From NCBI RefSeq assembly GCF_003367905.1, contig NZ_CP029462.1, forward strand, positions 2,294,001-2,358,000: DNA of 64,000 bases. Reading direction: 5' to 3'. Origin of the DNA: Megasphaera stantonii. GTDB lineage: Bacteria > Bacillota > Negativicutes > Veillonellales > Megasphaeraceae. The notes under the pieces were generated by a model, which worked only from the letters and a program-made list of their open reading frames with translations, did no database searches and was not told the DNA's origin. Within the stretch, counting starts at the first letter, position 1. Each line of letters opens with the position of its first letter. This document shows positions 1 through 64,000 of this stretch, piece after piece. A program made the position numbers and the translations under genes.

Positions 1-1
1 T

Positions 2-31
2 AACCTCGAATTAAAAGGGTCTTTGACCTAA
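2..31 (+). CDS. sufB: 3' end of SufB (partial, cut by window edge)
   Basis: The first bases read in frame as NLELKGSLT and a TAA stop at 29-31, just before the SD of sufD. A short tail of the form L-x-L-x-GS is usual at the C-terminus of SufB proteins, and sufB stands next to sufD/S/U in Firmicutes (the usual B. subtilis order differs, with sufB last). Only nine codons are visible, so the call rests on this tail and on context. Confidence 0.55.
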   Translation, partial: NLELKGSLT

Positions 32-46
32 GGAGGGGAGATATAC

Positions 47-1138
47 ATGAACGCAAAGACAAAACCTGTGATACAACTATATAATGAGCTTCCCCGGCCT
101 ACATTTCGGACAATAAAAGTCAATAACTTGGAGCTTGAACCTCTGCCGGAACGGCCATCGGGCAGATATACGCCGCAGCATCAGTGTGAAGGGGACGTTT
201 CCCTGTATTTTTATCAGGGAAACGGCATGCCCGACCTGGGAGAGTTTCAAGGGGCCAATGCCGAAGCGCTGGAACGGGCCCTGCGCCATGCCGATAAGGG
301 ATGCGCCATTGAAGCCGAAGCGGGAGCCAAGGGGACGGCCCGCTTAGTATATGAAGTAAACGACGACCATCCGACGTTGAACCGGCAGCTTCGCATTACG
401 GCCGGAGCTGGCAGCGACGTAACAGTATATTTAGTATTTGAAGGCGGCGCCGCTGGCGGCGAGGTAAACTTCCTGCATTACATCCGTGCAGAGGCAGGCG
501 CTCATGTCAAAATCGTGAAGGTACAGCTTCACGAAGGCAATGTCCGCCACATCGAGCACCGGTATGCCGAAACTGCCGAAGGCAGTTCCGTCGAATACGT
601 CAGCGCCGAGCTGGGGGCAAAGGAAGCCGTCGTATATTACAAAACGGATCTCCTGTACGATGAAAGCTCCTTTGACAGCAAAAGCTTGTATTTAGGCAAA
701 GATAAGCAAATCGTCGATTTTTCCTACTGGATTCCCATGCAGGGCAAAAAGACGAAAGCCGACGTCGCCATAGCGGGGGCTTTGCAGGACGAAGCGAAAA
801 AAGCTTTTCGCGGCACTATCGATTTCCTGCGGGGAAGCAAAAAGGCCGTCGGGTCTGAAGCCGATACGTGCATTCTCCTGAGTCCTAAAGTCCATTCGAT
901 TTCCGTGCCCCTACTGCTGTGCAAGGAGGACGACGTCGTCGGCAATCATGCTTCCAGCGCCGGGCAGATTGACGAGGACACGCTGTTTTATCTCATGAGC
1001 CGCGGCTTCGACTATCAAGGCGCCCAGGCGATTATCGTCGAGTCCCATATCCGTCCTGTTGTCGACGCCTTAGGCGACGGCGCGCTGGCGGAGCGGGTGC
1101 TCCAAACCGTGCGAGAACGGATGAATTCCCAAGGATAG
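47..1138 (+). CDS. sufD: SufD-like Fe-S cluster assembly scaffold subunit
   Basis: This 363-residue protein belongs to the SufB/SufD family. It is mainly the family's right-handed beta-helix, with the conserved C-terminal part reading CILLSPKVHSIS...CKEDDVVGNHASSAGQIDEDTLFYLMSRG. SufD partners SufB and SufC in the cytoplasmic SufBCD scaffold that builds and passes on [4Fe-4S] clusters. The ATG at 47 follows AGGAGGGGAG at a good distance. The gene sits between the tail of sufB and sufS, which supports SufD rather than SufB. The SufB C-terminal tail is absent here. The product is at the short end for the family, which is normal for SufD. I see no frameshift. Confidence 0.88.
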   Translation: MNAKTKPVIQLYNELPRPTFRTIKVNNLELEPLPERPSGRYTPQHQCEGDVSLYFYQGNGMPDLGEFQGANAEALERALRHADKGCAIEAEAGAKGTARLVYEVNDDHPTLNRQLRITAGAGSDVTVYLVFEGGAAGGEVNFLHYIRAEAGAHVKIVKVQLHEGNVRHIEHRYAETAEGSSVEYVSAELGAKEAVVYYKTDLLYDESSFDSKSLYLGKDKQIVDFSYWIPMQGKKTKADVAIAGALQDEAKKAFRGTIDFLRGSKKAVGSEADTCILLSPKVHSISVPLLLCKEDDVVGNHASSAGQIDEDTLFYLMSRGFDYQGAQAIIVESHIRPVVDALGDGALAERVLQTVRERMNSQG

Positions 1139-1151
1139 AAAGGTGATAGCT

Positions 1152-2372
1152 ATGCTGAATGTACGCAATGATTTTCCCATTTTAACGAAACGGCACAACG
1201 GCCATCAGCTCGTGTATCTCGACAACGCGGCGACGACGCAGAAACCGCGGCAGGTCATTCAGGCCGTCGTCGATTTTTTAGAAAACCATAACGGCAACCC
1301 CCATCGCGGCGCTCATATCCTCAGCGTCGAAGCGTCTGAAGCCTATGATCAGGCGCGGGAAGCCGTGCGCCGGTTCATCAACGCCCGCAGCGGCGAAGAA
1401 GTCATTTTCGTACGCAATGCGACGGAAGGGATGAATCTCATCGCTCGGAGTTACGGCGAAACGCACTTGCAAAAGGGAGATAAAATTATCATCCCTATTT
1501 CAGAGCACCATGCCAACCTCGTGACATGGCAGCGGGTCTGCCGTGCGACCGGCGCGGAGCTGGTATATATGTATCTCGACGAAACAGGTCATTTTACGGA
1601 AGACGATTTGGCTAAGATTGATACATCTGCTAAAATCGTAGCCTTCGCCGGCGTCAGCAATGTGTTGGGCATGAAGGTGCCGGCTGAAAAAATCATTGAA
1701 CGAGCCCACGCTGTTGGAGCCGTCGTCGTGTATGACGGCGCGCAGGCGGTGCCGCATATGAAAGTCGACGTACAGGCGCTGGACTGTGATTTCATGGTTT
1801 TTTCCGGACACAAGATGCTCGGCTCTGCCGGTACGGGCGTCGTCTACGGCAAAAAAGAACTTCTTAATGACATGGAACCCTTCCTGCTGGGCGGGGACAT
1901 GATCGAATATGTACAGGAACAAACGACGACCTTCAACGTATTGCCTTTTAAATTTGAAGCCGGCACGGAAAACGTCGAAGGCGCCGTGGCCCTCCATGCG
2001 GCCATTGAGTATCTCGAACGCTTGGGCTGGGAGGCTATTGAAGAACACGAACATGCCTTAGTCGTCCGGGCTTTGGAGGGGATGAAGAAGATTCCGCACA
2101 TCCGCATTATCGGCAGTACGGACCCGGAAGAAAAGACCGGCGTCATCGCCTTCATGATAGACGGCGTCCATCCCCACGACGCGGCGACAATTCTTGACAG
2201 CTACGGCATCGCTATCCGTTCCGGCCATCACTGCGCCCAGCCTTTCGGCGCTCATATCGGCGCGGAAGCGTCGAACCGCATCAGCTTCTACATCTATAAT
2301 ACGATAGAAGAAGTAGAGTATTTCCTGGAAACGCTGCCCTTAGTGCGCAGGCAGATGGGCTACAAGGACTGA
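1152..2372 (+). CDS. sufS: SufS cysteine desulfurase
   Basis: A 406-residue class V PLP enzyme that takes sulfur from cysteine as a persulfide for Fe-S assembly. The N-terminal VYLDNAATTQKP motif, the PLP lysine in FSGHKMLGSAGTG (Lys221) and the catalytic cysteine in RSGHHCAQPF (Cys361) are all present. The short RSGHHCAQ loop is typical of group II (SufS) rather than IscS enzymes. An in-frame GTG at 1143 would add three residues, but AAGGTGAT at 1141-1148 fits the ATG at 1152 better. It follows sufD by 13 bp and precedes sufU by 13 bp, so the three are one operon, and SufU is its expected sulfur acceptor. Confidence 0.94.
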   Translation: MLNVRNDFPILTKRHNGHQLVYLDNAATTQKPRQVIQAVVDFLENHNGNPHRGAHILSVEASEAYDQAREAVRRFINARSGEEVIFVRNATEGMNLIARSYGETHLQKGDKIIIPISEHHANLVTWQRVCRATGAELVYMYLDETGHFTEDDLAKIDTSAKIVAFAGVSNVLGMKVPAEKIIERAHAVGAVVVYDGAQAVPHMKVDVQALDCDFMVFSGHKMLGSAGTGVVYGKKELLNDMEPFLLGGDMIEYVQEQTTTFNVLPFKFEAGTENVEGAVALHAAIEYLERLGWEAIEEHEHALVVRALEGMKKIPHIRIIGSTDPEEKTGVIAFMIDGVHPHDAATILDSYGIAIRSGHHCAQPFGAHIGAEASNRISFYIYNTIEEVEYFLETLPLVRRQMGYKD

Positions 2373-2385
2373 GGAGGCGGACGAT

Positions 2386-2826
2386 ATGGAAGCAATGAAC
2401 GAGTTATATTCTGATATTATTTTAGAACATAACCAGCACCAGGAAAACAAGCGCTTGCTGAAGATCTATACGATGGAAGAACGAGGCCATAACCCGAGCT
2501 GCGGCGACGACATTACGCTGCAAGCCAATATCCGGGACGGCGTCATCGTCGATGCGGCCTACACCGGCCACGGCTGCGCTATCAGCCAGGCGTCGGCAGA
2601 TATTATGATAGATATCATCAAGGGGAAATCGGTAAAGGAAGCTCTCCGCCTAGTCGATTTATTCTTGGAAATGATTAAGCGGAATATTACCGATGAAGAC
2701 CAGCTGGAGGAATTGGAAGACGCCATAGCTCTTAAAAATATTTCTAATATGCCGGCCCGCGTCAAATGCGCCGTCTTAGCATGGCATACGCTGAAAGAAG
2801 CCGTCGAACGCGGCGAGATACAATAA
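2386..2826 (+). CDS. sufU: SufU sulfurtransferase / Fe-S assembly protein
   Basis: This 146-residue IscU-fold protein has the three conserved cysteines in NPSCGDD (Cys39, with Asp41), GHGCAISQAS (Cys64) and ARVKCAVLAW (Cys128). The extra segment between the second and third cysteine marks SufU rather than IscU. In Firmicutes SufU is the zinc-bound sulfur acceptor for SufS. The ATG at 2386 follows GAGGAGGCGGAC. It is the last gene of the suf operon and is followed within 30 bp by a strong terminator. Confidence 0.92.
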   Translation: MEAMNELYSDIILEHNQHQENKRLLKIYTMEERGHNPSCGDDITLQANIRDGVIVDAAYTGHGCAISQASADIMIDIIKGKSVKEALRLVDLFLEMIKRNITDEDQLEELEDAIALKNISNMPARVKCAVLAWHTLKEAVERGEIQ

Positions 2827-2851
2827 TTGCCGGCCTTTTAAACTGAGTATA

Positions 2852-2907
2852 CATGCCGCCTTCAATTGCGTTATGAGAAAATGCATTGGAGGCGGCATAC
2901 TTTTTTT
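2852..2907 (+). terminator. Rho-independent terminator of the suf operon
   Basis: ATGCCGCCT at 2853 pairs perfectly with AGGCGGCAT ending at 2898. A second inner helix (TTCAATTGC with GCATTGGA) lies within the loop, and seven Ts follow at 2901-2907. Confidence 0.85.
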
Positions 2908-2917
2908 GAAAAACGTA

Positions 2918-2946
2918 TTGACAACAGGACGAAAAGAGGATATACT
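2918..2946 (+). promoter_or_regulatory. rRNA operon promoter P1
   Basis: A consensus TTGACA at 2918-2923 and TATACT at 2941-2946 are separated by 17 bp, about 250 bp upstream of the 16S gene. Confidence 0.8.
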
Positions 2947-3021
2947 AAACAAGCTGTTGCGGCAGGGCGCCGCGGCAGGCCGGATAGCCGGTCCGCTTGA
3001 AAAGAACTTCAAAAAAAGTGC

Positions 3022-3050
3022 TTGACAAGCCCGGGCGAGTCTGGTAAGAT
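3022..3050 (+). promoter_or_regulatory. rRNA operon promoter P2
   Basis: TTGACA at 3022-3027 and TAAGAT at 3045-3050 are 17 bp apart. Tandem P1/P2 promoters are usual for rrn operons. This one has a weaker -10 than P1. Confidence 0.75.
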
Positions 3051-3074
3051 ATACAAGTCGTCGCGAGACGGCAT

Positions 3075-3098
3075 GGCCTTTGAAAACTGAACAATGTG
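3075..3098 (+). other. rrn leader: boxA-like element and 5' arm of the 16S processing stem
   Basis: The leader carries CCTTTGAAAACTGAAC, like the boxA/processing leader of Firmicutes rrn operons. The 24-nt stretch is the reverse complement, with two mismatches, of 4830-4853 just after the 16S gene. The two arms would form the long helix that RNase III cuts to release pre-16S. A matching helix around 23S pairs about 4979-5003 with 8132-8153. Confidence 0.75.
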
Positions 3099-3194
3099 AT
3101 ACGAAACAATACGCCAGAGTGCGAGGTCTTAGCAATAAGATTTCAAAACAGGTAACACCAATAATAAGCAAGAACGAGCAATCAGCTCTTCACA

Positions 3195-4764
<1,570 letters not shown>

Positions 4765-4878
4765 GGGAAGAAGTAACGGATTCTGAGGAAGACGTTACAA
4801 ATCTTTAGGTCGGCATTCTGGAGTACGTACACATTGTTCAGTTTTGAGAGGCCATAAACCTCTCAAAGTAATTAAAGT

Positions 4879-4954
4879 GGGGGTGTAGCTCAGCTGGGAG
4901 AGCACCTGCCTTGCAAGCAGGGGGTCAGGAGTTCGATTCTCCTCATCTCCACCA
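4879..4954 (+). tRNA. tRNA-Ala (anticodon TGC)
   Basis: A 76-nt cloverleaf in the 16S-23S spacer. The acceptor arm GGGGGTG pairs with CATCTCC (two G-U pairs). The anticodon loop is CTTGCAA with anticodon TGC, the T arm contains TTCGATT, and CCA is encoded at 4952-4954. A tRNA-Ala in the rrn spacer is common. The usual companion tRNA-Ile is absent from this copy. Confidence 0.96.
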
Positions 4955-5077
4955 CAATTTTATTATGAGAGACCCGTACCTTGACAACTGCATAAAACGA
5001 AACGAACAAACCTCTTTTTTGAAGAAAAAGAGAAAGACTTAACGAACCGAAGAAACTCTGAAAACGGTGAAGACATA

Positions 5078-7988
<2,911 letters not shown>

Positions 7989-7990
<2 letters not shown>

Positions 7991-8050
7991 AGCAGGGAGC
8001 CCTGTTTGAAGGAGCTGAGAAGCGACGCACAAACAGGAGCGAGTCGCTTA
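7989..8050 (+). repeat. Structured element copy R1 (23S-5S spacer)
   Basis: Directly after the 23S end, an outer helix TAAGC/GCTTA (7989-7993 with 8046-8050) encloses an inner helix CCTGTTTG/CAAACAGG (8001-8008 with 8030-8037). The inner apical sequence is AAGGAGCTGAGAAGCGACGCA. Two diverged copies with the same architecture occur after the 5S gene (8366-8427 and 8581-8640). The base pairs differ but pairing is kept, so the structure itself looks selected. Function unknown. Confidence 0.7.
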
Positions 8051-8175
8051 CTCCCGAAGGGAGTGGGTGAGGGAATCTGGAAGCAGGTTCTGAGGAAGGA
8101 ACCGTAAACAGAGCGGAGGCTCGTTAAGGAAGTTCGTTTTATGCAGTTGTAAGGGCACGGGCCCTTAGGAAAAAT

Positions 8176-8290
8176 TCAGTGGCGATAGCTGCGGGGATCC
8201 ACCTGTTCCCATGCCGAACACAGCAGTTAAGCCCGCAAACGCCGAAAGTACTTGGGGGGAGGCCCCCTGGAAGGATAGGAAGCCGCTGAT
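8176..8290 (+). rRNA. rrf: 5S ribosomal RNA
   Basis: An approximately 115-nt gene with terminal helix TCAGTGGC (8176) pairing with GCCGCTGA (8282-8289). It contains the conserved loop sequence CCCATGCCGAACAC. RNase M5, which matures Firmicutes 5S rRNA, is encoded later in the window (32553-33113). Confidence 0.93.
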
Positions 8291-8294
8291 TCAG

Positions 8295-8329
8295 AAAGAA
8301 CGTATACGATATGTATGCGTTCTTTTTTT
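8295..8329 (+). terminator. rRNA operon terminator
   Basis: AAAGAACGTATAC pairs with GTATGCGTTCTTT (one G-U pair) around a 5-nt loop and is followed by a run of Ts. It lies five bases after the 5S gene. Confidence 0.9.
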
Positions 8330-8336
8330 GTATATG

Positions 8337-8357
8337 GCGGCTTCCTATCCTTCCAGG
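8337..8357 (+). repeat. Perfect inverted copy of the 5S 3' end
   Basis: These 21 bases are the exact reverse complement of 8266-8286, the 3' part of the 5S gene. Both arms are centred on the same point as the terminator hairpin, so a read-through transcript could form a much longer hairpin that would trap the 5S 3' end. A more diverged form of the sequence (GCGGCTTCCCATCC) recurs at 8537-8550. Confidence 0.8.
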
Positions 8358-8365
8358 TTCCTGGG

Positions 8366-8427
8366 ATAAGCAGAGAGCCAGTTTTGAAGGAGCGAAAGCG
8401 ACGCGCAAAACTGTGCGAATCGCTTAT
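8366..8427 (+). repeat. Structured element copy R2
   Basis: Outer helix ATAAGC/GCTTAT (8366-8371 with 8422-8427). Inner helix CAGTTTTG/CAAAACTG (8379-8386 with 8406-8413). The apical loop AAGGAGCGAAAGCGACGCG closely resembles R1. Immediately upstream CCAGGTTCCTGG (8353-8364) forms a further small hairpin. Confidence 0.7.
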
Positions 8428-8487
8428 GTCGGGTCCGTGCGTAAGCAGCACATGTCATGAAGAAGTATTCATGTGTGCAGACCCGAC
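8428..8487 (+). other. Long imperfect hairpin between R2 and R3
   Basis: GTCGGGTC at 8428-8435 is the perfect complement of GACCCGAC at 8480-8487. An inner CATGAA/TTCATG helix (8456-8461 with 8468-8473) extends the structure. No T run follows, so it is not an obvious terminator. No coding sequence is supported here. Confidence 0.5.
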
Positions 8488-8580
8488 TGATAGGTGAGAC
8501 GACCGCTAGCAGGAGACGTATTATGTTATATATATAGCGGCTTCCCATCCGATGCCAAAGAACTTGCCCTGGGATAAGCA

Positions 8581-8640
8581 TAAGCAGGGAACACCGTTTG
8601 AAGGAGCAAAGAGATGCGCAAACGGTAGTGAAGTTGCTTA
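8581..8640 (+). repeat. Structured element copy R3
   Basis: Outer helix TAAGC/GCTTA (8581-8585 with 8636-8640). Inner helix ACCGTTTG/CAAACGGT (8593-8600 with 8619-8626). The apical loop is AAGGAGCAAAGAGATGCG. Like R2 it is preceded by CCTGGGATAAGCA and by a GCGGCTTCC block, so the post-5S unit of about 100 bp is present twice. Confidence 0.65.
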
Positions 8641-8842
8641 CTTAAAATCGGAATAAACAAAACATCAAGATATTTAACCTACGGATCGAGTGTGCCAACT
8701 TGATGCCTTGCAGGAAACATATTAATCAAGTAGGTATTCTTTTTATATAGATTCCTTTCTGTTTTTCCATTTTCCTGTATATGAAAATCGGGCCAAACGA
8801 TTTAGTTTTTTAAGCGTTTTATATCGTTAACAATTGTTTTAA
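8641..8842 (+). other. Non-coding AT-rich stretch before the aminotransferase
   Basis: No gene is seen. CATCAAG (8663-8669) can pair with CTTGATG (8699-8705), and ACCTAC (8677-8682) with GTAGGT (8730-8735). The order of the arms is that of an H-type pseudoknot, though such short pairings can arise by chance. Confidence 0.35.
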
Positions 8843-8871
8843 TTGCATTATAGGTATAAAAGTGATATAAT
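8843..8871 (+). promoter_or_regulatory. Promoter of the aminotransferase gene
   Basis: TTGCAT at 8843-8848 and TATAAT at 8866-8871 are spaced 17 bp apart, about 50 bp before the start codon. Confidence 0.75.
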
Positions 8872-8920
8872 ACTATGCGCTGGGGAAATTTGATAACTAC
8901 GATTTAAGGGGTGTAGTATT

Positions 8921-10108
8921 ATGACAAGATTTTCTAGTTTTGCTCAGACGCTGCAGGCGTCCGATATTGCCGAATTATTGGCGTTAACAGAAAAACCGGA
9001 AGTAATTTCTTTTGCCGGCGGCTTGCCTGCTCCGGAATTATTTCCGATTGAAGAAATGAAAAAGGTCGACGAAGCCATTTACAATGAAGAAGGCCGTAAA
9101 GCCGTGCAGTATGGCACGACGGAAGGTTACGTGCCTCTGCGCGAAGAAATCTGCAAGCGCATGAAGGATAAATTCTTTGTAGACTGCAAGCCTGAAGACG
9201 TCGTCGTCACGACAGGTTCGCAGCAGGCGTTGTTTATTCTGGCTCAGATTTTGGTAGACAAGGACCAGACGATTTTGATGGAAAGCCCGTCTTACATGGG
9301 CGCTATCATGGCTTTCGACCCTGTCGGACCGAAATATACGGAAGTTCCGACAGATGATCAGGGCATCGTTCCGGAAGAATTGGAAAAGATCTTGGCTGCC
9401 GATGATTCTATCCGCATGATTTACGTCATTCCGGAGTTCCAGAACCCGACGGGCATTACCTGGCCTGTAGAACGGCGCAAAGCCTTCATGGATATCGTCA
9501 ATAAGTACGACGTCGTCGTATTAGAAGACGATCCGTATGGCGAAATCCGCTACGATATCGAAAAGCTGCCGTCTTTGAAATCGATGGATACGCAGGGCAA
9601 GGTCGTCTTCCTCGGCTCGTTCTCCAAGATTTTCATGCCGGGCCTGCGCCTGGGCTGGATTGTAGCAAATCCGGAAATTATCGATAAATTCGTAAAATTC
9701 AAACAAGCTGTCGACCTCGGCACGTCTACCTTCGGTCAGCGTCAGGCAGCATACTTCCTCAAGATGTTTGACATGGAAGCGCATATCGCTAAAATTACGG
9801 CATTGTATGCGAAACGCCGCGATCTCATGTATCAGTCCATGGAAAAATACTTCCCTGAAGGCGTTACCTTTACCTATCCGAAGGGCGGCTTGTTCACCTG
9901 GGTTACTCTGCCTGAAGGCATGGATGCGAAGGAATTAATGCCGAAATGCCTGGCGAAGGATGTTGCGTATGTTCCGGGCGGTATTTTCTACCCCAACGGC
10001 GGCAATGCTAACCATTTCCGTCTGAACTACTCCAACATGCCGGAAGACCGCATTGTCGAAGGCATCAAACGCTTGGGCGATGTATTGAAGGAAGAATTGG
10101 CAAAATAA
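8921..10108 (+). CDS. PLP-dependent aminotransferase, LysN / 2-aminoadipate aminotransferase type
   Basis: A 395-residue fold-type I aminotransferase of the MocR/LysN-like group without a DNA-binding domain. It shows ISFAGGLPAPELFP near the N-terminus, TTGSQQAL, the NPTG motif, EDDPYGEIRY and the PLP lysine in GSFSKIFMPGLRLGW. Members of this group act on 2-aminoadipate, aromatic, branched-chain or other amino acids, so the substrate cannot be fixed from sequence alone. The ATG at 8921 follows AAGGGGTG. The gene stands alone, with its own promoter and a terminator 15 bp after the stop. Confidence 0.85.
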   Translation: MTRFSSFAQTLQASDIAELLALTEKPEVISFAGGLPAPELFPIEEMKKVDEAIYNEEGRKAVQYGTTEGYVPLREEICKRMKDKFFVDCKPEDVVVTTGSQQALFILAQILVDKDQTILMESPSYMGAIMAFDPVGPKYTEVPTDDQGIVPEELEKILAADDSIRMIYVIPEFQNPTGITWPVERRKAFMDIVNKYDVVVLEDDPYGEIRYDIEKLPSLKSMDTQGKVVFLGSFSKIFMPGLRLGWIVANPEIIDKFVKFKQAVDLGTSTFGQRQAAYFLKMFDMEAHIAKITALYAKRRDLMYQSMEKYFPEGVTFTYPKGGLFTWVTLPEGMDAKELMPKCLAKDVAYVPGGIFYPNGGNANHFRLNYSNMPEDRIVEGIKRLGDVLKEELAK

Positions 10109-10122
10109 GATTGTCATACAGC

Positions 10123-10158
10123 AAAAGGCACATGTCTTACGGCATGTGTCTTTTTTTT
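10123..10158 (+). terminator. Terminator after the aminotransferase
   Basis: GGCACATG pairs with CATGTGTC (one G-U pair) and is followed by eight Ts. Confidence 0.85.
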
Positions 10159-10232
10159 GCCTGTCATTGTGCTGAACCCTAATGCATGATACAATAAATT
10201 GTATTATGTAAGTGTTGGACAAGGAGGAGAGT

Positions 10233-12062
10233 ATGGCGCGGCCTATTGATATATTAAAACGATACTTCGGTTACGAGTCCTTTCGTCCCGGCCAGGAGGA
10301 GGTTATTGATACCTTGCTGGAAGGGCGGGATTGTCTGGCTATCATGCCGACAGGTGCCGGCAAGTCGATTTGTTTTCAGGTGCCCGCTCTGCTGCTGCCG
10401 GGGATTACGCTTATCGTGTCGCCTCTCATTTCCTTGATGAAGGATCAGGTCGACTCGTTGGTCAATCAGCAGATTCCGGCGACGTATATTAACAGCCAGT
10501 GTTCCTTCGACGAGGCGAAGCAGCGCTTTGCGGCCATACGGGCTGGGCGGATCAAATTAGTATACGTGTCGCCGGAACGGCTGCAGAACGAATTCTTTTC
10601 GTCCTTTATGCAGACTATGCCGATTGCAATGCTCATCATCGACGAGGCTCACTGCGTGTCGCAATGGGGCCATGATTTCCGCCCGAGCTACTGCGCCGTG
10701 AAGGAATGGCTGGCTCGGCTGCCGCGCCGTCCTGTCGTCGGGGCATTCACGGCGACGGCGACGGAAAAGGTTAAGGCCGATATGATGAATCTGCTGGGGC
10801 TGCAAAACGAACGGGTATTTATTGGCGGCTTCGACCGGCCTAATTTATATTTCCGTGTCGTATCTCCTGCAGATAAAACGATGTTTATCCTAGCGTATTT
10901 GCAGCGGCACAAGCAGGACAGCGGCATCATCTATGCGGCGACGCGCAAGGAAGTGGAGCGGCTGTACGGCGAGCTGCGCCGCCGGGGCGTGCGCGTCGGC
11001 AAGTATCACGCCGGCATGAGCGACGAAGCGCGGCGAAAGGCACAGGACGACTTTACCTATGACAACGTCGACGTCATGGTGGCGACAAACGCTTTCGGCA
11101 TGGGCATCGATAAGAGCAACGTCCGCTTTGTCATCCATTACCAGATGCCGAAAAATCTGGAAAGCTACTATCAGGAAGCGGGACGGGCCGGACGAGACGG
11201 CGGACCGGGCGAGTGTATCCTGTTGTTCAGCCGGCAGGATATTATGATTCAAAAGTATCTCATTGAAATGTCCGTCCAGGATCCGCAGCAGCAGGACAAG
11301 GAGTTCCACATGCTGCAGCGCATGGTCCAGTACTGCGAAGGACGGCATTGCCTGCGCCGCTACATCTTAACGTATTTCGGCGAGGAGCCGTCGTGGCAGC
11401 GCTGCGAAAAATGCGGCAACTGCGACCAGGAGACTGTAGAAGAAGACCGAACCTTTGAAGTGCGCAACATTTGCCAGTGCGTCGACGAGCTGAAAGGGCG
11501 GTTTGGCCTGACGATGGTCTGCGATATCTTGAAGGGCAGCCAAAATGCCAAGGTCAAGCGCTACGGGTTTCAGAATAAATCGTCCTTCGGCCTGCTGCAG
11601 ACCTATTCGGGACCGGAAATTCGCGATATGGTCAAGCAGGCTGTCGAAGACGGATACTTGGAGCAGTCGGAGGGAAAATATCCCGTTCTTTCCCTGACTG
11701 CGTCGGGAAGGGACGTGCTGGCCGGCAACTGTCAGGTCGTACAAGCGCGGGTCGTCGCGCCGCCGGAAGCGGAAATCGACCTTCCGAAACGGCAGGTCAA
11801 AAAGAAAGCCTCCGTTATCGACGAAGATGCCTTGCGGCCCTTATTCGACGCTTTGCGGGCCAGGCGTTACGAGTTGGCGCAGCGCGAGCATATTCCGCCC
11901 TTTGTCATCTTTTCTGACGCGACGCTGTGGGAAATGGCGGCGCAGAAGCCCCTAAGCCTGGAGGCCATGGCGCAGATCAAGGGCGTCGGCGATTTTAAGC
12001 TGAACAAGTACGGGAATCAGTTTATTCACGTTATCGAATCGTACATACAGAACCAGAGGTGA
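10233..12062 (+). CDS. recQ: ATP-dependent DNA helicase RecQ
   Basis: A 609-residue 3'-5' DNA helicase for recombination repair. Walker A is [12 protein letters not shown], Walker B is [17 protein letters not shown], and the helicase C domain carries [21 protein letters not shown] and the [10 protein letters not shown] motif VI. A zinc-binding Cys set follows ([11 protein letters not shown], then CEKCGNCDQ), then an RQC winged helix, and a C-terminal HRDC domain (about the last 75 residues). A GTG at 10212 would add seven residues, but AAGGAGG at 10221-10227 points to the ATG at 10233. The stop overlaps the SD of thyA, so recQ-thyA-folA are co-transcribed. Confidence 0.93.
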
Positions 12063-12067
12063 TACTC

Positions 12068-12859
12068 ATGAGCACTGCTGATACGCAGTATTTAAATATT
12101 GTAGAAAACATTTTAGCACGGGGCTATTACGCCAACAACCGCACGGGCGTACCGACATATAAGCTGCCCCATCAAATCATGCAGTTTGATTTGGCTGAAG
12201 AATTTCCCATCTTGACGACGAAATTCGTCGCCTTCAAGACGGCTGTCAAGGAAATCCTTTGGATTTGGCAGCTCCAGAGCAACGACGTGAGGGAACTGCA
12301 GAAAATGAACTGCCACGTGTGGGACGAATGGATGCGGCCCGACGGCACCATCGGCAAGGCCTACGGCTATCAGATACGGAAATACAAGCAGGTAGACAAG
12401 CTCCTCGACATGCTGCGCAACGACCCGCAGAACCGCCGCATGATCGTATCGCTGTGGAATATTGAAGACCTGCCGGATATGGCGCTGCAGCCCTGCGCCT
12501 TCCAGACGCTGTGGGACGTGACGGATGGCCGCCTGAACTGCATGCTCATCCAGCGCAGCGGCGACATGGGGTTAGGCGTGCCGTTCAACATGACGCAGTA
12601 TGCCGTGCTGATTCATCTCATTGCCCAGTCCGTCGGCCTGCAGCCGGGTTTGTTTACGCACGTCATCAACAACGCCCATATTTATGAAAACCACGTAGAA
12701 GCCCTCAAAACGCAGCTGGCCCGCCGCGGCGAAGCCATGGACGCACCGAAGCTCGTCATCGCTAAGGATATTACCGACTTCTACGCCTTTACGCCCGACG
12801 ATATTGCCCTGGATAATTACCGGCATTTAGGAAAGCTGCCCATGGAGGTGGCTGTGTAA
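12068..12859 (+). CDS. thyA: Thymidylate synthase ThyA
   Basis: A 263-residue folate-dependent thymidylate synthase (dUMP to dTMP, making dihydrofolate). The catalytic cysteine is Cys143 in [12 protein letters not shown], followed by the [13 protein letters not shown] substrate motif. The start at 12068 is set by AGAGGTGAT just upstream, and an in-frame GTG at 12059 is less likely. The next gene, folA, starts on the base after the TAA. This gives a tight pair that makes dTMP and regenerates tetrahydrofolate. Confidence 0.95.
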
Positions 12860-13348
12860 ATGATACATATGATTGCTGCCGTAGCCCGCGACGGGGGCAT
12901 CGGCAAGGACAACGGCTTATTATGCCATATTTCGGCTGATTTGAAGCGGTTTAAGGCGCTGACGATGGGATATACCATCGTCATGGGCCGCAAGACCTTT
13001 GAAAGCCTTCCGGGCCTGTTGCCGGGCCGGTCTCACGTTGTTGTGACGAGACAAGCCGCTTATGGCGAGGCCCATGACGGCATTCAGGTCTGCCATTCTG
13101 TCGACGAGGTCTGCCGCCTCATGGCCGACGGCGAAGAGTATTTCATTATCGGCGGCGCGGCCATGTACGAAGCGTTTATGGACAAGGCCGACAGCCTGTA
13201 TTTGACAGAAATCGACGGCGTTTTTCCGGCCGATACGTTTTTTCCGGAATTCGATAGGAGCCAGTGGCAGATCTGCGAGCGGGAAGAGCATACGGCCGAA
13301 GAAGGAAAGGGGCATGCCTTCGCGTTTGTCCATTACGTCAGAAAATAG
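12860..13348 (+). CDS. folA: Dihydrofolate reductase
   Basis: A 162-residue DHFR that reduces dihydrofolate with NADPH. The N-terminus MIHMIAAVARDGGIGKDNGL, the MGRKTFESLPG motif and the FIIGGAAMYEAFM motif are characteristic. Its ATG abuts the thyA stop codon, and its SD (GGAGGTGG) lies inside thyA, so it is translationally coupled. It is the last gene of the recQ-thyA-folA unit. Confidence 0.95.
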   Translation: MIHMIAAVARDGGIGKDNGLLCHISADLKRFKALTMGYTIVMGRKTFESLPGLLPGRSHVVVTRQAAYGEAHDGIQVCHSVDEVCRLMADGEEYFIIGGAAMYEAFMDKADSLYLTEIDGVFPADTFFPEFDRSQWQICEREEHTAEEGKGHAFAFVHYVRK

Positions 13349-13401
13349 AATAAGAAGCGGCATGGCAAGGCGGCGCCGCAGCGTTTCTGCAAAACTTCCT
13401 A

Positions 13402-13436
13402 TTGAGAATGGTACTGAAACATAGTAAAATAGTACC
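13402..13436 (+). promoter_or_regulatory. Promoter with overlapping inverted repeat, membrane protein gene
   Basis: TTGAGA at 13402-13407 and TAAAAT at 13425-13430 are spaced by 17 bp. GGTACT (13410-13415) and AGTACC (13431-13436) form an inverted repeat that brackets the -10, which could be an operator. Confidence 0.6.
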
Positions 13437-13481
13437 AGAGCCTGCGTGCTGTAAGTTTATGATTTATAGGAGTGATGTATT

Positions 13482-14120
13482 GTGTTGCAAGAAGACATGC
13501 GCCGCCGTTTGTACGTATCGGCTATGCAGCGCGGCGCTGCCGTATATGCTGTCCTGCTGCTGCCCCTTGGCTATGTCATGCCGCCTTATTTGGCTTGGGA
13601 AAACGGGGTATTGGAAATGCTCCAAAACATCGTTTTATTTGGCGATATGTGTTTGGCGGCCTATTTTTTCCGCAAGACGGCGGGAATGGGCGGAAAATCC
13701 ATTCATCGGCTGTGGCTGGCGGCAGCCGGATATTTTTTACTGCTTCTGGGGCGGGAGCTCAGCTGGGGACGAGTCTTTTTCCCGACGGGAATGGACAGCC
13801 ACGGCCCGACCTTTGTGTCCATGAATTCGATTCCCGGTCATGAAATGATACACGCCGCCATCGGCGTATATACGGCCGTCGTATTTTGCTCTCTCGTCGC
13901 TTGTATGCCTTGGAAGAAAATTCTTCATGATATTCCCTTTCCCACCTTTTTATTCGGCATCTTGGCGGCAGCGGCCGTGCTGGCGTCCTGCGGCGATAAG
14001 GGCTTGCTGTTTCATTCGTATATGGACGCCAACGTGGAAGAATTATCTGAATTATTGGTATACCTCGTCCATGGGTATTTTGCCTGGTATTATTACGAGT
14101 GGTTCCGGCGCCTGACGTAA
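13482..14120 (+). CDS. Uncharacterised integral membrane protein
   Basis: A 212-residue protein that I do not recognise. At least five hydrophobic segments are visible, including ones around residues 18-35, 45-62, 75-90, 121-142 and 150-168. There is a short charged N-terminus and no cleavable signal peptide. The start is a GTG at 13482 placed seven bases after AGGAGTG. It has its own promoter and is followed by the separate cold-shock gene. No catalytic motif is apparent. It could be a small membrane protein of an unnamed family. Confidence 0.7.
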   Translation: MLQEDMRRRLYVSAMQRGAAVYAVLLLPLGYVMPPYLAWENGVLEMLQNIVLFGDMCLAAYFFRKTAGMGGKSIHRLWLAAAGYFLLLLGRELSWGRVFFPTGMDSHGPTFVSMNSIPGHEMIHAAIGVYTAVVFCSLVACMPWKKILHDIPFPTFLFGILAAAAVLASCGDKGLLFHSYMDANVEELSELLVYLVHGYFAWYYYEWFRRLT

Positions 14121-14276
14121 CAATAGCATATGCGGCTATACGAAATATTGCATGCTTCTTGCCCTATAGGGCGGCGTCTTGCCGTGCGGCGGCGGACTGT
14201 GATATCCCCTATGCAGGGGAGGGATGCATTATAGGTTACGCCGTAAATATATGGCATAATACAGCCATAAATTTGG

Positions 14277-14305
14277 TTGACATTGCTTATCGGTTATGTT
14301 ACACT
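14277..14305 (+). promoter_or_regulatory. Promoter of the cold-shock gene
   Basis: TTGACA at 14277-14282 and TACACT at 14300-14305 with 17 bp spacing. The leader of about 45 nt contains the palindrome-like GCTAGAAGCTAGC. The 236 bp before csp (14121-14356) hold no gene. Confidence 0.75.
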
Positions 14306-14356
14306 AACACAAGAGCTAGAAGCTAGCTGGAATTGTTTTTTTAGGAGGATTTCGTT

Positions 14357-14554
14357 ATGCACGGAAAAGTAAAATGGTTTAGCGCAGAAAAAGGTTATGG
14401 CTTTATTGAAAGAGAAGATGGCGGCGATGTATTCGTACATTTCTCGGCTATCCAGGAAGAAGGCTTCAAATCCTTGACGGAAGGTCAGGAAGTTGACTTC
14501 GAAATCGTTGATGGCGCTCGTGGACCTCAGGCTGCTAACGTAGTTAAAGCGTAA
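14357..14554 (+). CDS. Cold-shock protein (CspA family)
   Basis: A 65-residue single cold-shock domain. It has the RNP1 motif KGYGFIE and the RNP2 motif VFVHFSAI and matches the family length. It would act as a cytoplasmic RNA chaperone. The ATG follows TTAGGAGGATT. It has its own promoter and terminator. Confidence 0.95.
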
Positions 14555-14591
14555 TAGCGTTCACAAAACCAAGTTCATAAATCGACCTTTT

Positions 14592-14621
14592 AACCGGTGA
14601 CCCTGTTGTTGCCGGTTTTTT
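14592..14621 (+). terminator. Terminator of the cold-shock gene
   Basis: AACCGG pairs with CCGGTT, followed by a T run. The next 210 bp have no gene and include TACTGCAACTATTTA at 14727-14741, which recurs at 18801-18815. Confidence 0.7.
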
Positions 14622-14830
14622 ATATGCCCGTCGAAAGATAGGTTTTTCTAGGTCAAGAGGCGGCAAGCTGCACTGGCGGCATAAGGAAAAGAGAAAACGA
14701 TTTGTATCCTGTGCCGGTAAAAAATATACTGCAACTATTTATATGCGTATGGAATAATCGGCGTAATCATGCGGATTTATAGCTGTATGTCAGTTGATAC
14801 ATGCATTAATTTGTATAAAATATGCATAAA

Positions 14831-14890
14831 AACTTGAAAAGTTATACTGTCTGTGCTATGATATGCACAGACAGTATTGTTTTTCAAGTT
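14831..14890 (+). promoter_or_regulatory. 60-bp dyad spanning the carbamoyltransferase promoter
   Basis: The outer arms AACTTGAAAA (14831-14840) and TTTTCAAGTT (14881-14890) and the inner arms ATACTGTCTGTGC (14844-14856) and GCACAGACAGTAT (14865-14877) are perfect complements around an 8-bp centre. A promoter, TTGAAA (14834-14839) 17 bp from TATGAT (14857-14862), lies within the dyad. This suggests a DNA operator. A second possible promoter, TTGATA (14794) with TAAAAT (14816), would transcribe the whole dyad as a hairpin just before the SD. Confidence 0.75.
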
Positions 14891-14905
14891 TGGAGGATGC
14901 ATAGA

Positions 14906-15847
14906 ATGAAACACGCAAATAGTTTTGCTGAGTATACGGCAGATGAAATCAAAGGAATCTTATTGTTAGCCGAAAAAATCAAACAGAATCAGAAAGCTTA
15001 TTCCCATATTCTGGAAGGCAAGAAATTATACACCTTGTTTGAAAAAACATCGAATCGGACCTACCTGTCCTTTGCTATCGGCATGGAAGAATTAGGCGGC
15101 CGTCATTACAATCAGAAATGGGCGGACAGCAATTTCACCATCGGCGATTTGGGCAGTGAGGTAAAATATGTCTGCCGCAACGTCGACTGCATCATGGGCC
15201 GGTTTAAGAAAGCCGAAACGACGCATGGCTTTATGAAGAACGCCACCGTTCCGGTCATCAACGGCTGCGACAATACGTTCCATCCGACGCAGGCCCTGGC
15301 CGACATGCTGACCCTGTATGAAAAGACGGGCCGCTTTGACGTGAAGGTACTGTACATCGGCGCGAAAAACAATACGTACAATTCCCTGAGCGAAATCGTC
15401 GCCAAGCTGGGCGGCACGATGTACGGTTTGACGCCGTTCAGCCAGGTCATGGCCGTAGGCGGCGAATTTTACGACGAATTGAAGCAGACGGGCCATTATG
15501 TCGAAGTGCCGACGGATATTTCTCAGGCCGACTTGAAAAAAATCGTCGCCGACGTAGACTGCGTATATACCGATACGTGGGTAGATATGGAATTTTTCAC
15601 CAATCCCGAATATAAGGAAAAGAAAGAATCTATCATCAATATGATGATGCCGTACCAGATTAACGCGGACCTGCTCGAAGGAACGGATACGATGGTATTC
15701 CATGATATGCCCATTCATCCGGGCTTTGAAATTTCCCAGGACGTCATGGAGGCCCATATGGAAACCATTCTCGACGAAGCGGAAAATCGCCGTCACGCCG
15801 AAAAAGGGCTGCTCGTCTACTTGATTACAGGTACCTTGGACTGGTAA
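14906..15847 (+). CDS. Atypical aspartate/ornithine carbamoyltransferase family protein
   Basis: A 313-residue transcarbamylase. The carbamoyl-phosphate loop appears as EKTSNRTYLSF (S-x-R-T form), and the HPTQALADML motif is intact. The amino-acid-binding end reads FHDMPIHPGFEIS where ornithine transcarbamylases have HCLP. The second substrate is therefore probably not plain ornithine. Candidates in the superfamily include carbamoyltransferases for putrescine, oxamate or ureido compounds, and I cannot choose. An in-frame ATG at 14822 would add 28 residues that run through the promoter dyad, so the ATG at 14906 after GGAGG is preferred. No arginine genes are nearby. Confidence 0.8.
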   Translation: MKHANSFAEYTADEIKGILLLAEKIKQNQKAYSHILEGKKLYTLFEKTSNRTYLSFAIGMEELGGRHYNQKWADSNFTIGDLGSEVKYVCRNVDCIMGRFKKAETTHGFMKNATVPVINGCDNTFHPTQALADMLTLYEKTGRFDVKVLYIGAKNNTYNSLSEIVAKLGGTMYGLTPFSQVMAVGGEFYDELKQTGHYVEVPTDISQADLKKIVADVDCVYTDTWVDMEFFTNPEYKEKKESIINMMMPYQINADLLEGTDTMVFHDMPIHPGFEISQDVMEAHMETILDEAENRRHAEKGLLVYLITGTLDW

Positions 15848-15874
15848 GATATTCTCATATTAGCCGATATATGC

Positions 15875-15932
15875 AACACACCCGGCACAGCGCGTTTCAG
15901 GCGAAATCGCGCCGTACAGGGTGTGTTTTCAT
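15875..15932. terminator. Bidirectional terminator between the carbamoyltransferase and fosX
   Basis: AACACACCC (15875-15883) pairs with GGGTGTGTT (15919-15927) around an inner GC-rich helix. It separates two convergent genes, and the T run serves the plus strand best. Confidence 0.7.
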
Positions 15933-15933
15933 T

Positions 15934-16380
15934 TTACCGAGAGGAATGCTGTTCAGTCCGTTCTCCTTCTTCCTGAAGACGGCGGCTGTACGCTGCCAGA
16001 CGCTCTTCCAGCGTGCCCGTATGAAGCTCGAACAGGTGGTTGTCGTAGTCGTAAAAATAAAGGGAACGGCCCTCGCCGGGGATGCGGCTCCGCGCCTCCC
16101 GCATGGGAACGCCGGCCTTCGTCAGCCGCTCTTTATAGGCCTCAAACTCGCCGTCGCTGATTTGGAAGGCAATGTGGTTGTACGTTTGTTCCGGCAGGGA
16201 CGGCCCTTCCATGATGACGAGCCATAAGGAGCCGACGAGGAAAAATCGTTCCCGCGACAGGGAAAAGGTACGGCTGCCGCTGTCGTAGACGATGCGGGCG
16301 GAAAAGATGGTCTGAAAAAATTCTGTCGCTTTGTCCAGATTCTGAACGATAAATGTCATGTGGCTGACGCCGGAAATCAT
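15934..16380 (-). CDS. fosX: FosX-type fosfomycin hydrolase
   Basis: A 148-residue VOC/glyoxalase-fold protein that closely resembles Listeria FosX as I remember it (starts MISGVSH, contains TYNHIAFQI, GEGRSLYFYD and NHLFELHTGTLEERL). FosX opens the epoxide of fosfomycin with water using a divalent metal. The metal ligands fit as His7, His69 and Glu118. Glu44, the general base that marks FosX as opposed to FosA/FosB, is present. The C-terminus is about 15 residues longer than Listeria FosX. The SD AGGAGGG and a promoter lie upstream on the minus strand. No mobile element is adjacent, so it may be a resident gene. Confidence 0.88.
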   Translation of the reverse strand: MISGVSHMTFIVQNLDKATEFFQTIFSARIVYDSGSRTFSLSRERFFLVGSLWLVIMEGPSLPEQTYNHIAFQISDGEFEAYKERLTKAGVPMREARSRIPGEGRSLYFYDYDNHLFELHTGTLEERLAAYSRRLQEEGERTEQHSSR

Positions 16381-16409
16381 AGGCGATCCCTCCTGTGTGA
16401 GTTTGTTTT

Positions 16410-16438
16410 ACTATACCATAACCGATGAAGGCGCACAA
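16410..16438 (-). promoter_or_regulatory. Promoter of fosX
   Basis: On the minus strand TTGTGC (16433-16438) and TATAGT (16410-16415) are separated by 17 bp, about 30 bp before the start codon. Confidence 0.6.
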
Positions 16439-16547
16439 GGCCTCAGGGAAGAAAGGCGTTCCAGCTTCGGAAAGGGCCTCGACAAGACGGAGAGTTTTTG
16501 ATAGTGTATATATGAATCTTTTAATAGGATATAGAGGGGGATAGTGC

Positions 16548-17516
16548 ATGAGAATTTTAGTGGCAATGGAAGTCCATGAAGAACATGTGCGTTGGATTGA
16601 AGAGGCCGCGCAGGGCCATGAGGTCGTGTATTGGCCCGTCAAGGGGCTGGTCAGCGCCAGCGTATCAGAAGAAGAATTAGCCAAGGCCGACGTTATCATC
16701 GGCAACGTTGTGCCTGCCCAGCTGCGCCATGCCCGCAGGCTGCGCTGGCTTCAGGTCAGCAGCGCCGGCGCCGACGCATACTGCAAGGACGGCGTCATGC
16801 CGGCCGGAGCGGCCCTTACGAATGCGACAGGCGCTTTCGGCCTGGCCATAGCGGAGCATATGACGGCCCTGGTTTTTGCCATGATGAAAAAGCTGTACCG
16901 ATACTACGACAATCAGAAAAACGCCGACTGGCATGACGAAGGCCAGGTAGAGTCGGTATACGGAAAAACGGTCCTGGTCATTGGATTCGGCGATTTGGGC
17001 CGCCAGTTCGGCAAGCGCATGAAGGCCATGGGTGCTCATGTCGTCGGCATGCGCCGCCGTAGTGGCGACGTGCCGACTGAAGCCGATGAAATGGGTACGA
17101 TGGATAAGCTGGACGAGTATCTGGCCAAGGCGGATATTGTAGCGTCGTGCCTGCCCAACACGGCGGAAACGTATCACTTGTATACGAAGGAACGCTTCGA
17201 CGCCATGAAGAAGGGCGCTTATTTTATCAACGTCGGCCGGGGCAGCAACGTCGTGCAGGACGATTTGTGCGCCGCTGTCCGCAGCGGGCACTTGGCCGGC
17301 GCTGCCGTCGACGTGACGGAGCCGGAGCCGCTGCCGGCAGACAGCCCGATGTGGCACACGCCGGGGCTTTACGTTACGCCTCACGTATCGGGCGGATACC
17401 ATTTGCAGGCTACGCACGACAACATCGTCCGCATTGCCGCTGCCAACCTGCGTCATTTCCTGGCCGGCGAGGCGCTGGAAAACGTCGTCGATTTCGCCAC
17501 TGGATATAAGAAATAA
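16548..17516 (+). CDS. D-isomer 2-hydroxyacid dehydrogenase
   Basis: A 322-residue NAD(P)-dependent dehydrogenase of the D-2-hydroxyacid family. The Rossmann motif is VLVIGFGDLGRQFGKRMKAM. The catalytic arginine lies in NVGRGSNV, the glutamate in TEPEPLP and the histidine in TPHVSGG. It would interconvert a 2-keto acid and a D-2-hydroxyacid in the cytoplasm, and the substrate cannot be read from the sequence. The ATG follows AGAGGGGGAT. The gene stands alone and converges on the YigZ-family gene through a shared terminator. Confidence 0.88.
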   Translation: MRILVAMEVHEEHVRWIEEAAQGHEVVYWPVKGLVSASVSEEELAKADVIIGNVVPAQLRHARRLRWLQVSSAGADAYCKDGVMPAGAALTNATGAFGLAIAEHMTALVFAMMKKLYRYYDNQKNADWHDEGQVESVYGKTVLVIGFGDLGRQFGKRMKAMGAHVVGMRRRSGDVPTEADEMGTMDKLDEYLAKADIVASCLPNTAETYHLYTKERFDAMKKGAYFINVGRGSNVVQDDLCAAVRSGHLAGAAVDVTEPEPLPADSPMWHTPGLYVTPHVSGGYHLQATHDNIVRIAAANLRHFLAGEALENVVDFATGYKK

Positions 17517-17530
17517 GGGAAAACACATGA

Positions 17531-17580
17531 GAAAACCCGCAGTAACGCGAGATAGTATTCGCTGTTACTGCGGGTTTTTC
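17531..17580. terminator. Terminator between convergent genes
   Basis: AAACCCGCAGTAAC pairs with GTTACTGCGGGTTT around a short AT-rich loop, with T runs on both strands. The right arm overlaps the last codons of the minus-strand YigZ-family gene. Coordinates may be off by one base. Confidence 0.85.
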
Positions 17581-18215
17581 GGCCGAATAATGGGTATCGT
17601 CCGGCTTCCTTTATCGATAAAGTGAGCCGTTCCGTTCGTCGTGTCGATGAGGGCTGCTTTGAAAGCTTCCGTCCGTTCCTGCGGAATTTGCAGGGTAAAG
17701 GTTACGGTGTCGGAAAAGGCGCGGTCGGCGACGAGGATATCGAAGGACGGAGTCATCCGTTCCAGCGTGCTGACGAAGGAGTAGGAGACGGTAACGTCGG
17801 CAATGTCGTAGGGCTTATAATCGGCGATATCCGCTGCCTGAAGCCCCAGGGTGACGGCGTGGCTGTAGGCCCGGATCAGGCCGCTGGCGCCGAGCTTGAC
17901 GCCGCCGAAGTAGCGCGTAACGACGACGACCGTATTGGTAACGCCGCTTTTTTTCAGCGTTTCCAGCATAGGCCGCCCGGCCGTTCCTGACGGCTCCCCG
18001 TCGTCACTCGATTTCTGCAGGGCGCCGTCGACGCCGATTTGGTAGGCGTAGCAATTATGATTGGCATCCCAATACTGCTTGCGCAGTTTTTCAATGCACG
18101 CCGCTGCTTCTGCTTCGCTGCGGACCTCTGCCAGCGTCGCGATGAAGCGGGATTTTTTTACGATGTATTCCGTTTCGGTCCGGCCGTATACGGACGTGAT
18201 AAAAGAAGTAGTCAT
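17565..18215 (-). CDS. YigZ/IMPACT family protein
   Basis: A 216-residue protein of the YigZ (UPF0029 plus DUF1949) family. The hallmark is DDGEPSGTAGRPML in the N-terminal domain, with VVVTRYFGGVKLGASGL after it. The eukaryotic relative IMPACT controls GCN2, while the bacterial role is not settled. An upstream start at 18278 would add 21 residues that run over the promoter. The ATG at 18213-18215 after AAAGGACAG is preferred. It lies just downstream of the XRE regulator on the same strand but has its own promoter. Confidence 0.85.
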   Translation of the reverse strand: MTTSFITSVYGRTETEYIVKKSRFIATLAEVRSEAEAAACIEKLRKQYWDANHNCYAYQIGVDGALQKSSDDGEPSGTAGRPMLETLKKSGVTNTVVVVTRYFGGVKLGASGLIRAYSHAVTLGLQAADIADYKPYDIADVTVSYSFVSTLERMTPSFDILVADRAFSDTVTFTLQIPQERTEAFKAALIDTTNGTAHFIDKGSRTIPIIRPKNPQ

Positions 18216-18249
18216 AGATAATCTGTCCTTTGCACTATACTTTTCTCTT

Positions 18250-18278
18250 ATCATATCGCATTTGGCGGCGTTTGACAA
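18250..18278 (-). promoter_or_regulatory. Promoter of the YigZ-family gene
   Basis: On the minus strand TTGTCA (18273-18278) and TATGAT (18250-18255) are 17 bp apart. Confidence 0.65.
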
Positions 18279-18288
18279 AGGGGAAGCG

Positions 18289-18651
18289 CTATTTCCGCAT
18301 CGACAGGTCTTCGATGTTCAGCAGCGTTTCGATGGCTTGCTGCTGCGATTGCGGCAAGGCGTGGATCGCCCGGATGATGCGGCTGTCCTTTTCGGAAATC
18401 GAAGCGCAGTACTGACAGTCCGATTCGTGTTCCTTATCATCCTGACAGAACATTCCCGGCCTGCCGACTAAGATGCAGATAGGGATTTGGAAAAAGTCGG
18501 CCATTCGCAGCAATACGGAAATGTCAGGGGAATACAAGCCCGTCTCCCATGAATACACGGCTTGCTTGGACATGCCGAACAGCGCGCCGAATTCCGTCTG
18601 CGTCAAGCCTTTTTTCTTGCGGTAATACCTGATTTCTTGTCCTAGTGTCAT
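18289..18651 (-). CDS. XRE-family HTH transcriptional regulator
   Basis: A 120-residue protein with an N-terminal lambda-repressor-like helix-turn-helix (about residues 1-60: LGQEIRYYRKKKGLTQTEFG, MSKQAVYSWETG, LLRMADFF). The C-terminal part is small and unfamiliar, and contains the pair CQYC plus an earlier Cys, a possible metal or redox site. A TTG at 18675 would add eight residues, but GGGAG before the ATG at 18651 supports the shorter form. Its promoter carries a dyad across the -10, which suggests autoregulation. Its targets are unknown. Confidence 0.85.
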   Translation of the reverse strand: MTLGQEIRYYRKKKGLTQTEFGALFGMSKQAVYSWETGLYSPDISVLLRMADFFQIPICILVGRPGMFCQDDKEHESDCQYCASISEKDSRIIRAIHALPQSQQQAIETLLNIEDLSMRK

Positions 18652-18697
18652 AATGTAATCTCCCAGTGTGAACAAATGATACGTTATAGTGTACTGC

Positions 18698-18730
18698 CCT
18701 TATTATAAGGTGAATAGAAATGCAAGTCAA
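18698..18730 (-). promoter_or_regulatory. Promoter and possible operator of the XRE regulator
   Basis: On the minus strand TTGACT (18725-18730) and TATAAT (18702-18707) are spaced 17 bp apart. CCTTA/TAAGG (18698-18710) is symmetric across the -10 and may be a repressor site. Confidence 0.7.
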
Positions 18731-18920
18731 TACAAAAATTGCATATTCCTTAATCTTGTCAAAAAATATCTGAATATTTAAAAGATAAGATAAATTCTAT
18801 TACTGCAACTATTTACACTTAAATCATATAATATGCATACATATGAATAAAAATTCTATAAATAAGGCGTAAACACTGGGATTGTTAATAATAAAATATT
18901 ATATATGCGATAAATATAAT
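18731..18920. other. AT-rich intergenic stretch
   Basis: About 190 bp of very AT-rich DNA with no gene, between the XRE gene start and the stop of the M18 peptidase gene. It contains TACTGCAACTATTTA at 18801-18815, an exact 15-base copy of 14727-14741. No clear terminator for the peptidase gene is seen. Confidence 0.5.
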
Positions 18921-20213
18921 TTATATTGAAAAGAAAGTATATACTAAATCGTGGAGGCCTTTTTGGTCGGCTGCGCCCATCAGTTCCCGGGCAGAGTGCA
19001 TGGCTAAGATAGGAATGCCGACGTCCATGGTCCGGATGGGTAGATTGGCTGATAAGAGGGAACCGAGAGTCGAGCCGCCGGGCATGTCGGAGCGATTGAC
19101 GAACCGCTGGCAAGGAATATGGGCCCTGCGGCATAAGGCGACGACAGCGGCCGCCGCTTCGGCGTCGCCGGCGTAGGACTGGCTGGCCGCCGTTTTGAGA
19201 GCGACACCTTGGCCGAGGCGGGGCATGTTGGTAATGTCGCACTTTTCCGGTACGTTGGGATGCATGGCGTGGGCGACGTCGAGGGACAGGATGAAGGCGT
19301 CGGACGCGTCGATGCGATACTCCCGGCGCGTATAGCCGAGGGAGGCGTAGAGTTCTTCTAACAGGGCGGGGAAGGCCTGGGACAAGGCGCCCTGTTTCGT
19401 CCGGCTGCCAACCTCTTCATTGTCGAACAGGGCGACGACGTGGAGGCCGTCGTGTCCCTTGCTTCGGACCAGACTGTCGACGCAGGCGTAGGCCGACGTC
19501 AGGTTATCCAGGCGGGGAGAGGAAATGAATTCGTTTTTCAGCCCCATCAGGCAGCCTTCTTCACACAAGTACACCGTAAGGTCGTAAGATAAGATATCCT
19601 CGGGCCGGCAATGGCATTCGGCGGCGAGAAATTGGAGAAAATAGGAGGCGTCGTCGCCTGGCCCCGTCAATGTCATGAGAGGCAGCATGTCTTTTTGAGG
19701 ATTCAGGGCTACGCCGTCGTTGACATGGCTGTTCATGTGTATGGCCAGGCGGGGAATCGTCAGCAGGGGACGCCTGGCGTCGATCAGATGTACTGCCGGC
19801 TTGAAGGGATCGTCGCTGGCCACGGCTACCTTGCCGGCCAGGGACAGGGGCCTGTCGAGCCACGATTCGCGGATCATGCCGCCGTAAATTTCGACGTTGA
19901 GCTTTCCGTAGCCTTTTTGCGCCAGCGCCGCCGCCGGTTTGACGCGGAGGCAGGGAAAATCCGTATGGGCTGCGGCGATGCGCAGGTTAGCCCGCGGGTC
20001 AGGGCCAATTGTAAAGGCGATGAGGCTGGAATCGTAAAGGGAAATATAATATCCCTGACGAGGCTCCAGCTGCCAGGGCTCGTTCCAGCGCAGTTCCCGG
20101 AACCCTGCTTCCTTCAAGATGGCCGCGCTGGCTTTTACGGTGTGATAGGGCGAAGTGGCTTGGCTGATAAAATGCAGCAGGCGCTGCGAAAGATGTATGT
20201 CAGAGTATGTCAT
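18921..20213 (-). CDS. M18 family aminopeptidase
   Basis: A 430-residue zinc aminopeptidase of the M18 family (aspartyl/leucyl aminopeptidase type). Metal and catalytic motifs are AAAHTDFP near residue 80, VALFDNEEVGSRT, the SLDVAHAMHPNVPEKCD segment and GGSTLGSL. These proteins are cytoplasmic and release N-terminal residues, often acidic ones. There is no signal peptide. The ATG at 20211-20213 follows AAAGGACGG on the minus strand. It stands alone. Confidence 0.9.
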   Translation of the reverse strand: MTYSDIHLSQRLLHFISQATSPYHTVKASAAILKEAGFRELRWNEPWQLEPRQGYYISLYDSSLIAFTIGPDPRANLRIAAAHTDFPCLRVKPAAALAQKGYGKLNVEIYGGMIRESWLDRPLSLAGKVAVASDDPFKPAVHLIDARRPLLTIPRLAIHMNSHVNDGVALNPQKDMLPLMTLTGPGDDASYFLQFLAAECHCRPEDILSYDLTVYLCEEGCLMGLKNEFISSPRLDNLTSAYACVDSLVRSKGHDGLHVVALFDNEEVGSRTKQGALSQAFPALLEELYASLGYTRREYRIDASDAFILSLDVAHAMHPNVPEKCDITNMPRLGQGVALKTAASQSYAGDAEAAAAVVALCRRAHIPCQRFVNRSDMPGGSTLGSLLSANLPIRTMDVGIPILAMHSARELMGAADQKGLHDLVYTFFSI

Positions 20214-20257
20214 AATCGTACCGTCCTTTTCTGGAAAACTAGTATATCTTGGTATTT

Positions 20258-20266
20258 ATTATAGCA
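20258..20266 (-). promoter_or_regulatory. Extended -10 promoter of the M18 peptidase gene
   Basis: On the minus strand TGCTATAAT forms an extended -10, and the -35 region is poor. It lies about 45 bp before the start codon. Confidence 0.5.
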
Positions 20267-20452
20267 TATCTGGGAAATATGCGTTTAGAAAGGACATTTG
20301 CACGAATAAGCATGACGAATAGGGGAGGAAGCAGAAGGTTTCAGGAATTGCATGCTTTTTACTGTCTTTAATGAAATCATGCATTGAGTTTAAATAAATA
20401 AATTTAATAAAAGAAATTTCTTTAAAAATATCAAACAACAAGCAGATAAACA

Positions 20453-20482
20453 TTGACATAAGTAAAGTGAGAAGTTTATAAT
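20453..20482 (+). promoter_or_regulatory. Promoter of the amino-acid permease gene
   Basis: TTGACA (20453-20458) and TATAAT (20477-20482) with 18 bp spacing, giving a leader of roughly 130 nt. The whole gap of about 400 bp before the permease is AT-rich and I see no gene in it. Confidence 0.75.
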
Positions 20483-20621
20483 AAGTATTGTAATTTGATG
20501 TATGCGAAAAAGGTATACTGAGCGGAACGCATGCGATGGTTAATGGTAGTGTATTTTCCTGACGAACAGCCGTTTCAGGGCATATGCCGCCGAAAATTTA
20601 TGATGACAGAGGTGACGTAGT

Positions 20622-22049
20622 ATGAGTGAACAAAATGCGAAAGTCGTTCGTGAAGATTTGAACCGCGGCCTGCAGGAAAGGCACATCCAGCTGATTTCCT
20701 TTGGCGGGGCCATCGGCGTCGGCTTGTTCTTAGGGTCGGCGTCGGCTATTGAAAAGGCCGGTCCGGCCGTCGTCGTAGCCTACATTATCTGCGGCCTGGC
20801 TATTTTCTTCGTCATGCGGGCTATGGGCGAAGTCGTTGTCGAGTATCCCGTATCGGGCTCCTTCAGCGCCCATGCCTATCAATTCTTGAATCCCTTGGCC
20901 GGATATATTTCCGGATGGAATTACTGGTATTTCTGGATTGTTACCTGCATGGCTGAGATTACGGCCGTCGGCGTGTACATGCATTTCTGGTATCCCGACT
21001 TGCCCCAGTGGATATCCTGCCTGGCTGCGCTGGCTATCATGACCTGTGCCAATTTGATTTCCGTCAAGGCTTACGGGGAATTTGAATTCTGGTTCGCCCT
21101 TATCAAGATTATTACCATCATCTTCCTTATCATTACGGGCGGCGCCATGATTTTCTTCGGCTTCGGAAATAACGGCGTGGCTGTCGGCCTCAGCAACCTG
21201 ACGGCGCACGGCGGCTTCTTCCCCAACGGCTGGGAAGGCGTGTTCGGCACGCTGGTCATGATTTCCTTCGCTTACGTCGGCATCGAGGTCATCGGCGTGA
21301 CGGCCGGCGAAGCCCACAATCCGGCGAAGACCCTGTCCGGAGCGATCGACAAGGTGCTGTATCGAATCCTTTTGTTCTACGTACTGGCCTTATTGGTCAT
21401 CATGGCTATTTATCCTTGGAACCAGCTCGGCCATCAGGGAAGCCCCTTCGTCATGGTATTTGAAAAATTAGGCATCAGCAGCGCGGCTCATATCATCAAT
21501 TTCGTCGTCATTACGGCGGCTCTGTCTTCGTGCAACTCCGGCATTTACAGTACGGGGCGCATGCTGTACAACCTGTCCCTGCAGGGGAAGGCGCCCAAGT
21601 CGCTGAGCGTCGTCAGCTCTCATAAGGTGCCGTACCGCTGCATACTCGTATCCGTATTGTTCATGCTTATCGGCGTCGCCATGAACTATTTCCTGCCGGC
21701 GCAGGTATTCGTCATCGCTACGTCTATCAGCTCCTTCGCCTGCATGATTACGTGGAGCCTCATCTTGTTCAGCCAGATGAGCTATCGCAAATCGCTGAGT
21801 CCGGAACAGCGGAAATCTATTCGCTATAAAATGCCCTTATCGCCGTATTCTAACTATTTTGCACTCCTCTTTTTCGTCGTCGTCGTCATCTCGGCGGCCT
21901 TCGACGCCACGACGCGCATCGCCATTTTTGCGACGATCGTGTGGGTAGCGGCCTTGCTGCTCGTCTATTACGGCACGGGCGTTCATAAGGCGGAAAAAAT
22001 CCGTTTCGAGCATTATAAGGGAGACGCCGTGGACCCGTCCAACCGGTAG
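20622..22049 (+). CDS. Amino-acid permease (APC superfamily, AAT family)
   Basis: A 475-residue integral membrane carrier with about 12 hydrophobic segments. The first helix carries the family signature ISFGGAIGVGLFLGSASAI, followed by EYPVSGSFSAHAYQF and a GWNYWYFWI segment. AAT members are proton symporters for amino acids such as proline, GABA, aromatic amino acids or D-alanine/D-serine/glycine. The next gene is alanine racemase, so alanine is an attractive guess, but it is only an inference. The ATG follows the weak SD GAGGTGACG. Confidence 0.87.
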   Translation: MSEQNAKVVREDLNRGLQERHIQLISFGGAIGVGLFLGSASAIEKAGPAVVVAYIICGLAIFFVMRAMGEVVVEYPVSGSFSAHAYQFLNPLAGYISGWNYWYFWIVTCMAEITAVGVYMHFWYPDLPQWISCLAALAIMTCANLISVKAYGEFEFWFALIKIITIIFLIITGGAMIFFGFGNNGVAVGLSNLTAHGGFFPNGWEGVFGTLVMISFAYVGIEVIGVTAGEAHNPAKTLSGAIDKVLYRILLFYVLALLVIMAIYPWNQLGHQGSPFVMVFEKLGISSAAHIINFVVITAALSSCNSGIYSTGRMLYNLSLQGKAPKSLSVVSSHKVPYRCILVSVLFMLIGVAMNYFLPAQVFVIATSISSFACMITWSLILFSQMSYRKSLSPEQRKSIRYKMPLSPYSNYFALLFFVVVVISAAFDATTRIAIFATIVWVAALLLVYYGTGVHKAEKIRFEHYKGDAVDPSNR

Positions 22050-22058
22050 GCCCGAATC

Positions 22059-22163
22059 TTGAAAAAGACGATAGCGTGCAGTATAGTTATAGTAGAAATC
22101 ATATAAGCAACGTAGGGAAAGCAGTTGCCGGTCAGGACGACTGGCGGCTGCTGTTCCTTTTTA
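22059..22163 (+). promoter_or_regulatory. Promoter and hairpin leader before alr
   Basis: TTGAAA (22059-22064) and TATAGT (22082-22087) with 17 bp spacing are followed by a terminator-like hairpin (about 22114-22163: GCAGTTGCCGGTC pairing with GACTGGCGGCTGC, then a T run) just before the alr SD. The hairpin may end permease transcripts, or it may attenuate alr transcription. Confidence 0.55.
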
Positions 22164-22182
22164 GACAGGATGGTGACAACCC

Positions 22183-23382
22183 ATGGATGTACTGGAATTA
22201 ACGGAGCATTTTACGAAACGGCCTGTGTGGGCCCAAATTGATTTAGACGCGGCGGCGTATAATATGCAGCATATTCGTCAGGCCGTCGGGCCGGATACGC
22301 TGATTACGTCCGTCGTCAAGGCCAACGCCTATGGCCACGGCGCGGTAGAGCTGGCGAAGGTGTTTTTGGAAAATGGAGCGGATCGGCTGGCCGTTGCCTG
22401 CGTCAGTGAGGCCGTAGAGCTGCGGCGGGCCGGCATTACGGCGCGCATCGTCATCCTGGGCCATACGGACGGCCGCCGGGCGCGGGACGTCGTGCTGTAC
22501 GGCATCGACGCCGCCGTATTTCATTATCAGGATGCAGTCCTGTTTTCCGAAGAAGCGCAGCGGCAGAATCAGACGATACATGTTCACATCGCCGCCGATA
22601 CGGGTATGGGACGCATCGGCTACCGGCCCAGTGAAGAAAGCATCGCAGAAATCAAGAAGATCGCAGCCTTGCCTCATGTAGCCATTGAGGGGCTGTTTAC
22701 GCATTTTGCCGTCGCCGATATGGCTGGCGACGAGTCGGTGGGCTATACGAAAAAGCAGTACGAAGCCTTTGCCTGGTTCTGCCGGCGGCTGGAGGAAGAA
22801 GGCGTTCCCGTTAACGTCCGCCATTGCTGCAACAGCGCCGGCACGGCAGTGTATCCCGATTTCCGCTGCGACATGGTGCGGCCCGGCATTATCCAGTACG
22901 GATACAATCCGTCCGACGAAGTGCCGGTCCCGTCTTTTACGCCCCGGCCGGTCATGTCCCTGCGGTGCTGCGTGACTCACATCAAGACGATTGAACCAGG
23001 CGATACGGTCAGCTATGGCCGTCACTTTACGGCAAAGCGGCCGACGGTCATTGCGACGCTGCCGCTGGGATATTCCGACGGCTATCCCCGCGTCTTGTCC
23101 AATCGGGCTGAGGTCCTCGTCCATGGACGGCGGGCACAGCAGGTCGGCAATATCTGCATGGATCAGTGCATGATCGACGTGACCGACATTTCCGGCGTTC
23201 AAATCGGCGACGAAGTCGTGTTGTTCGGACAGCAGGGCGGCGAAGCGATTCTGTTGGAAGAAATTGCCGGATTGATCGGCACGATAGATCATGAAATTCT
23301 CTGCAATATTAACCGCCGCGTCCCCCGCGTGTATATTCAAGGGGGAAAGGTCGTTAAGCGCGTAGAATATCTATTCGAATAG
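22183..23382 (+). CDS. alr: Alanine racemase
   Basis: A 399-residue PLP enzyme that makes D-alanine for peptidoglycan. The PLP lysine is Lys46 in VVKANAYGHG, and the second catalytic residue is Tyr278 in VSYGRHF. The C-terminal beta-domain holds the NICMDQCMIDVT motif. The length is a little above the usual 370-390 because of a short N-terminal extension (MDVLELTEHFTKRP). The ATG follows AGGATGGTG. A strong terminator follows. Confidence 0.95.
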   Translation: MDVLELTEHFTKRPVWAQIDLDAAAYNMQHIRQAVGPDTLITSVVKANAYGHGAVELAKVFLENGADRLAVACVSEAVELRRAGITARIVILGHTDGRRARDVVLYGIDAAVFHYQDAVLFSEEAQRQNQTIHVHIAADTGMGRIGYRPSEESIAEIKKIAALPHVAIEGLFTHFAVADMAGDESVGYTKKQYEAFAWFCRRLEEEGVPVNVRHCCNSAGTAVYPDFRCDMVRPGIIQYGYNPSDEVPVPSFTPRPVMSLRCCVTHIKTIEPGDTVSYGRHFTAKRPTVIATLPLGYSDGYPRVLSNRAEVLVHGRRAQQVGNICMDQCMIDVTDISGVQIGDEVVLFGQQGGEAILLEEIAGLIGTIDHEILCNINRRVPRVYIQGGKVVKRVEYLFE

Positions 23383-23431
23383 GTTCGGCAGCAGGCCATT
23401 GAGGATGGGCCGCTAAATACAGGTTCTCAAT

Positions 23432-23485
23432 ATAGGCGCGGCAGGACGTACGTTGCTTTGTACGGACTGCCGGGCCTATTTTTTG
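23432..23485 (+). terminator. Terminator of alr
   Basis: ATAGGC...GGCAG...GTAC pairs with GTAC...CTGCC...GCCTAT and is followed by six Ts. A TATAAT at 23515-23520 is the probable -10 for miaB, with no good -35 (TTGCTT at 23486 is 23 bp away). Confidence 0.85.
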
Positions 23486-23608
23486 TTGCTTATTCTGCGG
23501 CCCCTATGGTATTATATAATGTAAACCTCAATGGGGCATCCTTGTCATAACGCAAGCCCTGATAGAGCGTCATTGCAGATATATTCGTGGAAACGGAGAG
23601 AACCTACA

Positions 23609-24937
23609 TTGGATATTATAGAAAATAAATTCTACTTTTTGCTTACATATGGATGTCAGATGAACGAGTCCGACAGCGAGCGCTACGCCGGCCAGCTGGA
23701 ATCGCTGGGGTATCGCCGGACGGAAGACATGGATATGGCAGACGTCGTCCTGCTCAACACCTGCTGCGTCCGCGAGACTGCCGAAGGAAAGATCCTGGGA
23801 AAAATCGGCGAGCTCAAGCACGTCAAGCAGCATAACCCGAACCTCATCATCGCCGTCACTGGCTGCATGGCCCAGGAATGGCAGGACCGCCTGTTTGAAC
23901 GGGCGCCTCACATCGATTTGGTCATCGGCACGCATAATATACACAAGCTCGTCGAGCTCATTCGGGAACGGCAGGCTAAGTCAGGCCATTATTTGGAAGC
24001 CGACATGACTGTACCGGCCTTTCACGATTTGCCGACGAAGCGGTTCCAGAAATTCTTCGCCTGGGTGCCGATTATGAACGGCTGCAATAAATTCTGCACG
24101 TACTGCATCGTTCCCTACGTGCGGGGCCGCGAAGTAAGCCGGCCTATTGCCGACATCGTCAGGGAAATCGAGGAGATTGCCAAAGAAGGCTATAAGGAAA
24201 TTACCCTGCTGGGGCAAAACGTCAATTCGTACGGGCTGGATTTAAAGGACGGCACCGATTTTTCGGCCCTTCTCCAGGCCGTGGACCGTATCGACGGCAT
24301 CGAACGGGTGCGGTATATGACCAGCCATCCCAAGGACATGACCTTTGCCATGATCGATGCTATCGCCGACAGCAAGAAGGTCGTCAACCACATGCACCTG
24401 CCGATTCAGAGCGGTTCCGACGAGCTGCTGAAAAAAATGAACCGGGGCTATACGGTAGACCAATATATGGAACTGGTAGAATACGCCCGCAAGCGCATCC
24501 CCGACCTGGTTCTGACGACGGACATTATCGTCGGATTCCCCGGCGAAACGGAAGAGATGTTTTGCCAGACTCTGGATCTGCTGAAACGGGTTCAGTACGA
24601 CATGGCTTACACCTTCATTTATTCGCCTCGCACGGGGACGCCGGCAGCCAAGATGGATCATCAGATTCCCCAAGAGGAAAAGAGCCGCCGCCTGCAGCGC
24701 CTCATGGACGTGCAGAACGTATATAGCCTGCAGCTGAATCAGGCTATGGAACATAAGGAATACGAAGTCATCGTCGAAGGGCCGACTAAAAACGACGAAA
24801 ACCACTGGTTCGGCCGGACGACGGGCAATAAGATGATTATATGGGAACACGACGGGTCCGCAGCCGTAGGCGACACCGTAAAGGTCGCCGTCGATAAGGG
24901 GCAGACCTGGGTATTGAAAGGACATTTAATTCATTAA
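23609..24937 (+). CDS. miaB: tRNA-2-methylthio-N6-dimethylallyladenosine synthase MiaB
   Basis: A 442-residue radical-SAM methylthiotransferase that modifies A37 of tRNAs already carrying the MiaA isopentenyl group. The N-terminal UPF0004 domain has three Fe-S cysteines (TYGCQMN, LNTCCVRE, VTGCMAQ). The radical SAM motif is GCNKFCTYCIVPYVRGRE, and the C-terminus is a TRAM domain. I chose the TTG at 23609 because GGAGAG precedes it. The longer reading frame from 23531 gives an N-terminus that does not look like the family. It opens the miaB-mutS-mutL-methyltransferase-miaA operon. Confidence 0.93.
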   Translation: MDIIENKFYFLLTYGCQMNESDSERYAGQLESLGYRRTEDMDMADVVLLNTCCVRETAEGKILGKIGELKHVKQHNPNLIIAVTGCMAQEWQDRLFERAPHIDLVIGTHNIHKLVELIRERQAKSGHYLEADMTVPAFHDLPTKRFQKFFAWVPIMNGCNKFCTYCIVPYVRGREVSRPIADIVREIEEIAKEGYKEITLLGQNVNSYGLDLKDGTDFSALLQAVDRIDGIERVRYMTSHPKDMTFAMIDAIADSKKVVNHMHLPIQSGSDELLKKMNRGYTVDQYMELVEYARKRIPDLVLTTDIIVGFPGETEEMFCQTLDLLKRVQYDMAYTFIYSPRTGTPAAKMDHQIPQEEKSRRLQRLMDVQNVYSLQLNQAMEHKEYEVIVEGPTKNDENHWFGRTTGNKMIIWEHDGSAAVGDTVKVAVDKGQTWVLKGHLIH

Positions 24938-24949
24938 GGAGGCAGCGCG

Positions 24950-27541
24950 TTGGCTGATACAGTAAAGTTGACTCCTATGCTTAAGCAGTATTTGGAGGTC
25001 AAGGCTCAATGTCCGGATAAGATATTGTTTTTCCGGCTTGGCGATTTTTATGAAATGTTTAACGACGACGCTTTGACGGCATCGCGGGAATTGGATTTGA
25101 CGCTGACCGGACGGGGCGTCGGAAATAAGGAACGGGTTCCTATGTGCGGCGTGCCCTTCCACTCGGCCGACACCTACATCGAGCGGCTGGTCCACAAGGG
25201 CTACAAGGTGGCGATCTGCGAGCAGATGGAAGACCCGAAAACGGTCAAGGGCATCGTCAAGCGCAAGATCATCAAGGTCATCACGCCGGGGACAATTACC
25301 CTGGAAAATGCCGTAGCCTCGAAAAAGAACAACTATATCAGCTGCGTCTGCGCGCGCGACACGTCGATTGCCGTCGCCCTGATGGACGTGACGACGGGAG
25401 AATGCCTGTGGTCCCTATGCAACGCCGGCGCCATGGACGACGTGCTGTTTGATATTTTTTCGGTATATGAGCCGAGCGAGCTCATATACGCCCATATGGA
25501 CGAATACATGGACGCCGTCCAGGCTTATCTGCGCAGCCGGCTGGCCCAGTGCGCAGTGACGCCCTTTGCCGCTGACGATGCCGCCGACTACGAAGCGGTC
25601 GCAGTCCGGTATTTTGGGGCGGAAGCGGTAGAGGAAGCGAAGGGAGCAGCGGCCTGCATCGGCATGCTCCTGACCTATGTCGGCGAAGTCATGCAGTCCG
25701 ATATCGGCCATATCAACTCGCTGGAACGCATTGACAACGAGCGCCGTCTGGTCATCGACGCCGCCAGCCTGCGCCATCTCGAAATTACGCAGAACGTCCG
25801 CGACGGCGGCCGCAAGGGCACGCTCCTGTCGATTTTGGACAAGACGAAGACCGCTATGGGCGGCCGGCTGCTGCGCAAGTGGCTGGAAGCGCCGCTGGTG
25901 CGCATGGCCGATATTACGCTGCGCCAGGACGCCGTCGAAGAGATTCTCAGCCATGAAATCATGCGGCAGGATCTGGCCGATACGATGGACCGGATTTACG
26001 ATTTCGAACGCATCCTGACCCGCATCGAAACGGGGACGGCCAGCCCGAAGGACCTGGTGGCCCTGCGGGAATCTCTGGCGGCAATACCCCAACTCCGGTA
26101 CATCCTGGAGCAGGCCGATGCGGACCTGCTCCAGCGCCTGCGCGATCGGATCCAGACGCACGACGATATGTACGACCTGCTGTGCCGCAGCATCAAGGAC
26201 GAGCCGGGACTGGTTATCCGCAACGGCGGCGTCATCCGCGACGGCTATTCAGCCGAGCTCGACGAAATCCGCTCTATTGCCGCTAACAGCAAGGCCTATT
26301 TGAAGGAGCTGGAAGAGCAGGAAAAAGAAAAGACGGGCATCAAGATGAAAATAGGCTATACGAAGGTATTCGGCTATTACTTTGAAATTTCCCACGCCAA
26401 TACAAAGCCTATTCCCGATTATTACGTGCGCAAGCAGACGCTGGTCAACGCCGAACGGTATATCACGCCGGCGCTGAAGGAGTTTGAAGTCAAGGTGCTG
26501 ACGTCGCAGGAACGGATGCTGGAGCTGGAATACCAGCTTTTCGGCCAACTCCGCAGGGACATACAGGGCCATATCCGGGAAATGCAGCAGACCGCCCGGG
26601 CCATTGCCCGCGTCGACTGCCTGTACAGCCTGGCCTGCGCCGCCCATGACAACCACTATATACGGCCGGGCCTGAATACGAAGCAGGCCGTGCAGATCAA
26701 GGACGGCCGCCATCCGATTATTGAAAAATTCCTGAAGGACGAGCTGTTCGTGCCGAACGACGTGACGCTGAACCACAGCAGCCATGAAATCCTGGTCATC
26801 ACCGGCCCGAATATGGCCGGCAAGTCGACGTACATGCGGCAGGTTGCCGTCCTGGTACTCATGGCTCAGACTGGCTCGTTTATCCCGGCCCGCGAGGCGT
26901 CTATCTGCCCGGTGGACCGTATTTTCACCCGCATCGGCGCCAGCGACGACATCCTGAGCGGTCAGAGCACCTTTATGGTAGAAATGAAAGAGGTATCTTA
27001 TATTTTAAGCCACGCGACGGAGCGCAGCCTCCTCGTCCTCGACGAAATCGGCCGGGGCACAAGCACCTTTGACGGCATGTCCATTGCCCGGGCTGTCATC
27101 GAGTATTGCCTGAAGCACATCCACGCCCTGACGCTTTTTGCCACCCATTACCACGAATTGACCGACATGGCCGATACGTCGGAAAAAATAAAGAACTACA
27201 CTGTGGCCGTAAAGGAACGGGGCAAGAATATAAAATTTTTGCGGCGCATCATTCCCGGCGGCGCCGACCGCAGCTACGGCCTGCACGTAGCCCGGCTGGC
27301 CGGCCTTCCCGAAAGCCTGCTGAAGCGGGCCGACGTCATCCTGTCGGAACTGGAGTCCCAGGGAGCCGTGGCGACGCCGGTGACTAAAAAAGAAAGCCGT
27401 CCGCCGGCGGACAGCCTGTTTACCGATCCCGTGCTGGAGCGGCTGTTGTCCGTTGACGTGTCGAGTATGACGCCTATTGAAGCGATTTCATTTCTCTACT
27501 CCTTGCAGAAAGAAGCTAAAGAAGGGAGCGGCATGAATTGA
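24950..27541 (+). CDS. mutS: DNA mismatch repair protein MutS
   Basis: An 863-residue mismatch-recognition ATPase. The N-terminal mismatch-binding domain has the FFRLGDFYEMF motif, in which Phe and Glu contact the mispair. The C-terminal ATPase has Walker A GPNMAGKSTYMRQ, DEIGRGTSTFDG and the FATHYHEL segment. The start is a TTG at 24950 after AAGGAGGCAGC. It overlaps mutL by four bases (TTGA), a sign of coupled translation. Confidence 0.96.
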   Translation: MADTVKLTPMLKQYLEVKAQCPDKILFFRLGDFYEMFNDDALTASRELDLTLTGRGVGNKERVPMCGVPFHSADTYIERLVHKGYKVAICEQMEDPKTVKGIVKRKIIKVITPGTITLENAVASKKNNYISCVCARDTSIAVALMDVTTGECLWSLCNAGAMDDVLFDIFSVYEPSELIYAHMDEYMDAVQAYLRSRLAQCAVTPFAADDAADYEAVAVRYFGAEAVEEAKGAAACIGMLLTYVGEVMQSDIGHINSLERIDNERRLVIDAASLRHLEITQNVRDGGRKGTLLSILDKTKTAMGGRLLRKWLEAPLVRMADITLRQDAVEEILSHEIMRQDLADTMDRIYDFERILTRIETGTASPKDLVALRESLAAIPQLRYILEQADADLLQRLRDRIQTHDDMYDLLCRSIKDEPGLVIRNGGVIRDGYSAELDEIRSIAANSKAYLKELEEQEKEKTGIKMKIGYTKVFGYYFEISHANTKPIPDYYVRKQTLVNAERYITPALKEFEVKVLTSQERMLELEYQLFGQLRRDIQGHIREMQQTARAIARVDCLYSLACAAHDNHYIRPGLNTKQAVQIKDGRHPIIEKFLKDELFVPNDVTLNHSSHEILVITGPNMAGKSTYMRQVAVLVLMAQTGSFIPAREASICPVDRIFTRIGASDDILSGQSTFMVEMKEVSYILSHATERSLLVLDEIGRGTSTFDGMSIARAVIEYCLKHIHALTLFATHYHELTDMADTSEKIKNYTVAVKERGKNIKFLRRIIPGGADRSYGLHVARLAGLPESLLKRADVILSELESQGAVATPVTKKESRPPADSLFTDPVLERLLSVDVSSMTPIEAISFLYSLQKEAKEGSGMN

Positions 27542-29493
27542 GTTCTATTATAAATTTGCTTGACGAGGCGACGCGCAATAAAATTGCCGCCGGCGAAGTC
27601 GTAGAGCGGCCGGCGTCGTGTGTCAAAGAATTGGTGGAAAACGCCATCGACGCCGGCGCGTCGGCTATCGAAGTGGAAATAGCCGATGGCGGCCAGTCGT
27701 ATATGCGCGTTACCGACGACGGCTGCGGTATGAGCCCCGAAGACGCGCGCAAGTGCATTATCCGCCATGCGACGAGCAAGATCAGCGCCGTCGAAGATAT
27801 CTTTGCCATCAGCTCGCTGGGGTTCCGCGGCGAAGCCGTACCCAGCATCGCCGCCGTATCGCATATGCAGATTACGACGCGCCGGCCTGACGACGACTTT
27901 GCTACGCATCTCCTTCTCGACGGCGGCGAGATTACCAGCGAAGACCAGATCGGCGCGCCTGTAGGCACGACGATGGAAGTAAGCGATTTATTTTACAATA
28001 CGCCGGCCCGCCGCAAATTTTTGAAGAGCGAGCGGACGGAAAGCTCCAAGATCAGCGAAATGATTACCAAGCTGGCCTTGTCGCATCCGTCCATTGCCTT
28101 TACCTTTACGAATAACGGCCGGACGACGCTGCATACGGGCGGAGGCGGCGAGCTGAAAGAAACGATAGCCAATATTTACGGCGCGGCGCTGGCGAAGGAA
28201 ATCTTTTCCATTTCTCATGACGACGGCGATATTGCCATTGAGGGCTACGTAGGCAAGCCGTCGGTGTTAAAGAGCACGCGGGCCTGGCAGACCTGCATCG
28301 TCAACGGCCGCATCGTGCACAATCCCCTCATATTTAAGGCCGTGGAAAACGCCTATCACGCCATGCTGCCCAAGTCGGGCTACCCCTTTGCCATGATTCA
28401 CATTCACATGGATCCGGCGGCGGTAGACGTCAATGTTCATCCGGCCAAGACGGAAATAAAATTTGCCGACGAACAGGCCGTGTATCGGGCCGTGTACCAC
28501 AGTATCATTACGGCTCTGGTAGCCCAGGAAAAGCCGGAGGACATTGCGACGAACATCGACATGCTGCCGCAGCAGATACAGCGCAGGGAAGCGGAGGAAG
28601 AGGCGTTGGAGCTGAAAGAGCAGACGGCGGCTCCGCCGGCACAAGCCCAGGAACTTCCCTTTGAGGACCTTTCGCCCCTGCCGCAGCGGCGCGCCGACGC
28701 TGTACAGGAACCGAGGCGTATGCCCGTGTGGGAAACGAGAGATGTCGTGACTCCCGTATACAGCCGTCAGGACGAGACGGGCAGAACGGCTGCGCGGTCG
28801 TCGGCCAATACATATGAGCCCTCCCGGTCTTCAGCTGACGATTGGGACGCCTTTAGCCGCGAACTGGCGTCGAAGGGGCAGGCGGCGCAGGACGACGCGC
28901 CGGTCATTACCTTCGACGGCGATGAAGACGTATTTATTCCTCTGGGCGAGGTAGCCGACTGCTTCATTATCGCCAAGAAGGGCCAGGATTTGTACATCAT
29001 AGACCAGCATGCAGCCCATGAACGGATACGATACGACAAATTCTGCCGGCGGGCGGAGAAAATGCCCAGCCAGCAGCTTCTGACGGCGGAATTCGTGGAA
29101 GTCGACGGCGACGACATGACCTTGCTTCTGGAACGGCCGGACGTATTCGCCGATTTGGGCTATACCTATTCCGAGGCGGGGCCGTCGACGCTGCGCGTGG
29201 AAGAGGTTCCCTGCGACTTGCCGACGAGCCAGATAGCCGATTCTCTCGAGGATATCTGCCGGGCTCTTCACGAAAACGACGCCGTAGACAAGGCGGCGCT
29301 GCGCCATCGTTCCCTGGCGTATTTATCGTGCCACGGCGCGATCAAAGCCGGCGACGCGCTGAATATCCGCCAGATGAAGCAGCTGCTGGAAGACTTATTC
29401 CATACGGATAAGCCCTATGTATGCCCGCATGGCCGGCCGATTATCGTGCGCTTTACGCCGGACGAGCTGGCGAAATTATTCAAACGGACGTAG
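27538..29493 (+). CDS. mutL: DNA mismatch repair protein MutL
   Basis: A 651-residue GHKL ATPase partner of MutS. The N-terminal ATPase shows NKIAAGEVVERPA, ENAIDAGA, DDGCGM and GFRGEA. A low-complexity linker covers about residues 350-450. The C-terminal endonuclease domain has DQHAAHERIRYD and the zinc-site CPHGRP motif. In the usual DQHA(x)2E(x)4E motif the last glutamate is here an aspartate. The start is a TTG that overlaps the mutS stop. It is followed two bases later by the methyltransferase gene. Confidence 0.95.
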   Translation: MSSIINLLDEATRNKIAAGEVVERPASCVKELVENAIDAGASAIEVEIADGGQSYMRVTDDGCGMSPEDARKCIIRHATSKISAVEDIFAISSLGFRGEAVPSIAAVSHMQITTRRPDDDFATHLLLDGGEITSEDQIGAPVGTTMEVSDLFYNTPARRKFLKSERTESSKISEMITKLALSHPSIAFTFTNNGRTTLHTGGGGELKETIANIYGAALAKEIFSISHDDGDIAIEGYVGKPSVLKSTRAWQTCIVNGRIVHNPLIFKAVENAYHAMLPKSGYPFAMIHIHMDPAAVDVNVHPAKTEIKFADEQAVYRAVYHSIITALVAQEKPEDIATNIDMLPQQIQRREAEEEALELKEQTAAPPAQAQELPFEDLSPLPQRRADAVQEPRRMPVWETRDVVTPVYSRQDETGRTAARSSANTYEPSRSSADDWDAFSRELASKGQAAQDDAPVITFDGDEDVFIPLGEVADCFIIAKKGQDLYIIDQHAAHERIRYDKFCRRAEKMPSQQLLTAEFVEVDGDDMTLLLERPDVFADLGYTYSEAGPSTLRVEEVPCDLPTSQIADSLEDICRALHENDAVDKAALRHRSLAYLSCHGAIKAGDALNIRQMKQLLEDLFHTDKPYVCPHGRPIIVRFTPDELAKLFKRT

Positions 29494-29495
29494 CG

Positions 29496-30281
29496 ATGGA
29501 AAAAATATATGTAACGCCTTCGCTGAAGGCAAAAGATACGTTGACCAAGGAAGCCCGCGTCTGGGCCGATGAAATCGGCGCCGCCTTCGTGCCGCGCCGG
29601 GGCCGGACGATGGAAGAATTGCAGGCTGCGTACGGAGAAGATATCCTCGTGTATACGTCGCGGGGGCCGCAGCTCAAGAGGGCTGAGGGCACTCACTTTT
29701 TCAGTCTGAATATGGCAGAGCTTCGCATTCAGCATATTCGAAGGGGGCAGACAGATCATCTGCTCGAAGCTATCGGAGCGGAAGGGCCGATACGGCTCCT
29801 CGACTGCACCTGCGGCTTTGGCGCCGACGCGATTACGGCGTCCTTTGCCCTGCCTGCCGGGTCCGTCGTCCATGGGCTGGAAGCTTCGCCGCTGCTGGAA
29901 GCCGTGACGGAATGGGGATGCCGGTACTTTTGTCATGAAATGGACGATGTGACGGCGGCCTTGCGGCGCATCCAGGTGCGGCGGGGAAATTATAAAGAGT
30001 ATTTAGAAGACGAGTCGGCCCCTCCGTACGACGTATTGTATTTTGACCCTATGTTCAGCCGGCCCGTGGCGTCGAGCTGCCAATTCCAGCCCGTGCGGCC
30101 TATTATGGATCACGAGCCGCTGACGGTGGAATCCCTGCGGCTGGCCGTCAAAAAAGCGCGGCGGCGCGTCGTCGTCAAGGGCCGGTATTTCCGCGAGCTG
30201 GAACAGGCGTTTCCGCAGATGAAGCGGTACGGCGGCAAATACAGCCGCGTCGGCTACGCCGTCTTAGACGGGGAGGCATAA
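29496..30281 (+). CDS. Class I SAM-dependent methyltransferase (RsmJ-like)
   Basis: A 261-residue protein with a class I methyltransferase core. Motif I is LLDCTCGFGADAI and motif IV is VLYFDPMFSRP. The D-P-M-F form and overall plan resemble RsmJ, the 16S rRNA m2G1516 methyltransferase, and related Firmicutes proteins found beside miaA. Its own target is an inference. The ATG at 29496, two bases after the mutL stop, is chosen over an in-frame ATG at 29421 inside mutL. Its stop codon abuts the miaA start. Confidence 0.75.
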   Translation: MEKIYVTPSLKAKDTLTKEARVWADEIGAAFVPRRGRTMEELQAAYGEDILVYTSRGPQLKRAEGTHFFSLNMAELRIQHIRRGQTDHLLEAIGAEGPIRLLDCTCGFGADAITASFALPAGSVVHGLEASPLLEAVTEWGCRYFCHEMDDVTAALRRIQVRRGNYKEYLEDESAPPYDVLYFDPMFSRPVASSCQFQPVRPIMDHEPLTVESLRLAVKKARRRVVVKGRYFRELEQAFPQMKRYGGKYSRVGYAVLDGEA

Positions 30282-31211
30282 ATGGAGAAAGTAATTGCAA
30301 TTATCGGCCCGACGGCCGTCGGCAAGACGGCCCTGAGCTTTTCCCTGGCCGAACATTTTCATACGGAGCTCATTTCCGGCGATGCCTATCAGATTTACAA
30401 GCGCATGGACATCGGTACGGCCAAGCCGACGGCCGGCGAGCTGCGCCGTTATACCCATCACCTCGTCGACATCGCCGAGCCGGACGAGCCCTATTCGGCG
30501 GCCTTGTTCTGCCAGATGGCCCGGAAGGCTATTTCCGACGTAGCGGCGAAGGGGAACATCCCCATTCTCGTCGGCGGAACGGGATTGTATGTCCAGGCAT
30601 TGCTGGAAGGCTACAGCTTTGATAGCTCCGGCGCCGACGAGGCGCTGCGGCAGAAGGCCAGAGAGCGTATCGCTGCATTGTCGGAAGTCGAGCTGAAATC
30701 CTACATTATGGAGCAGACGGAGTGGCAGCCTGCGGACTGGCATGAACTGCTGTCGAATACGAACCGCCTCGTGCGCCTCATGGCGGCGATTGAAAAGGGC
30801 GAAGGCCGGCAGCTTGTGCGGGCCGGAAAGGCGGAAGGCCTCGTGTACGACGCTTTCGTCGTCGGCTTGTCCCTGCCGCGAAGCGAATTGTACGAGCGCA
30901 TTGAACGGCGCGTCGATTTGATGCTGGAAGCAGGTTGGCCCAAAGAGGTCAAGGGGCTGCTGGACGCCGGCGTATCACCTCAGTGCCAATCCATGAAGGC
31001 CATCGGCTACGAAGAACTGACATTGTACGCCCAGGGAAAGATGACGCTGGCAGATGCGGCGGAGCGCATTAAAATACGGACACGGCGCTTTGCCAAGCGG
31101 CAGATGACCTGGTATCGCCGTATGCCCTATATACGCTGGTTTGAAAAAGAACAGTACCCTTCGGAAGCAGCGCTGGCCGACGATGTCATCGCCTGGATTG
31201 AGGGCAGATAA
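30282..31211 (+). CDS. miaA: tRNA dimethylallyltransferase MiaA
   Basis: A 309-residue enzyme that adds the dimethylallyl group to A37 of tRNAs reading UNN codons, the substrate later used by MiaB. The P-loop is IIGPTAVGKTALS, followed by ISGDAYQIYKRMDIGTAKP and HHLVDIAEPDEPYSA, with GGTGLYVQALLEG further on. The SD GGGGAGGC lies at the end of the preceding gene. miaA and miaB thus bracket the mismatch-repair genes. Confidence 0.95.
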   Translation: MEKVIAIIGPTAVGKTALSFSLAEHFHTELISGDAYQIYKRMDIGTAKPTAGELRRYTHHLVDIAEPDEPYSAALFCQMARKAISDVAAKGNIPILVGGTGLYVQALLEGYSFDSSGADEALRQKARERIAALSEVELKSYIMEQTEWQPADWHELLSNTNRLVRLMAAIEKGEGRQLVRAGKAEGLVYDAFVVGLSLPRSELYERIERRVDLMLEAGWPKEVKGLLDAGVSPQCQSMKAIGYEELTLYAQGKMTLADAAERIKIRTRRFAKRQMTWYRRMPYIRWFEKEQYPSEAALADDVIAWIEGR

Positions 31212-31303
31212 TATATACATAATTATAAGAATAAATTAGAATCGTTCCTGCAAAGAGCAAAGACAGGATGCAGGGAACGCAGCAGGAGAAAGGATCTGAG
31301 TTT

Positions 31304-32560
31304 TTGTCTATCGATTTGGAACATATCAGAAAGCAGGCTATGGCGGCCTGCGCCGCTCAGTTTGAACGGATTGACGCGATTTGCCTGCATAACACGCAGA
31401 AGGTACTGCAGGCGTATAGAGAATGCCAGATTTCGTTGTATCAGTTTGCCGGTACGTCCGGATACGGATACAGCGACATGGGACGGGAAAAGCTGGACGA
31501 AGTATTCGCTCACGTGTTTAAGGCGGAAAAAGCCCTCGTACGGCCCCACTTCGTATCGGGGACCCACGCCCTGGCTACGGTGCTGTGTGCCCTCCTGCAG
31601 CACGGCGATACGATGATATCCCTTATCGGCGCGCCGTACGATACGATGCAGAGCGTTATCGGCTATGCCCACGAAACGCCGCATTCCCTGAAGGAAAAGG
31701 GCGTCATATACGATGAAGTGCCGCTGAAGAACAATGCCTATGATTTGGAAGGCATCCGGGAAAAAGTAGGGGCGGCCCAGCCGAAGCTGGTGCTGATTCA
31801 GCGTTCCCGCGGCTACAGCACGCGGGCGTCCTTGAAGATTTCCGATATCCGCGAAATCATTCAGACTGTCAAAGCCGTAAGCCCGCAGACGATCTGCTTC
31901 GTCGACAACTGCTACGGCGAATTCGCCGCCGAAGAAGAACCGATTGAAGCCGGCGCCGATATTATCGCCGGCTCGCTCATCAAAAACCCCGGCGGCGGCA
32001 TTGCGCCGACAGGCGGCTACATTGCCGGCCGGGAAGATTTGGTCTCGGCGGCGGCGGACTATTTGACGGCGCCGGGACTGGGCGACGAACTCGGCTCCTA
32101 TGCGGCAGGCTACCGCTTGTTCTTCCAGGGCTTTTTCATGGCTCCTCATGTGACGGCCCAAGCCATTAAAGGAGCCGTCTTTGCGGCGGCCGTCTTCACC
32201 CAGTTGGGATTCAAGGTATCTCCGCTGCCGGAAGAAGAACGGTACGACTTGATTCAGACGATTTATTTGGAAAATGAACAGAACATGTGCCTGTTTTGCC
32301 AGGGAATTCAGTCCTTCTCGCCAGTTGACGCCCACGTCACGCCGATTCCCGACGACATGCCCGGCTATGCCGACAAGATCATCATGGCTGCCGGCGATTT
32401 CGTGCAGGGCTCGTCCATTGAATTGTCGGCCGACGGTCCCATTCGCGAGCCCTATATGATTTATCTTCAGGGCGGCATCGTCTTTGAACACAACGTATTG
32501 GCCGTCATGAGCGCTGCCAAGTATATCAGCGACCATGCCGAAGGAGAACGGAATGATTAA
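31304..32560 (+). CDS. YnbB/'aluminium resistance' family PLP protein
   Basis: A PLP-dependent protein of 418 residues related to cystathionine lyases and methionine gamma-lyases. The family is annotated as aluminium resistance protein (B. subtilis YnbB), and its true reaction is not established. Visible motifs are YQFAGTSGYGYSDMGR, VRPHFVSGTHALATVL, CFVDNCYGEF and GSLIKNPGGGIAPTGGYIAG with the PLP lysine. The TTG at 31304 follows GGAGAAAGGAT. An ATG at 31268 would add 12 residues but has no clear SD. The end overlaps rnmV by eight bases. Confidence 0.82.
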   Translation: MSIDLEHIRKQAMAACAAQFERIDAICLHNTQKVLQAYRECQISLYQFAGTSGYGYSDMGREKLDEVFAHVFKAEKALVRPHFVSGTHALATVLCALLQHGDTMISLIGAPYDTMQSVIGYAHETPHSLKEKGVIYDEVPLKNNAYDLEGIREKVGAAQPKLVLIQRSRGYSTRASLKISDIREIIQTVKAVSPQTICFVDNCYGEFAAEEEPIEAGADIIAGSLIKNPGGGIAPTGGYIAGREDLVSAAADYLTAPGLGDELGSYAAGYRLFFQGFFMAPHVTAQAIKGAVFAAAVFTQLGFKVSPLPEEERYDLIQTIYLENEQNMCLFCQGIQSFSPVDAHVTPIPDDMPGYADKIIMAAGDFVQGSSIELSADGPIREPYMIYLQGGIVFEHNVLAVMSAAKYISDHAEGERND

Positions 32561-33113
32561 GGAAGTCCTCGTCGTCGAAGGCCGCTCTGACGTGGCCCGC
32601 ATTCAGGCCAGCGGCATCGACGCCGACATGATTACGACCGACGGGTTTAACCTGCGCCCGGATACGATCCGGCAAATACAGTATGCCTATGAAAAGCGGG
32701 GCATCATCATCCTGACCGACCCGGACAGCGCCGGCGAGCGCATCCGCAAGTATTTGACCGAGCGCTTTCCCGACGCCAAGCACGCTTTCATTCCCCGCAA
32801 GGACGCCATCGCCAACGGCGACCTGGGCGTAGAACAGGCGTCGCCCGAAGCGATTCGCCTGGCCTTGGAAAAGACGCGCTGCGCCGTGTACGAGCCGGAA
32901 GAACAGTTTACGATGGCCGACGTCGTATTGGCTGATTTGAACGGCTCTCCCGAAGCGGCGGACCGCCGGGCTGCCGTCGGGGCCATTCTTGGCATCGGCT
33001 ACGGCAATGCCAAGCAATTTTTAAAGCGCCTCAATCACTACGGTGTTACCCGCGCCGAATGGGAAGAGGCCCTCGCCAAGATAGAGGAGGTAGACGACAG
33101 TGAAAGACGTTGA
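32553..33113 (+). CDS. rnmV: Ribonuclease M5 (5S rRNA maturation)
   Basis: A 186-residue Toprim-domain nuclease that trims 5S rRNA precursors in Firmicutes. The Toprim motifs are VLVVEGRSDVARI near the start and IILTDPDSAGERIRK near residue 55. The C-terminal domain matches the RNase M5 length. The ATG at 32553 follows AAGGAGAACGG. The stop is overlapped by rsmA (14 bases). rnmV next to rsmA is the usual Firmicutes order. Confidence 0.93.
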   Translation: MIKEVLVVEGRSDVARIQASGIDADMITTDGFNLRPDTIRQIQYAYEKRGIIILTDPDSAGERIRKYLTERFPDAKHAFIPRKDAIANGDLGVEQASPEAIRLALEKTRCAVYEPEEQFTMADVVLADLNGSPEAADRRAAVGAILGIGYGNAKQFLKRLNHYGVTRAEWEEALAKIEEVDDSERR

Positions 33114-33966
33114 TTTGTCCAATCCCGACGTAGTACGCTACGTCGTCAATCGCTTCGGCCTGCGCATGAACAAGAAGCTGGGCCAGAATTTTCTCATCCG
33201 CCATGCTGTCGTCGACGATATCGCCGCAGCGGCGGAGCTCAAGCCCGGCGATCCCGTGCTGGAAATCGGGCCGGGCATCGGCACCCTGACCCAGGCGCTG
33301 GCCGAAACGGGGGCGGCTGTAACCGCCGTTGAGCTGGACGACCATCTGCTGCCCGTATTGGACAAGACGCTGGAGCATTACGACAATGTCCGCGTCGTCC
33401 ACGGCGATATCATGCGCATCGACATTGCCGAAACGATGAACCATAAGCCTTTTAAAGTCTGCGCTAATCTGCCCTATTACATTACGACGCCGATTATCAT
33501 GAAGCTTCTTGAGCAGAAGCTTCCCATTGAAAAAATCGTCGTCATGGTGCAGAAGGAAGTGGCCGAACGGATGGTAGCCGCGCCGGGTAGCAAGATATAC
33601 GGGGCCTTGTCCGTGTCGGTCCAATACTACACGGAGCCCCGGATGTTGTTTGAAATTTCGCCGAAATGCTTTATGCCTGCGCCGGAGGTTACGTCGGCCG
33701 TCGTGTCCATGGACGTGCGGCAGACGCCGCCCGTGCAGGTGCAGGACGAAAAACGGTTTTTCCAGGTCGTCAAGACGGCCTTTTCTCAGCGCCGCAAGAC
33801 CTTTTCCAATACCCTTAAATCGGCGGGCTTGTCGAAAGAGCAGATTGCCGGCATATTGGAAGCCAGCCGTATAGACGGCAGCCGCCGCGGCGAAACGATG
33901 AGCTTGCAGGAATTTGCCGACGTAGCCGACGCCTGGAGCCATATGGCGGCGGATGAAGGGAAGTAA
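33100..33966 (+). CDS. rsmA: 16S rRNA dimethyladenosine transferase RsmA (KsgA)
   Basis: A 288-residue enzyme that dimethylates the two adjacent adenines near the 16S 3' end. Visible are KKLGQNFLIRHAVVDDI, the SAM motif VLEIGPGIGTLTQAL, and the catalytic NLPYYIT motif. The start is a GTG at 33100 after GAGGAGG. It overlaps rnmV, so ribosomal RNA maturation and modification are coupled here. Confidence 0.95.
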   Translation: MKDVDLSNPDVVRYVVNRFGLRMNKKLGQNFLIRHAVVDDIAAAAELKPGDPVLEIGPGIGTLTQALAETGAAVTAVELDDHLLPVLDKTLEHYDNVRVVHGDIMRIDIAETMNHKPFKVCANLPYYITTPIIMKLLEQKLPIEKIVVMVQKEVAERMVAAPGSKIYGALSVSVQYYTEPRMLFEISPKCFMPAPEVTSAVVSMDVRQTPPVQVQDEKRFFQVVKTAFSQRRKTFSNTLKSAGLSKEQIAGILEASRIDGSRRGETMSLQEFADVADAWSHMAADEGK

Positions 33967-33991
33967 TATTTCTTTGAGGAGGATTCAGACT

Positions 33992-34513
33992 ATGGCACAG
34001 ATTATTTCGTTCGGCGGACATACGCCGCAGATAGACCCGACGGCATATATTGCCGAATCGGCTGTCATTATTGGCAACGTTACGATTAAAGCCGGCGCGA
34101 ATATTTGGCCCCACACCGTGATTCGCGGCGACGAAAGCCAGATTATCATCGGTGAAAACGTCAGCATTCAGGACAATTCGACGGTTCACACCTATCCGGC
34201 CCTGCCCATGATCATCGGCGACAATACCCTCGTCGGCCACAACGTCATCCTGCACGGCCATTCGATTGGCAAGGGCTGCCTGATCGGCATGGGTTCCATC
34301 CTCATGGACGCTACGGAAATCGGCGACGAATCGATCATCGGCGCTGGCACGATGATTACGAAAAAGAAGGTCATTCCGCCCCGTTCCCTCGTATACGGCA
34401 CGCCGGCCAAGGTAGTCCGCGAGCTGTCTCAGGAAGAAGTCGACGGCGTACAAAGCGAGGTCAAGCTGTATGCCGATTTAGGGGCGGAGTACAAGAAGAT
34501 ACAGGGGGAATAG
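33992..34513 (+). CDS. Gamma-carbonic-anhydrase-like hexapeptide protein
   Basis: A 173-residue left-handed beta-helix protein of the gamma-CA/YrdA family. Hexapeptide repeats run through most of it (VIIGNVTI, NIWPHTVIRGD, IIIGENVSIQDNSTVH). The three metal histidines are expected in DNSTVHTY, LVGHNVI and LHGHSIG. Enzyme activity is not proven for most bacterial members. The longer reading from 33953 overlaps rsmA, and the ATG at 33992 follows GAGGAGG. Confidence 0.88.
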   Translation: MAQIISFGGHTPQIDPTAYIAESAVIIGNVTIKAGANIWPHTVIRGDESQIIIGENVSIQDNSTVHTYPALPMIIGDNTLVGHNVILHGHSIGKGCLIGMGSILMDATEIGDESIIGAGTMITKKKVIPPRSLVYGTPAKVVRELSQEEVDGVQSEVKLYADLGAEYKKIQGE

Positions 34514-34516
34514 ACT

Positions 34517-35608
34517 ATGTTTTCCTATGAAATGCCGACAAAACTGTACTTTGGCAAAGGCTGCGTAGCCGAAGCCGGCGACGACGTCAAAGCCTTGGGC
34601 AGCAAAGCCCTCCTCGTTACGGGCCGCCGTTCGGCAAAGCAAAACGGCTCCCAGGCTGCCGTCGTATCCCTGCTGGAATCCTTGGGAATCGAATGGGTCT
34701 TGTTCGACGACGTAGAAGCCAATCCGTCTGTCGAAACGGTGCGCAAGGGCGCGGCTTTGGGCCGGCAGGAGGGCGTCGATTTCGTCGTCGGCATCGGCGG
34801 AGGCTCGCCTATGGATGCGGCCAAGGTCATTGCCCTGCTGTGTACGAATGAATTGGATGACGCGGCCCTGTTCAAAGGCCCGTATAAAGCGCCCTTGCCG
34901 ATCGTCGCCGTGCCTACGACGTCGGGTACCGGCAGCGAGGTGACGAAGATCAGCGTGCTGACGAATCACAGCGCCGGCACAAAACAATCGGTCAAGTCGC
35001 CGCTCTTATATCCGAAGCTGGCTCTGGCCGACCCGTCCTTTACGATGGACGTGCCTGAAGCCGTCACGATCGATACGGCTATCGACGCCTTATCCCACGC
35101 CATAGAAGGCTACATGGCCAAGGCTTCGACGCCGGTCAGCGACGTGTGGGCCGAAGAAGCCATGCGGTTCCTCGGCGTTCATCTGACGAACCTTCGCGGC
35201 CACTTGCCTTACGCTGTCCGCGAAGACCTCATGTACGCCTCGACCTTGGCCGGCATCGTCATTTCTCAGGCCGGCACGACGCTGGTTCACGGCATGGGTT
35301 ATCCCCTGACCTATTATAAAGGCCTGTCCCACGGCCGGGCCAACGGCCTGCTCCTGCCGCAGTACATGAAGCTCATGGAAGAATCCATGGCCGATAAGGC
35401 GGAACGGGTATGGGAAATCCTAGGATTTTCCGACGCCGAAGACTTTGGAGCCTTCATGAAAGACCTCATGCCCGAAGTGGTGGAGCTGAGCAACGAAGAC
35501 GTTGCGAAATTCACGGCCATGACGATGAAGACAAATTCCGTGAAGGCTACGTCCTATGACGTGACGGCCGGTGTAGTGTCGAATATCTACAAGGCTATAC
35601 GAAGATAA
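34517..35608 (+). CDS. Iron-containing alcohol dehydrogenase
   Basis: A 363-residue group III (iron) alcohol dehydrogenase. The NAD site has GIGGGSPMDAAK and VPTTSGTGSEVT. The metal ligands lie in DTAIDALSHAIEGY (Asp, His) and VHGMGYPLTYYKGLSHGRAN (two His). It would interconvert alcohols and aldehydes, as expected in a fermenting anaerobe, with unknown substrate. The ATG follows GGGGGAATAG three bases after the preceding stop. It ends the operon. Confidence 0.92.
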   Translation: MFSYEMPTKLYFGKGCVAEAGDDVKALGSKALLVTGRRSAKQNGSQAAVVSLLESLGIEWVLFDDVEANPSVETVRKGAALGRQEGVDFVVGIGGGSPMDAAKVIALLCTNELDDAALFKGPYKAPLPIVAVPTTSGTGSEVTKISVLTNHSAGTKQSVKSPLLYPKLALADPSFTMDVPEAVTIDTAIDALSHAIEGYMAKASTPVSDVWAEEAMRFLGVHLTNLRGHLPYAVREDLMYASTLAGIVISQAGTTLVHGMGYPLTYYKGLSHGRANGLLLPQYMKLMEESMADKAERVWEILGFSDAEDFGAFMKDLMPEVVELSNEDVAKFTAMTMKTNSVKATSYDVTAGVVSNIYKAIRR

Positions 35609-35622
35609 TATATGTAACGATA

Positions 35623-35663
35623 GGAGAGGGTGATTGCCTGAGAGGCGGGCAATCACTCTTTTT
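35623..35663 (+). terminator. Terminator after the alcohol dehydrogenase
   Basis: GGTGATTGCC pairs with GGGCAATCACTC, followed by five Ts. Confidence 0.85.
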
Positions 35664-35709
35664 GTGAATGTTTGCTGACAAATAACGTACAGCCTATTTA
35701 CATAATCTA

Positions 35710-35718
35710 TGATATAAT
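35710..35718 (+). promoter_or_regulatory. Extended -10 promoter of the U32 peptidase operon
   Basis: TGATATAAT gives an extended -10 (TGn-TATAAT), and no good -35 hexamer is seen 17 bp upstream. Confidence 0.55.
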
Positions 35719-35760
35719 AGCCTATATGTATTACTTGGATTGGCTTGTAAAGGAGGACTC

Positions 35761-38184
35761 ATGGCAGAATTATTAGCGCCGGCAGGTTCGCTGGATCATG
35801 TGCTGTCGGCTATTGACGCCGGGGCGGACGCCGTGTATTTAGGCGGCAAGTCGTTTAACGCCCGCAAGTTTGCCCACAATTTTTCAGATGAAGAATTGGC
35901 CGAAGCCGTGCGCATTGCCCACGTATTCGGCGTAAAGATATATGTGACCGTCAACATCGTCATGGCCGATAAGGAGCTCAAGGCTCTGACGGGCTATTTG
36001 AAATATTTGGACTCCATTGGAGTAGACGGCATCATCGTGCAGGATTTGGCCGTCGCCGCCATAGCCCGCAAGGCTGCGCCCAATCTGCCCCTGCATGGCA
36101 GCACCCAGATGACCGTCGCCGATTTGGACGGCGTGCGCTTTTTGGAACGACTCGGCTTTACGCAGGCCGTCCTGGCCCGGGAAGTGTCCCTCGATGAAAT
36201 CCGGGAAATATGCAGTCATACGACGATGGCTATTGAAGTGTTTATTCACGGCGCGTCGTGCATGTCCTATTCGGGACAATGCCTCATGAGCAGCTTTATC
36301 GGCGGCCGCAGCGGCAACCGCGGCGCCTGCGCCCAGCCGTGCCGCCTGCCGTACAATTTGACGAAAGACGGCAGCCCTTTGCTGAAGGAAGGCGCCTATA
36401 TCCTGAGCTTGAAGGATTTGAACAGCCTCGAATATATCGACGCACTCATGGACGCCGGCGTGTCTTCCTTTAAAATCGAAGGCCGCATGAAGGGGCTGGG
36501 CTATGTCCGTTCCGTCGTGCAGGCTTACCGCCGCGTCATGGACAGCCATTGCCGCTCGGCTCAGGAGCGAAAGGACGCCATGGCTGATGCGGTGCAGCTG
36601 ACGGCGGAAAGCTTTAACCGCACGTATCAGCACGATTTCCTCGCCGGGACGGTAGGCCGCCGCACTCTTACCGAGCAGGGCGGCGGCAATCAGGGACGGC
36701 GCGTCGGCATAGCCTCGGCATATCGGGACAACGTCGTCGATGCCGTATTGGACGAGCCCCTGGCTGCCGGCGATATGATCAAAATCGTCGCGCCTGACGG
36801 ACGGGAATGTATCGATGAAGTTCGCTCTGCCGTCGGTACGTTTTCCAATAAGAAGCAATTTGTCCTGGAAATGCGCCGCAGCGATTTGCTGACCGGCACC
36901 ATATACCGGCTGGCCCGCAAGGAAGACCGGCAGAGCCATGCCGAAGGGCTGCAGCGGCGCATCGCCTTGTACTGCCACGTCGATGCAGACGGCGAAGGGC
37001 GGCTGCGGCTGACGGGATGGGATGAAGGAGGCCATACGGCGGACGTCGTATCGGACTATGTCGTGCAGAAGGCGAAGAAGCGTCCGGCCACGGCCGAATG
37101 GGTGAAGAGCCAGCTCGATCGCCTCGGCGATACGCCCTTTACGCTGGCCGACGCTACGATTTGGGATGAATCGTATATGATTCCGGCCAGCGTGCTCAAC
37201 GAGCTGCGCCGCCAATGCGCCGATAAGCTGACCGAAGATATTCTGGCGGAGTACGTCCGCCCGTCGGCCGGGACGCCGTCTGACGACTGCTTTGTCCAAG
37301 CCTCAGGCAATGGGCAGCGCATACCCTTATCCATAGCCGTCCGCTGCGATTCCATAGACGCCGTCCAGGCTGCCGCAGACAGCGGCGCCGACCGGGTGAT
37401 TTTCGGCGGTGAATCGTACCATCACCATTCGTTTTCTGCCGCCCAATGGCTGGAAGCCGTCCGCATTGCTCATGAACGGGGCGTTTCCTTGTGGGCGGCG
37501 ACGCCCCGCGTCGTGTCGCAGCGGCACAACGGGTTGGTGCGGCGTGAGCTGGAACAGGCCCTGCAGAGCGGCGTTGACGGCGTGTACGCCGGTTCTATGA
37601 GCGTGTTTTCCATGCTGCGGGATATGGAGGCCCATATACCCGTATATGCCGATTGGCCGTTAAATATATTCAACAGCGCGGCGGCAGGCGAATACGTGCG
37701 GCTGGGCTGCGCCGGCATTACCGTGTCTGCCGAAGCGACGCTGCGGCAGATAGGGAAGATAGCCGAAGCTGTCCGCTGCCCCGTCGAAGCCGTTGCAGCA
37801 GGACGGCTGGAAATGATGATTACCGAATCATGCGCCGTCGCGGCCTTCGCCGGAACGGGCCGCAAGACCGACTGTTCCGCTCCCTGCATGAAAGGCGGCT
37901 TTGCCTTGGAAGACCGGCGGAATGAACAATTTCCCGTCGTGACGGACCAGTATTGCCGCAGCCATATCCTGAACAGCAAAGAGCTGGATATGGTTCCCTA
38001 TTTCAACGAGCTGAAGCGGGCCGGCATTTCTGTACTGCGCATTGAAGGACGGGGATGCTCTCCCGAATGGATAGGCCGCACGACGAAGCAGTATGTTCGT
38101 CTCCGCGACGGCTTGGAAACGATGGTCTTCGGCAAGGAAGACCGCGGCGTTACGCGAGGCCATTTTTTCCGCGGTATTTTATAA
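35761..38184 (+). CDS. U32 family peptidase-like protein (RlhA/YrrO type)
   Basis: An 807-residue protein with a TIM-barrel U32 domain at the N-terminus. The family signature is EVFIHGASCMSYSGQC followed by NRGACAQPCR, which holds the conserved cysteines. A DUF3656-type region follows, and a second half with SCAVAAFAGTGRKTDCSAPC and further cysteines. E. coli RlhA (23S rRNA hydroxycytidine synthesis) and collagenase-like proteins belong here, and which role applies is open. The ATG at 35761 follows AAAGGAGG. The mutS2 gene follows 20 bp later. Confidence 0.85.
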   Translation: MAELLAPAGSLDHVLSAIDAGADAVYLGGKSFNARKFAHNFSDEELAEAVRIAHVFGVKIYVTVNIVMADKELKALTGYLKYLDSIGVDGIIVQDLAVAAIARKAAPNLPLHGSTQMTVADLDGVRFLERLGFTQAVLAREVSLDEIREICSHTTMAIEVFIHGASCMSYSGQCLMSSFIGGRSGNRGACAQPCRLPYNLTKDGSPLLKEGAYILSLKDLNSLEYIDALMDAGVSSFKIEGRMKGLGYVRSVVQAYRRVMDSHCRSAQERKDAMADAVQLTAESFNRTYQHDFLAGTVGRRTLTEQGGGNQGRRVGIASAYRDNVVDAVLDEPLAAGDMIKIVAPDGRECIDEVRSAVGTFSNKKQFVLEMRRSDLLTGTIYRLARKEDRQSHAEGLQRRIALYCHVDADGEGRLRLTGWDEGGHTADVVSDYVVQKAKKRPATAEWVKSQLDRLGDTPFTLADATIWDESYMIPASVLNELRRQCADKLTEDILAEYVRPSAGTPSDDCFVQASGNGQRIPLSIAVRCDSIDAVQAAADSGADRVIFGGESYHHHSFSAAQWLEAVRIAHERGVSLWAATPRVVSQRHNGLVRRELEQALQSGVDGVYAGSMSVFSMLRDMEAHIPVYADWPLNIFNSAAAGEYVRLGCAGITVSAEATLRQIGKIAEAVRCPVEAVAAGRLEMMITESCAVAAFAGTGRKTDCSAPCMKGGFALEDRRNEQFPVVTDQYCRSHILNSKELDMVPYFNELKRAGISVLRIEGRGCSPEWIGRTTKQYVRLRDGLETMVFGKEDRGVTRGHFFRGIL

Positions 38185-38204
38185 ATCAGGAGTAACAAAA
38201 ATAG

Positions 38205-40568
38205 ATGAATAAACGAAGTTTGCGTATTCTCGGCTTTTATCAAGTACAAAACATGCTCGTACGCCTCGCGCCGTCGCGCATGTCCAAGGAGATTGCCCGC
38301 CGGCTCAAGCCGGTATGTGAGGCAGAGGAAGTAGCCCGGAGCCTGAACGATACGGAAGAAGCCTATCGCTGTCTGCAGAGCGAGGCGTCCGTACCGATGG
38401 GGGGCATCGTCGACATCCGTCCGGCCTTGGAAAAGGCCCGGCGCGACGTGACTCTCGAAGGGCAGGACTGTATCGATATTTGGAACAACGTCCGGCGGTA
38501 CGGCGACATCCGCCAGTATTTTATGGATAAGGGGGAGGAATATCCCCAGCTGGCAGAGAAAGCCGAAGGTATCGGCGATTTTTCCCTTATTTCTCATAAA
38601 ATGGCCGGCGTGTTCGACCAAAATCACCAGATTCGCGACAACGCGTCGCCGGAGCTCATGCGCCTGCGAAACCGCATCGTCGAGCTGGAACGGCAGACGA
38701 AACGGTACGTAACGGGCGTGCTGCAGAATAAAGAATACCAGAAGTATTTCCAGGACGCCCTGGTAACGGTCCGCAACAACCGCTATGTCGTGCCTATCAA
38801 GCAGGAATACCGCCATGCCTTTCCGGGCATCGTCCACGATACGTCGGCCAGCGGCTCGACGCTGTACATCGAGCCCTTGGCGATCGTCAACGCCAACAAC
38901 GACTTGCAGGCTGCCCGCATCGGCGAGACGAAGGAAATCGAGCGTATTTTCCGCCGCCTGACAGCCCTTGTGAGCGGCCAATATGAAGACCTCATGGACA
39001 GCACGAAATGCGTCGCCACGCTGGAATTCACCTTTGCCAAGGCGCAGCTGGCCCAGCAGATGAAGGCCTGCCGTCCGGCCGTTTCGCAGAAAGGGATCGT
39101 CCGCCTCGTCCAGGCCCGTCATCCACTCATCGACGCGAAGGCCGTCGTCCCTAATACGATCGTTCTTGGCGGCGAGTACCGTATTCTTCTCATTACGGGC
39201 TCCAATACGGGCGGTAAGACCGTGTCGATGAAAACGCTGGGGCTGCTGGTCCTCATGCATCAGGCCGGCTTGTTTATCCCTGTCGGCGAAGATTCAGAGC
39301 TGCCCATTTTTCGCGACGTCTTTTCTGATATTGGCGACGAACAGGATATTTCCCAGAACCTCAGTACCTTCTCCAGCCATATGAAGCAAATCGTCTACAT
39401 CCTGCGCCACTGCACGGCTGACGACCTCATTCTGGCTGACGAACTGGGCTCCGGCACGGACCCGGCCGAGGGGAGCGCTATCGCCATCGCCGTACTGGAC
39501 GCCTTGTATCGAAAAGGGTCCTACGTCATGGTGACGACCCATTACAACGATTTAAAAAACTACGCCTACAATACGCCGGGCATTGAAAACGGCCACGTAG
39601 AATTCGATGAAGAAACGCTGCGGCCGACGTATAAGCTGCGCATCGGCGCCGCCGGCAGCAGCCATGCCTTCAGCATCAGCGAACGCCTCGGCATGCCGGC
39701 GGAGATACTGGCCAAGGCGAAGGAGCTGCGCAGCAAGGCTCAGGACGTCGACATGGAAGCTATTTTGACCAAGCTCAACAGCCAATCCAAGCGCATGGAC
39801 GAAGAGCAGGCCGAGCTGGAACAGAAGCTGGCCGACGTGCGCCGCATAGAAGACGAGCTGCGCCGGGAAAAGGAAAAGGTATCGGCCAAGCGGCAGGATA
39901 TTATCGACTCGAGCCGCCGCGAAGCCTTTGATTTGAAGCGCAATCTCCGCGTCGAAGCGGAACGGATCATCCGCGAGCTCAAGCAGCAGTCCAAGGACAG
40001 CTCCGACAAGGAAAAGGCCAAGGCTATCGACCAGGCCCGCCGGGCGATTCAGCAGATTTCCCTGCCTGATAAGGAAAAGCCGCGCCGCGATCCTGTCGAC
40101 CCGTCGCAGCTTAAAGTAGGCCAAAGTGTATTTATCAATTCCCTGGACGGACTGGGTACGGTCACGGAAATCAACGGCAAGAAGCTGACCGTATCGGTCC
40201 GGGGCATGACGGTTCGCGTCAAGCTGCAGGATGTCAGCGCCCCCTATCTGGATGAAATCAAGAGGGAAGAGCAGGCAGAACGCAAGGCCAGCGCTTCGTC
40301 TTCCTTCCGGCCTATCCGCACGGCCAGCGTTGCAACGGAGCTCAATATCATCGGCAAGACTTATCAGGAAGCGCTGCCGGACGTGGAAAAATTCCTGGAT
40401 CAGGCCTTGGCTGCCGGATTCAGCCCTGTACGGATCATCCACGGCAAGGGAAGCGGCGCCCTGCGCCGTCAAATCCACGAGTTTTTAGACAGCCAGCCCT
40501 TCGTCAAGAAGTACGCCCTCGACGACGTAGAAGGCGGCGGCGCCGGCGTGACGCTCGTATATTTTTAG
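38205..40568 (+). CDS. mutS2: Endonuclease MutS2
   Basis: A 787-residue MutS homologue lacking the mismatch-binding N-terminus. The ATPase has Walker A ITGSNTGGKTVSMKT and DELGSGTDPAEGSA. A coiled coil lies around residues 510-620, and a C-terminal Smr nuclease domain carries RIIHGKGSGALR. In Firmicutes MutS2 splits collided ribosomes or suppresses recombination, depending on the species. The SD AGGAGTAAC is 11 bases upstream. csoR follows 24 bp later. Confidence 0.95.
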   Translation: MNKRSLRILGFYQVQNMLVRLAPSRMSKEIARRLKPVCEAEEVARSLNDTEEAYRCLQSEASVPMGGIVDIRPALEKARRDVTLEGQDCIDIWNNVRRYGDIRQYFMDKGEEYPQLAEKAEGIGDFSLISHKMAGVFDQNHQIRDNASPELMRLRNRIVELERQTKRYVTGVLQNKEYQKYFQDALVTVRNNRYVVPIKQEYRHAFPGIVHDTSASGSTLYIEPLAIVNANNDLQAARIGETKEIERIFRRLTALVSGQYEDLMDSTKCVATLEFTFAKAQLAQQMKACRPAVSQKGIVRLVQARHPLIDAKAVVPNTIVLGGEYRILLITGSNTGGKTVSMKTLGLLVLMHQAGLFIPVGEDSELPIFRDVFSDIGDEQDISQNLSTFSSHMKQIVYILRHCTADDLILADELGSGTDPAEGSAIAIAVLDALYRKGSYVMVTTHYNDLKNYAYNTPGIENGHVEFDEETLRPTYKLRIGAAGSSHAFSISERLGMPAEILAKAKELRSKAQDVDMEAILTKLNSQSKRMDEEQAELEQKLADVRRIEDELRREKEKVSAKRQDIIDSSRREAFDLKRNLRVEAERIIRELKQQSKDSSDKEKAKAIDQARRAIQQISLPDKEKPRRDPVDPSQLKVGQSVFINSLDGLGTVTEINGKKLTVSVRGMTVRVKLQDVSAPYLDEIKREEQAERKASASSSFRPIRTASVATELNIIGKTYQEALPDVEKFLDQALAAGFSPVRIIHGKGSGALRRQIHEFLDSQPFVKKYALDDVEGGGAGVTLVYF

Positions 40569-40592
40569 TCAGCACATAAGGGGGAATGCTAC

Positions 40593-40868
40593 ATGAAACA
40601 ATGCATGGATGCAGAGAATCTGCACCGCCGGCTGAAGAAGATCATCGGCCAGGTACAGGCTATCGACCGCATGATCGACGAAGATATTCCATGCGAAGAT
40701 ATCCTGTCGCAGATTAATGCGGCGAAATCGGCCCTGCATAAGTGCGGACAGGTTATTTTAGAAGGTCACATCCGCCATTGCGTCCGCGACGGCATTGCCC
40801 ACGGCGACCCGGACAAGACCATCGAAAAGTTTACGAAAGCCGTCGAACGGTTTGCGAATATTAAATAA
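40593..40868 (+). CDS. CsoR/FrmR family metal-sensing repressor
   Basis: A 91-residue all-helical repressor. The copper-type ligand set fits as Cys34 (IPCEDIL), His59 and Cys63 (LEGHIRHCV), the same C-H-C pattern as CsoR. It would leave DNA on binding Cu(I), a related metal or a thiol stress signal. The likely target is the P1B ATPase gene 2 kb downstream, whose promoter has a large CCCC/GGGG inverted repeat. It follows mutS2 closely and is ended by a strong terminator. Confidence 0.9.
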   Translation: MKQCMDAENLHRRLKKIIGQVQAIDRMIDEDIPCEDILSQINAAKSALHKCGQVILEGHIRHCVRDGIAHGDPDKTIEKFTKAVERFANIK

Positions 40869-40876
40869 AAATGACA

Positions 40877-40933
40877 TGAAAAGCCGCAGCGAAGCCGGCC
40901 TTTAACAAGGGCCTTCGCTGCGGCTTTTCTTTA
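40877..40933 (+). terminator. Terminator after the CsoR-family gene
   Basis: AAAAGCCGCAGCGAAG pairs with the complementary arm ending CTTCGCTGCGGCTTTT, with an extra inner GGCC helix. Confidence 0.9.
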
Positions 40934-40939
40934 TTATTT

Positions 40940-40987
40940 AAACGATTAACTTAAATTTGATGAGATACATAAAACGATTAACTTAAA
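40940..40987 (+). repeat. Pair of 16-bp direct repeats upstream of the T-box promoter
   Basis: AAACGATTAACTTAAA occurs at 40940-40955 and again at 40972-40987. The spacing is 32 bp, close to three helical turns, and the second copy ends 29 bp before the -35. This looks like a double binding site for an unknown regulator. Confidence 0.75.
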
Positions 40988-41016
40988 AGTTTACTGAAAA
41001 TTTTCAAAAAAACTGC

Positions 41017-41045
41017 TTGCCAAAGACTATGAGTTGTGGTACTAT
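41017..41045 (+). promoter_or_regulatory. Promoter of the T-box / MFS transcript
   Basis: TTGCCA (41017-41022) and TACTAT (41040-41045) are spaced by 17 bp. Transcription would start near 41052 and include the T-box leader. Confidence 0.65.
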
Positions 41046-41052
41046 GCATACA

Positions 41053-41328
41053 TCAAGTCAAAATAAAAATGCGTTGAAGAGAAATAGTAAGTTCCAGAAA
41101 GTTTGCAGAGAGCCGCTGGCTGGTGGGAAGCGGCAACGGAATGGAAGTGAACTCGTCTCGAAGCAGCTCCCTGAACATTGCAGTAGGCGGAGCCGGGGCC
41201 TGGCCGTTAACAGACAGGAGGGTATCGACACATTGTCCGTACCTGCTGAGGGCATGCCGTATGGCATGAATTAGAGTGGTAACGCGTGAGTAAATCTTTC
41301 GTCTCTGGTGAGATGAAAGATTTTTTTT
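41053..41328 (+). promoter_or_regulatory. T-box riboswitch, leucine specificity predicted (specifier CUC)
   Basis: The leader has the T-box plan: helix GAGA/TCTC (41079-41082 with 41156-41159) below, and TTCC/GGAA (41092-41095 with 41143-41146) above, a specifier loop with AGTA on the 5' side and GTGAACTCG on the 3' side. The specifier is CTC at 41152-41154, a Leu codon, followed by the usual purine. The T-box reads AGAGTGGTAACGCG (41274-41286), where TGGT would pair with the ACCA end of tRNA-Leu. The consensus C is replaced by A in GGTAACGCG. A terminator (AATCTTTC/GAAAGATT and eight Ts) ends the leader. Confidence 0.88.
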
Positions 41329-41378
41329 ATTTTGAGTTGTACTATGGAAAGAACAGAGATTTTGAAGGAGATGGTAGT

Positions 41379-42713
41379 ATGACGAACGAAACGAAGATTC
41401 CAAACACGCGATGGTGGCGCATTTTGCCGGCGACAGTGCTGGTATATATTGTGGCCAACATCGACCGCGCCAATATTTCCTTTGCCATGGCCGGCGGCAT
41501 GATGGAAGACTTGGGCTTAGACGCCGTGGCGATCGGCATGGCCATCGGCATTTTCTTCTGGGGCTATTTGCTCCTGCAGGTTCCGGGCGGCCATTTGGCG
41601 GAACGGAAGAGCGCCAAGCATTTCATTGCGGCCATGATCGTCATTTGGGGCGGCTGCGCGACGATTTGCGGATTTATCAGCACGTCCTTTGAATTCAACG
41701 TCGTGCGCTTTATTTTGGGCATCGCTGAAGGCGGTATTTTTCCGGCGATTTTAGTCATCATTTCTCATTGGTTCCCGCCGGCGGAACGAGCCCGCGCCAA
41801 TTCGATTTTCTTGCTGAGCTTCCCCTTATCGGCCATTATTTCCGGCCCCATTTCGGGCTGGCTCATCGCGACCTGGGGCTGGCGTGAAATGTTCATCATC
41901 GAAGGCGTTGCTTCCATCGCCTTGATTTTCTTGTGGATGCCCCTCATCGCTGACCGTCCGAGCAAGGCGAAATGGCTGAGTGAAGAAGAACGCAACTGGA
42001 TTGAAAGCGAACTGGCTGCCGAAGCGGCCGCGAAAAAAGCCGCTGCCGCCACGAATAAGAGCGCGACGAAGACGAGCTACAGAGAATTGGTCTTCGATAT
42101 TAACTTGTGGAAAATGGTTGCCGTATATTTCCTCATTTGCTGCGCCTTCTACGTATTGAGCTTCTGGCTGCCGACGATTATCAAGGATATCCTGAAAGCC
42201 GATATCGGCATGGTTGGCTGGCTGTCGGCGCTGCCGAATATCGCTGCCGCCTTGGGCATCGTCTTCTTCGGCCGCATGGCTGATAAGAGCCAGAACCGCC
42301 GCAAGTACTGCATCATTCCGTACGTCTGCGTCGGCCTGTGCATCATCGCTTCCGTATTTACGGCGTCCTATTCGGGTTGGCTGTCCTTTGCCTTCCTGTG
42401 CCTCTGCGGTTTCTTCTGGCTGTCGGGCCATCCCGTATTGTGGACTATCGTCGCCGAAACCTTCCAGCCCGAAGTGGCCGGCGGTGCCCGCGGAGCCATC
42501 AACGCCCTGGGCAATTTGAGCGGCTTCTTCGCTCCCATGCTGCTGGGCTACATGATTCAGAACTACAGCCGCGATGCCGGCATGTACATCTTTGCCGTAT
42601 TGGTATTCCTGGCTGCCGTCATCGTATGGTCCATGCCTAAAAATGCCGAAACAAAAGCTGCCGTAGAAAAGACGAGAGAACACGTAGCGGCGACGACGAA
42701 CGCCCACGCGTAA
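41379..42713 (+). CDS. MFS transporter (ACS, anion:cation symporter type)
   Basis: A 444-residue carrier with 12 predicted membrane segments and a central charged loop (about residues 200-235). The N-terminal NIDRANISFAM and GAEGGIFPA-like IAEGGIFPAIL motifs are typical of the ACS group, which moves organic anions such as hexuronates, phthalates and hydroxyphenylacetate. The T-box upstream predicts induction when charged tRNA-Leu is low. The cargo may thus be linked to leucine, for example a branched-chain keto acid, but that is inference. The ATG at 41379 follows AAGGAGATGG. Confidence 0.88.
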   Translation: MTNETKIPNTRWWRILPATVLVYIVANIDRANISFAMAGGMMEDLGLDAVAIGMAIGIFFWGYLLLQVPGGHLAERKSAKHFIAAMIVIWGGCATICGFISTSFEFNVVRFILGIAEGGIFPAILVIISHWFPPAERARANSIFLLSFPLSAIISGPISGWLIATWGWREMFIIEGVASIALIFLWMPLIADRPSKAKWLSEEERNWIESELAAEAAAKKAAAATNKSATKTSYRELVFDINLWKMVAVYFLICCAFYVLSFWLPTIIKDILKADIGMVGWLSALPNIAAALGIVFFGRMADKSQNRRKYCIIPYVCVGLCIIASVFTASYSGWLSFAFLCLCGFFWLSGHPVLWTIVAETFQPEVAGGARGAINALGNLSGFFAPMLLGYMIQNYSRDAGMYIFAVLVFLAAVIVWSMPKNAETKAAVEKTREHVAATTNAHA

Positions 42714-42734
42714 ACTTGTTGTCAGAAAACCATA

Positions 42735-42778
42735 AGAGATAGCGTGAAGGAGAGATTCCGACGCGCTGTCTCTTTTTT
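42735..42778 (+). terminator. Terminator of the MFS gene
   Basis: AGAGATAGCG pairs with CGCTGTCTCT and is followed by six Ts. Confidence 0.8.
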
Positions 42779-42785
42779 ATTTTAC

Positions 42786-42846
42786 TTGACTGCCTATACC
42801 CCTATATGTATAATGAACACATAAAAGATATACATATAGGGGTATA
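42786..42846 (+). promoter_or_regulatory. Promoter and probable CsoR-family operator of the P1B ATPase gene
   Basis: TTGACT (42786-42791) and TATAAT (42809-42814) are 17 bp apart. TATACCCCTATATGTATA (42795-42812) between and over them is perfectly complementary to 42829-42846 (18 of 18 bases, 16-bp gap). The C/G tracts flanked by A/T resemble CsoR-family operators. Confidence 0.8.
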
Positions 42847-42867
42847 CCTATTTAGGAGGGATATGAT

Positions 42868-44742
42868 ATGGTTGAGCGACTCGAATGGTTTTTGGAATTA
42901 GGCGGTATGAAAAAGGATATTGTTTTGCTGGTCATATCGGGGATTGCCCTGGTTGTCAGCATTTTTGATCTATGGTCCCTGCCCTTTGAGCCGGCATGGG
43001 TGGCTATCGTACTGTGCGGCGTGCCGATTATCTTAGAGGCCTGTATTGGGCTGATTACGAAATTTGACATTAAGGCCGACGTACTCGTATCGATTGCCTT
43101 AGTAGCGGCAGTTATCATCGGCGAAGATTTTGCCGCCGGTGAAGTTGCCTTCATCATGCAGCTCGGCGCGCTGCTGGAAGAAATGACCGTCTCCAAAGCC
43201 CGGGCTGGAATTGAAAAGCTCGTCCGCTTGACGCCGCAGACGGCCCGGGTGCTGCGCGGCGGCAGGGAAGAACTCATCGAAGCCAGTCATGTACAGGTCG
43301 GCGATATCCTGCGCGTGATTCCCGGCGAAACGATTCCCGTCGATGGAGTCATCCTGTCCGGCCAGACGTCAGTGAACCAGGCCGTCATGACCGGCGAATC
43401 CCTGCCGGTAGATAAAAAAGCCGGCGATACTGTGGCGAGCGGTACGGTAAACCAATTCGGCGCTTTTACGATGGAAGCGAAGAAGGTCGGCGAAGACAGC
43501 TCTATTCAGCGCATGATCCGTCTCGTCCAGTCGGCTGACGCCGGGAAGGCCAAGATCGTCGGCATCGCTGACCGCTGGGCGACATGGATTGTCGTCGCCG
43601 CGTTGTCGGCTGCCGCTGCAACCTGGTTTGTTACTGGGGAAATAATCCGTTCCGTTACGATTCTCGTCGTATTTTGTCCCTGCGCCCTCGTATTGGCTAC
43701 GCCGACGGCTATCATGGCCGGTATCGGCAACGTGACGAAGCACGGGTTCCTCGTCCGCGAAGGCGATGCTCTGGAGCGCCTGGCCGGCGTATCGAAAATT
43801 GCCTTTGATAAAACCGGTACCTTGACGTATGGAATGCCGCAGGTGACAGCTGTCTGGGCGTCAGAAACGGCTATTGGCAAAGAACAGCTGTACCGGCTGG
43901 CAGCCGCAGCGGAAGCGTCGTCGGAACATCCCTTGGGCAAAGCCGTCGTGCGGGGATTCCAGCAGCTTTACGGCACAGCCTTGCCGAGGGCAGAGCAATT
44001 TCACATGATCGTCGGCTCCGGCGTAACGGCCTGCATAGAGGGAAGAGACGTCCGTGCCGGTAATGAATCCATGATGGAAGCGGCTGGTACTGTCCTATCG
44101 AAAGAAGCAAAAGATAGGGCCGAGGAATATATTGCCCAAGGCAGTACGGTCATATACGTCGCCGTCGATTCCGCATTTGCCGGCTTTCTGGCATTGACCG
44201 ATACGGTGCGCAGGGAAAGCGCAGCTATGATGCAGGATTTAACCAGATTAGGCGTACAGCCGGTGCTGCTGACTGGGGACAACGAAAACGCCGCAAAGGC
44301 CATCGCGTCCCAGCTAGGGATTCAGGACGTACATGCCCAATGCCTGCCGGAAGACAAGCTCCGTCATATTCGGGATTACCAAAACAGGCAGGAACGCATC
44401 TGCATGATTGGCGACGGCATCAACGATGCGCCGTCCCTGAAACAGTCCGATGTGGGCATCGCTATGGGCGGCATTGGCAGCGACATCGCCATCGACGCTG
44501 CCGATATCGTCCTCGTAGACGATGAAGTCAAAGAACTGCCCCATTTAGTGGCCTTATCGAAACGGATGATGTTTACGATTAAATGCAACCTGACCTTTTC
44601 CATGACCCTGAATTTCATCGCCGTCGCCTTGGCCATGTTCGGTATATTAAATCCCGTCGTCGGCGCCCTGGTGCACAATGCCGGCTCGGTTATAGTCATC
44701 GTCAACTCGGCCTTTTTGCTGAAATGGAATTACAACTCATAA
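42868..44742 (+). CDS. Heavy-metal translocating P1B-type ATPase
   Basis: A 624-residue metal efflux pump of the inner membrane. It has no N-terminal HMA metal-binding domain. The intramembrane motif is CPC (residues 270-272), the phosphorylation site is DKTGT (Asp314), and TGES, SEHPLGKAV and GDGINDAP are present. The last helices carry HNAGSV and NSAFLL, which do not match the classic copper pattern, so Zn, Cd, Ni or Co are as likely as Cu. The operator upstream points to control by the CsoR-family protein. A terminator follows. Confidence 0.92.
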   Translation: MVERLEWFLELGGMKKDIVLLVISGIALVVSIFDLWSLPFEPAWVAIVLCGVPIILEACIGLITKFDIKADVLVSIALVAAVIIGEDFAAGEVAFIMQLGALLEEMTVSKARAGIEKLVRLTPQTARVLRGGREELIEASHVQVGDILRVIPGETIPVDGVILSGQTSVNQAVMTGESLPVDKKAGDTVASGTVNQFGAFTMEAKKVGEDSSIQRMIRLVQSADAGKAKIVGIADRWATWIVVAALSAAAATWFVTGEIIRSVTILVVFCPCALVLATPTAIMAGIGNVTKHGFLVREGDALERLAGVSKIAFDKTGTLTYGMPQVTAVWASETAIGKEQLYRLAAAAEASSEHPLGKAVVRGFQQLYGTALPRAEQFHMIVGSGVTACIEGRDVRAGNESMMEAAGTVLSKEAKDRAEEYIAQGSTVIYVAVDSAFAGFLALTDTVRRESAAMMQDLTRLGVQPVLLTGDNENAAKAIASQLGIQDVHAQCLPEDKLRHIRDYQNRQERICMIGDGINDAPSLKQSDVGIAMGGIGSDIAIDAADIVLVDDEVKELPHLVALSKRMMFTIKCNLTFSMTLNFIAVALAMFGILNPVVGALVHNAGSVIVIVNSAFLLKWNYNS

Positions 44743-44766
44743 TAATGCGTGCGTATGCATAAAAGA

Positions 44767-44798
44767 AGGAGACAGCCGAAGAGGACATGTCTCCTTTA
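44767..44798. terminator. Shared terminator after the P1B ATPase and the split yrbL gene
   Basis: GGAGACA pairs with TGTCTCC and T/A runs lie on both sides. It would stop the ATPase transcript on the plus strand and, before the IS insertion, yrbL on the minus strand. Confidence 0.65.
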
Positions 44799-44859
44799 TC
44801 TTTGCTGCCAAACAGATATGATAAAAGAACTGCGGAAAAGTGCATTAGCTCTTAATTTA

Positions 44860-44944
44860 TCATTTTATTGCCTGGATAAGTGGAAGTATGGCGGGATCGG
44901 AATAGTTACGTTCCAAATGCTGTATGAATCGATTCCAGTGGCGG
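44860..44944 (-). pseudogene. 3' fragment of the IS-split yrbL-like gene
   Basis: Removing the IS and one copy of its 8-bp duplication joins this segment in frame to the 5' part at 46434-46966. The restored tail reads KAKIIRHWNRFIQHLERNYS and ends at a TGA (minus strand) at 44860-44862. In place it has no start codon and is silent. The bases 44743-44859 hold the shared terminator and no other gene. Confidence 0.85.
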
Positions 44945-44952
44945 ATAATTTT

Positions 44953-46433
44953 GACTATGTGAAGCTTTTTCTGTAAATAACTGCTAGGTATAGGTCTTCT
45001 ATGATACAATCTAAATCATAGGAGGCTTAGTATCATGGCAAGAGAAAAGAAACCGGTACATAAGGTCATTATGACCGAAGGAAAACGCAGCATTATTCAA
45101 CAACTGTTTCAAGAATATGACATTCAATCCGCAGAAGATATTCAGGAAGCACTGAAAGACCTGCTGGGCGGTACCATCAAAGAAATGATGGAAACCGAGA
45201 TGGACGAACACCTTGGCTATCAGAAATCCCAGCGGTCTGACAGCGAGGATTACCGCAATGGGTATAAGAGAAAGCGGGTCAACAGCCGGTATGGTACCGT
45301 AGATATCCAGGTACCGCAGGACCGCAACTCCACGTTCGAACCGCAGGTGGTCCGTAAACGGCAAAAAGATATCTCTTCTATCGACCAGAAAATTATCTCC
45401 ATGTATGCCAAGGGAATGACGACCCGGCAAATTTCAGAAACGTTAGAGGATATCTATGGATTTGAGGCTTCCGAAGGCTTCATTTCCGATGTAACCGATA
45501 AAATCCTGCCTCAAATTGAAGACTGGCAGAAACGCCCGCTGTCGGAAGTGTATCCTGTCCTCTATATTGATGCCATTCATTATTCTGTCCGGGATAACGG
45601 AGTGATCCGGAAGCTGGCAGCCTACGTCATTCTGGGAATCAACATAGACGGACAAAAAGAAGTTCTGACGATTCAGGTCGGAGACAATGAGAGCGCAAAA
45701 TATTGGCTTTCCGTGCTGAATGAATTGAAAAATCGCGGGGTAAAAGATATCCTGATTCTCTGTGCCGATGGCCTGAGCGGGATCAAAGAAGCCATCGCCG
45801 CAGCCTATCCTAACACGGAATACCAGCGCTGCATCGTACATCAGGTACGAAACACGCTGAAATATGTAGCAGACAAGGATCGTAAGCCTTTTGCCAATGA
45901 TTTAAAGACTATTTATCAGGCTCCGTCTGAAGAACAGGCTTTGGAATCTCTGGAAAGGGTAACCAAAACATGGTCTGTAAAATATCCGAATTCCATGAAA
46001 AGTTGGAAGCAAAACTGGGATGCCATCTGCCCAATTTTCAAGTTTTCCATGAACGTAAGAAAAGTGATTTACACGACCAATGCCATCGAATCCCTGAATT
46101 CCACCTACCGGAAGCTGAACCGTCAGAGAAGCGTATTTCCAAGCGATACAGCGCTTTTAAAAGCCCTGTATCTGGCGACGTTTGAAGCCACCAAAAAATG
46201 GACCATGCCAATCCGAAACTGGGGACAGGTGTATGGGGAACTGAGCATAATGTACGAAGGCCGACTCCCAGAGTAACGCATAGCTGGCAAAAGCAGGCGA
46301 AAATCCTGTCTGTACTTGACATGTTCAGCATGTGTTGTTATATATAAACCATGAGCTGAAAGTTCTCAAATTCGCTTTCAGCTTACCAAGTATCATAGAA
46401 GATCTATGTTTACAGAGATTTTTTCACAGGCTC
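44953..46433 (+). mobile_element. IS256-family insertion sequence, complete
   Basis: A 1481-bp element with imperfect terminal inverted repeats. The left end starts GACTATGTGAAGC, and the right end, read inward, starts GAGCCTGTGAAAA. Both have TCTGTAAA at the same distance (18 bases in). TCTTCTATGATAC is shared further in. The target ATAATTTT is duplicated at 44945-44952 and 46434-46441. The 8-bp duplication and CTGTG-type ends fit IS256. The transposase is intact, so the element is probably active and recent. Confidence 0.93.
45035..46276 (+). CDS. IS256-family transposase
   Basis: A 413-residue mutator-type DDE transposase, full length with no frameshift. The catalytic region shows YIDAIHYSVRD (first Asp), ILCADGLSGIKEAI (second Asp), YQRCIVHQVRN and TTNAIESLNSTYRKL (Glu). 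The N-terminal DNA-binding part carries EMDEHLGYQKSQRSD and YRNGYKRK, as in IS256 relatives. The ATG follows ATAGGAGGC. Confidence 0.96.
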   Translation: MAREKKPVHKVIMTEGKRSIIQQLFQEYDIQSAEDIQEALKDLLGGTIKEMMETEMDEHLGYQKSQRSDSEDYRNGYKRKRVNSRYGTVDIQVPQDRNSTFEPQVVRKRQKDISSIDQKIISMYAKGMTTRQISETLEDIYGFEASEGFISDVTDKILPQIEDWQKRPLSEVYPVLYIDAIHYSVRDNGVIRKLAAYVILGINIDGQKEVLTIQVGDNESAKYWLSVLNELKNRGVKDILILCADGLSGIKEAIAAAYPNTEYQRCIVHQVRNTLKYVADKDRKPFANDLKTIYQAPSEEQALESLERVTKTWSVKYPNSMKSWKQNWDAICPIFKFSMNVRKVIYTTNAIESLNSTYRKLNRQRSVFPSDTALLKALYLATFEATKKWTMPIRNWGQVYGELSIMYEGRLPE

Positions 46434-46966
46434 ATAATTTTAGCCTTTGCAATGGAACTAAAATAATATTCTAGTGGAATCAGTGCTGGGCTGCCCATGT
46501 CGTTGATGACTCTGAGACGATAATTGGATTCCCCCCTCCATTGGACAAGAATGTTTGTGGGAAAAATATCCATCGTAATGATTTCATTTTCAATTAAGTC
46601 TGTTTTTAATTTTTGAAGTTCTTCTATTAACATGGATACATTGGAATTTAATAATGTTGGATCCTGCAAATAGTCTGTTAAAGTTTTGCATTGGCCTCCA
46701 TTAATATCCTGAATGAACTCATATACATGCCCTGTGCCTAGGTTGGTTTCTATAGGCCCATAATAGGCCGGCAGGATATCATAATTTTTATTTTTGCGTT
46801 TCAGGACTTTTAGATACTTAATTTCTCTATCTAAATCCTTTTGTCCCTCGTCACTGTAGGCCATTTTTATGCATAAGCCGGGATCATGGGGATGGCGATA
46901 GCATTTTTTGTGATACCCTTTGCCGATAAATAAATCGTCCGTTAACGTGATTATTGTGGTTTCCAT
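46434..46966 (-). pseudogene. yrbL: YrbL-family kinase-like gene, 5' part, interrupted by IS256-type element
   Basis: The gene starts at the ATG 46964-46966 (SD AGGAGAT) and reads METTIITLTDDLFIGKGYHKKCYRHP, with LCIKMAY, DREIKYLKVL, YDILPAYYGPIETNLG and MDIFPTNILVQW. This is the plan of YrbL, a PhoP-regulated, kinase-like protein of unknown function in enterobacteria. The IS enters after codon 178, and the frame now stops within the IS (46424-46426), losing the last 27 or so residues. The restored gene would encode 205 residues, close to the E. coli length of about 210. The low GC of the gene hints at transfer. Confidence 0.85.
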
Positions 46967-47017
46967 AGATATATCTCCTGATTGATCATTAAGTGATAAA
47001 AGAGGTATTTGAAACAG

Positions 47018-47065
47018 CGAAAAAGGGCTGTTGCACATAATCAGAAGTGTAACAGCCCCTTGTCT
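47018..47065 (-). terminator. Terminator of the sirtuin operon
   Basis: On the minus strand GGGCTGTTACAC pairs with GTGCAACAGCCC, followed by five Ts. Confidence 0.85.
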
Positions 47066-47070
47066 TTTGC

Positions 47071-47793
47071 TTATACAGTAATGCGGCTGAATACTTCGCC
47101 AATAGGCTCGTTGATGACTAAATCGGCCGACTTATCCATATCCGTCGCTGATTTGTTGATGAGGACCAGCTTATGGCCTCCGTAGTAGCGGACCAGGCCG
47201 GCTGCCGGATAGACGACGAGGGATGTGCCGCCGATGATGAGCATGTCGGCATGGCTGATATAGTACAGGGACTGTTCGATGACGTCGTTGTCCAGTCCTT
47301 CTTCATACAGGACGACGTCGGGCTTAATGGGGCCGCCGCAGGCATCGCACTTCGGCACGCCCTCGCTGTGGAGCATGTATTCGGCGTCAAAGAATTTATG
47401 GCAGCGCTGGCAGAAATTGCGGTGCACGCTGCCGTGCAGTTCGAGGACGTTTTTGCTGCCGGCTTTTTGATGGAGGCCGTCGATGTTCTGCGTGACGATG
47501 GCTTTCAGCTTGCCGGCCTGTTCCAATTCGGCCAATTTTATATGGGCGGCGTTGGGCTGGGCGTCCAGGCAAAGCATCTTGTCGCGATAAAACCGGTAAA
47601 ATTCTTCGGGCTGGCTGACGTAAAAGGAATGGCTCAAGATCGTTTCAGGCGGGTACTTATATTTCTGATTATATAAGCCGTCGACGCTGCGGAAATCGGG
47701 AATGCCGCTTTCCGTCGATACGCCGGCGCCACCGAAGAATACGATATTATCCGAATGTTGGACCATATCAATGAACTTGTCTACGTTGGTCAT
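47071..47793 (-). CDS. cobB: NAD-dependent protein deacylase (sirtuin)
   Basis: A 240-residue sirtuin that removes acyl groups from lysines at the cost of NAD. The NAD motif is FFGGAGVSTESGIPDFRS, followed by TQNIDGLHQKAGS and the catalytic His120 in LELHGSVHR. The zinc cysteines are Cys128, Cys131, Cys149 and Cys152. Its start lies 15 bp after the HD-hydrolase stop on the same strand, so the two form a small operon. Confidence 0.93.
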   Translation of the reverse strand: MTNVDKFIDMVQHSDNIVFFGGAGVSTESGIPDFRSVDGLYNQKYKYPPETILSHSFYVSQPEEFYRFYRDKMLCLDAQPNAAHIKLAELEQAGKLKAIVTQNIDGLHQKAGSKNVLELHGSVHRNFCQRCHKFFDAEYMLHSEGVPKCDACGGPIKPDVVLYEEGLDNDVIEQSLYYISHADMLIIGGTSLVVYPAAGLVRYYGGHKLVLINKSATDMDKSADLVINEPIGEVFSRITV

Positions 47794-47808
47794 GGAAAAC
47801 TCCTCCTT

Positions 47809-48309
47809 TTATATATCCTGTATATCAAATGTTTGTCGCAGCAGCCGAATGCCGCTTTCTGTACGGAAAACCTTGCGGCAGAACGTGCGGATCGCATCTT
47901 TGGGCAGGTTGTCTTCGTAGGCGTTGACGAGGAAGTCTGCTTCCAGCAGGATTTGATAATCCATGCCGTCTACGCCGTCGTACGTATGGTGATGGGCGAT
48001 GAGGTAGCAGACGCGGTCGATGCGCCCTTCATCGCAGCCTAAAGACGAGAGGATGCGCCGCGCCGGCGCCGGTCCTTCGAGCTCCTGGTATTTGCCGCTG
48101 GAGCTGCCGTACTTTTCTTCGGCGGCGTGGATGCCGATGTCGTGGAGGATTGCCGCCGCAGCGAGGGTTTCCTGCATGTCGTCAGGGAGGCCTTCCAAGC
48201 GGCCGATCGTGTCGGCATAGGCATAGACCTTGAGGAAATGGTGGATGCGCCGGGCGTCGCCTCGGTCGAAGGCAATGGCTTGCGCAATGAGATTTGGCAG
48301 TAAGGACAT
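47809..48309 (-). CDS. HD-domain phosphohydrolase
   Basis: A 166-residue protein with an HD metal site: histidines near residue 23 (RIHHFLKVYAYA), the HD pair at 56-57 (ILHDIGIHAAEEKYG) and a later AHHHTYDGVDG. This is a small stand-alone HD hydrolase whose substrate (nucleotide or similar) is unknown. The ATG follows AAAGGTGAT. A TATAAT at 48336-48341 on the minus strand is a likely -10, with a weak -35. It is the first gene of the operon with cobB. Confidence 0.85.
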   Translation of the reverse strand: MSLLPNLIAQAIAFDRGDARRIHHFLKVYAYADTIGRLEGLPDDMQETLAAAAILHDIGIHAAEEKYGSSSGKYQELEGPAPARRILSSLGCDEGRIDRVCYLIAHHHTYDGVDGMDYQILLEADFLVNAYEDNLPKDAIRTFCRKVFRTESGIRLLRQTFDIQDI

Positions 48310-48515
48310 ATATAATCACCTTTCTTTCTTTTTTTATTATACTACAGGGCTGAAGTAAAGAAAATAAATGGAACCGCACTTTGGAAACTATAAATTACGA
48401 AGGCGGTCATAAACTTACAAGTTTTCAGCCTCTTGTCCGCTTGTATAGGATATGCAATATGCAATGAAAAAGCATAATACATATCAATTTGATATAGGCT
48501 ATTCTTGTATAATTA

Positions 48516-48544
48516 TTGACAACTACCGTAAAACGTATTACGCT
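48516..48544 (+). promoter_or_regulatory. Promoter of the AGCS symporter gene with a small dyad
   Basis: TTGACA (48516-48521) and TACGCT (48539-48544) with 17 bp spacing. CGTAA...TTACG (about 48527-48542) is symmetric over the spacer and -10. The wider gap 48310-48667 is AT-rich, contains ATATCAATTTGATAT at 48481-48495 and no gene. Confidence 0.5.
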
Positions 48545-48667
48545 TTTTGTATAGTGAAAAAAGATTTTATTATTTGATTACTCAGGCTCTACTGTCCTAT
48601 CGTCTGCACTCCCGGGATAGACAAGATGTGCCGAGATGTCAAAGGGAAAGGAAGTGCGAGACGCAGT

Positions 48668-50068
48668 ATGGATTTATTATTAGCATTAGATGATTTTATG
48701 TACTATCCCGTGTTAATCGTTGTTCTCAGCGTAGCCGGCCTGATTTTCTCGGCCAAGACGGGACTCGTTCAGATTCGCATGTTCGGCGAAAGCGTTCGCG
48801 TCGTCATGGAAGCGCCTGTGGAAAAGGGAGCTATTTCCTCCTTTCAGGCTCTCATGATTTCTACGGCTTCCCGCGTCGGTACGGGCAACATCATCGGCGT
48901 ATCGACGGCCGTCTGCCTGGGCGGTCCGGGCTCGGTATTCTGGATGTGGCTGCTGGCCTTTATTGGCGGCGCCAGTGCATTTATCGAAAGTACTCTGGCT
49001 CAGGTATACAAACGGCGCGACAGCCAGGGCGGCAGCTACGGCGGCCCGGCGTACTATATCGAAACGGCTATGCATAACCGCACCTTAGGCGTCATCTTCG
49101 CCGTCTTTTTGATTTTGACCTATGCCGGCGGCTTTAATATGCTGGCTTCGTACAACCTCCAGTCTACCTTTGCCGTATACGGCTTTTATGATCAGACGTC
49201 GACGCCGTGGATTCTCGGCGCCATTATCGCCCTCCTCGTCGGCTACTGCGTCATGGGCGGCGGCAAGCGCATCGTCAAGGTGACGTCGGTCATGGTTCCT
49301 GTCATGGGCGCGATTTATATTTTAGCGGCCCTGTTTGTCGTATTGTTCCACATCGGTGAAATTCCCAATGTGTTGGCTATGATTTTTGCCGACGCTTTTG
49401 ACTTTGAAGCAATCTTTGGCGGCGTTGCCGGTTCGTGCATGATTTACGGCATCAAACGCGGCCTGTTTTCCAATGAAGCCGGTATCGGCTCGGCTCCGAA
49501 CGCCGCTGCGTCGGCTCACGTCAGCCATCCCGTAAAGCAGGGCTTGGTACAGATGCTGTCCGTCTTCATCGACACGATGCTCGTCTGCAGCGCGACGGCT
49601 TTCCTCGGCCTGTGCTCCGGCGTGCCCATTACGGAAGAAGCGGCCGGTGCCGTATACATTCAGCAGGCTGCCACGGCGGCGTACGGCAGTTTCGGCCCGA
49701 TGCTGATTACCTTCAGCATGGTATTGTTTGCTTTTACGACGCTCATCGGCAATCTGTTCTACGTCGATAACTGCATCAACTTCATTCACCGCGGCGAACC
49801 GACTAAGCAGTTCATGACGGCCTTCCGCGCCGTCTGCGTCGTCGCCATCTTCGTTGGCGCCGGCATGTCCATGGCCGCCGTATGGGCTATTGCCGATATT
49901 CTCATGGGTTTCATGTGCCTCATCAACATTCCGGCCTGCCTTATTTTGGGCAACGTCGCCGTCAAAGCCCTGAAGGATTACCAGCGTCAGCGCGCCGAAG
50001 GCAAGAATCCGGTCTTCAAAGCCGAATCCATCGGCCTCAACCTGTCGGAAGTTGAATTCTGGAAATAA
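48668..50068 (+). CDS. Alanine/glycine:cation symporter (AGCS family)
   Basis: A 466-residue sodium-coupled amino-acid symporter with about 10 membrane segments. Family motifs are SSFQALMISTASRVGTGNI, IGVSTAVCLGGPGSVFWMW, SYGGPAYYIE and GLFSNEAGIGSAPNAAA. It would import alanine or glycine with Na+. An ATG at 48626 would add 14 charged residues. I prefer 48668 because the family starts near MDLLLALDDFMYYP, though the SD AAAGGAAG is rather far (about 14 bases). Confidence 0.9.
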   Translation: MDLLLALDDFMYYPVLIVVLSVAGLIFSAKTGLVQIRMFGESVRVVMEAPVEKGAISSFQALMISTASRVGTGNIIGVSTAVCLGGPGSVFWMWLLAFIGGASAFIESTLAQVYKRRDSQGGSYGGPAYYIETAMHNRTLGVIFAVFLILTYAGGFNMLASYNLQSTFAVYGFYDQTSTPWILGAIIALLVGYCVMGGGKRIVKVTSVMVPVMGAIYILAALFVVLFHIGEIPNVLAMIFADAFDFEAIFGGVAGSCMIYGIKRGLFSNEAGIGSAPNAAASAHVSHPVKQGLVQMLSVFIDTMLVCSATAFLGLCSGVPITEEAAGAVYIQQAATAAYGSFGPMLITFSMVLFAFTTLIGNLFYVDNCINFIHRGEPTKQFMTAFRAVCVVAIFVGAGMSMAAVWAIADILMGFMCLINIPACLILGNVAVKALKDYQRQRAEGKNPVFKAESIGLNLSEVEFWK

Positions 50069-50086
50069 TTATAATTAAGGATATAA

Positions 50087-50114
50087 TTGACATCTCCCTC
50101 GATTTTGCTATACT
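50087..50114 (+). promoter_or_regulatory. Promoter of the thiW-thiM operon
   Basis: TTGACA (50087-50092) and TATACT (50109-50114) with 16 bp spacing. It lies right after the symporter gene. A small hairpin AAGACT/AGTCTT with five Ts (50115-50152) overlaps the predicted start site and may end the symporter transcript. Confidence 0.65.
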
Positions 50115-50120
50115 AAGACT

Positions 50121-50325
50121 TGAGATTGAGGGGGAGCGCCCTGAGTCTTTTTCAATACATAGCGAGGGAACCCGTGTTTCGGGGTGAGAGGGTACTAGGG
50201 AGTACCGACCGCTGCCTTGGCGTCTGCAGGCGGGAGCCGTGTATTTAAGCTGCAATCATAAAAACTTCGCTCCTCGTGTTGCCGCAGATATGCCGGGAAT
50301 ACAACAAAGGGAGTGAAGTTTTTTT
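50121..50325 (+). promoter_or_regulatory. Structured leader with terminator before thiW; candidate riboswitch
   Basis: About 205 nt of leader contain the hairpins CCCG/CGGG (50171-50182) and GGTACT/AGTACC (50191-50206), then a terminator in which AACTTCGCTCC pairs with GGGAGTGAAGTT, followed by seven Ts directly before the thiW ATG. The right arm contains the SD (GGGAGTG). I cannot find the full TPP core (CTGATCTGG and the CCAGCG part). Only CTGAG (50141-50145) and AATACATAGCGAGGGAA (50154-50170) resemble TPP parts. The ligand is open. Confidence 0.6.
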
Positions 50326-50862
50326 ATGGAAAAAGATAAAAAGGTGCTGCGGCTGGTGCTGCTGGCTATGCTGATTGGTCTGGGCGTCGTCATTTCGCCG
50401 ATTCTGCGTATTGAAGGCATGTGCCCCATGGCGCATTTGATCAATATTGTCTGCGCCGTTCTCATGGGGCCCTGGTATGCCCTGCTGTGCGCGACTCTCA
50501 TCGGTATTATCCGCATGACGATCATGGGAATTCCGCCGCTGGCGCTGACCGGCGCCGTCTTTGGCGCCGTCCTGTCGGGCTTGCTGTACCGGGCGTCGAA
50601 GGGCAAGATTATCGGCGCCGTCATCGGTGAAATCATCGGCACGGGCATTATCGGCGCTGTCGTGTCTTACCCGGTTATGGAAATCTTCTACGGCCGTACG
50701 GGCCTGTCGTGGATGTATTACGTGCCTATGTTCATCAGCGGGACCCTCATCGGCGGCTCCATTGCCTTCTGCCTGCTCATGGCCTTGTCCCGCAGCGGCA
50801 CGCTCCGCGAATTCCAGCAGAAATTAGGTATTCAGGTATATGAAAATGGAAAACGAAAATAA
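50326..50862 (+). CDS. thiW: ThiW, thiamine-precursor ECF transporter S component
   Basis: A 178-residue membrane protein with about six hydrophobic segments. The family look is ISPILRIEGMCPMAHLINI followed by LMGPWYALLCATLIGIIRM, then GIPPLALTGAVFGAVLSGL. ThiW is the substrate-binding subunit of an ECF transporter thought to carry hydroxyethylthiazole, and the energising subunits must lie elsewhere. The ATG sits right behind the leader terminator. The end overlaps thiM, so uptake and phosphorylation of the thiazole are coupled. Confidence 0.88.
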   Translation: MEKDKKVLRLVLLAMLIGLGVVISPILRIEGMCPMAHLINIVCAVLMGPWYALLCATLIGIIRMTIMGIPPLALTGAVFGAVLSGLLYRASKGKIIGAVIGEIIGTGIIGAVVSYPVMEIFYGRTGLSWMYYVPMFISGTLIGGSIAFCLLMALSRSGTLREFQQKLGIQVYENGKRK

Positions 50863-51682
50863 TCTGTATGAGTCCTTTGCGTCTATCCTTCGCCATGTTG
50901 AAGAGACGAAGCCGCTCATTCACTGCATTACCCATCCCATTACGATGAACGACTGCGCCAATTTGGTGCTGGCCGTCGGGGCCAGTCCCAACATGGCGTC
51001 TCACCCGGAGGAAGCGGCGGAATTCGTGTCGCTGGCTTCCGTACTGGCCGTGAACTTGGGAAATATTGCCGACGACCGCATGGAAGGCATGCAGCGGGCA
51101 GCAGCGCGGGCCAACGAGCTGGGCATACCCATCCTCATCGACGCCGTGGGCGTATCGTGCAGTACCCTGCGCCGCCGTTTTGCCCATGACTTTATCGAGG
51201 CCTATCATCCGGCAGTCATCAAGGGCAACAGCTCGGAAATCCGCGCCCTCTGCGGGTTAGATTCCCATGGCTCGGGCGTCGACGCCGGCGCGGCCGACGC
51301 CGTGACGGCCGATACCTTTGCCGCGGCGGCTGGGGAATTCGGCGCCTATGCGGCGGCTCATCGGGCTGTCGTGCTGGCCAGCGGTCCTGTCGACGTCGTG
51401 ACCGATGGAGTGCGGGCTTGCGGCATTGCCAACGGCACGCCGGTCCTGGCGAAGCTGACCGGCACGGGCTGCATGCTCGGCGTACTGACGGCTGTGTATA
51501 TGTCAGCTCATAAGCCGTGGCACGCGGCGGTACTGGCGGCGGCGGCCATGGGCATCGCCGGCGAGCAGGCCGCGCAGGAAGCCAAGGGCATGGGCAGCTT
51601 CCATGTGGGCCTGTTCGACGCCATATCGAATGTGACGCTGGCTGACATATGGAAAGAAAAACGATTTCTTTTAATACAATAA
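50846..51682 (+). CDS. thiM: Hydroxyethylthiazole kinase ThiM
   Basis: A 278-residue ribokinase-fold kinase that phosphorylates hydroxyethylthiazole for thiamine salvage. Motifs are LIHCITHPITMNDCANLVLA, GASPNMASHPEEA, VIKGNSSEI and LTGTGCMLG with the catalytic Cys. Two ATGs are in frame (50840 and 50846). AGGT lies 8 bases before the second, which I prefer. It overlaps thiW. A terminator follows within 15 bp. Confidence 0.93.
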   Translation: MENENNLYESFASILRHVEETKPLIHCITHPITMNDCANLVLAVGASPNMASHPEEAAEFVSLASVLAVNLGNIADDRMEGMQRAAARANELGIPILIDAVGVSCSTLRRRFAHDFIEAYHPAVIKGNSSEIRALCGLDSHGSGVDAGAADAVTADTFAAAAGEFGAYAAAHRAVVLASGPVDVVTDGVRACGIANGTPVLAKLTGTGCMLGVLTAVYMSAHKPWHAAVLAAAAMGIAGEQAAQEAKGMGSFHVGLFDAISNVTLADIWKEKRFLLIQ

Positions 51683-51693
51683 TATGTGTACAT

Positions 51694-51725
51694 AAAAGGC
51701 GTTCTCTCGGCAGAACGCTTTTTTA
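51694..51725 (+). terminator. Terminator of thiW-thiM
   Basis: GCGTTCT pairs with AGAACGC around a 6-nt loop, followed by six Ts. Confidence 0.85.
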
Positions 51726-51748
51726 CGTATACAGAAGGTTATTTGATT

Positions 51749-51777
51749 TTGACAAACATACATCTGTTTTATACAAT
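51749..51777 (+). promoter_or_regulatory. Promoter of the molybdopterin oxidoreductase gene
   Basis: TTGACA (51749-51754) and TACAAT (51772-51777) with 17 bp spacing. Confidence 0.75.
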
Positions 51778-51810
51778 GCGGATATAGACTAGTGCATACG
51801 AGGTGAGACT

Positions 51811-53862
51811 ATGGAAATCTGCAAAACCGTTTGTCCTTATGATTGTCCCGATGCCTGCGGGCTGTTGGCTTACAGAGATAAGGGAGTCGTCGTCAAGGTG
51901 GCCGGCAATCCTGAACATCCCTTTACCCGGGGGATGCTGTGCCCGAAAATGGCTCATTACGAGCGGACGGTGTATTCGCCAAGGCGGCTGCTGACGCCGC
52001 TGCGCCGGACCGGCCCAAAGGGCTCCGGCCAATTTGAGCCGGTGTCCTGGGACGAGGCGCTGCAAGATATTGCCGAAAGGTGGCGGTACATACTAGATGC
52101 ATACGGCGGTGAAGCCATATTGCCTTATTCTTTCTCCGGCACGATGGGCATGGTTCAGCACAATGCATACCACGGCTTATTTTATCGGCTCGGCGCGTCT
52201 GAGCTGGAACGGACGATTTGCTCGGCCGCTAAGAACTACGGATGGAACTGCGTCATGGGACGTACGCTGCGCATGAGGCCTCAGGAAGCGCAGCACAGCG
52301 ATTTCATCATCCTCTGGGGCATCAGCATGTTGTCGACGAACCTCCATTTTCTCAAAGATGTGCGGGAAGCGAAGAAGCGGGGCGCTCAAGTCTGGTGCAT
52401 TGATACGTATGCTACCGAGACGGCGCGGCGGGCCGACCGGCTTATCCAGACCCGGCCGGGCAGCGACGGGGCCTTGGCCTTGGGCGTCCTGCATTGTCTC
52501 CGGCGGGATGGCCTGTGCGACGAGGCCTTTATCCATGCATACGTGCAGGGCTGGACGGAGCTGCAGAAGGACGTGCTGCCGAAGTATACGCCGGCCTATG
52601 TGCAGGAGGTCACAGGTGTTCCGGCAGCTGTCGTGGAAGAATTAGCCGCGGCTTATGGCCGGGCGAGGGCTCCCTTTATCCGCCTCGGCACGGGATTGTC
52701 GCGCTATACGAACGGAGCCATGACCGTGCGGCTCATCGCTTGTCTGCCTGCCGCCGTCGGCGCATGGCAGCATACTGGCGGCGGCCTGATGATGTCGACG
52801 TCGTGCAGTACGGCCTTCGACCAGTCCGTCGTGACAAAGGACGAGTGGAAAAAGCCGGTACGGCGCGTTAATATGTGCGAAATCGGCTCGGCTCTGCTGC
52901 AGACAGAGGAGCCTATACGCAGCCTTTTTGTCTATTCATCCAATCCGGCCTGCACGGCTCCTGACCAAAATCAAGTCATCGCCGGCCTGTCACGGGAAGA
53001 TTTGTTTACCGTCGTCCACGAGCGGTTCATGACCGATACGGCCCGTTATGCCGATATCATCTTGCCGGCAACGACTTCGCTGGAGCATGACGACCTCTAT
53101 TATTCGTACGGCAGCTACGTCGTCGGACGAGGAAAGGCCGTCATCGAGCCCTTAGGGCAATGCCGGTCTAACTGGCGCGTCGCCTGCGATTTGGCGAAAG
53201 CGATGGGAATAGACGATCCGTTTTTCCATCAAAGCGAAGACGATCTCGTCGAGGCGCTTATCGATTCGACGAGTTCCTGGCCCGTTCCCGTCGACGGGGA
53301 AGCCCTGCGCCGCGGCGACCCCGTCGAGCTGGGACTGCCGAAGCAGTACAAGCTGACCTTCGGCACGCCGTCGGGGAAAATCGAAATCAGAAATGGCAGG
53401 GAAACGCCGGCCGTGCCTGACTATTTCCCTGCCTGCGAGGAAGACGGAGATTATTATTTCACCAACGGAACGGACCCGCGCGTATTGGATTCGTCCTTTA
53501 ACGAACGGGACGAATTGACCCGTTCCCGTACGATGGTATTATTCATGCATCCCGACGACGCGGCCCGGCAGGGATTCAGCGATGGCGAGAAGGTCGTCGC
53601 CTGGAATACGCGAGGCGAAGCCCTATTTACCCTGCAGATAACGGACCGGACGGCACCGGGCCAGGTCGTGTCGGAAGGCCTGTGGTGGATCGAGCGCTGC
53701 CCAGGCGACCGGTCGGTCAACGCCCTGACGTCGCAGCGACTGAGCGATAAGGGACGAGGCAGTACCTTTTATAATGTCCGGGTCAATGTGAGAAAGGCGG
53801 AGCAGGTAGTCCCATCATTGGGACAGCATAAAACTGCCGATAAAATCACATCTGACAAGTAA
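51811..53862 (+). CDS. Molybdopterin-dependent oxidoreductase, single subunit
   Basis: A 683-residue protein of the DMSO-reductase family. An N-terminal [4Fe-4S] site is formed by CKTVCPYDCPDAC and LCPK (about residues 4-48). The bis-MGD domains follow, with VYSSNPACTAPDQN and the C-terminal dinucleotide-binding domain around STFYNVRVNV. The position that usually ligates Mo/W lies near ERTICSAAKNYG. There is no Tat signal, so it is cytoplasmic. It resembles B. subtilis YoaE/YyaE-type proteins of unknown substrate. No electron-transfer subunit is adjacent. The ATG follows GAGGTGAG. Confidence 0.88.
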   Translation: MEICKTVCPYDCPDACGLLAYRDKGVVVKVAGNPEHPFTRGMLCPKMAHYERTVYSPRRLLTPLRRTGPKGSGQFEPVSWDEALQDIAERWRYILDAYGGEAILPYSFSGTMGMVQHNAYHGLFYRLGASELERTICSAAKNYGWNCVMGRTLRMRPQEAQHSDFIILWGISMLSTNLHFLKDVREAKKRGAQVWCIDTYATETARRADRLIQTRPGSDGALALGVLHCLRRDGLCDEAFIHAYVQGWTELQKDVLPKYTPAYVQEVTGVPAAVVEELAAAYGRARAPFIRLGTGLSRYTNGAMTVRLIACLPAAVGAWQHTGGGLMMSTSCSTAFDQSVVTKDEWKKPVRRVNMCEIGSALLQTEEPIRSLFVYSSNPACTAPDQNQVIAGLSREDLFTVVHERFMTDTARYADIILPATTSLEHDDLYYSYGSYVVGRGKAVIEPLGQCRSNWRVACDLAKAMGIDDPFFHQSEDDLVEALIDSTSSWPVPVDGEALRRGDPVELGLPKQYKLTFGTPSGKIEIRNGRETPAVPDYFPACEEDGDYYFTNGTDPRVLDSSFNERDELTRSRTMVLFMHPDDAARQGFSDGEKVVAWNTRGEALFTLQITDRTAPGQVVSEGLWWIERCPGDRSVNALTSQRLSDKGRGSTFYNVRVNVRKAEQVVPSLGQHKTADKITSDK

Positions 53863-53868
53863 AACTAC

Positions 53869-53897
53869 TTGACAGGCATCTCCTTTTTATGTATACT
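53869..53897 (+). promoter_or_regulatory. Promoter of the ylxM-ffh-trmD-yebC operon
   Basis: TTGACA (53869-53874) and TATACT (53892-53897) with 17 bp spacing, a near-consensus promoter. Confidence 0.85.
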
Positions 53898-53931
53898 ATC
53901 ACAGTACGCTGAATGCGGAGGCGGTGACAAC

Positions 53932-54261
53932 ATGCTGGAAGATGTAGTGCGCAAGGGACGGCTCCTTGATATATACGGGCCTCTTTTGACGGAGCGGCAG
54001 CGGCGCTGTATGGAAATGTATTTTGAAATGGACTTGTCGCTGACAGAAATCGGCGAAGAGCTGAACATTTCCAGACAAGGCGCGTACGACATGCTGCGCC
54101 GGGCATCGCGTTCGCTGGAAGAATATGAAGAACGGCTTCACCTGCTGGCCCGGAACGACGCGGCCCGGGAAAAGCTGGAACAGGCCGCAGCCTTGCTGGA
54201 GCAGGGGACGGCCGAGCAGATTGAACAAGCTGCGCATATATTGAAAGAAATCGAGCTATAA
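53932..54261 (+). CDS. ylxM: YlxM (UPF0122), SRP-associated HTH protein
   Basis: A 109-residue protein with a sigma-4-like helix-turn-helix (LTERQRRCMEMYFEMDLSLT, EIGEELNISRQGAYDML). YlxM stimulates SRP GTPase assembly in streptococci and is found directly before ffh. A longer reading from 53869 would pass through the promoter. The ATG at 53932 follows GGAGGCGGTGAC. Its stop overlaps the SD of ffh. Confidence 0.9.
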   Translation: MLEDVVRKGRLLDIYGPLLTERQRRCMEMYFEMDLSLTEIGEELNISRQGAYDMLRRASRSLEEYEERLHLLARNDAAREKLEQAAALLEQGTAEQIEQAAHILKEIEL

Positions 54262-54273
54262 AGGAGGCTTTTT

Positions 54274-55626
54274 ATGCCATTCGAAAGTTTGTCAGAACGG
54301 TTTCAAGCGGCCTTCAAAAAGCTTCGCGGCAAGGGCAAGCTGTCGGAGGAAGACGTAAGCGAAGCGCTGAAAGAGATGCGCCGCGCATTGCTGGAAGCCG
54401 ACGTTAACTTTGCCGTTACGAAAGATTTTATCAAGCGCGTACGGGAAAAAGCCGTAGGCGAAGAAGTATTCGGCAGTTTGAATGCTTCCCAAACCGTTAT
54501 TAAAATTGTCCGCGACGAACTGACAGAGCTCCTCGGCGGGACGCAGAGCCGCATCGCCATCGCGTCCAAGCCGCCGACGATCGTCATGCTCGTAGGCCTG
54601 CAGGGCGCCGGTAAGACGACGACGGCAGGCAAGCTGGCCCGGCTGCTGAAAAAGCAGGGAAAAAGCCCGTTGCTGGTCGCCGGCGACGTATACCGCCCGG
54701 CTGCGATTACGCAGCTCCAGGTATTGGGACAGGAGCTGGACGTGCCTGTCTATACGGAAGAAGGATGCCAGGATCCGGTCAAGATTGCCAAGGACGCCAT
54801 TCCTTACGCTTTGAGCCATCTCCGCGATATCGTCATCATCGATACGGCCGGCCGCCTGCACATCAACGAAGTCCTCATGGACGAGCTGGTCAACATCAAG
54901 GGAGAGGTTCATCCCCATGAAATCCTCCTCGTCGTAGACGCTATGACCGGCCAGGACGCCGTAACAGCGGCCTCGGCCTTCGACAACGCCCTCGGCATTG
55001 ACGGCATGATCATGACCAAGCTCGACGGCGACGCCCGTGGCGGCGCTGCCTTGTCCATCAAAGCCGTAACGGGCAAGCCGATCAAGTACATCGGCGTCAG
55101 CGAAAAGCTCGACGGCTTGGAAGAGTTCCATCCGAACCGCTACGCGTCGCGAATCCTCGATTTGGGCGACGTAGAAACGATTATCGAACGGGCTCAGGCC
55201 GCCTTCGACGAAGAATCCATGGCCAACATGAAAAAGACCATGAAGAGCGGCAGCTTTACCTTTGACGATTTCTTCAGCCAACTGCAGATGATCAAGAAAA
55301 TGGGAAATATGGGCAGCCTCATGAGCCTCATCCCCGGCATTGGCAAATATAAAAAAGAACTCGACAAAATCGACATGGACGGCAAGGAGTTCAAGCGCAT
55401 TGAAGCGATTATCACGTCCATGACCGCCCAGGAACGGGCGAGTACGAACCCGAAAATGCTCATCAAGGACAGCCGCAAGCGGCGCATCGCCAAGGGCAGC
55501 GGCACCCGCGTCCAGGACGTAAACCGCCTTCTCAAGCAGTTTACGGAGATGCAGAAAATGATGAAGCAGGCTAAGAAAGCACAGCAGGGGAAACGGCGCG
55601 GCTTCCTGCCCCGCCTGCCCTTTTAA
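54274..55626 (+). CDS. ffh: Signal recognition particle GTPase Ffh
   Basis: A 450-residue SRP54 protein that binds signal peptides and SRP RNA and delivers nascent membrane proteins to FtsY. The N domain is followed by the G domain with GLQGAGKTTTAGKLA, DTAGRLHIN, TKLDGDARGGAALS and the closing GVSEKLDGLEEF. The M domain (from about residue 295) carries GKGSGTRVQDVNRLLKQF and a methionine-rich groove. The ATG follows AAAGGAGGC. Confidence 0.97.
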   Translation: MPFESLSERFQAAFKKLRGKGKLSEEDVSEALKEMRRALLEADVNFAVTKDFIKRVREKAVGEEVFGSLNASQTVIKIVRDELTELLGGTQSRIAIASKPPTIVMLVGLQGAGKTTTAGKLARLLKKQGKSPLLVAGDVYRPAAITQLQVLGQELDVPVYTEEGCQDPVKIAKDAIPYALSHLRDIVIIDTAGRLHINEVLMDELVNIKGEVHPHEILLVVDAMTGQDAVTAASAFDNALGIDGMIMTKLDGDARGGAALSIKAVTGKPIKYIGVSEKLDGLEEFHPNRYASRILDLGDVETIIERAQAAFDEESMANMKKTMKSGSFTFDDFFSQLQMIKKMGNMGSLMSLIPGIGKYKKELDKIDMDGKEFKRIEAIITSMTAQERASTNPKMLIKDSRKRRIAKGSGTRVQDVNRLLKQFTEMQKMMKQAKKAQQGKRRGFLPRLPF

Positions 55627-55674
55627 ATAGCTGATTCCCCCAAAAGGGATACCATATAGAGGAGGTGAATTTCA

Positions 55675-55947
55675 ATGATCAAAATTCGTTTGGCTCGTTT
55701 AGGTGCTAAAAAGAAACCGTTCTACCGTGTTGTCGTAGCGGATTCCCGCGACGCCCGCAACAACGGCCGTCCGGTTGCGACGATTGGCACGTACGATCCG
55801 GCTAAAGACGCTGACAGCCGTTTGGTAGTCAACGCTGAAGAAGCAGTAGCATGGCTCGGCAAAGGTGCACAGCCTACCGATACGATTCGCTCCCTTTTCA
55901 AAAAAGCCGGCATCATGGCTCAGTTTGAAGCATCCAAGAAGAAGTAA
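55675..55947 (+). CDS. rpsP: Ribosomal protein S16
   Basis: A 90-residue small-subunit protein with the typical MIKIRLARLGAKKKPFYRVV start and an IGTYDP motif. The ATG follows GAGGAGGTG. Its place between ffh and khpA is conserved in Firmicutes. Confidence 0.97.
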   Translation: MIKIRLARLGAKKKPFYRVVVADSRDARNNGRPVATIGTYDPAKDADSRLVVNAEEAVAWLGKGAQPTDTIRSLFKKAGIMAQFEASKKK

Positions 55948-55962
55948 GAGAGGCTGAGACAT

Positions 55963-56190
55963 ATGGAAGAATTAATTGCATGTATTGCCAAGGCGCTCGT
56001 CAAACAGCCCGAAGCAGTTACAGTTACGAAAATTCAGAAAAAAGGCCTCGAAGTATATCAGCTTCATGTCGCGCCCGAAGATATGGGCAAAGTCATTGGC
56101 AAACAAGGCAAAATCGCGAAAGCGCTGCGCCTTGTTGTCAAGGCTGCGGCAGTGAAGGCGAACAAGAAAGTATCCGTTGATATCGTATAG
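55963..56190 (+). CDS. khpA: KH-domain RNA-binding protein KhpA
   Basis: A 75-residue single KH domain. The GxxG loop is in MGKVIGKQGKIAKALR. KhpA acts with KhpB as a broad RNA-binding pair. The SD GAGAGGCTGAG lies upstream. It stands in the usual rpsP-khpA-ylqD-rimM order. Confidence 0.95.
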   Translation: MEELIACIAKALVKQPEAVTVTKIQKKGLEVYQLHVAPEDMGKVIGKQGKIAKALRLVVKAAAVKANKKVSVDIV

Positions 56191-56198
56191 GAGGAACC

Positions 56199-56606
56199 AT
56201 GGATCAGATTACATTGCGCGTTCCTGTCGCCGTAAAAGCCAAGGTAACCCAGGCGCTGAAGGACAAAATCCTCAGAAATACGGACCAGGCGCTGAGTGAT
56301 ATCGATCGGGAAATGCAGAACCTGGAATTCCAGGCCAAACGCATGATGACCGAACAGGCGAAAATCGATGCCCAGGGCTTGATTTCCCTGCGGGCCCGCG
56401 TAGAAGAACAAAAACAGCGTCTCCAGGCTGCTAAAGCAAAAGCGCAGCATGACAGAAACGAAGCTGAACAGTTAGCAATCGGTTCCGAAATCAGACAAGG
56501 CACGCTTGAACAGACCGTAGTCGTCCAAGTCGGCGATGATTTGGGTAAATTAATGGGAACGGAAATCTTGGTCGAAGACGACAAGATCGTTGCCATTCGC
56601 CAATAA
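56199..56606 (+). CDS. ylqD: YlqD family protein
   Basis: A 135-residue protein with a long coiled coil (about residues 25-95, rich in Ala, Gln, Lys and Glu) and a small C-terminal beta part (VVVQVGDDLGKLMGTEILVE). YlqD of B. subtilis stands in the same place and has no known role. The ATG follows TAGGAGGAACC. It may touch RNA or the ribosome, given its neighbours, but that is only context. Confidence 0.85.
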   Translation: MDQITLRVPVAVKAKVTQALKDKILRNTDQALSDIDREMQNLEFQAKRMMTEQAKIDAQGLISLRARVEEQKQRLQAAKAKAQHDRNEAEQLAIGSEIRQGTLEQTVVVQVGDDLGKLMGTEILVEDDKIVAIRQ

Positions 56607-56612
56607 CATACG

Positions 56613-57116
56613 ATGGCTGGATTGGATTTCTTTACAATCGGTCAAATAGTTGCCCCGCACGGCGTGCGGGGTGATGTTCGTATTTATCCCGATACGGATT
56701 TTCCGAAGCGTTTCCTGCAAATGAAATATGGCTACATCGACGGCAAGAAGTATGAAGTTGCCGCCGCGCGGCTCCATAAGCGCGTCGTCCTTATGAAGTT
56801 CGTCGGCGTCGACGACCGCAATGCCGCCGAGCTGCTCCGGGGCAAGGAGCTCCAGGTGCCGCGAGAAGATTTGATGCCTCTGAAAGAAGGCCAGCATTAT
56901 ATCTTCGACATCATCGGCATGACGGCCTACGATTTGCAGGATGTGAAATTAGGGACTGTTACCGACGTCTTGCGGACGGGCAGCAACGACGTGTACGTCG
57001 TAACCGACGACGAAGGAAAGGAAACGCTCTTTGCGGCTATTCCCGACGTCGTCAAATCCATTGACGAAGAGTCTGGAAAAATGGTGCTCGACCCGCCTGA
57101 ATGGGTAGACGAATGA
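56613..57116 (+). CDS. rimM: Ribosome maturation factor RimM
   Basis: A 167-residue 30S maturation factor that binds S19. The N-terminal IGQIVAPHGVRGDVRIYP motif and the C-terminal PRC-barrel (LGTVTDVLRTGSNDVYVV, LFAAIPDVVKSID) are clear. There is no strong SD, so translation is probably coupled to ylqD. The stop overlaps the trmD start (ATGA). Confidence 0.95.
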   Translation: MAGLDFFTIGQIVAPHGVRGDVRIYPDTDFPKRFLQMKYGYIDGKKYEVAAARLHKRVVLMKFVGVDDRNAAELLRGKELQVPREDLMPLKEGQHYIFDIIGMTAYDLQDVKLGTVTDVLRTGSNDVYVVTDDEGKETLFAAIPDVVKSIDEESGKMVLDPPEWVDE

Positions 57117-57850
57117 GAATCGATATAATATCACTTTTCCCGGAATTGATAGAGGCCTTTTACCGGCACAGCATTATCGGACGGGCCCGCGCGGCCGGCC
57201 TGCTGGAGCTGGATGTAACCAATCCGAGAAATTTCACCTATGACCGTCATCATATGGTAGACGACACGATTTATGGCGGCGGTTGCGGCATGCTTATGAA
57301 AGCAGGGCCGCTTTTTGCGGCTGTAGAGGCCGTGCGCCGCGACGTGCCGAAACGGCGCGTCATCCTCATGGGGCCTGCCGGCGAAACCTTTACGCAGGCC
57401 AAGGCCAGGGAGTTGGCGGCATACGACCAGCTCATCCTCCTGTGCGGCCACTACGAAGGCGTAGACTACCGCGTAGAAGAAAGCCTGGCCGATGAGACCA
57501 TTTCCGTCGGCGACTACGTCCTGACCGGCGGCGAGCTGCCGGCGATGACCATTACCGACGCCGTGGCCCGCATGATTCCCGGCGTCCTCGGCGCAGCCGG
57601 AAGCGCGGCCGACGATTCGTTTTACGCTTCTCTGCTGGAATATCCCCAATACACAAAGCCGGCCGTATTCCGCGGCTTGACTGTCCCAGAGGTGCTCCGA
57701 AACGGCGACCACGCCAAGATAGACGCCTGGCGGCGCCGCAAATCCCTGGAGCGGACGCTGCAGAAGCGCCCCGACCTGCTGGAAACTTGCGACCTGTCAG
57801 CGAAGGACAAGGCCATATTGGCGGAGCTGGAAGGAGAAGAAAGCCGATGA
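57113..57850 (+). CDS. trmD: tRNA (guanine-37-N1)-methyltransferase TrmD
   Basis: A 245-residue SPOUT methyltransferase that makes m1G37 in tRNA. It starts MRIDIISLFPELIEAF and shows GGGCGMLMKAGP, LCGHYEGVDYRV and SVGDYVLTGGELPAM, the knotted SAM site. The start at 57113 overlaps the rimM stop. An upstream GTG-type start at 57101 is unlikely. Confidence 0.96.
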   Translation: MRIDIISLFPELIEAFYRHSIIGRARAAGLLELDVTNPRNFTYDRHHMVDDTIYGGGCGMLMKAGPLFAAVEAVRRDVPKRRVILMGPAGETFTQAKARELAAYDQLILLCGHYEGVDYRVEESLADETISVGDYVLTGGELPAMTITDAVARMIPGVLGAAGSAADDSFYASLLEYPQYTKPAVFRGLTVPEVLRNGDHAKIDAWRRRKSLERTLQKRPDLLETCDLSAKDKAILAELEGEESR

Positions 57851-58419
57851 AATCGTCTCTGTACGTAGGATTGGTGCACTACCCCATATATGACAAACAT
57901 TTCAACGTCATAGCCACGGCCATTACGAACTATGATCTCCACGATATATCCCGTTCGGCCAAGACCTATGGCGTGAAAAAATACTTCATTATCCATCATG
58001 TGCCGGGACAGCTGGACATGGTGCATAAGATCATGGACTTTTGGGAAAGCCCGGCCGGCAGGAAGTACAACGCCTACCGCACCCAGGCTTTCGACATCGT
58101 CGACATCCGCCCGTCTATTGAAGACGCCGTCAAGGCCGTAGAAGAGGCGGAGGGAAAACGCCCTTACGTCGTGACGACGGACGCGCGGACCTATGCCAAT
58201 ACCATTTCCTATAAGGAGCTGCGCCGCAAGCGCGAAGAAGACGACACGCCGGTGCTGCTGCTCTTTGGGACAGGCTACGGCATGACGAAAGAGACGATGG
58301 AGCAATTTGATTATATCCTGGAGCCCGTATACGGCGCAGGAGAGTATAACCACTTGTCAGTACGCTCGGCGGCGGCTATTATTTTAGACCGCCTGGCCGG
58401 CGAGGAGTGGTGGAAATAA
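57847..58419 (+). CDS. SPOUT-type RNA methyltransferase (PF09936-like)
   Basis: A 190-residue protein that starts SSLYVGLVHYPIYDKH and contains LLLFGTGYGMTKE and NHLSVRSAAAIILDRL, the knotted SAM-binding C-terminal motif. This family of SAM-dependent RNA methyltransferases often follows trmD, and its target is unknown. It overlaps the trmD stop (ATGA), so it is translated with it. Confidence 0.85.
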   Translation: MKSSLYVGLVHYPIYDKHFNVIATAITNYDLHDISRSAKTYGVKKYFIIHHVPGQLDMVHKIMDFWESPAGRKYNAYRTQAFDIVDIRPSIEDAVKAVEEAEGKRPYVVTTDARTYANTISYKELRRKREEDDTPVLLLFGTGYGMTKETMEQFDYILEPVYGAGEYNHLSVRSAAAIILDRLAGEEWWK

Positions 58420-58434
58420 GAGGGAGGCATTAGA

Positions 58435-59169
58435 ATGTCTGGACATTCGAAGTGGGCAAATATTAAGCGCAAAAAAGGCAAGAACGACGCCATCCGCGGC
58501 AAAATCACCACGAAAATCGGCCGTGAAATCACCATTGCCGTTCGTATGGGCGGCCCGGATCCGGTCGGCAATATGCGCTTGAAATTGGCTCTCCAAAAAG
58601 CAAAAGAAAACAACATTCCGAAAGATAATATCAAGCGGGCGATCCAGAAAGGCGCCGGCGCTACAGAAGGCCAGAACTACGAAGAAATTACGTACGAAGG
58701 CTACGGCCCGGCCGGCGTTGCCGTTACGGTCAACGTCCTCACGGATAACCGCAACCGCGCGGCCGCCGAAGTCCGCCACGTATTCTCCAAATACGGCAAC
58801 AGCCTCGGCGAAACCGGCTGCGTAGGCTGGATGTTCAAGAGCAAGGGCATCTTCGTCGTGAGCAAGGAAAACGCCGACGAAGACCAGATCATGGAAGTAG
58901 CCCTCGAAGCAGGCGCCGACGACGTCAAGACCGAAGGCGAAGAATTCGAAATCGTAACGACGCCCGAAGCCTTTGACGACGTAGAAAAAGCCTTGGCCGA
59001 CGCCGGCATCGAAACAGAACACGCATCCATCACCATGGTTCCGGACAACACCATTACCTTGGACGCCGAAGGCACAGAAAAACTCGAAAAACTCATCGAC
59101 GCATTGGAAGACCTGGACGACGTCCAGGACGTATACCACAACGGCGATATGGTGGAAGACGAAGAGTAA
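58435..59169 (+). CDS. YebC/PmpR family regulatory protein
   Basis: A 244-residue YebC-family protein with the N-terminus [15 protein letters not shown] and the acidic middle domain. Family members were described as transcriptional regulators, and recent work links YebC proteins to translation of proline-rich stretches. The ATG follows AGAGGGAGG. It ends the SRP/RimM/TrmD operon and is followed by a terminator. Confidence 0.93.
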
Positions 59170-59195
59170 GACAACGAAATACAGCAATATAGATA

Positions 59196-59230
59196 AAAAG
59201 AAGAATGGCTCAGGCTGTTCTTCTTTTTTC
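59196..59230 (+). terminator. Terminator after the yebC-family gene
   Basis: AAGAAGAA-GGC pairs with GCT-TTCTTCTT, followed by a T run. Confidence 0.75.
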
Positions 59231-59572
59231 TATTATAATATATTGCAGCATAAAAACGTACGTGGTGAAGTGGTCTTGATGAAAAGTGTGGCAGAGGGTT
59301 TGAAAAATGATATGATGAATTTGCCGAATGAAGCAGTTCATCTGCATGAAAATATGACATTGACTCTTATAGCGGACAGGCATGTGTAAAAAGAATGTAA
59401 GAATTAAGTAATGTGATAGTCATATGAGTGTAGTTAAAATATTTAAATTCCCTTGTTTCCTTTATTTGTTACAGTTTTGTTGCAGTCAGCGGGGGGCGTA
59501 GACGACTGAGTATAATTGGGGTATAATGTAATCTGATAAATTTTGAATTATGCTAAAGTGAGTGCAGCCGAC
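59231..59572 (+). other. AT-rich gap before the polysaccharide locus
   Basis: No convincing gene. Two TATAAT boxes (59511-59516 and 59522-59527) are candidate -10 elements for the next gene, but neither has a good -35 at 17 bp, so an activator may be needed. A 36-codon reading frame at 59279-59389 has only a weak SD. Confidence 0.5.
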
Positions 59573-61018
59573 ATGAAGAAACATGAATTATCTTCTTCTA
59601 TCTCAATAAAAAATAAGCATAGCGCAGTTCTAATGCCAGTAGTGCTGTTGGTAGTCGATTATGTGGCCATTTTATGCGCTGAAATGGTTTCTTTTAATTT
59701 GCGTAATTTTTTTGTTCCTGAAACGACATTTCGTCTATCGTGGTTGAGTATTCATGTTATTATTCCGTTTGTATACCTTGTTTTCATGCAAGCTCATGAG
59801 TTATATACTCGCCGCACGCAATTCTGGCGGATTATTTCTGAAATTTTTAACGTTAACTTGTATGCCATTGGATCTCTGGTTCTTATCATGTATTTGGCCC
59901 AGACAGTAGCGCAGACATCTCGTTTATTTGTTGCTTTGATGTTCATTTTTGCGTTTGTTTTTCTTATCACGGGCCGGTATATTATAAAAAAATTATTAAA
60001 TCGGGTGAAGGTACTACAAGTTCCGATTTTAATCATGGGTGCAGGAAAGACAGCGGCCTTGGTGTTGGAATATTTGCAGAAAGACGCTGGCTTGGGATAT
60101 GATTTTATTGGCTTTTTAGAGGATAACATACCAGAAAAAAAAGTATTGGCTATGATGCCTCATTTGGGGACGTTTTCTGATGCGGAGAACATCATCCGAC
60201 AAACTGGCGTAAAGCACGTGTTGGTCATTGCGCCAGGCCTAAAAAATGAAGATGTGCAAGGTATTGTATACCGGCTGCAACCCTTAGTAAAGAGGATCGC
60301 TTTTATTCCTGACATGGGAAAAATGCCTTTGGCGACTTTGGATATGGAGAGCTTGATTGACGGTCATATCGTTACCTTCAGCTTCCGTAATAATCTGGCT
60401 CAGTGGTATAATAGATTCCTCAAGCGTGCCTTTGATTTGATCTGTACGACCATTGGCTTGATTTGTATTTCCCCTATATTGGCGGCGATTGCATTCTGGA
60501 TTTATAAAGATTCGCCCGGCCCGGTTATTTTTAAGCATCGCCGTATTGGACGAGGCGGAAAAGAGTTTTCCTGTTATAAATTTCGCAGCATGTGTATGGA
60601 TGCTGATATAAAATTAGAGGAACTGCTGGAAGCTGATCCCAAAGCGCGAGAAGAATGGCACAGTGAATTTAAACTGAAAAACGATCCGCGTATCACGAAA
60701 AGCGGCGCCTTCCTTCGCAAGACCAGCTTGGATGAGCTGCCCCAGCTAATCAACGTGCTGAAAGGGGACATGAGCCTCGTAGGCCCGCGGCCTATTATTA
60801 AAGCGGAAGTCCCTAAATACGGCCGATATATTAATGATTTCTACATGGTTCGCCCCGGCATTACGGGCATGTGGCAGACCAGCGGCCGCAATGACGTGAC
60901 CTATGACGAACGAGTTCAGATGGATACTTGGTATGTTCGAAATTGGAACGTCTGGTTTGATATTGTCTTAATTTGGCGGACGATTGGCGTCGTTCTAGGG
61001 AAAAAAGGCGCATATTAG
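59573..61018 (+). CDS. Polyprenyl-phosphate sugar-phosphotransferase (WbaP type)
   Basis: A 481-residue initiating transferase that loads the first sugar-phosphate onto undecaprenyl phosphate at the inner membrane. Four N-terminal membrane helices (to about residue 140) are followed by a Rossmann-like domain (ILIMGAGKTAALVL). Then comes one more helix and the catalytic domain (SPGPVIFKHRRIGRGGKEF, YKFRSM, KTSLDELPQLINVL, GPRP, and RPGITGMWQ). This plan is WbaP/CpsE-like. A TTG at 59543 is possible, and the ATG at 59573 has only a poor SD. The gene opens a polysaccharide locus. Confidence 0.9.
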   Translation: MKKHELSSSISIKNKHSAVLMPVVLLVVDYVAILCAEMVSFNLRNFFVPETTFRLSWLSIHVIIPFVYLVFMQAHELYTRRTQFWRIISEIFNVNLYAIGSLVLIMYLAQTVAQTSRLFVALMFIFAFVFLITGRYIIKKLLNRVKVLQVPILIMGAGKTAALVLEYLQKDAGLGYDFIGFLEDNIPEKKVLAMMPHLGTFSDAENIIRQTGVKHVLVIAPGLKNEDVQGIVYRLQPLVKRIAFIPDMGKMPLATLDMESLIDGHIVTFSFRNNLAQWYNRFLKRAFDLICTTIGLICISPILAAIAFWIYKDSPGPVIFKHRRIGRGGKEFSCYKFRSMCMDADIKLEELLEADPKAREEWHSEFKLKNDPRITKSGAFLRKTSLDELPQLINVLKGDMSLVGPRPIIKAEVPKYGRYINDFYMVRPGITGMWQTSGRNDVTYDERVQMDTWYVRNWNVWFDIVLIWRTIGVVLGKKGAY

Positions 61019-61063
61019 GTTAAGTATGTATTGTATAAGTTTCTGTTGGAGGAGTGCTGTTTA

Positions 61064-62506
61064 ATGCCTATCGATCAATATATATCCATGGAAACAACAC
61101 GAATTGACTATAAAGAAATGTTAGAAACGAAAAAGGCCAAAAATTGGTTGAAATCCGTATCGGCGTTTGCCAACACAGATACGGGATATCTTGTGTTTGG
61201 CGTGCGGGATACAGATCATGCAAAGGTGGGGCTGACGGATTGTCAAGCTGTTGGAGAGAAAATTACTGAATTAATTAAAGAACGTATTCAGCCTAGTCCG
61301 GACTATGATATACAATACGAAAATGAGGATGGCAAAGATTTTATCATATTAACTGTGCGCAAGGGCATATCCACTCCGTATTATTATGCCCATGAAGGGA
61401 CAAAGATTGCTTTTGTTAGAAAAGGTAATCAGTCAGTTGTTGCGCCCCCTCATGAACTAAACGAGCTAATTTTAAATGGCCGTGGGCTGACCTACGATGC
61501 CCTGCCAAGTTCATTTTCCTTATCAGATGTTAGTTTTACCTTATTGGAAGCAACTTATAATAATACCAATAAAGAGGATGAAAGTTTTGATAAAAGCAGG
61601 GATTTAATTTCCTTTGGACTGGCTAAACCTGATGGGATTGTGACGAATGCAGGTGCTCTTCTTTGCGATCAAGGCATATTAGGCCATTCAAGAGTATTTT
61701 GTACTCGATGGAAGGGAACTATAAAAGGAAGTGTAGATATAGATGCTATTGATGATAAAGAATATAGCGGCAGCTTAATTTCTTTATTAGATAATGCAGT
61801 AACTTTCGTAAAAAACAATTCTCAAAAACGATGGGCTGTGAAAGGGCTGCTGCGAGATGAAGAAGCTGATTATCCGGAAAAGGCAGTTCGTGAAGTTGTT
61901 GTCAATGCATTGATACATCGGGATTACCAGATTTTGGGCTCGGAAATTCATATTGATATGTATGATGACCGATTAGAGGTATATTCTCCCGGCGGCATGG
62001 TCAACGGATGGAGGATTCAGGATTTAAACTTACTTCATGTACCGTCCATTCGGAGAAATCCGGTAATATCAGATATGTTTGGCCGTATGCATTTTATGGA
62101 TAGAAAGGGGAGCGGAATTCAGAGAATAATGAGCGCGTATGCTGCTTCTGAACGTCAACCCAAATTTTATTCCGAGGCTTCAGCTTTTTTTGTTGAACTG
62201 CCTAATATGACGTATGATTCTGTAAAAACGCCTGATTCTGACAAGACTAACGATATAGCTGCTGCACGTCAAGAAGCTGATGGCGCGTCTGTTATTAAAG
62301 AACGGCTGCAGCATGTATGTCATAAAAAGACCATTGATTCCGTCCTCTTGTTTTATAATGCTGAAAGAGCGAATCATTGGGGAAGGGCAGTGCTGCGAGA
62401 AAGGCTAGGGATAAGTGATAGCGCCGTTTCGCGGATACTAAATATTTTATTAGAAAGACAGATTATTTGCAGAATGCGTCGAGGCCAATACAAATTTTTG
62501 TGGTAA
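61064..62506 (+). CDS. Schlafen/AlbA_2-domain ATP-binding protein with C-terminal wHTH
   Basis: A 480-residue protein of the COG2865 type. The N-terminal AlbA_2 (Schlafen) domain covers about residues 8-135 (RIDYKEML, SVSAFANTDTGYLVFGVRD, APPHELNELIL). A GHKL-like ATP-binding region follows (AVREVVVNALIHRDYQ, RLEVYSPGGMVNG, MDRKGSGIQRIM). A C-terminal winged helix shows LRERLGISDSAVSRILNILL. Such proteins are predicted nucleic-acid-binding regulators, and few have been studied. It lies inside a surface-sugar locus and directly before a tandem repeat. The ATG follows GGAGGAGTG. Confidence 0.85.
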   Translation: MPIDQYISMETTRIDYKEMLETKKAKNWLKSVSAFANTDTGYLVFGVRDTDHAKVGLTDCQAVGEKITELIKERIQPSPDYDIQYENEDGKDFIILTVRKGISTPYYYAHEGTKIAFVRKGNQSVVAPPHELNELILNGRGLTYDALPSSFSLSDVSFTLLEATYNNTNKEDESFDKSRDLISFGLAKPDGIVTNAGALLCDQGILGHSRVFCTRWKGTIKGSVDIDAIDDKEYSGSLISLLDNAVTFVKNNSQKRWAVKGLLRDEEADYPEKAVREVVVNALIHRDYQILGSEIHIDMYDDRLEVYSPGGMVNGWRIQDLNLLHVPSIRRNPVISDMFGRMHFMDRKGSGIQRIMSAYAASERQPKFYSEASAFFVELPNMTYDSVKTPDSDKTNDIAAARQEADGASVIKERLQHVCHKKTIDSVLLFYNAERANHWGRAVLRERLGISDSAVSRILNILLERQIICRMRRGQYKFLW

Positions 62507-62517
62507 CTCATGGACAC

Positions 62518-62643
62518 TGAACAACACATTTAGTGTGCTGAACAACACATTTAGTGTGTTGAACAACACATTTAGTGTGCTGAACAACACATTTAGTGTG
62601 TTGAACAACACATTTAGTGTGCTGAACAACACATTTAGTGTGT
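62518..62643 (+). repeat. 21-bp tandem repeat, six copies
   Basis: Six head-to-tail units of 21 bp share the core ACACATTTAGTGTG. They differ only in the last base, which alternates C, T, C, T, C, T, so the array may have grown in 42-bp steps. A decayed seventh unit follows to about 62660. Each unit holds the short inverted repeat ACAC/GTGT. The array fills nearly all of the space between the Schlafen gene and the next start codon. Confidence 0.95.
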
Positions 62644-62673
62644 TAAACAATACTTTTGAAAAGAAAGGTAGAC

Positions 62674-63456
62674 GTGCCGTTGAATATAAAAATTTTGATT
62701 GCTGCCCATAAAAAATACTGGATGCCTGATGACGACGTATACTTGCCGATTCATGTTGGAGCAGCGGGAAAAGCCGATTTGGGCTATACAAGGGATGATA
62801 CTGGTGATAATATAAGTGAGAAGAATCCAAACTTCTGCGAATTGACTGCCTTATATTGGGCTTGGAAAAATCTGGATGCAGACTATGTTGGATTGGTACA
62901 CTACCGCCGCTATTTTTCCCATACCCAGTGGGCTATGACGACAGAGGCTAAGCGAAGGAATATTCTTCATGGTGACGATTTTCAGCGGCTTTTGCAGGCT
63001 GCACCGATCATCGTTCCTGGAAAGCGCAATTACGTTATCGAAACGACACAGAGCCAGTATGAACATGCCCACTATTCCGGCGATTTAAAGGCCGTCAAAG
63101 AATTGCTTCATCGTCAATGTCCGCAGTATGACCCGGCATTTGAGCTAGTAATGCAGCGGACATGGGGCCATCGGTTCAATATGTTTGTCATGCGCCGAGA
63201 CTACTATGACGCATATTGTTTTTGGCTGTTTAGATTGCTTTTTGAATTGGAAAAGCAGCTGGATATCAGCCAATACGATGCCTATCAGGCAAGGGTATAT
63301 GGTTTCCTTGCAGAACGCTTATTGGACGTATGGCTGGAAACCAATCATGTGTCCTACGTAGAGCAAAGGGTTTCTTTTTTGGAAAAGCAAAATTGGCTGA
63401 AAAAGGGTGGAAAATTTATACAACGAAAACTATACCATAGAAAGGTTGGAAAGTAA
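62674..63456 (+). CDS. DUF4422 family glycosyltransferase-like protein
   Basis: A 260-residue protein of the DUF4422 family found in LPS and capsule loci. Typical features are NIKILIAAHKKYWMP, YLPIHVGAAG, RDDTGDNISEKNPNFCELTA and YVGLVHYRRYF. It is cytoplasmic, and donor and acceptor are unknown. The frame is open from 62656 (TTG). I prefer the GTG at 62674 because AAAGGT stands six bases before it. The ABC permease gene starts on the next base after its stop. Confidence 0.85.
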   Translation: MPLNIKILIAAHKKYWMPDDDVYLPIHVGAAGKADLGYTRDDTGDNISEKNPNFCELTALYWAWKNLDADYVGLVHYRRYFSHTQWAMTTEAKRRNILHGDDFQRLLQAAPIIVPGKRNYVIETTQSQYEHAHYSGDLKAVKELLHRQCPQYDPAFELVMQRTWGHRFNMFVMRRDYYDAYCFWLFRLLFELEKQLDISQYDAYQARVYGFLAERLLDVWLETNHVSYVEQRVSFLEKQNWLKKGGKFIQRKLYHRKVGK

Positions 63457-64000
63457 GTGAACAGCGATATATCACAGTTACATAAATATATCCCGCTGCT
63501 AAGAGAGCTAGTCGTGCGGGATTTAAAAATCAAATATAGACGATCTTTTTTAGGATACCTTTGGAGCTTGATGAATCCATTATTAATGATGTGGATTTTA
63601 ACTATTGTATTTTCTTATGTCTTTCGATTTGATATTCCTAATTATCCTTTATATTTAATCATAGGGCAAGTAGTATTTAATTTTGTTTCTGAATCTACAA
63701 CGGCATCTATGTACTCCATTGTAGGTAATGCGGCTTTGTTGAAAAAAGTGTATGTTCCTAAGCCGATTTTTCCGTTAGCTCGTGTGGCTTCTAGCTTCGT
63801 AACGATGTTATTTAGTATGGTTGCTATATTTATTGTCATGATTGCGACCGATGTTTCCTTGACGCCGACGTTGTTACTTTTGCCAATACCTTTATTTTTC
63901 CTTTTTATATTTTCTTTAGGAGTAAGCTTAATTGTATCGGCAGTTGCCGTATATTTGCGGGATATGTTTCATTTGTACAGCGTATTTACGACGGCTTGGT
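63457..64000 (+). CDS. ABC-2 type polysaccharide exporter permease (3' end beyond window)
   Basis: The first 181 codons of a TagG/Wzm-type permease. The start is MNSDISQLHKYIPLLRELVV followed by RDLKIKYRRSFLGYLWS, the amphipathic N-terminal motif of the family. Several membrane helices follow (about residues 38-55, 65-85, 105-130, 140-170). It would export a polyprenyl-linked glycan across the inner membrane with an ATPase partner that should lie just downstream. The start is a GTG directly after the preceding TAA. Confidence 0.9.
   Translation, partial: MNSDISQLHKYIPLLRELVVRDLKIKYRRSFLGYLWSLMNPLLMMWILTIVFSYVFRFDIPNYPLYLIIGQVVFNFVSESTTASMYSIVGNAALLKKVYVPKPIFPLARVASSFVTMLFSMVAIFIVMIATDVSLTPTLLLLPIPLFFLFIFSLGVSLIVSAVAVYLRDMFHLYSVFTTAW

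Follow-up and report, generated by a model that had tools for sequence, protein, structure and literature searches.

Introduction

Descriptions of palindromic repeats in bacteria mostly concern short, tagged hairpins. REP elements are small dispersed palindromes of 20–40 bp, tagged with GTAG or CGTC at one end, that vary in copy number and are thought to be non-autonomous mobile DNA. The Rickettsia palindromic elements (RPE) are tolerated inside or beside functional genes, and the intervening sequences (IVS) of rRNA are hairpins positioned inside the rRNA gene, carried in the pre-rRNA and removed. The RPE of R. conorii end in CGTC, according to a passage of PMC3733652. Structured RNAs of Veillonella, Veillonellales/Selenomonadales or Negativicutes include the gltD, ldh2, ilvD and potE motifs, each of which precedes a particular protein gene in the parts of PMC8632094 that treat them; the words 'rRNA operon' are absent from the text of that paper.

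Results

Three copies of a hairpin element at the end of an rrn operon

The DNA analysed here, referred to as the window, is a stretch of 64,000 nucleotides (positions 2294001–2358000) from a Megasphaera stantonii contig that is a single 2.65-Mb genome. The window contains one rrn operon, with the 16S rRNA gene at 3196–4761, tRNA-Ala at 4879–4954, the 23S rRNA gene at 5079–7990 and the 5S rRNA gene at 8175–8291. The initial annotation had described three stem-loops, R1, R2 and R3, around the 3' end of this operon. Our analysis confirmed their positions (with R2 read as 8367–8426), the common outer helix TAAGC/GCTTA and the three inner helices, as well as the location of R1 in the 23S-5S spacer and of R2 and R3 beyond the terminator-like site at 8293–8327. 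The apical loop starts with AAGGAGC in all three copies, as had been claimed, whereas its GACGC end is found in R1 and R2 and reads GATGC in R3. Of the upstream sequences reported as common to R2 and R3, the shared GCGGCTTCC is part of inverted copies of the 5S 3' end. The features of the region are as follows.

4984–5001, + strand: 5' arm of a putative pre-23S processing stem (18 nt), a perfect complement of 8133–8150
7989–8050, + strand: R1, copy of the element in the 23S trailer, enclosed by the putative pre-23S processing loop; four of the six operons in its own genome have identical copies
8051–8063, + strand: H2 of R1, second hairpin immediately 3' of the R1 hairpin, CTCCCGAAGGGAG
8133–8150, + strand: 3' arm of the putative pre-23S processing stem, with R1 between the 23S end and this arm
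8266–8286, + strand: 3' part of 5S, one arm of a perfect 21-nt inverted repeat
8293–8327, + strand: rrn terminator-like site of the intrinsic type (16 pairs plus a T run)
8337–8357, + strand: copy of the 5S 3' end in inverted orientation, located upstream of R2 and pairing with 8266–8286
8367–8426, + strand: R2, element copy past the terminator-like site, 85.4 bits with the covariance model
8428–8487, + strand: Z, long hairpin GTCGGGTC...GACCCGAC immediately 3' of R2, occupying the H2 position
8536–8550, + strand: second, shorter copy of the 5S 3' end, likewise inverted (93%) and located upstream of R3
8581–8640, + strand: R3, more degenerate copy with a doubled 5' end (TAAGC-ATAAGCAG), 65.5 bits

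The two 18-nt arms enclose the 23S rRNA gene together with R1, and the Rfam match to 23S ends at 7990, two bases into R1. R1 is not a chance hairpin, as besides the four identical copies it has nine matches in its own genome (E values of 1.9e-12 to 1.4e-4). R2 and R3 are each preceded by an inverted copy of the 5S end and belong to a module that is repeated in tandem past the terminator-like site, starts with such an inverted copy and has a repeat spacing of about 200 nt. The folding z-scores of R1, R2 and R3 were -4.5, -3.6 and -2.7, respectively, with 4 of 200 shuffles folding as well as R3. In the minimum-energy fold of R1 with its flank, GACUU/GAGUC and the next hairpin replace the TAAGC/GCTTA helix, so the outer helix of R1 stands on comparative evidence. 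The single terminator-like site compares with 0.9 expected in shuffled sequences, and the two promoter-like sites in 7950–8950 compare with 1.6 expected.

As a separate observation, the inverted copy of the 5S 3' end past the terminator-like site is perfect over 21 nt (8266–8357), with a partial second copy at 8536–8550; an inverted copy so placed means that readthrough RNA could sequester the 5S end.

The covariance model identified 14 element copies in the 3' regions of the six rrn operons of the window genome, and a search of the whole genome returned the same number, 14. The operons carry 3 (window), 3, 3, 1, 2 and 2 copies. The 23S-trailer copy is identical in four operons and diverged, with a different inner helix, in one, while the remaining operon (E) retains only a remnant of the R1 outer helix, TAAGTAGAGAGTCGCTTA. 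Arrays of differing composition follow the 5S gene in five of the six operons; one operon ends in tRNA genes, with no copy after 5S.

The fold is conserved while its helices change

The seed alignment A1 consists of 53 copies from the window genome and its order, obtained from 56 pattern matches by dropping two false ones (in L010 and L052), which left 54, and by leaving out L037:416–482. Analysis of A1 revealed changes on both sides in at least one copy at 19 of the 21 modelled pairs, with standard pairs in 83.9% of the cells. The covariation score of 0.469 compares with a shuffled mean of 0.129 and was reached by none of 500 shuffles, and it fell to 0.06–0.09 when the partners were slid by 1–3 columns. 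Two further alignments, which were fitted to the covariance model and thus lean towards it, gave 18 of 21 pairs and 0.430 versus 0.122 (A2, 102 distinct copies) and 21 of 21 pairs and 0.414 versus 0.148 (A3, 70 distinct copies, reaching more distant genomes). Columns 12–14, three of the 21 pairs, are unpaired in 34, 43 and 42 of the 53 copies of A1 and mostly unpaired in A2 and A3 too; they form the tandem G-A region. The proposal that the RNA fold is under selection, made on three copies, has thus held as more sequences were aligned.

The R hairpin is about 62 nt long and contains two purine-rich internal loops. The outer helix is often TAAGC/GCTTA and elsewhere reads, for example, CCGC/GCGG; in Dialister the modelled pairing of this helix is often lacking. 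Inward of this helix is a small internal loop, next to which the majority of copies have GAAC opposite GUGA, readable as two pairs and tandem G-A, while some lineages have GCUC/GAGC, GCAC/GUGC or UGCA/UGCA at this position. A variable four-pair helix and UUUG/CAAA come next, after which AAGGA/GACGC flank a stem of two pairs with a short loop. The AAGGA/GAC bases are nearly fixed, with AGGA and the A of GAC invariant in A2, and the loop has drifted to TAGGAGC or CACGAGC in G364 and some other genomes. The inner-helix mismatches comprise 41 GU and 11 AC (A2 and A3, which have some copies in common), suggesting that the given strand is probably the recognised one, a preference that does not tell RNA from single-stranded DNA. 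Both internal loops have an NNN-GA strand, but the extra bases on the opposite strand do not fit a simple kink-turn, which was rejected on inspection of A1.

A second hairpin often follows R, and the two together span about 80 nt in the clearest insertion. For 76 copies near stable RNAs, 30% of the downstream 45-nt segments fold with z < -2, against 14% upstream; for 91 copies elsewhere, the values are 30% and 5%. With 30% of the downstream segments folding in this way, the second hairpin is frequent rather than universal, and it was rejected as a feature of every copy.

The family spans the class Negativicutes

Searches with the covariance model found further copies in related rrn operons and across Negativicutes. 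Under the stricter filters applied to the order and class searches, 41 of the 61 order genomes and 93 of the 380 class genomes had matches, with the class carriers falling in twelve labelled families, some by weak matches alone. The genomes of the order contain 0 to 68 copies each, with 68 in Dialister G025, and near-identical dispersed copies occur in Dialister succinatiphilus. At most 13 candidates per genome were scored in the class search, so its copy numbers are lower bounds. An exact-core pattern matched 95 stretches in the GTDB species collection, and the 80 matches listed belong to Dialister, Veillonella, Veillonellaceae, Megasphaera, Selenomonas, Selenomonadaceae, Selenomonadales or Phascolarctobacterium, all of which are Negativicutes taxa. 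This pattern is strict, so diverged copies may also exist outside the class.

Carriage by phages or plasmids was considered and set aside: one R2 query of 73 bases had no match in the phage and plasmid collections, and the strict pattern had none in viral contigs.

No named RNA family had been recognised in the plan of R1, R2 and R3, and none of the Rfam families matches them above the gathering score. For the loci scanned, the families reported by Rfam 15 were limited to rRNA, tRNA, RNase P and group I introns. At E values of 5 or less, 7980–8900 gave nothing but 5S and, far below the gathering score, miRNA and snoRNA families of eukaryotes or viruses. The literature matches listed (titles and abstract beginnings) contain no description of the element, which does not prove its absence from print, and this family of small repeats is apparently undescribed.

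Several other features were noted in these loci. A group I intron match (L213 2098–2294, in G366) lies beside a tRNA cluster that also holds an R copy. G364 has a class B RNase P RNA match (L267 3182–3511, in a tRNA cluster) and a class A match (L264 5515–5869), above the gathering score. The 5S gene is located between 16S and 23S in L261 and L263 (G364) and in L280 (G366), the last with a second 5S after 23S. The 16S V1 regions of L239, L242 and L243 are longer than that of the window, and in L243 about 175 nt are inserted into 23S close to position 1170, with no R match inside any of these. In Dialister loci such as L100 and L157, intergenic regions are packed with more GC-rich hairpins, and some Dialister hairpins (AAGGGAGC...GCGACC) look like more distant relatives of R.

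Filled and empty sites

Empty sites of the kind expected for a mobile repeat were found cleanly in G001, less cleanly in G323, G199 and G364, and among the congeners of the window. The 16S leader of G001 is the cleanest case. In three of its six operons, R and a second hairpin are inserted between CCAG and AGTGCG, with CCAG joined to ATAAGT at one end and CTCGGT joined to AGTGCG at the other; two of these filled leaders were read in sequence (L058 and L278), and the third follows from an identical distance to 5S. The empty leader, CCAGAGTGCG, is found in the other three operons and in all five leaders examined in the window genome. In G323, two 23S leaders are filled and one is empty, with TTAAGT flanking the insert on both sides. 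G199 has two tandem 23S 3' ends at a contig start, one filled and one empty, the filled end being a 225-nt 3' fragment of 23S whose flank differs too. In G364, one 16S trailer is filled and two are without R, with other differences also. Within the window's genus, the 23S-trailer copy is present in five of six operons of G000, both operons of G003 and the one operon of G006, and absent from 15 trailers of six congeners, namely G001 (6), G002 (1), G004 (3), G005 (1), G010 (1) and G011 (3); G013 was too short to judge, and five further genomes had no 23S match.

The insertions were also compared with the terminal inverted repeats and constant target-site duplication that mark a MITE. No constant target-site duplication was observed at the two judgeable sites, with at most AG in G001 and the TTAAGT repeat in G323. 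The R hairpin ends with TAAGC/GCTTA, but the unit inserted in G001 runs past this end into the second hairpin. Nested and doubled copies include the TAAGC-ATAAGCAG doubling of R3, R within the second hairpin of another R, and half-copy duplications. Nesting, doubling and filled/empty sites are traits of mobile or freely duplicating repeats. Gains and losses are not separable everywhere, and presence and absence could partly reflect deletion, because operon E retains the remnant of the R1 outer helix. In addition, the copies in G366:C1 at 25997, 51745 and 77493 are spaced by exactly 25,748 bases, which suggests either that a 25.7-kb stretch containing an rrn operon has been duplicated in tandem or that the assembly is at fault.

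Copies often lie at the edges of stable-RNA genes

For analysis of placement, 206 matches were reduced to 191 copies distinct by context, and four tRNA-linked copies (L049 and L057; all antisense) were added by hand. The copies come from loci fetched as matches and from extra loci sought near rrn and tRNA genes, and their shares are not unbiased. An rRNA or tRNA gene is located within 600 nt of 97 of the 191 copies, 87 in sense and 10 in antisense orientation; for the other 94, there is no stable RNA within 600 nt or the contig edge is reached. None of the 97 copies is inside 16S or 23S. Distances were measured from predicted gene ends, which ARAGORN supplied for tRNA; the 23S reference used for this purpose ends at 7978 and so falls 12 bases short of the Rfam match end.

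The sense copies 3' of a stable RNA number 71, with 5 after 16S, 19 after 23S, 12 after tRNA and 35 after 5S. The start of R is within 11 nt of the gene end in 5/5, 17/19, 10/12 and 0/35 of these, respectively, and the outer helix follows CCA directly in 7 of the 12 tRNA cases and within 8 nt in 10. At most CCA-abutting tRNAs, CCA is followed by TAAGC; shortly after the 16S end, CTAGGGA is followed by TAAGC; and most 23S junctions join CTTGACT or CTTAACT to TAAGC. At 23S, the foot of R overlaps the conserved tail, and GACTTAA is also present there in most congeners without R. R is also found at other spacer sites, in the 16S leader of G001 and the 23S leader of G323. In two antisense cases, a 5S or tRNA-Cys gene has its 5' end turned towards the 5' end of R.

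At Dialister-labelled loci, 46 of 51 distinct copies have no rRNA or tRNA gene within 600 nt, with L057 (G028) counted here for its genus label, which it shares with G025; the copies have mixed orientation towards neighbouring ORFs. Away from RNA genes in G364, R begins at, or no more than about 45 nt from, the end of a same-strand upstream ORF at three of six loci (L269, L272 and L273). Protein-coding neighbours are mechanical ORFs throughout.

Candidate mobilising enzymes

For the RAYT/Y1 transposase that serves as a mark of GTAG-type REP elements, Y1_Tnp matches over the cut-off were present in 7 of 15 carriers tested and absent from 8, including G001 and G025. RVT_1 matches were present in 7 of 16 carriers, and no reverse transcriptase match was obtained in 9, including G000, G001 and G199. 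Several of these carriers are draft genomes, and the absences possibly reflect loss after spread or draft-genome gaps. On these counts, we rejected Y1/RAYT mobilisation as a demonstrated mechanism and reverse transcriptase as a general mobiliser.

Discussion

Our analysis indicates that R copies are probably small non-autonomous palindromic mobile repeats that favour the edges of stable-RNA genes and form inert hairpins in the transcript. R is the conserved core of a Negativicutes family of non-coding palindromic repeats, which behave as if inserted preferentially at these edges and mostly in sense orientation. Each transcribed R would fold alone, sit in the pre-rRNA or between tRNAs and leave with the spacer, and since it folds by itself, the mature RNA would be undisturbed. 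The conserved loops may be the recognition site of an enzyme that acts on a folded single strand and joins the 5' foot of R next to the edge of a stable-RNA gene, and the transcribed hairpin may simply be tolerated.

The sense bias (87 of 97) and the close abutment to 3' ends would also suit a function at the RNA level. R could be a portable RNA signal, recognised in its folded state on the transcript by a nuclease or another RNA-binding protein that cuts at its 5' foot, so that a single cleavage would produce the mature 3' end of the tRNA, 16S or 23S. The placement near stable-RNA genes is consistent with such a signal, as 32 of the 36 sense copies 3' of 16S, 23S and tRNA start at most 11 nt from the predicted end (the mature 23S end being approximate) and seven abut CCA, and the favouring of GU over AC mismatches on the sense strand points the same way. 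Nevertheless, we consider this reading unlikely, since R is missing at the same place in sister operons and congeners, 10 of the 97 copies are antisense, two of which abut a 5S or tRNA gene 5' end to 5' end, the 35 sense copies that follow 5S are all more than 11 nt away, those of the window beyond the terminator-like site, and 46 of the 51 Dialister copies are remote from rRNA and tRNA genes. R is not a fixed rRNA signal: a processing signal should occur in all operons that mature the same rRNA, whereas operon E has a remnant and the 15 congener trailers are without R. The initial annotation had suggested an rRNA processing signal among the possible roles; as a primary role this is unsupported, because R is absent from sister sites and present after tRNAs, between protein genes and, less often, in antisense.

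A special form of the mobile-repeat explanation that we favour is that R is a palindrome-associated derivative of an IS200/IS605-type element, moved in single-stranded DNA form by a Y1 transposase since lost from some carriers. The G001 insert agrees with this origin in being a unit of two hairpins that shows neither obvious terminal inverted repeats nor a long target duplication, and tandem G-A pairs and GCGAAGC-type loops are stable in DNA also. Against it, 8 of 15 carriers, including the mixed-operon G001 and the 68-copy G025, lack a Y1_Tnp match over the cut-off, even if REP repeat families and tyrosine transposase genes need not coincide, as a passage of PMC3733652 states. No constant target tetranucleotide was seen either, and this specific origin appears quite improbable. 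Marginally less probable again is that R moves via stable RNA, being joined to or copied beside free 3' ends of tRNA, 16S and 23S and supplying a 3' processing site there, as a mobile RNA tag and not a DNA transposon; if so, the landing of the 5' foot on CCA and rRNA ends would follow. That R copies are decayed rrn-spacer duplications with no identity of their own is very hard to credit, for although R2 and R3 are in a duplicated module with inverted 5S ends, this reading is contradicted by copies after tRNAs and between protein genes and by compensatory helix change across the class. The earlier idea of a remnant of duplicated rrn ends thus explains the flanks of R2 and R3, while decayed spacer alone does not fit the tRNA, protein-gene and antisense locations.

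The R copies form a class-wide family with an elaborate fold that is kept while its helices turn over, often a few bases from the ends of tRNA and rRNA genes. Either some enzyme recognises the R fold and the edges of stable-RNA genes, or the cells own a portable 3'-end signal; cultivable anaerobes, Megasphaera, Veillonella and Dialister among them, would allow both readings to be tested, and the covariance model allows R copies to be annotated easily.

R was also compared with known systems. The gltD, ldh2, ilvD and potE motifs are each tied to a particular protein gene in the parts of PMC8632094 that describe them, unlike R. IVS resemble R as hairpins carried in pre-rRNA and differ in their position within the rRNA gene, where none of the 97 R copies near stable RNA is found for 16S or 23S. 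RPE belong to other bacteria, and the R consensus has no CGTC end, a separation made by description rather than by sequence comparison. Inspection of the R consensus ends for a GTAG or CGTC tag found TAAGC and GCTTA instead. In behaviour, R resembles REP and other small palindromic repeats without their end tags: like REP, it is a small palindrome, dispersed and variable in copy number, and it is distinguished by a length of about 62 nt, usually from TAAGC to GCTTA, and by its two purine-rich internal loops.

Follow-up and report, generated by a model that had tools for sequence, protein, structure and literature searches.

In Bacillus subtilis it is the CUC triplet of the ilv-leu leader that places the operon under control by leucine (Marta 1996, cited in PMC2494555), and T-boxes are also on record ahead of transporter genes, namely yvbW, with a leucine T-box, and an MFS gene of Bacillus anthracis, with a lysine T-box (PMC2494555). 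Duplication of T-boxes together with a change of specifier has likewise been described earlier (PMC2494555; PMC3766115). We have analysed a stretch of 64,000 nucleotides of the Megasphaera stantonii genome (the window, to which plain coordinates refer), in which a T-box leader directly precedes a single gene encoding an MFS carrier (41379-42713). The predicted control is of the CUC leucine type, as in ilv-leu, and the leader has the same CTC and the same architecture as that of the leuACDB operon of this genome; however, both of those leaders serve biosynthesis genes, whereas here the target is one carrier gene. The yvbW and B. anthracis genes share the arrangement of a T-box before a transporter, and the latter provides an MFS precedent, but they are read as amino-acid carriers while the carrier in the window is nearest to organic-anion carriers. 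The T-box itself is ordinary and belongs to a known class, and it is the type of target that is new: no leucine T-box on a target of the anion:cation symporter (ACS) type was found in the literature searched, the surveys of Vitreschak (2008) and Gutierrez-Preciado (2009) lying outside that search, so that earlier reports for BASS or ACS carriers are possible. The features of the locus are the following.

41017-41045, forward strand: predicted sigma-70-like promoter, TTGCCA-17-TACTAT, matching the consensus and aligning with TTGCCA...TAATAT upstream of leuA
41065-41309, forward strand: T-box leader, leucine type, with 131.1 bits against RF00230 and 87% identity to the leuA leader
41071-41164, forward strand: stem I with specifier loop, AG bulge and distal loop, from the Rfam alignment, its pairs retained across 11 leaders
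41152-41154, forward strand: specifier codon CTC (Leu), from the Rfam columns, invariant in 11 leaders, a tRNA-Leu(GAG) gene being present
41273-41306, forward strand: antiterminator, with TGGT (41277-41280) opposite the tRNA ACCA end, from the Rfam alignment, pairs invariant or retained
41292-41333, forward strand: intrinsic terminator of 14 pairs and a T run, overlapping the antiterminator (the hairpin itself at 41292-41323)
41364-41370, forward strand: ribosome-binding site GAAGGAG, from the sequence, with ATG 8 bases on
41379-42713, forward strand: MFS carrier of ACS type, 444 residues, from PF07690, with TIGR00893 as best NCBIfam model (below its cut-off) and VGLUT2, sialin and DgoT as relatives
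42735-42773, forward strand: terminator-like inverted repeat 3' of the MFS gene, identified by eye

The Rfam T-box model, proposed as a check by the original prediction, covers the leader over its full length (model positions 1-219) with 131.1 bits and an E value of 7e-29, which exceeds the gathering score of 93 and places it among T-boxes; it is in fact the top scorer of the 18 T-boxes of this 2.65 Mb genome. The coordinates and motif positions first put forward are correct, with GTGAA, CTC and a purine, here G, at 41147-41155. The antiterminator and the terminator hairpin share bases and would be mutually exclusive, as required of a T-box, and the region 41267-41330 folds with a z score of -5.1 relative to shuffled sequences. 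A minimum-energy fold of the whole leader lacked the T-box fold and was set aside. Regarding the promoter, its consensus match alone is no better than chance (0.8 expected), but the alignment with leuA sets it opposite a promoter-like sequence of that leader. Upstream of it lies a 14-base direct repeat, AACGATTAACTTAA, at 40941-40954 and 40973-40986 with a spacing of 32 bases; no exact copies that might denote a regulon site were found elsewhere in the genome.

The specifier columns of the RF00230 alignment read CTC in the window leader and assign no other amino acid. As a control, the same columns were read in 12 T-boxes of this genome whose targets are known, the gene identities having been checked with NCBIfam models (ileS, which extends beyond the end of its locus, falls narrowly short of the cut-off), and the triplet fits the amino acid of the target in all 12: ilvC and ileS ATC, leuA CTC, metY-like ATG, thrS ACC, trpS and trpE TGG, valS GTC, pheS TTC, cysS and cysE TGC, and serC TCC. 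The genome also holds a tRNA-Leu(GAG) gene that ends in ACCA and complements the TGGT of the antiterminator bulge, as originally noted; by itself this motif is not diagnostic of leucine, since it is present in most T-boxes of this genome. Given the Rfam column, the presence of the same codon in all ten related leuA leaders, and this tRNA gene, we regard the T-box as almost certainly of the leucine type, in agreement with the original prediction. The core had been described as deviating from the usual one, and indeed GGTAACGCG is one base off the Rfam consensus GGTACCGCG. The deviation is nevertheless not notable: the same core is found in 10 of 10 related leuA leaders, the serC T-box of this genome has GGCAACGCG, and both CTC and TGGTAACGCG are invariant across the window leader and the ten leuA leaders. 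It is therefore a trait of the leuA leader lineage, and a functional oddity of the core was ruled out. A reading in which the T-box uses a different codon or does not function is accordingly very improbable, the one-base change being all that speaks for it, and one common to functional-looking leuA leaders, while the model column, the conservation, the kinship to leuA and the matching tRNA all concur against it.

The origin of the leader can be traced within the genome. Over 286 nt it shares 87% identity with the leader that heads leuA-leuC-leuD-leuB, and similar leaders are found upstream of leuA in 9 of 16 other genomes of the family. A tree places the MFS leader inside the set of leuA leaders, on a longer branch, in a group with the leuA leaders of the same genome and the sister species G001 (support 0.86 for the group and 0.41 inside it). 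Across the aligned leaders 15 of 44 pairs have changes on both sides, compared with 6.6 after shuffling and 1-5 when the partners are slid, and between the window leader and the leuA leader of the same genome one pair of distal stem I is compensated (GCCGC/GCGGC versus GCTGC/GCAGC). The window leader is a duplicate of the leuACDB leader of the same lineage. In G001 a P-type ATPase gene, with a promoter region of its own, comes immediately after the mutS2-like and csoR-like genes, and there is no counterpart of about 40896-42772. The unit made up of promoter, T-box, MFS gene and terminator is thus complete in itself; it was either gained here or lost in G001, and gain is favoured because a search of 60 other genomes of the order returned no close ortholog of the MFS carrier, the nearest there being 42-46% identical, compared with 49% for a Sporomusa protein. 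Among the 61 genomes of the order the unit is confined to one species, and long-standing linkage of the carrier gene to the csoR-like and P-type ATPase genes is unsupported, as the carrier gene is absent from the sister species. Matches in plasmid records were weak and limited to the coding region, with none to the leader. As to the surroundings, the csoR-like gene lies at 40593-40868, and the P-type ATPase gene is preceded by a palindrome, TATACCCC...GGGGTATAC (42786-42850), that is conserved in G001 (L164) and looks like a CsoR-type copper operator. The window also contains an IS256-like transposase gene (45035-46276), the same one being found downstream of the leu operon (L115:14643-15001).

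The carrier itself clearly belongs to the MFS (254.4 bits with PF07690, gathering 33.4). Its best NCBIfam model is TIGR00893, 'D-galactonate transporter', with 292.9 bits over positions 1-396 of 399, which falls short of the curated cut-off of 395 bits, and its relatives of known structure are VGLUT2, sialin and DgoT. Arg110 and Glu117 align with the arginine and glutamate of 'VRILQGLVEG' in VGLUT2 (chain 7t3n has glutamine at both positions), and their role is presumably the one known from VGLUT and DgoT. The carrier thus shares with ACS-type MFS proteins (TC 2.A.1.14: DgoT, VGLUT, sialin) the branch, a full-length match and the Arg/Glu motif, but differs from them in its sub-cut-off TIGR00893 score and in its predicted control by tRNA-Leu charging. 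The earlier assignment to the ACS group hence stands as nearest family and relatives, though not as formal membership of that model, and on sequence grounds transport of an organic anion is predicted. The nearest homologues, 44-49% identical, occur in Sporomusa and Gilliamella in operons of sugar-acid type; their neighbours, and those of a paralog in this genome that is interrupted by the same IS256-like transposase gene as occurs in the window (L120:4603-7360), encode a DHDPS-type aldolase, an iron alcohol dehydrogenase, IlvD/Edd and altronate dehydratase, which suggests sugar acids as the substrate in that subgroup.

T-boxes that specify branched-chain amino acids precede two further carriers of this genome. 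The first is a BASS/PanS-like carrier (L007; L117:8071-9207, reverse strand; genome 1146658-1147398) with the specifier GTC (Val), whose best models are bass and PanS, both below cut-off. Its close relatives in the genus (L132, L134-L140, L146-L149) have GTC, ATC or CTC, several genomes holding two copies with different specifiers, and more distant BASS paralogs (L141, L150, L152, L154) carry the 'pan' motif RF01749. For proteins of the BASS family, the reported substrates are pyruvate, pantoate and chain-elongated 2-keto acids (PMC10645422). The other carrier, termed here the second MFS (L017; L116:5253-6560, reverse strand), is ACS-like, 27% identical to the one in the window, and has the specifier ATC; its relatives in different species of the family (L123-L130) have ATC, TTC or GTC. 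As the triplet is constant, Asp (GAC/GAT) was considered as its specifier and set aside in view of the model column and of TGGT, which needs an A before CCA, where tRNA-Asp normally has G. Beside the second-MFS T-box of one relative lies a weaker, divergently oriented T-box (63 bits, ATC, core GTGGTCGCAC; L128:3481-3739, forward strand). Elsewhere in the genome a sodium:solute symporter gene (L004; L118:5833-7281, reverse strand) has a strong T-box of 120.7 bits in which the model column gives TTC (Phe), or GTT instead when the triplet immediately behind GAA is taken, and an ECF-type transporter operon (L012; L119:6065-9084, reverse strand) is under a Trp (TGG) T-box; at L002 the Rfam alignment gives ATC. 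The only BrnQ-type gene (genome 36936-38222) has no T-box and is distant from all 18. Together with the T-box carriers of the genus, this favours import of organic acids under shortage of these amino acids.

We propose that the anticodon of uncharged tRNA-Leu(GAG) would pair with CTC and its ACCA end with TGGT, and that the bound tRNA would stabilise the antiterminator so that the MFS gene is transcribed, whereas with charged tRNA-Leu the terminator would form. Leucine shortage would then turn on the carrier, which may import a leucine-related organic acid, most probably 2-oxoisocaproate or a 2-oxo or 2-hydroxy acid related to it that is convertible to leucine. We consider this explanation as a whole, a transcriptional tRNA-Leu(GAG) T-box derived from leuACDB and driving an importer of a leucine-related organic acid, to be somewhat probable; for the substrate class taken separately the chances are about even. 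The original prediction had suggested import of leucine, its keto acid or another precursor, and within this range the genus context speaks for an organic acid rather than for leucine. We infer an order of substrates with 2-oxoisocaproate or a related acid at the head, a sugar acid next and leucine last. Counterweights are the sugar-acid operons around the nearest homologues, which would suit a carrier preferring such substrates, and the identity of only 27% between the window carrier and the second MFS; moreover, with the unit present in one species of 61 genomes, the usefulness of the pairing has no support from conservation.

The switch might also work while the carrier takes up a sugar acid or another anion unlinked to leucine, the leuA leader having been copied by chance and kept as a starvation switch or as a neutral accident. 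The operon neighbours of the nearest homologues are the main support for this reading, and the recent, single-species nature of the unit agrees with it; however, stem pairs and specifier have remained intact after 13% divergence, with the compensated pair of stem I, and the genus repeatedly places branched-chain amino-acid T-boxes on anion carriers, so that we regard it as unlikely. Import of leucine, or of leucine-containing peptides, by a carrier under a working switch is more improbable still. Among T-box transporters whose role is known or predicted, most bring in the cognate amino acid (PMC2494555), and the example of the vesicular glutamate carriers shows that amino-acid anions can be transported by members of this MFS branch; yet leucine is zwitterionic, the Arg/Glu motif and the closest families point to carboxylate anions, and the BrnQ-type gene exists without a T-box.

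Import of a leucine-related organic acid being thus preferred for the window carrier, a tentative view, which we hold with some doubt, extends it to the genus: tRNA charging would control the salvage of branched-chain (perhaps also aromatic) 2-oxo acids through the BASS/PanS-like carriers, the second MFS carrier and that of the window, with specifiers switched among Val, Ile, Leu and Phe, and carbon skeletons instead of amino acids would be imported when a given tRNA is uncharged. The copy from leuA to the MFS gene is a clear and recent case of the spread of a tRNA switch to a new gene, at a site still empty in the sister species. If the proposal holds true, T-boxes would expose uptake routes for amino-acid precursors and provide substrate leads for carriers mislabelled by family names such as 'D-galactonate transporter'.
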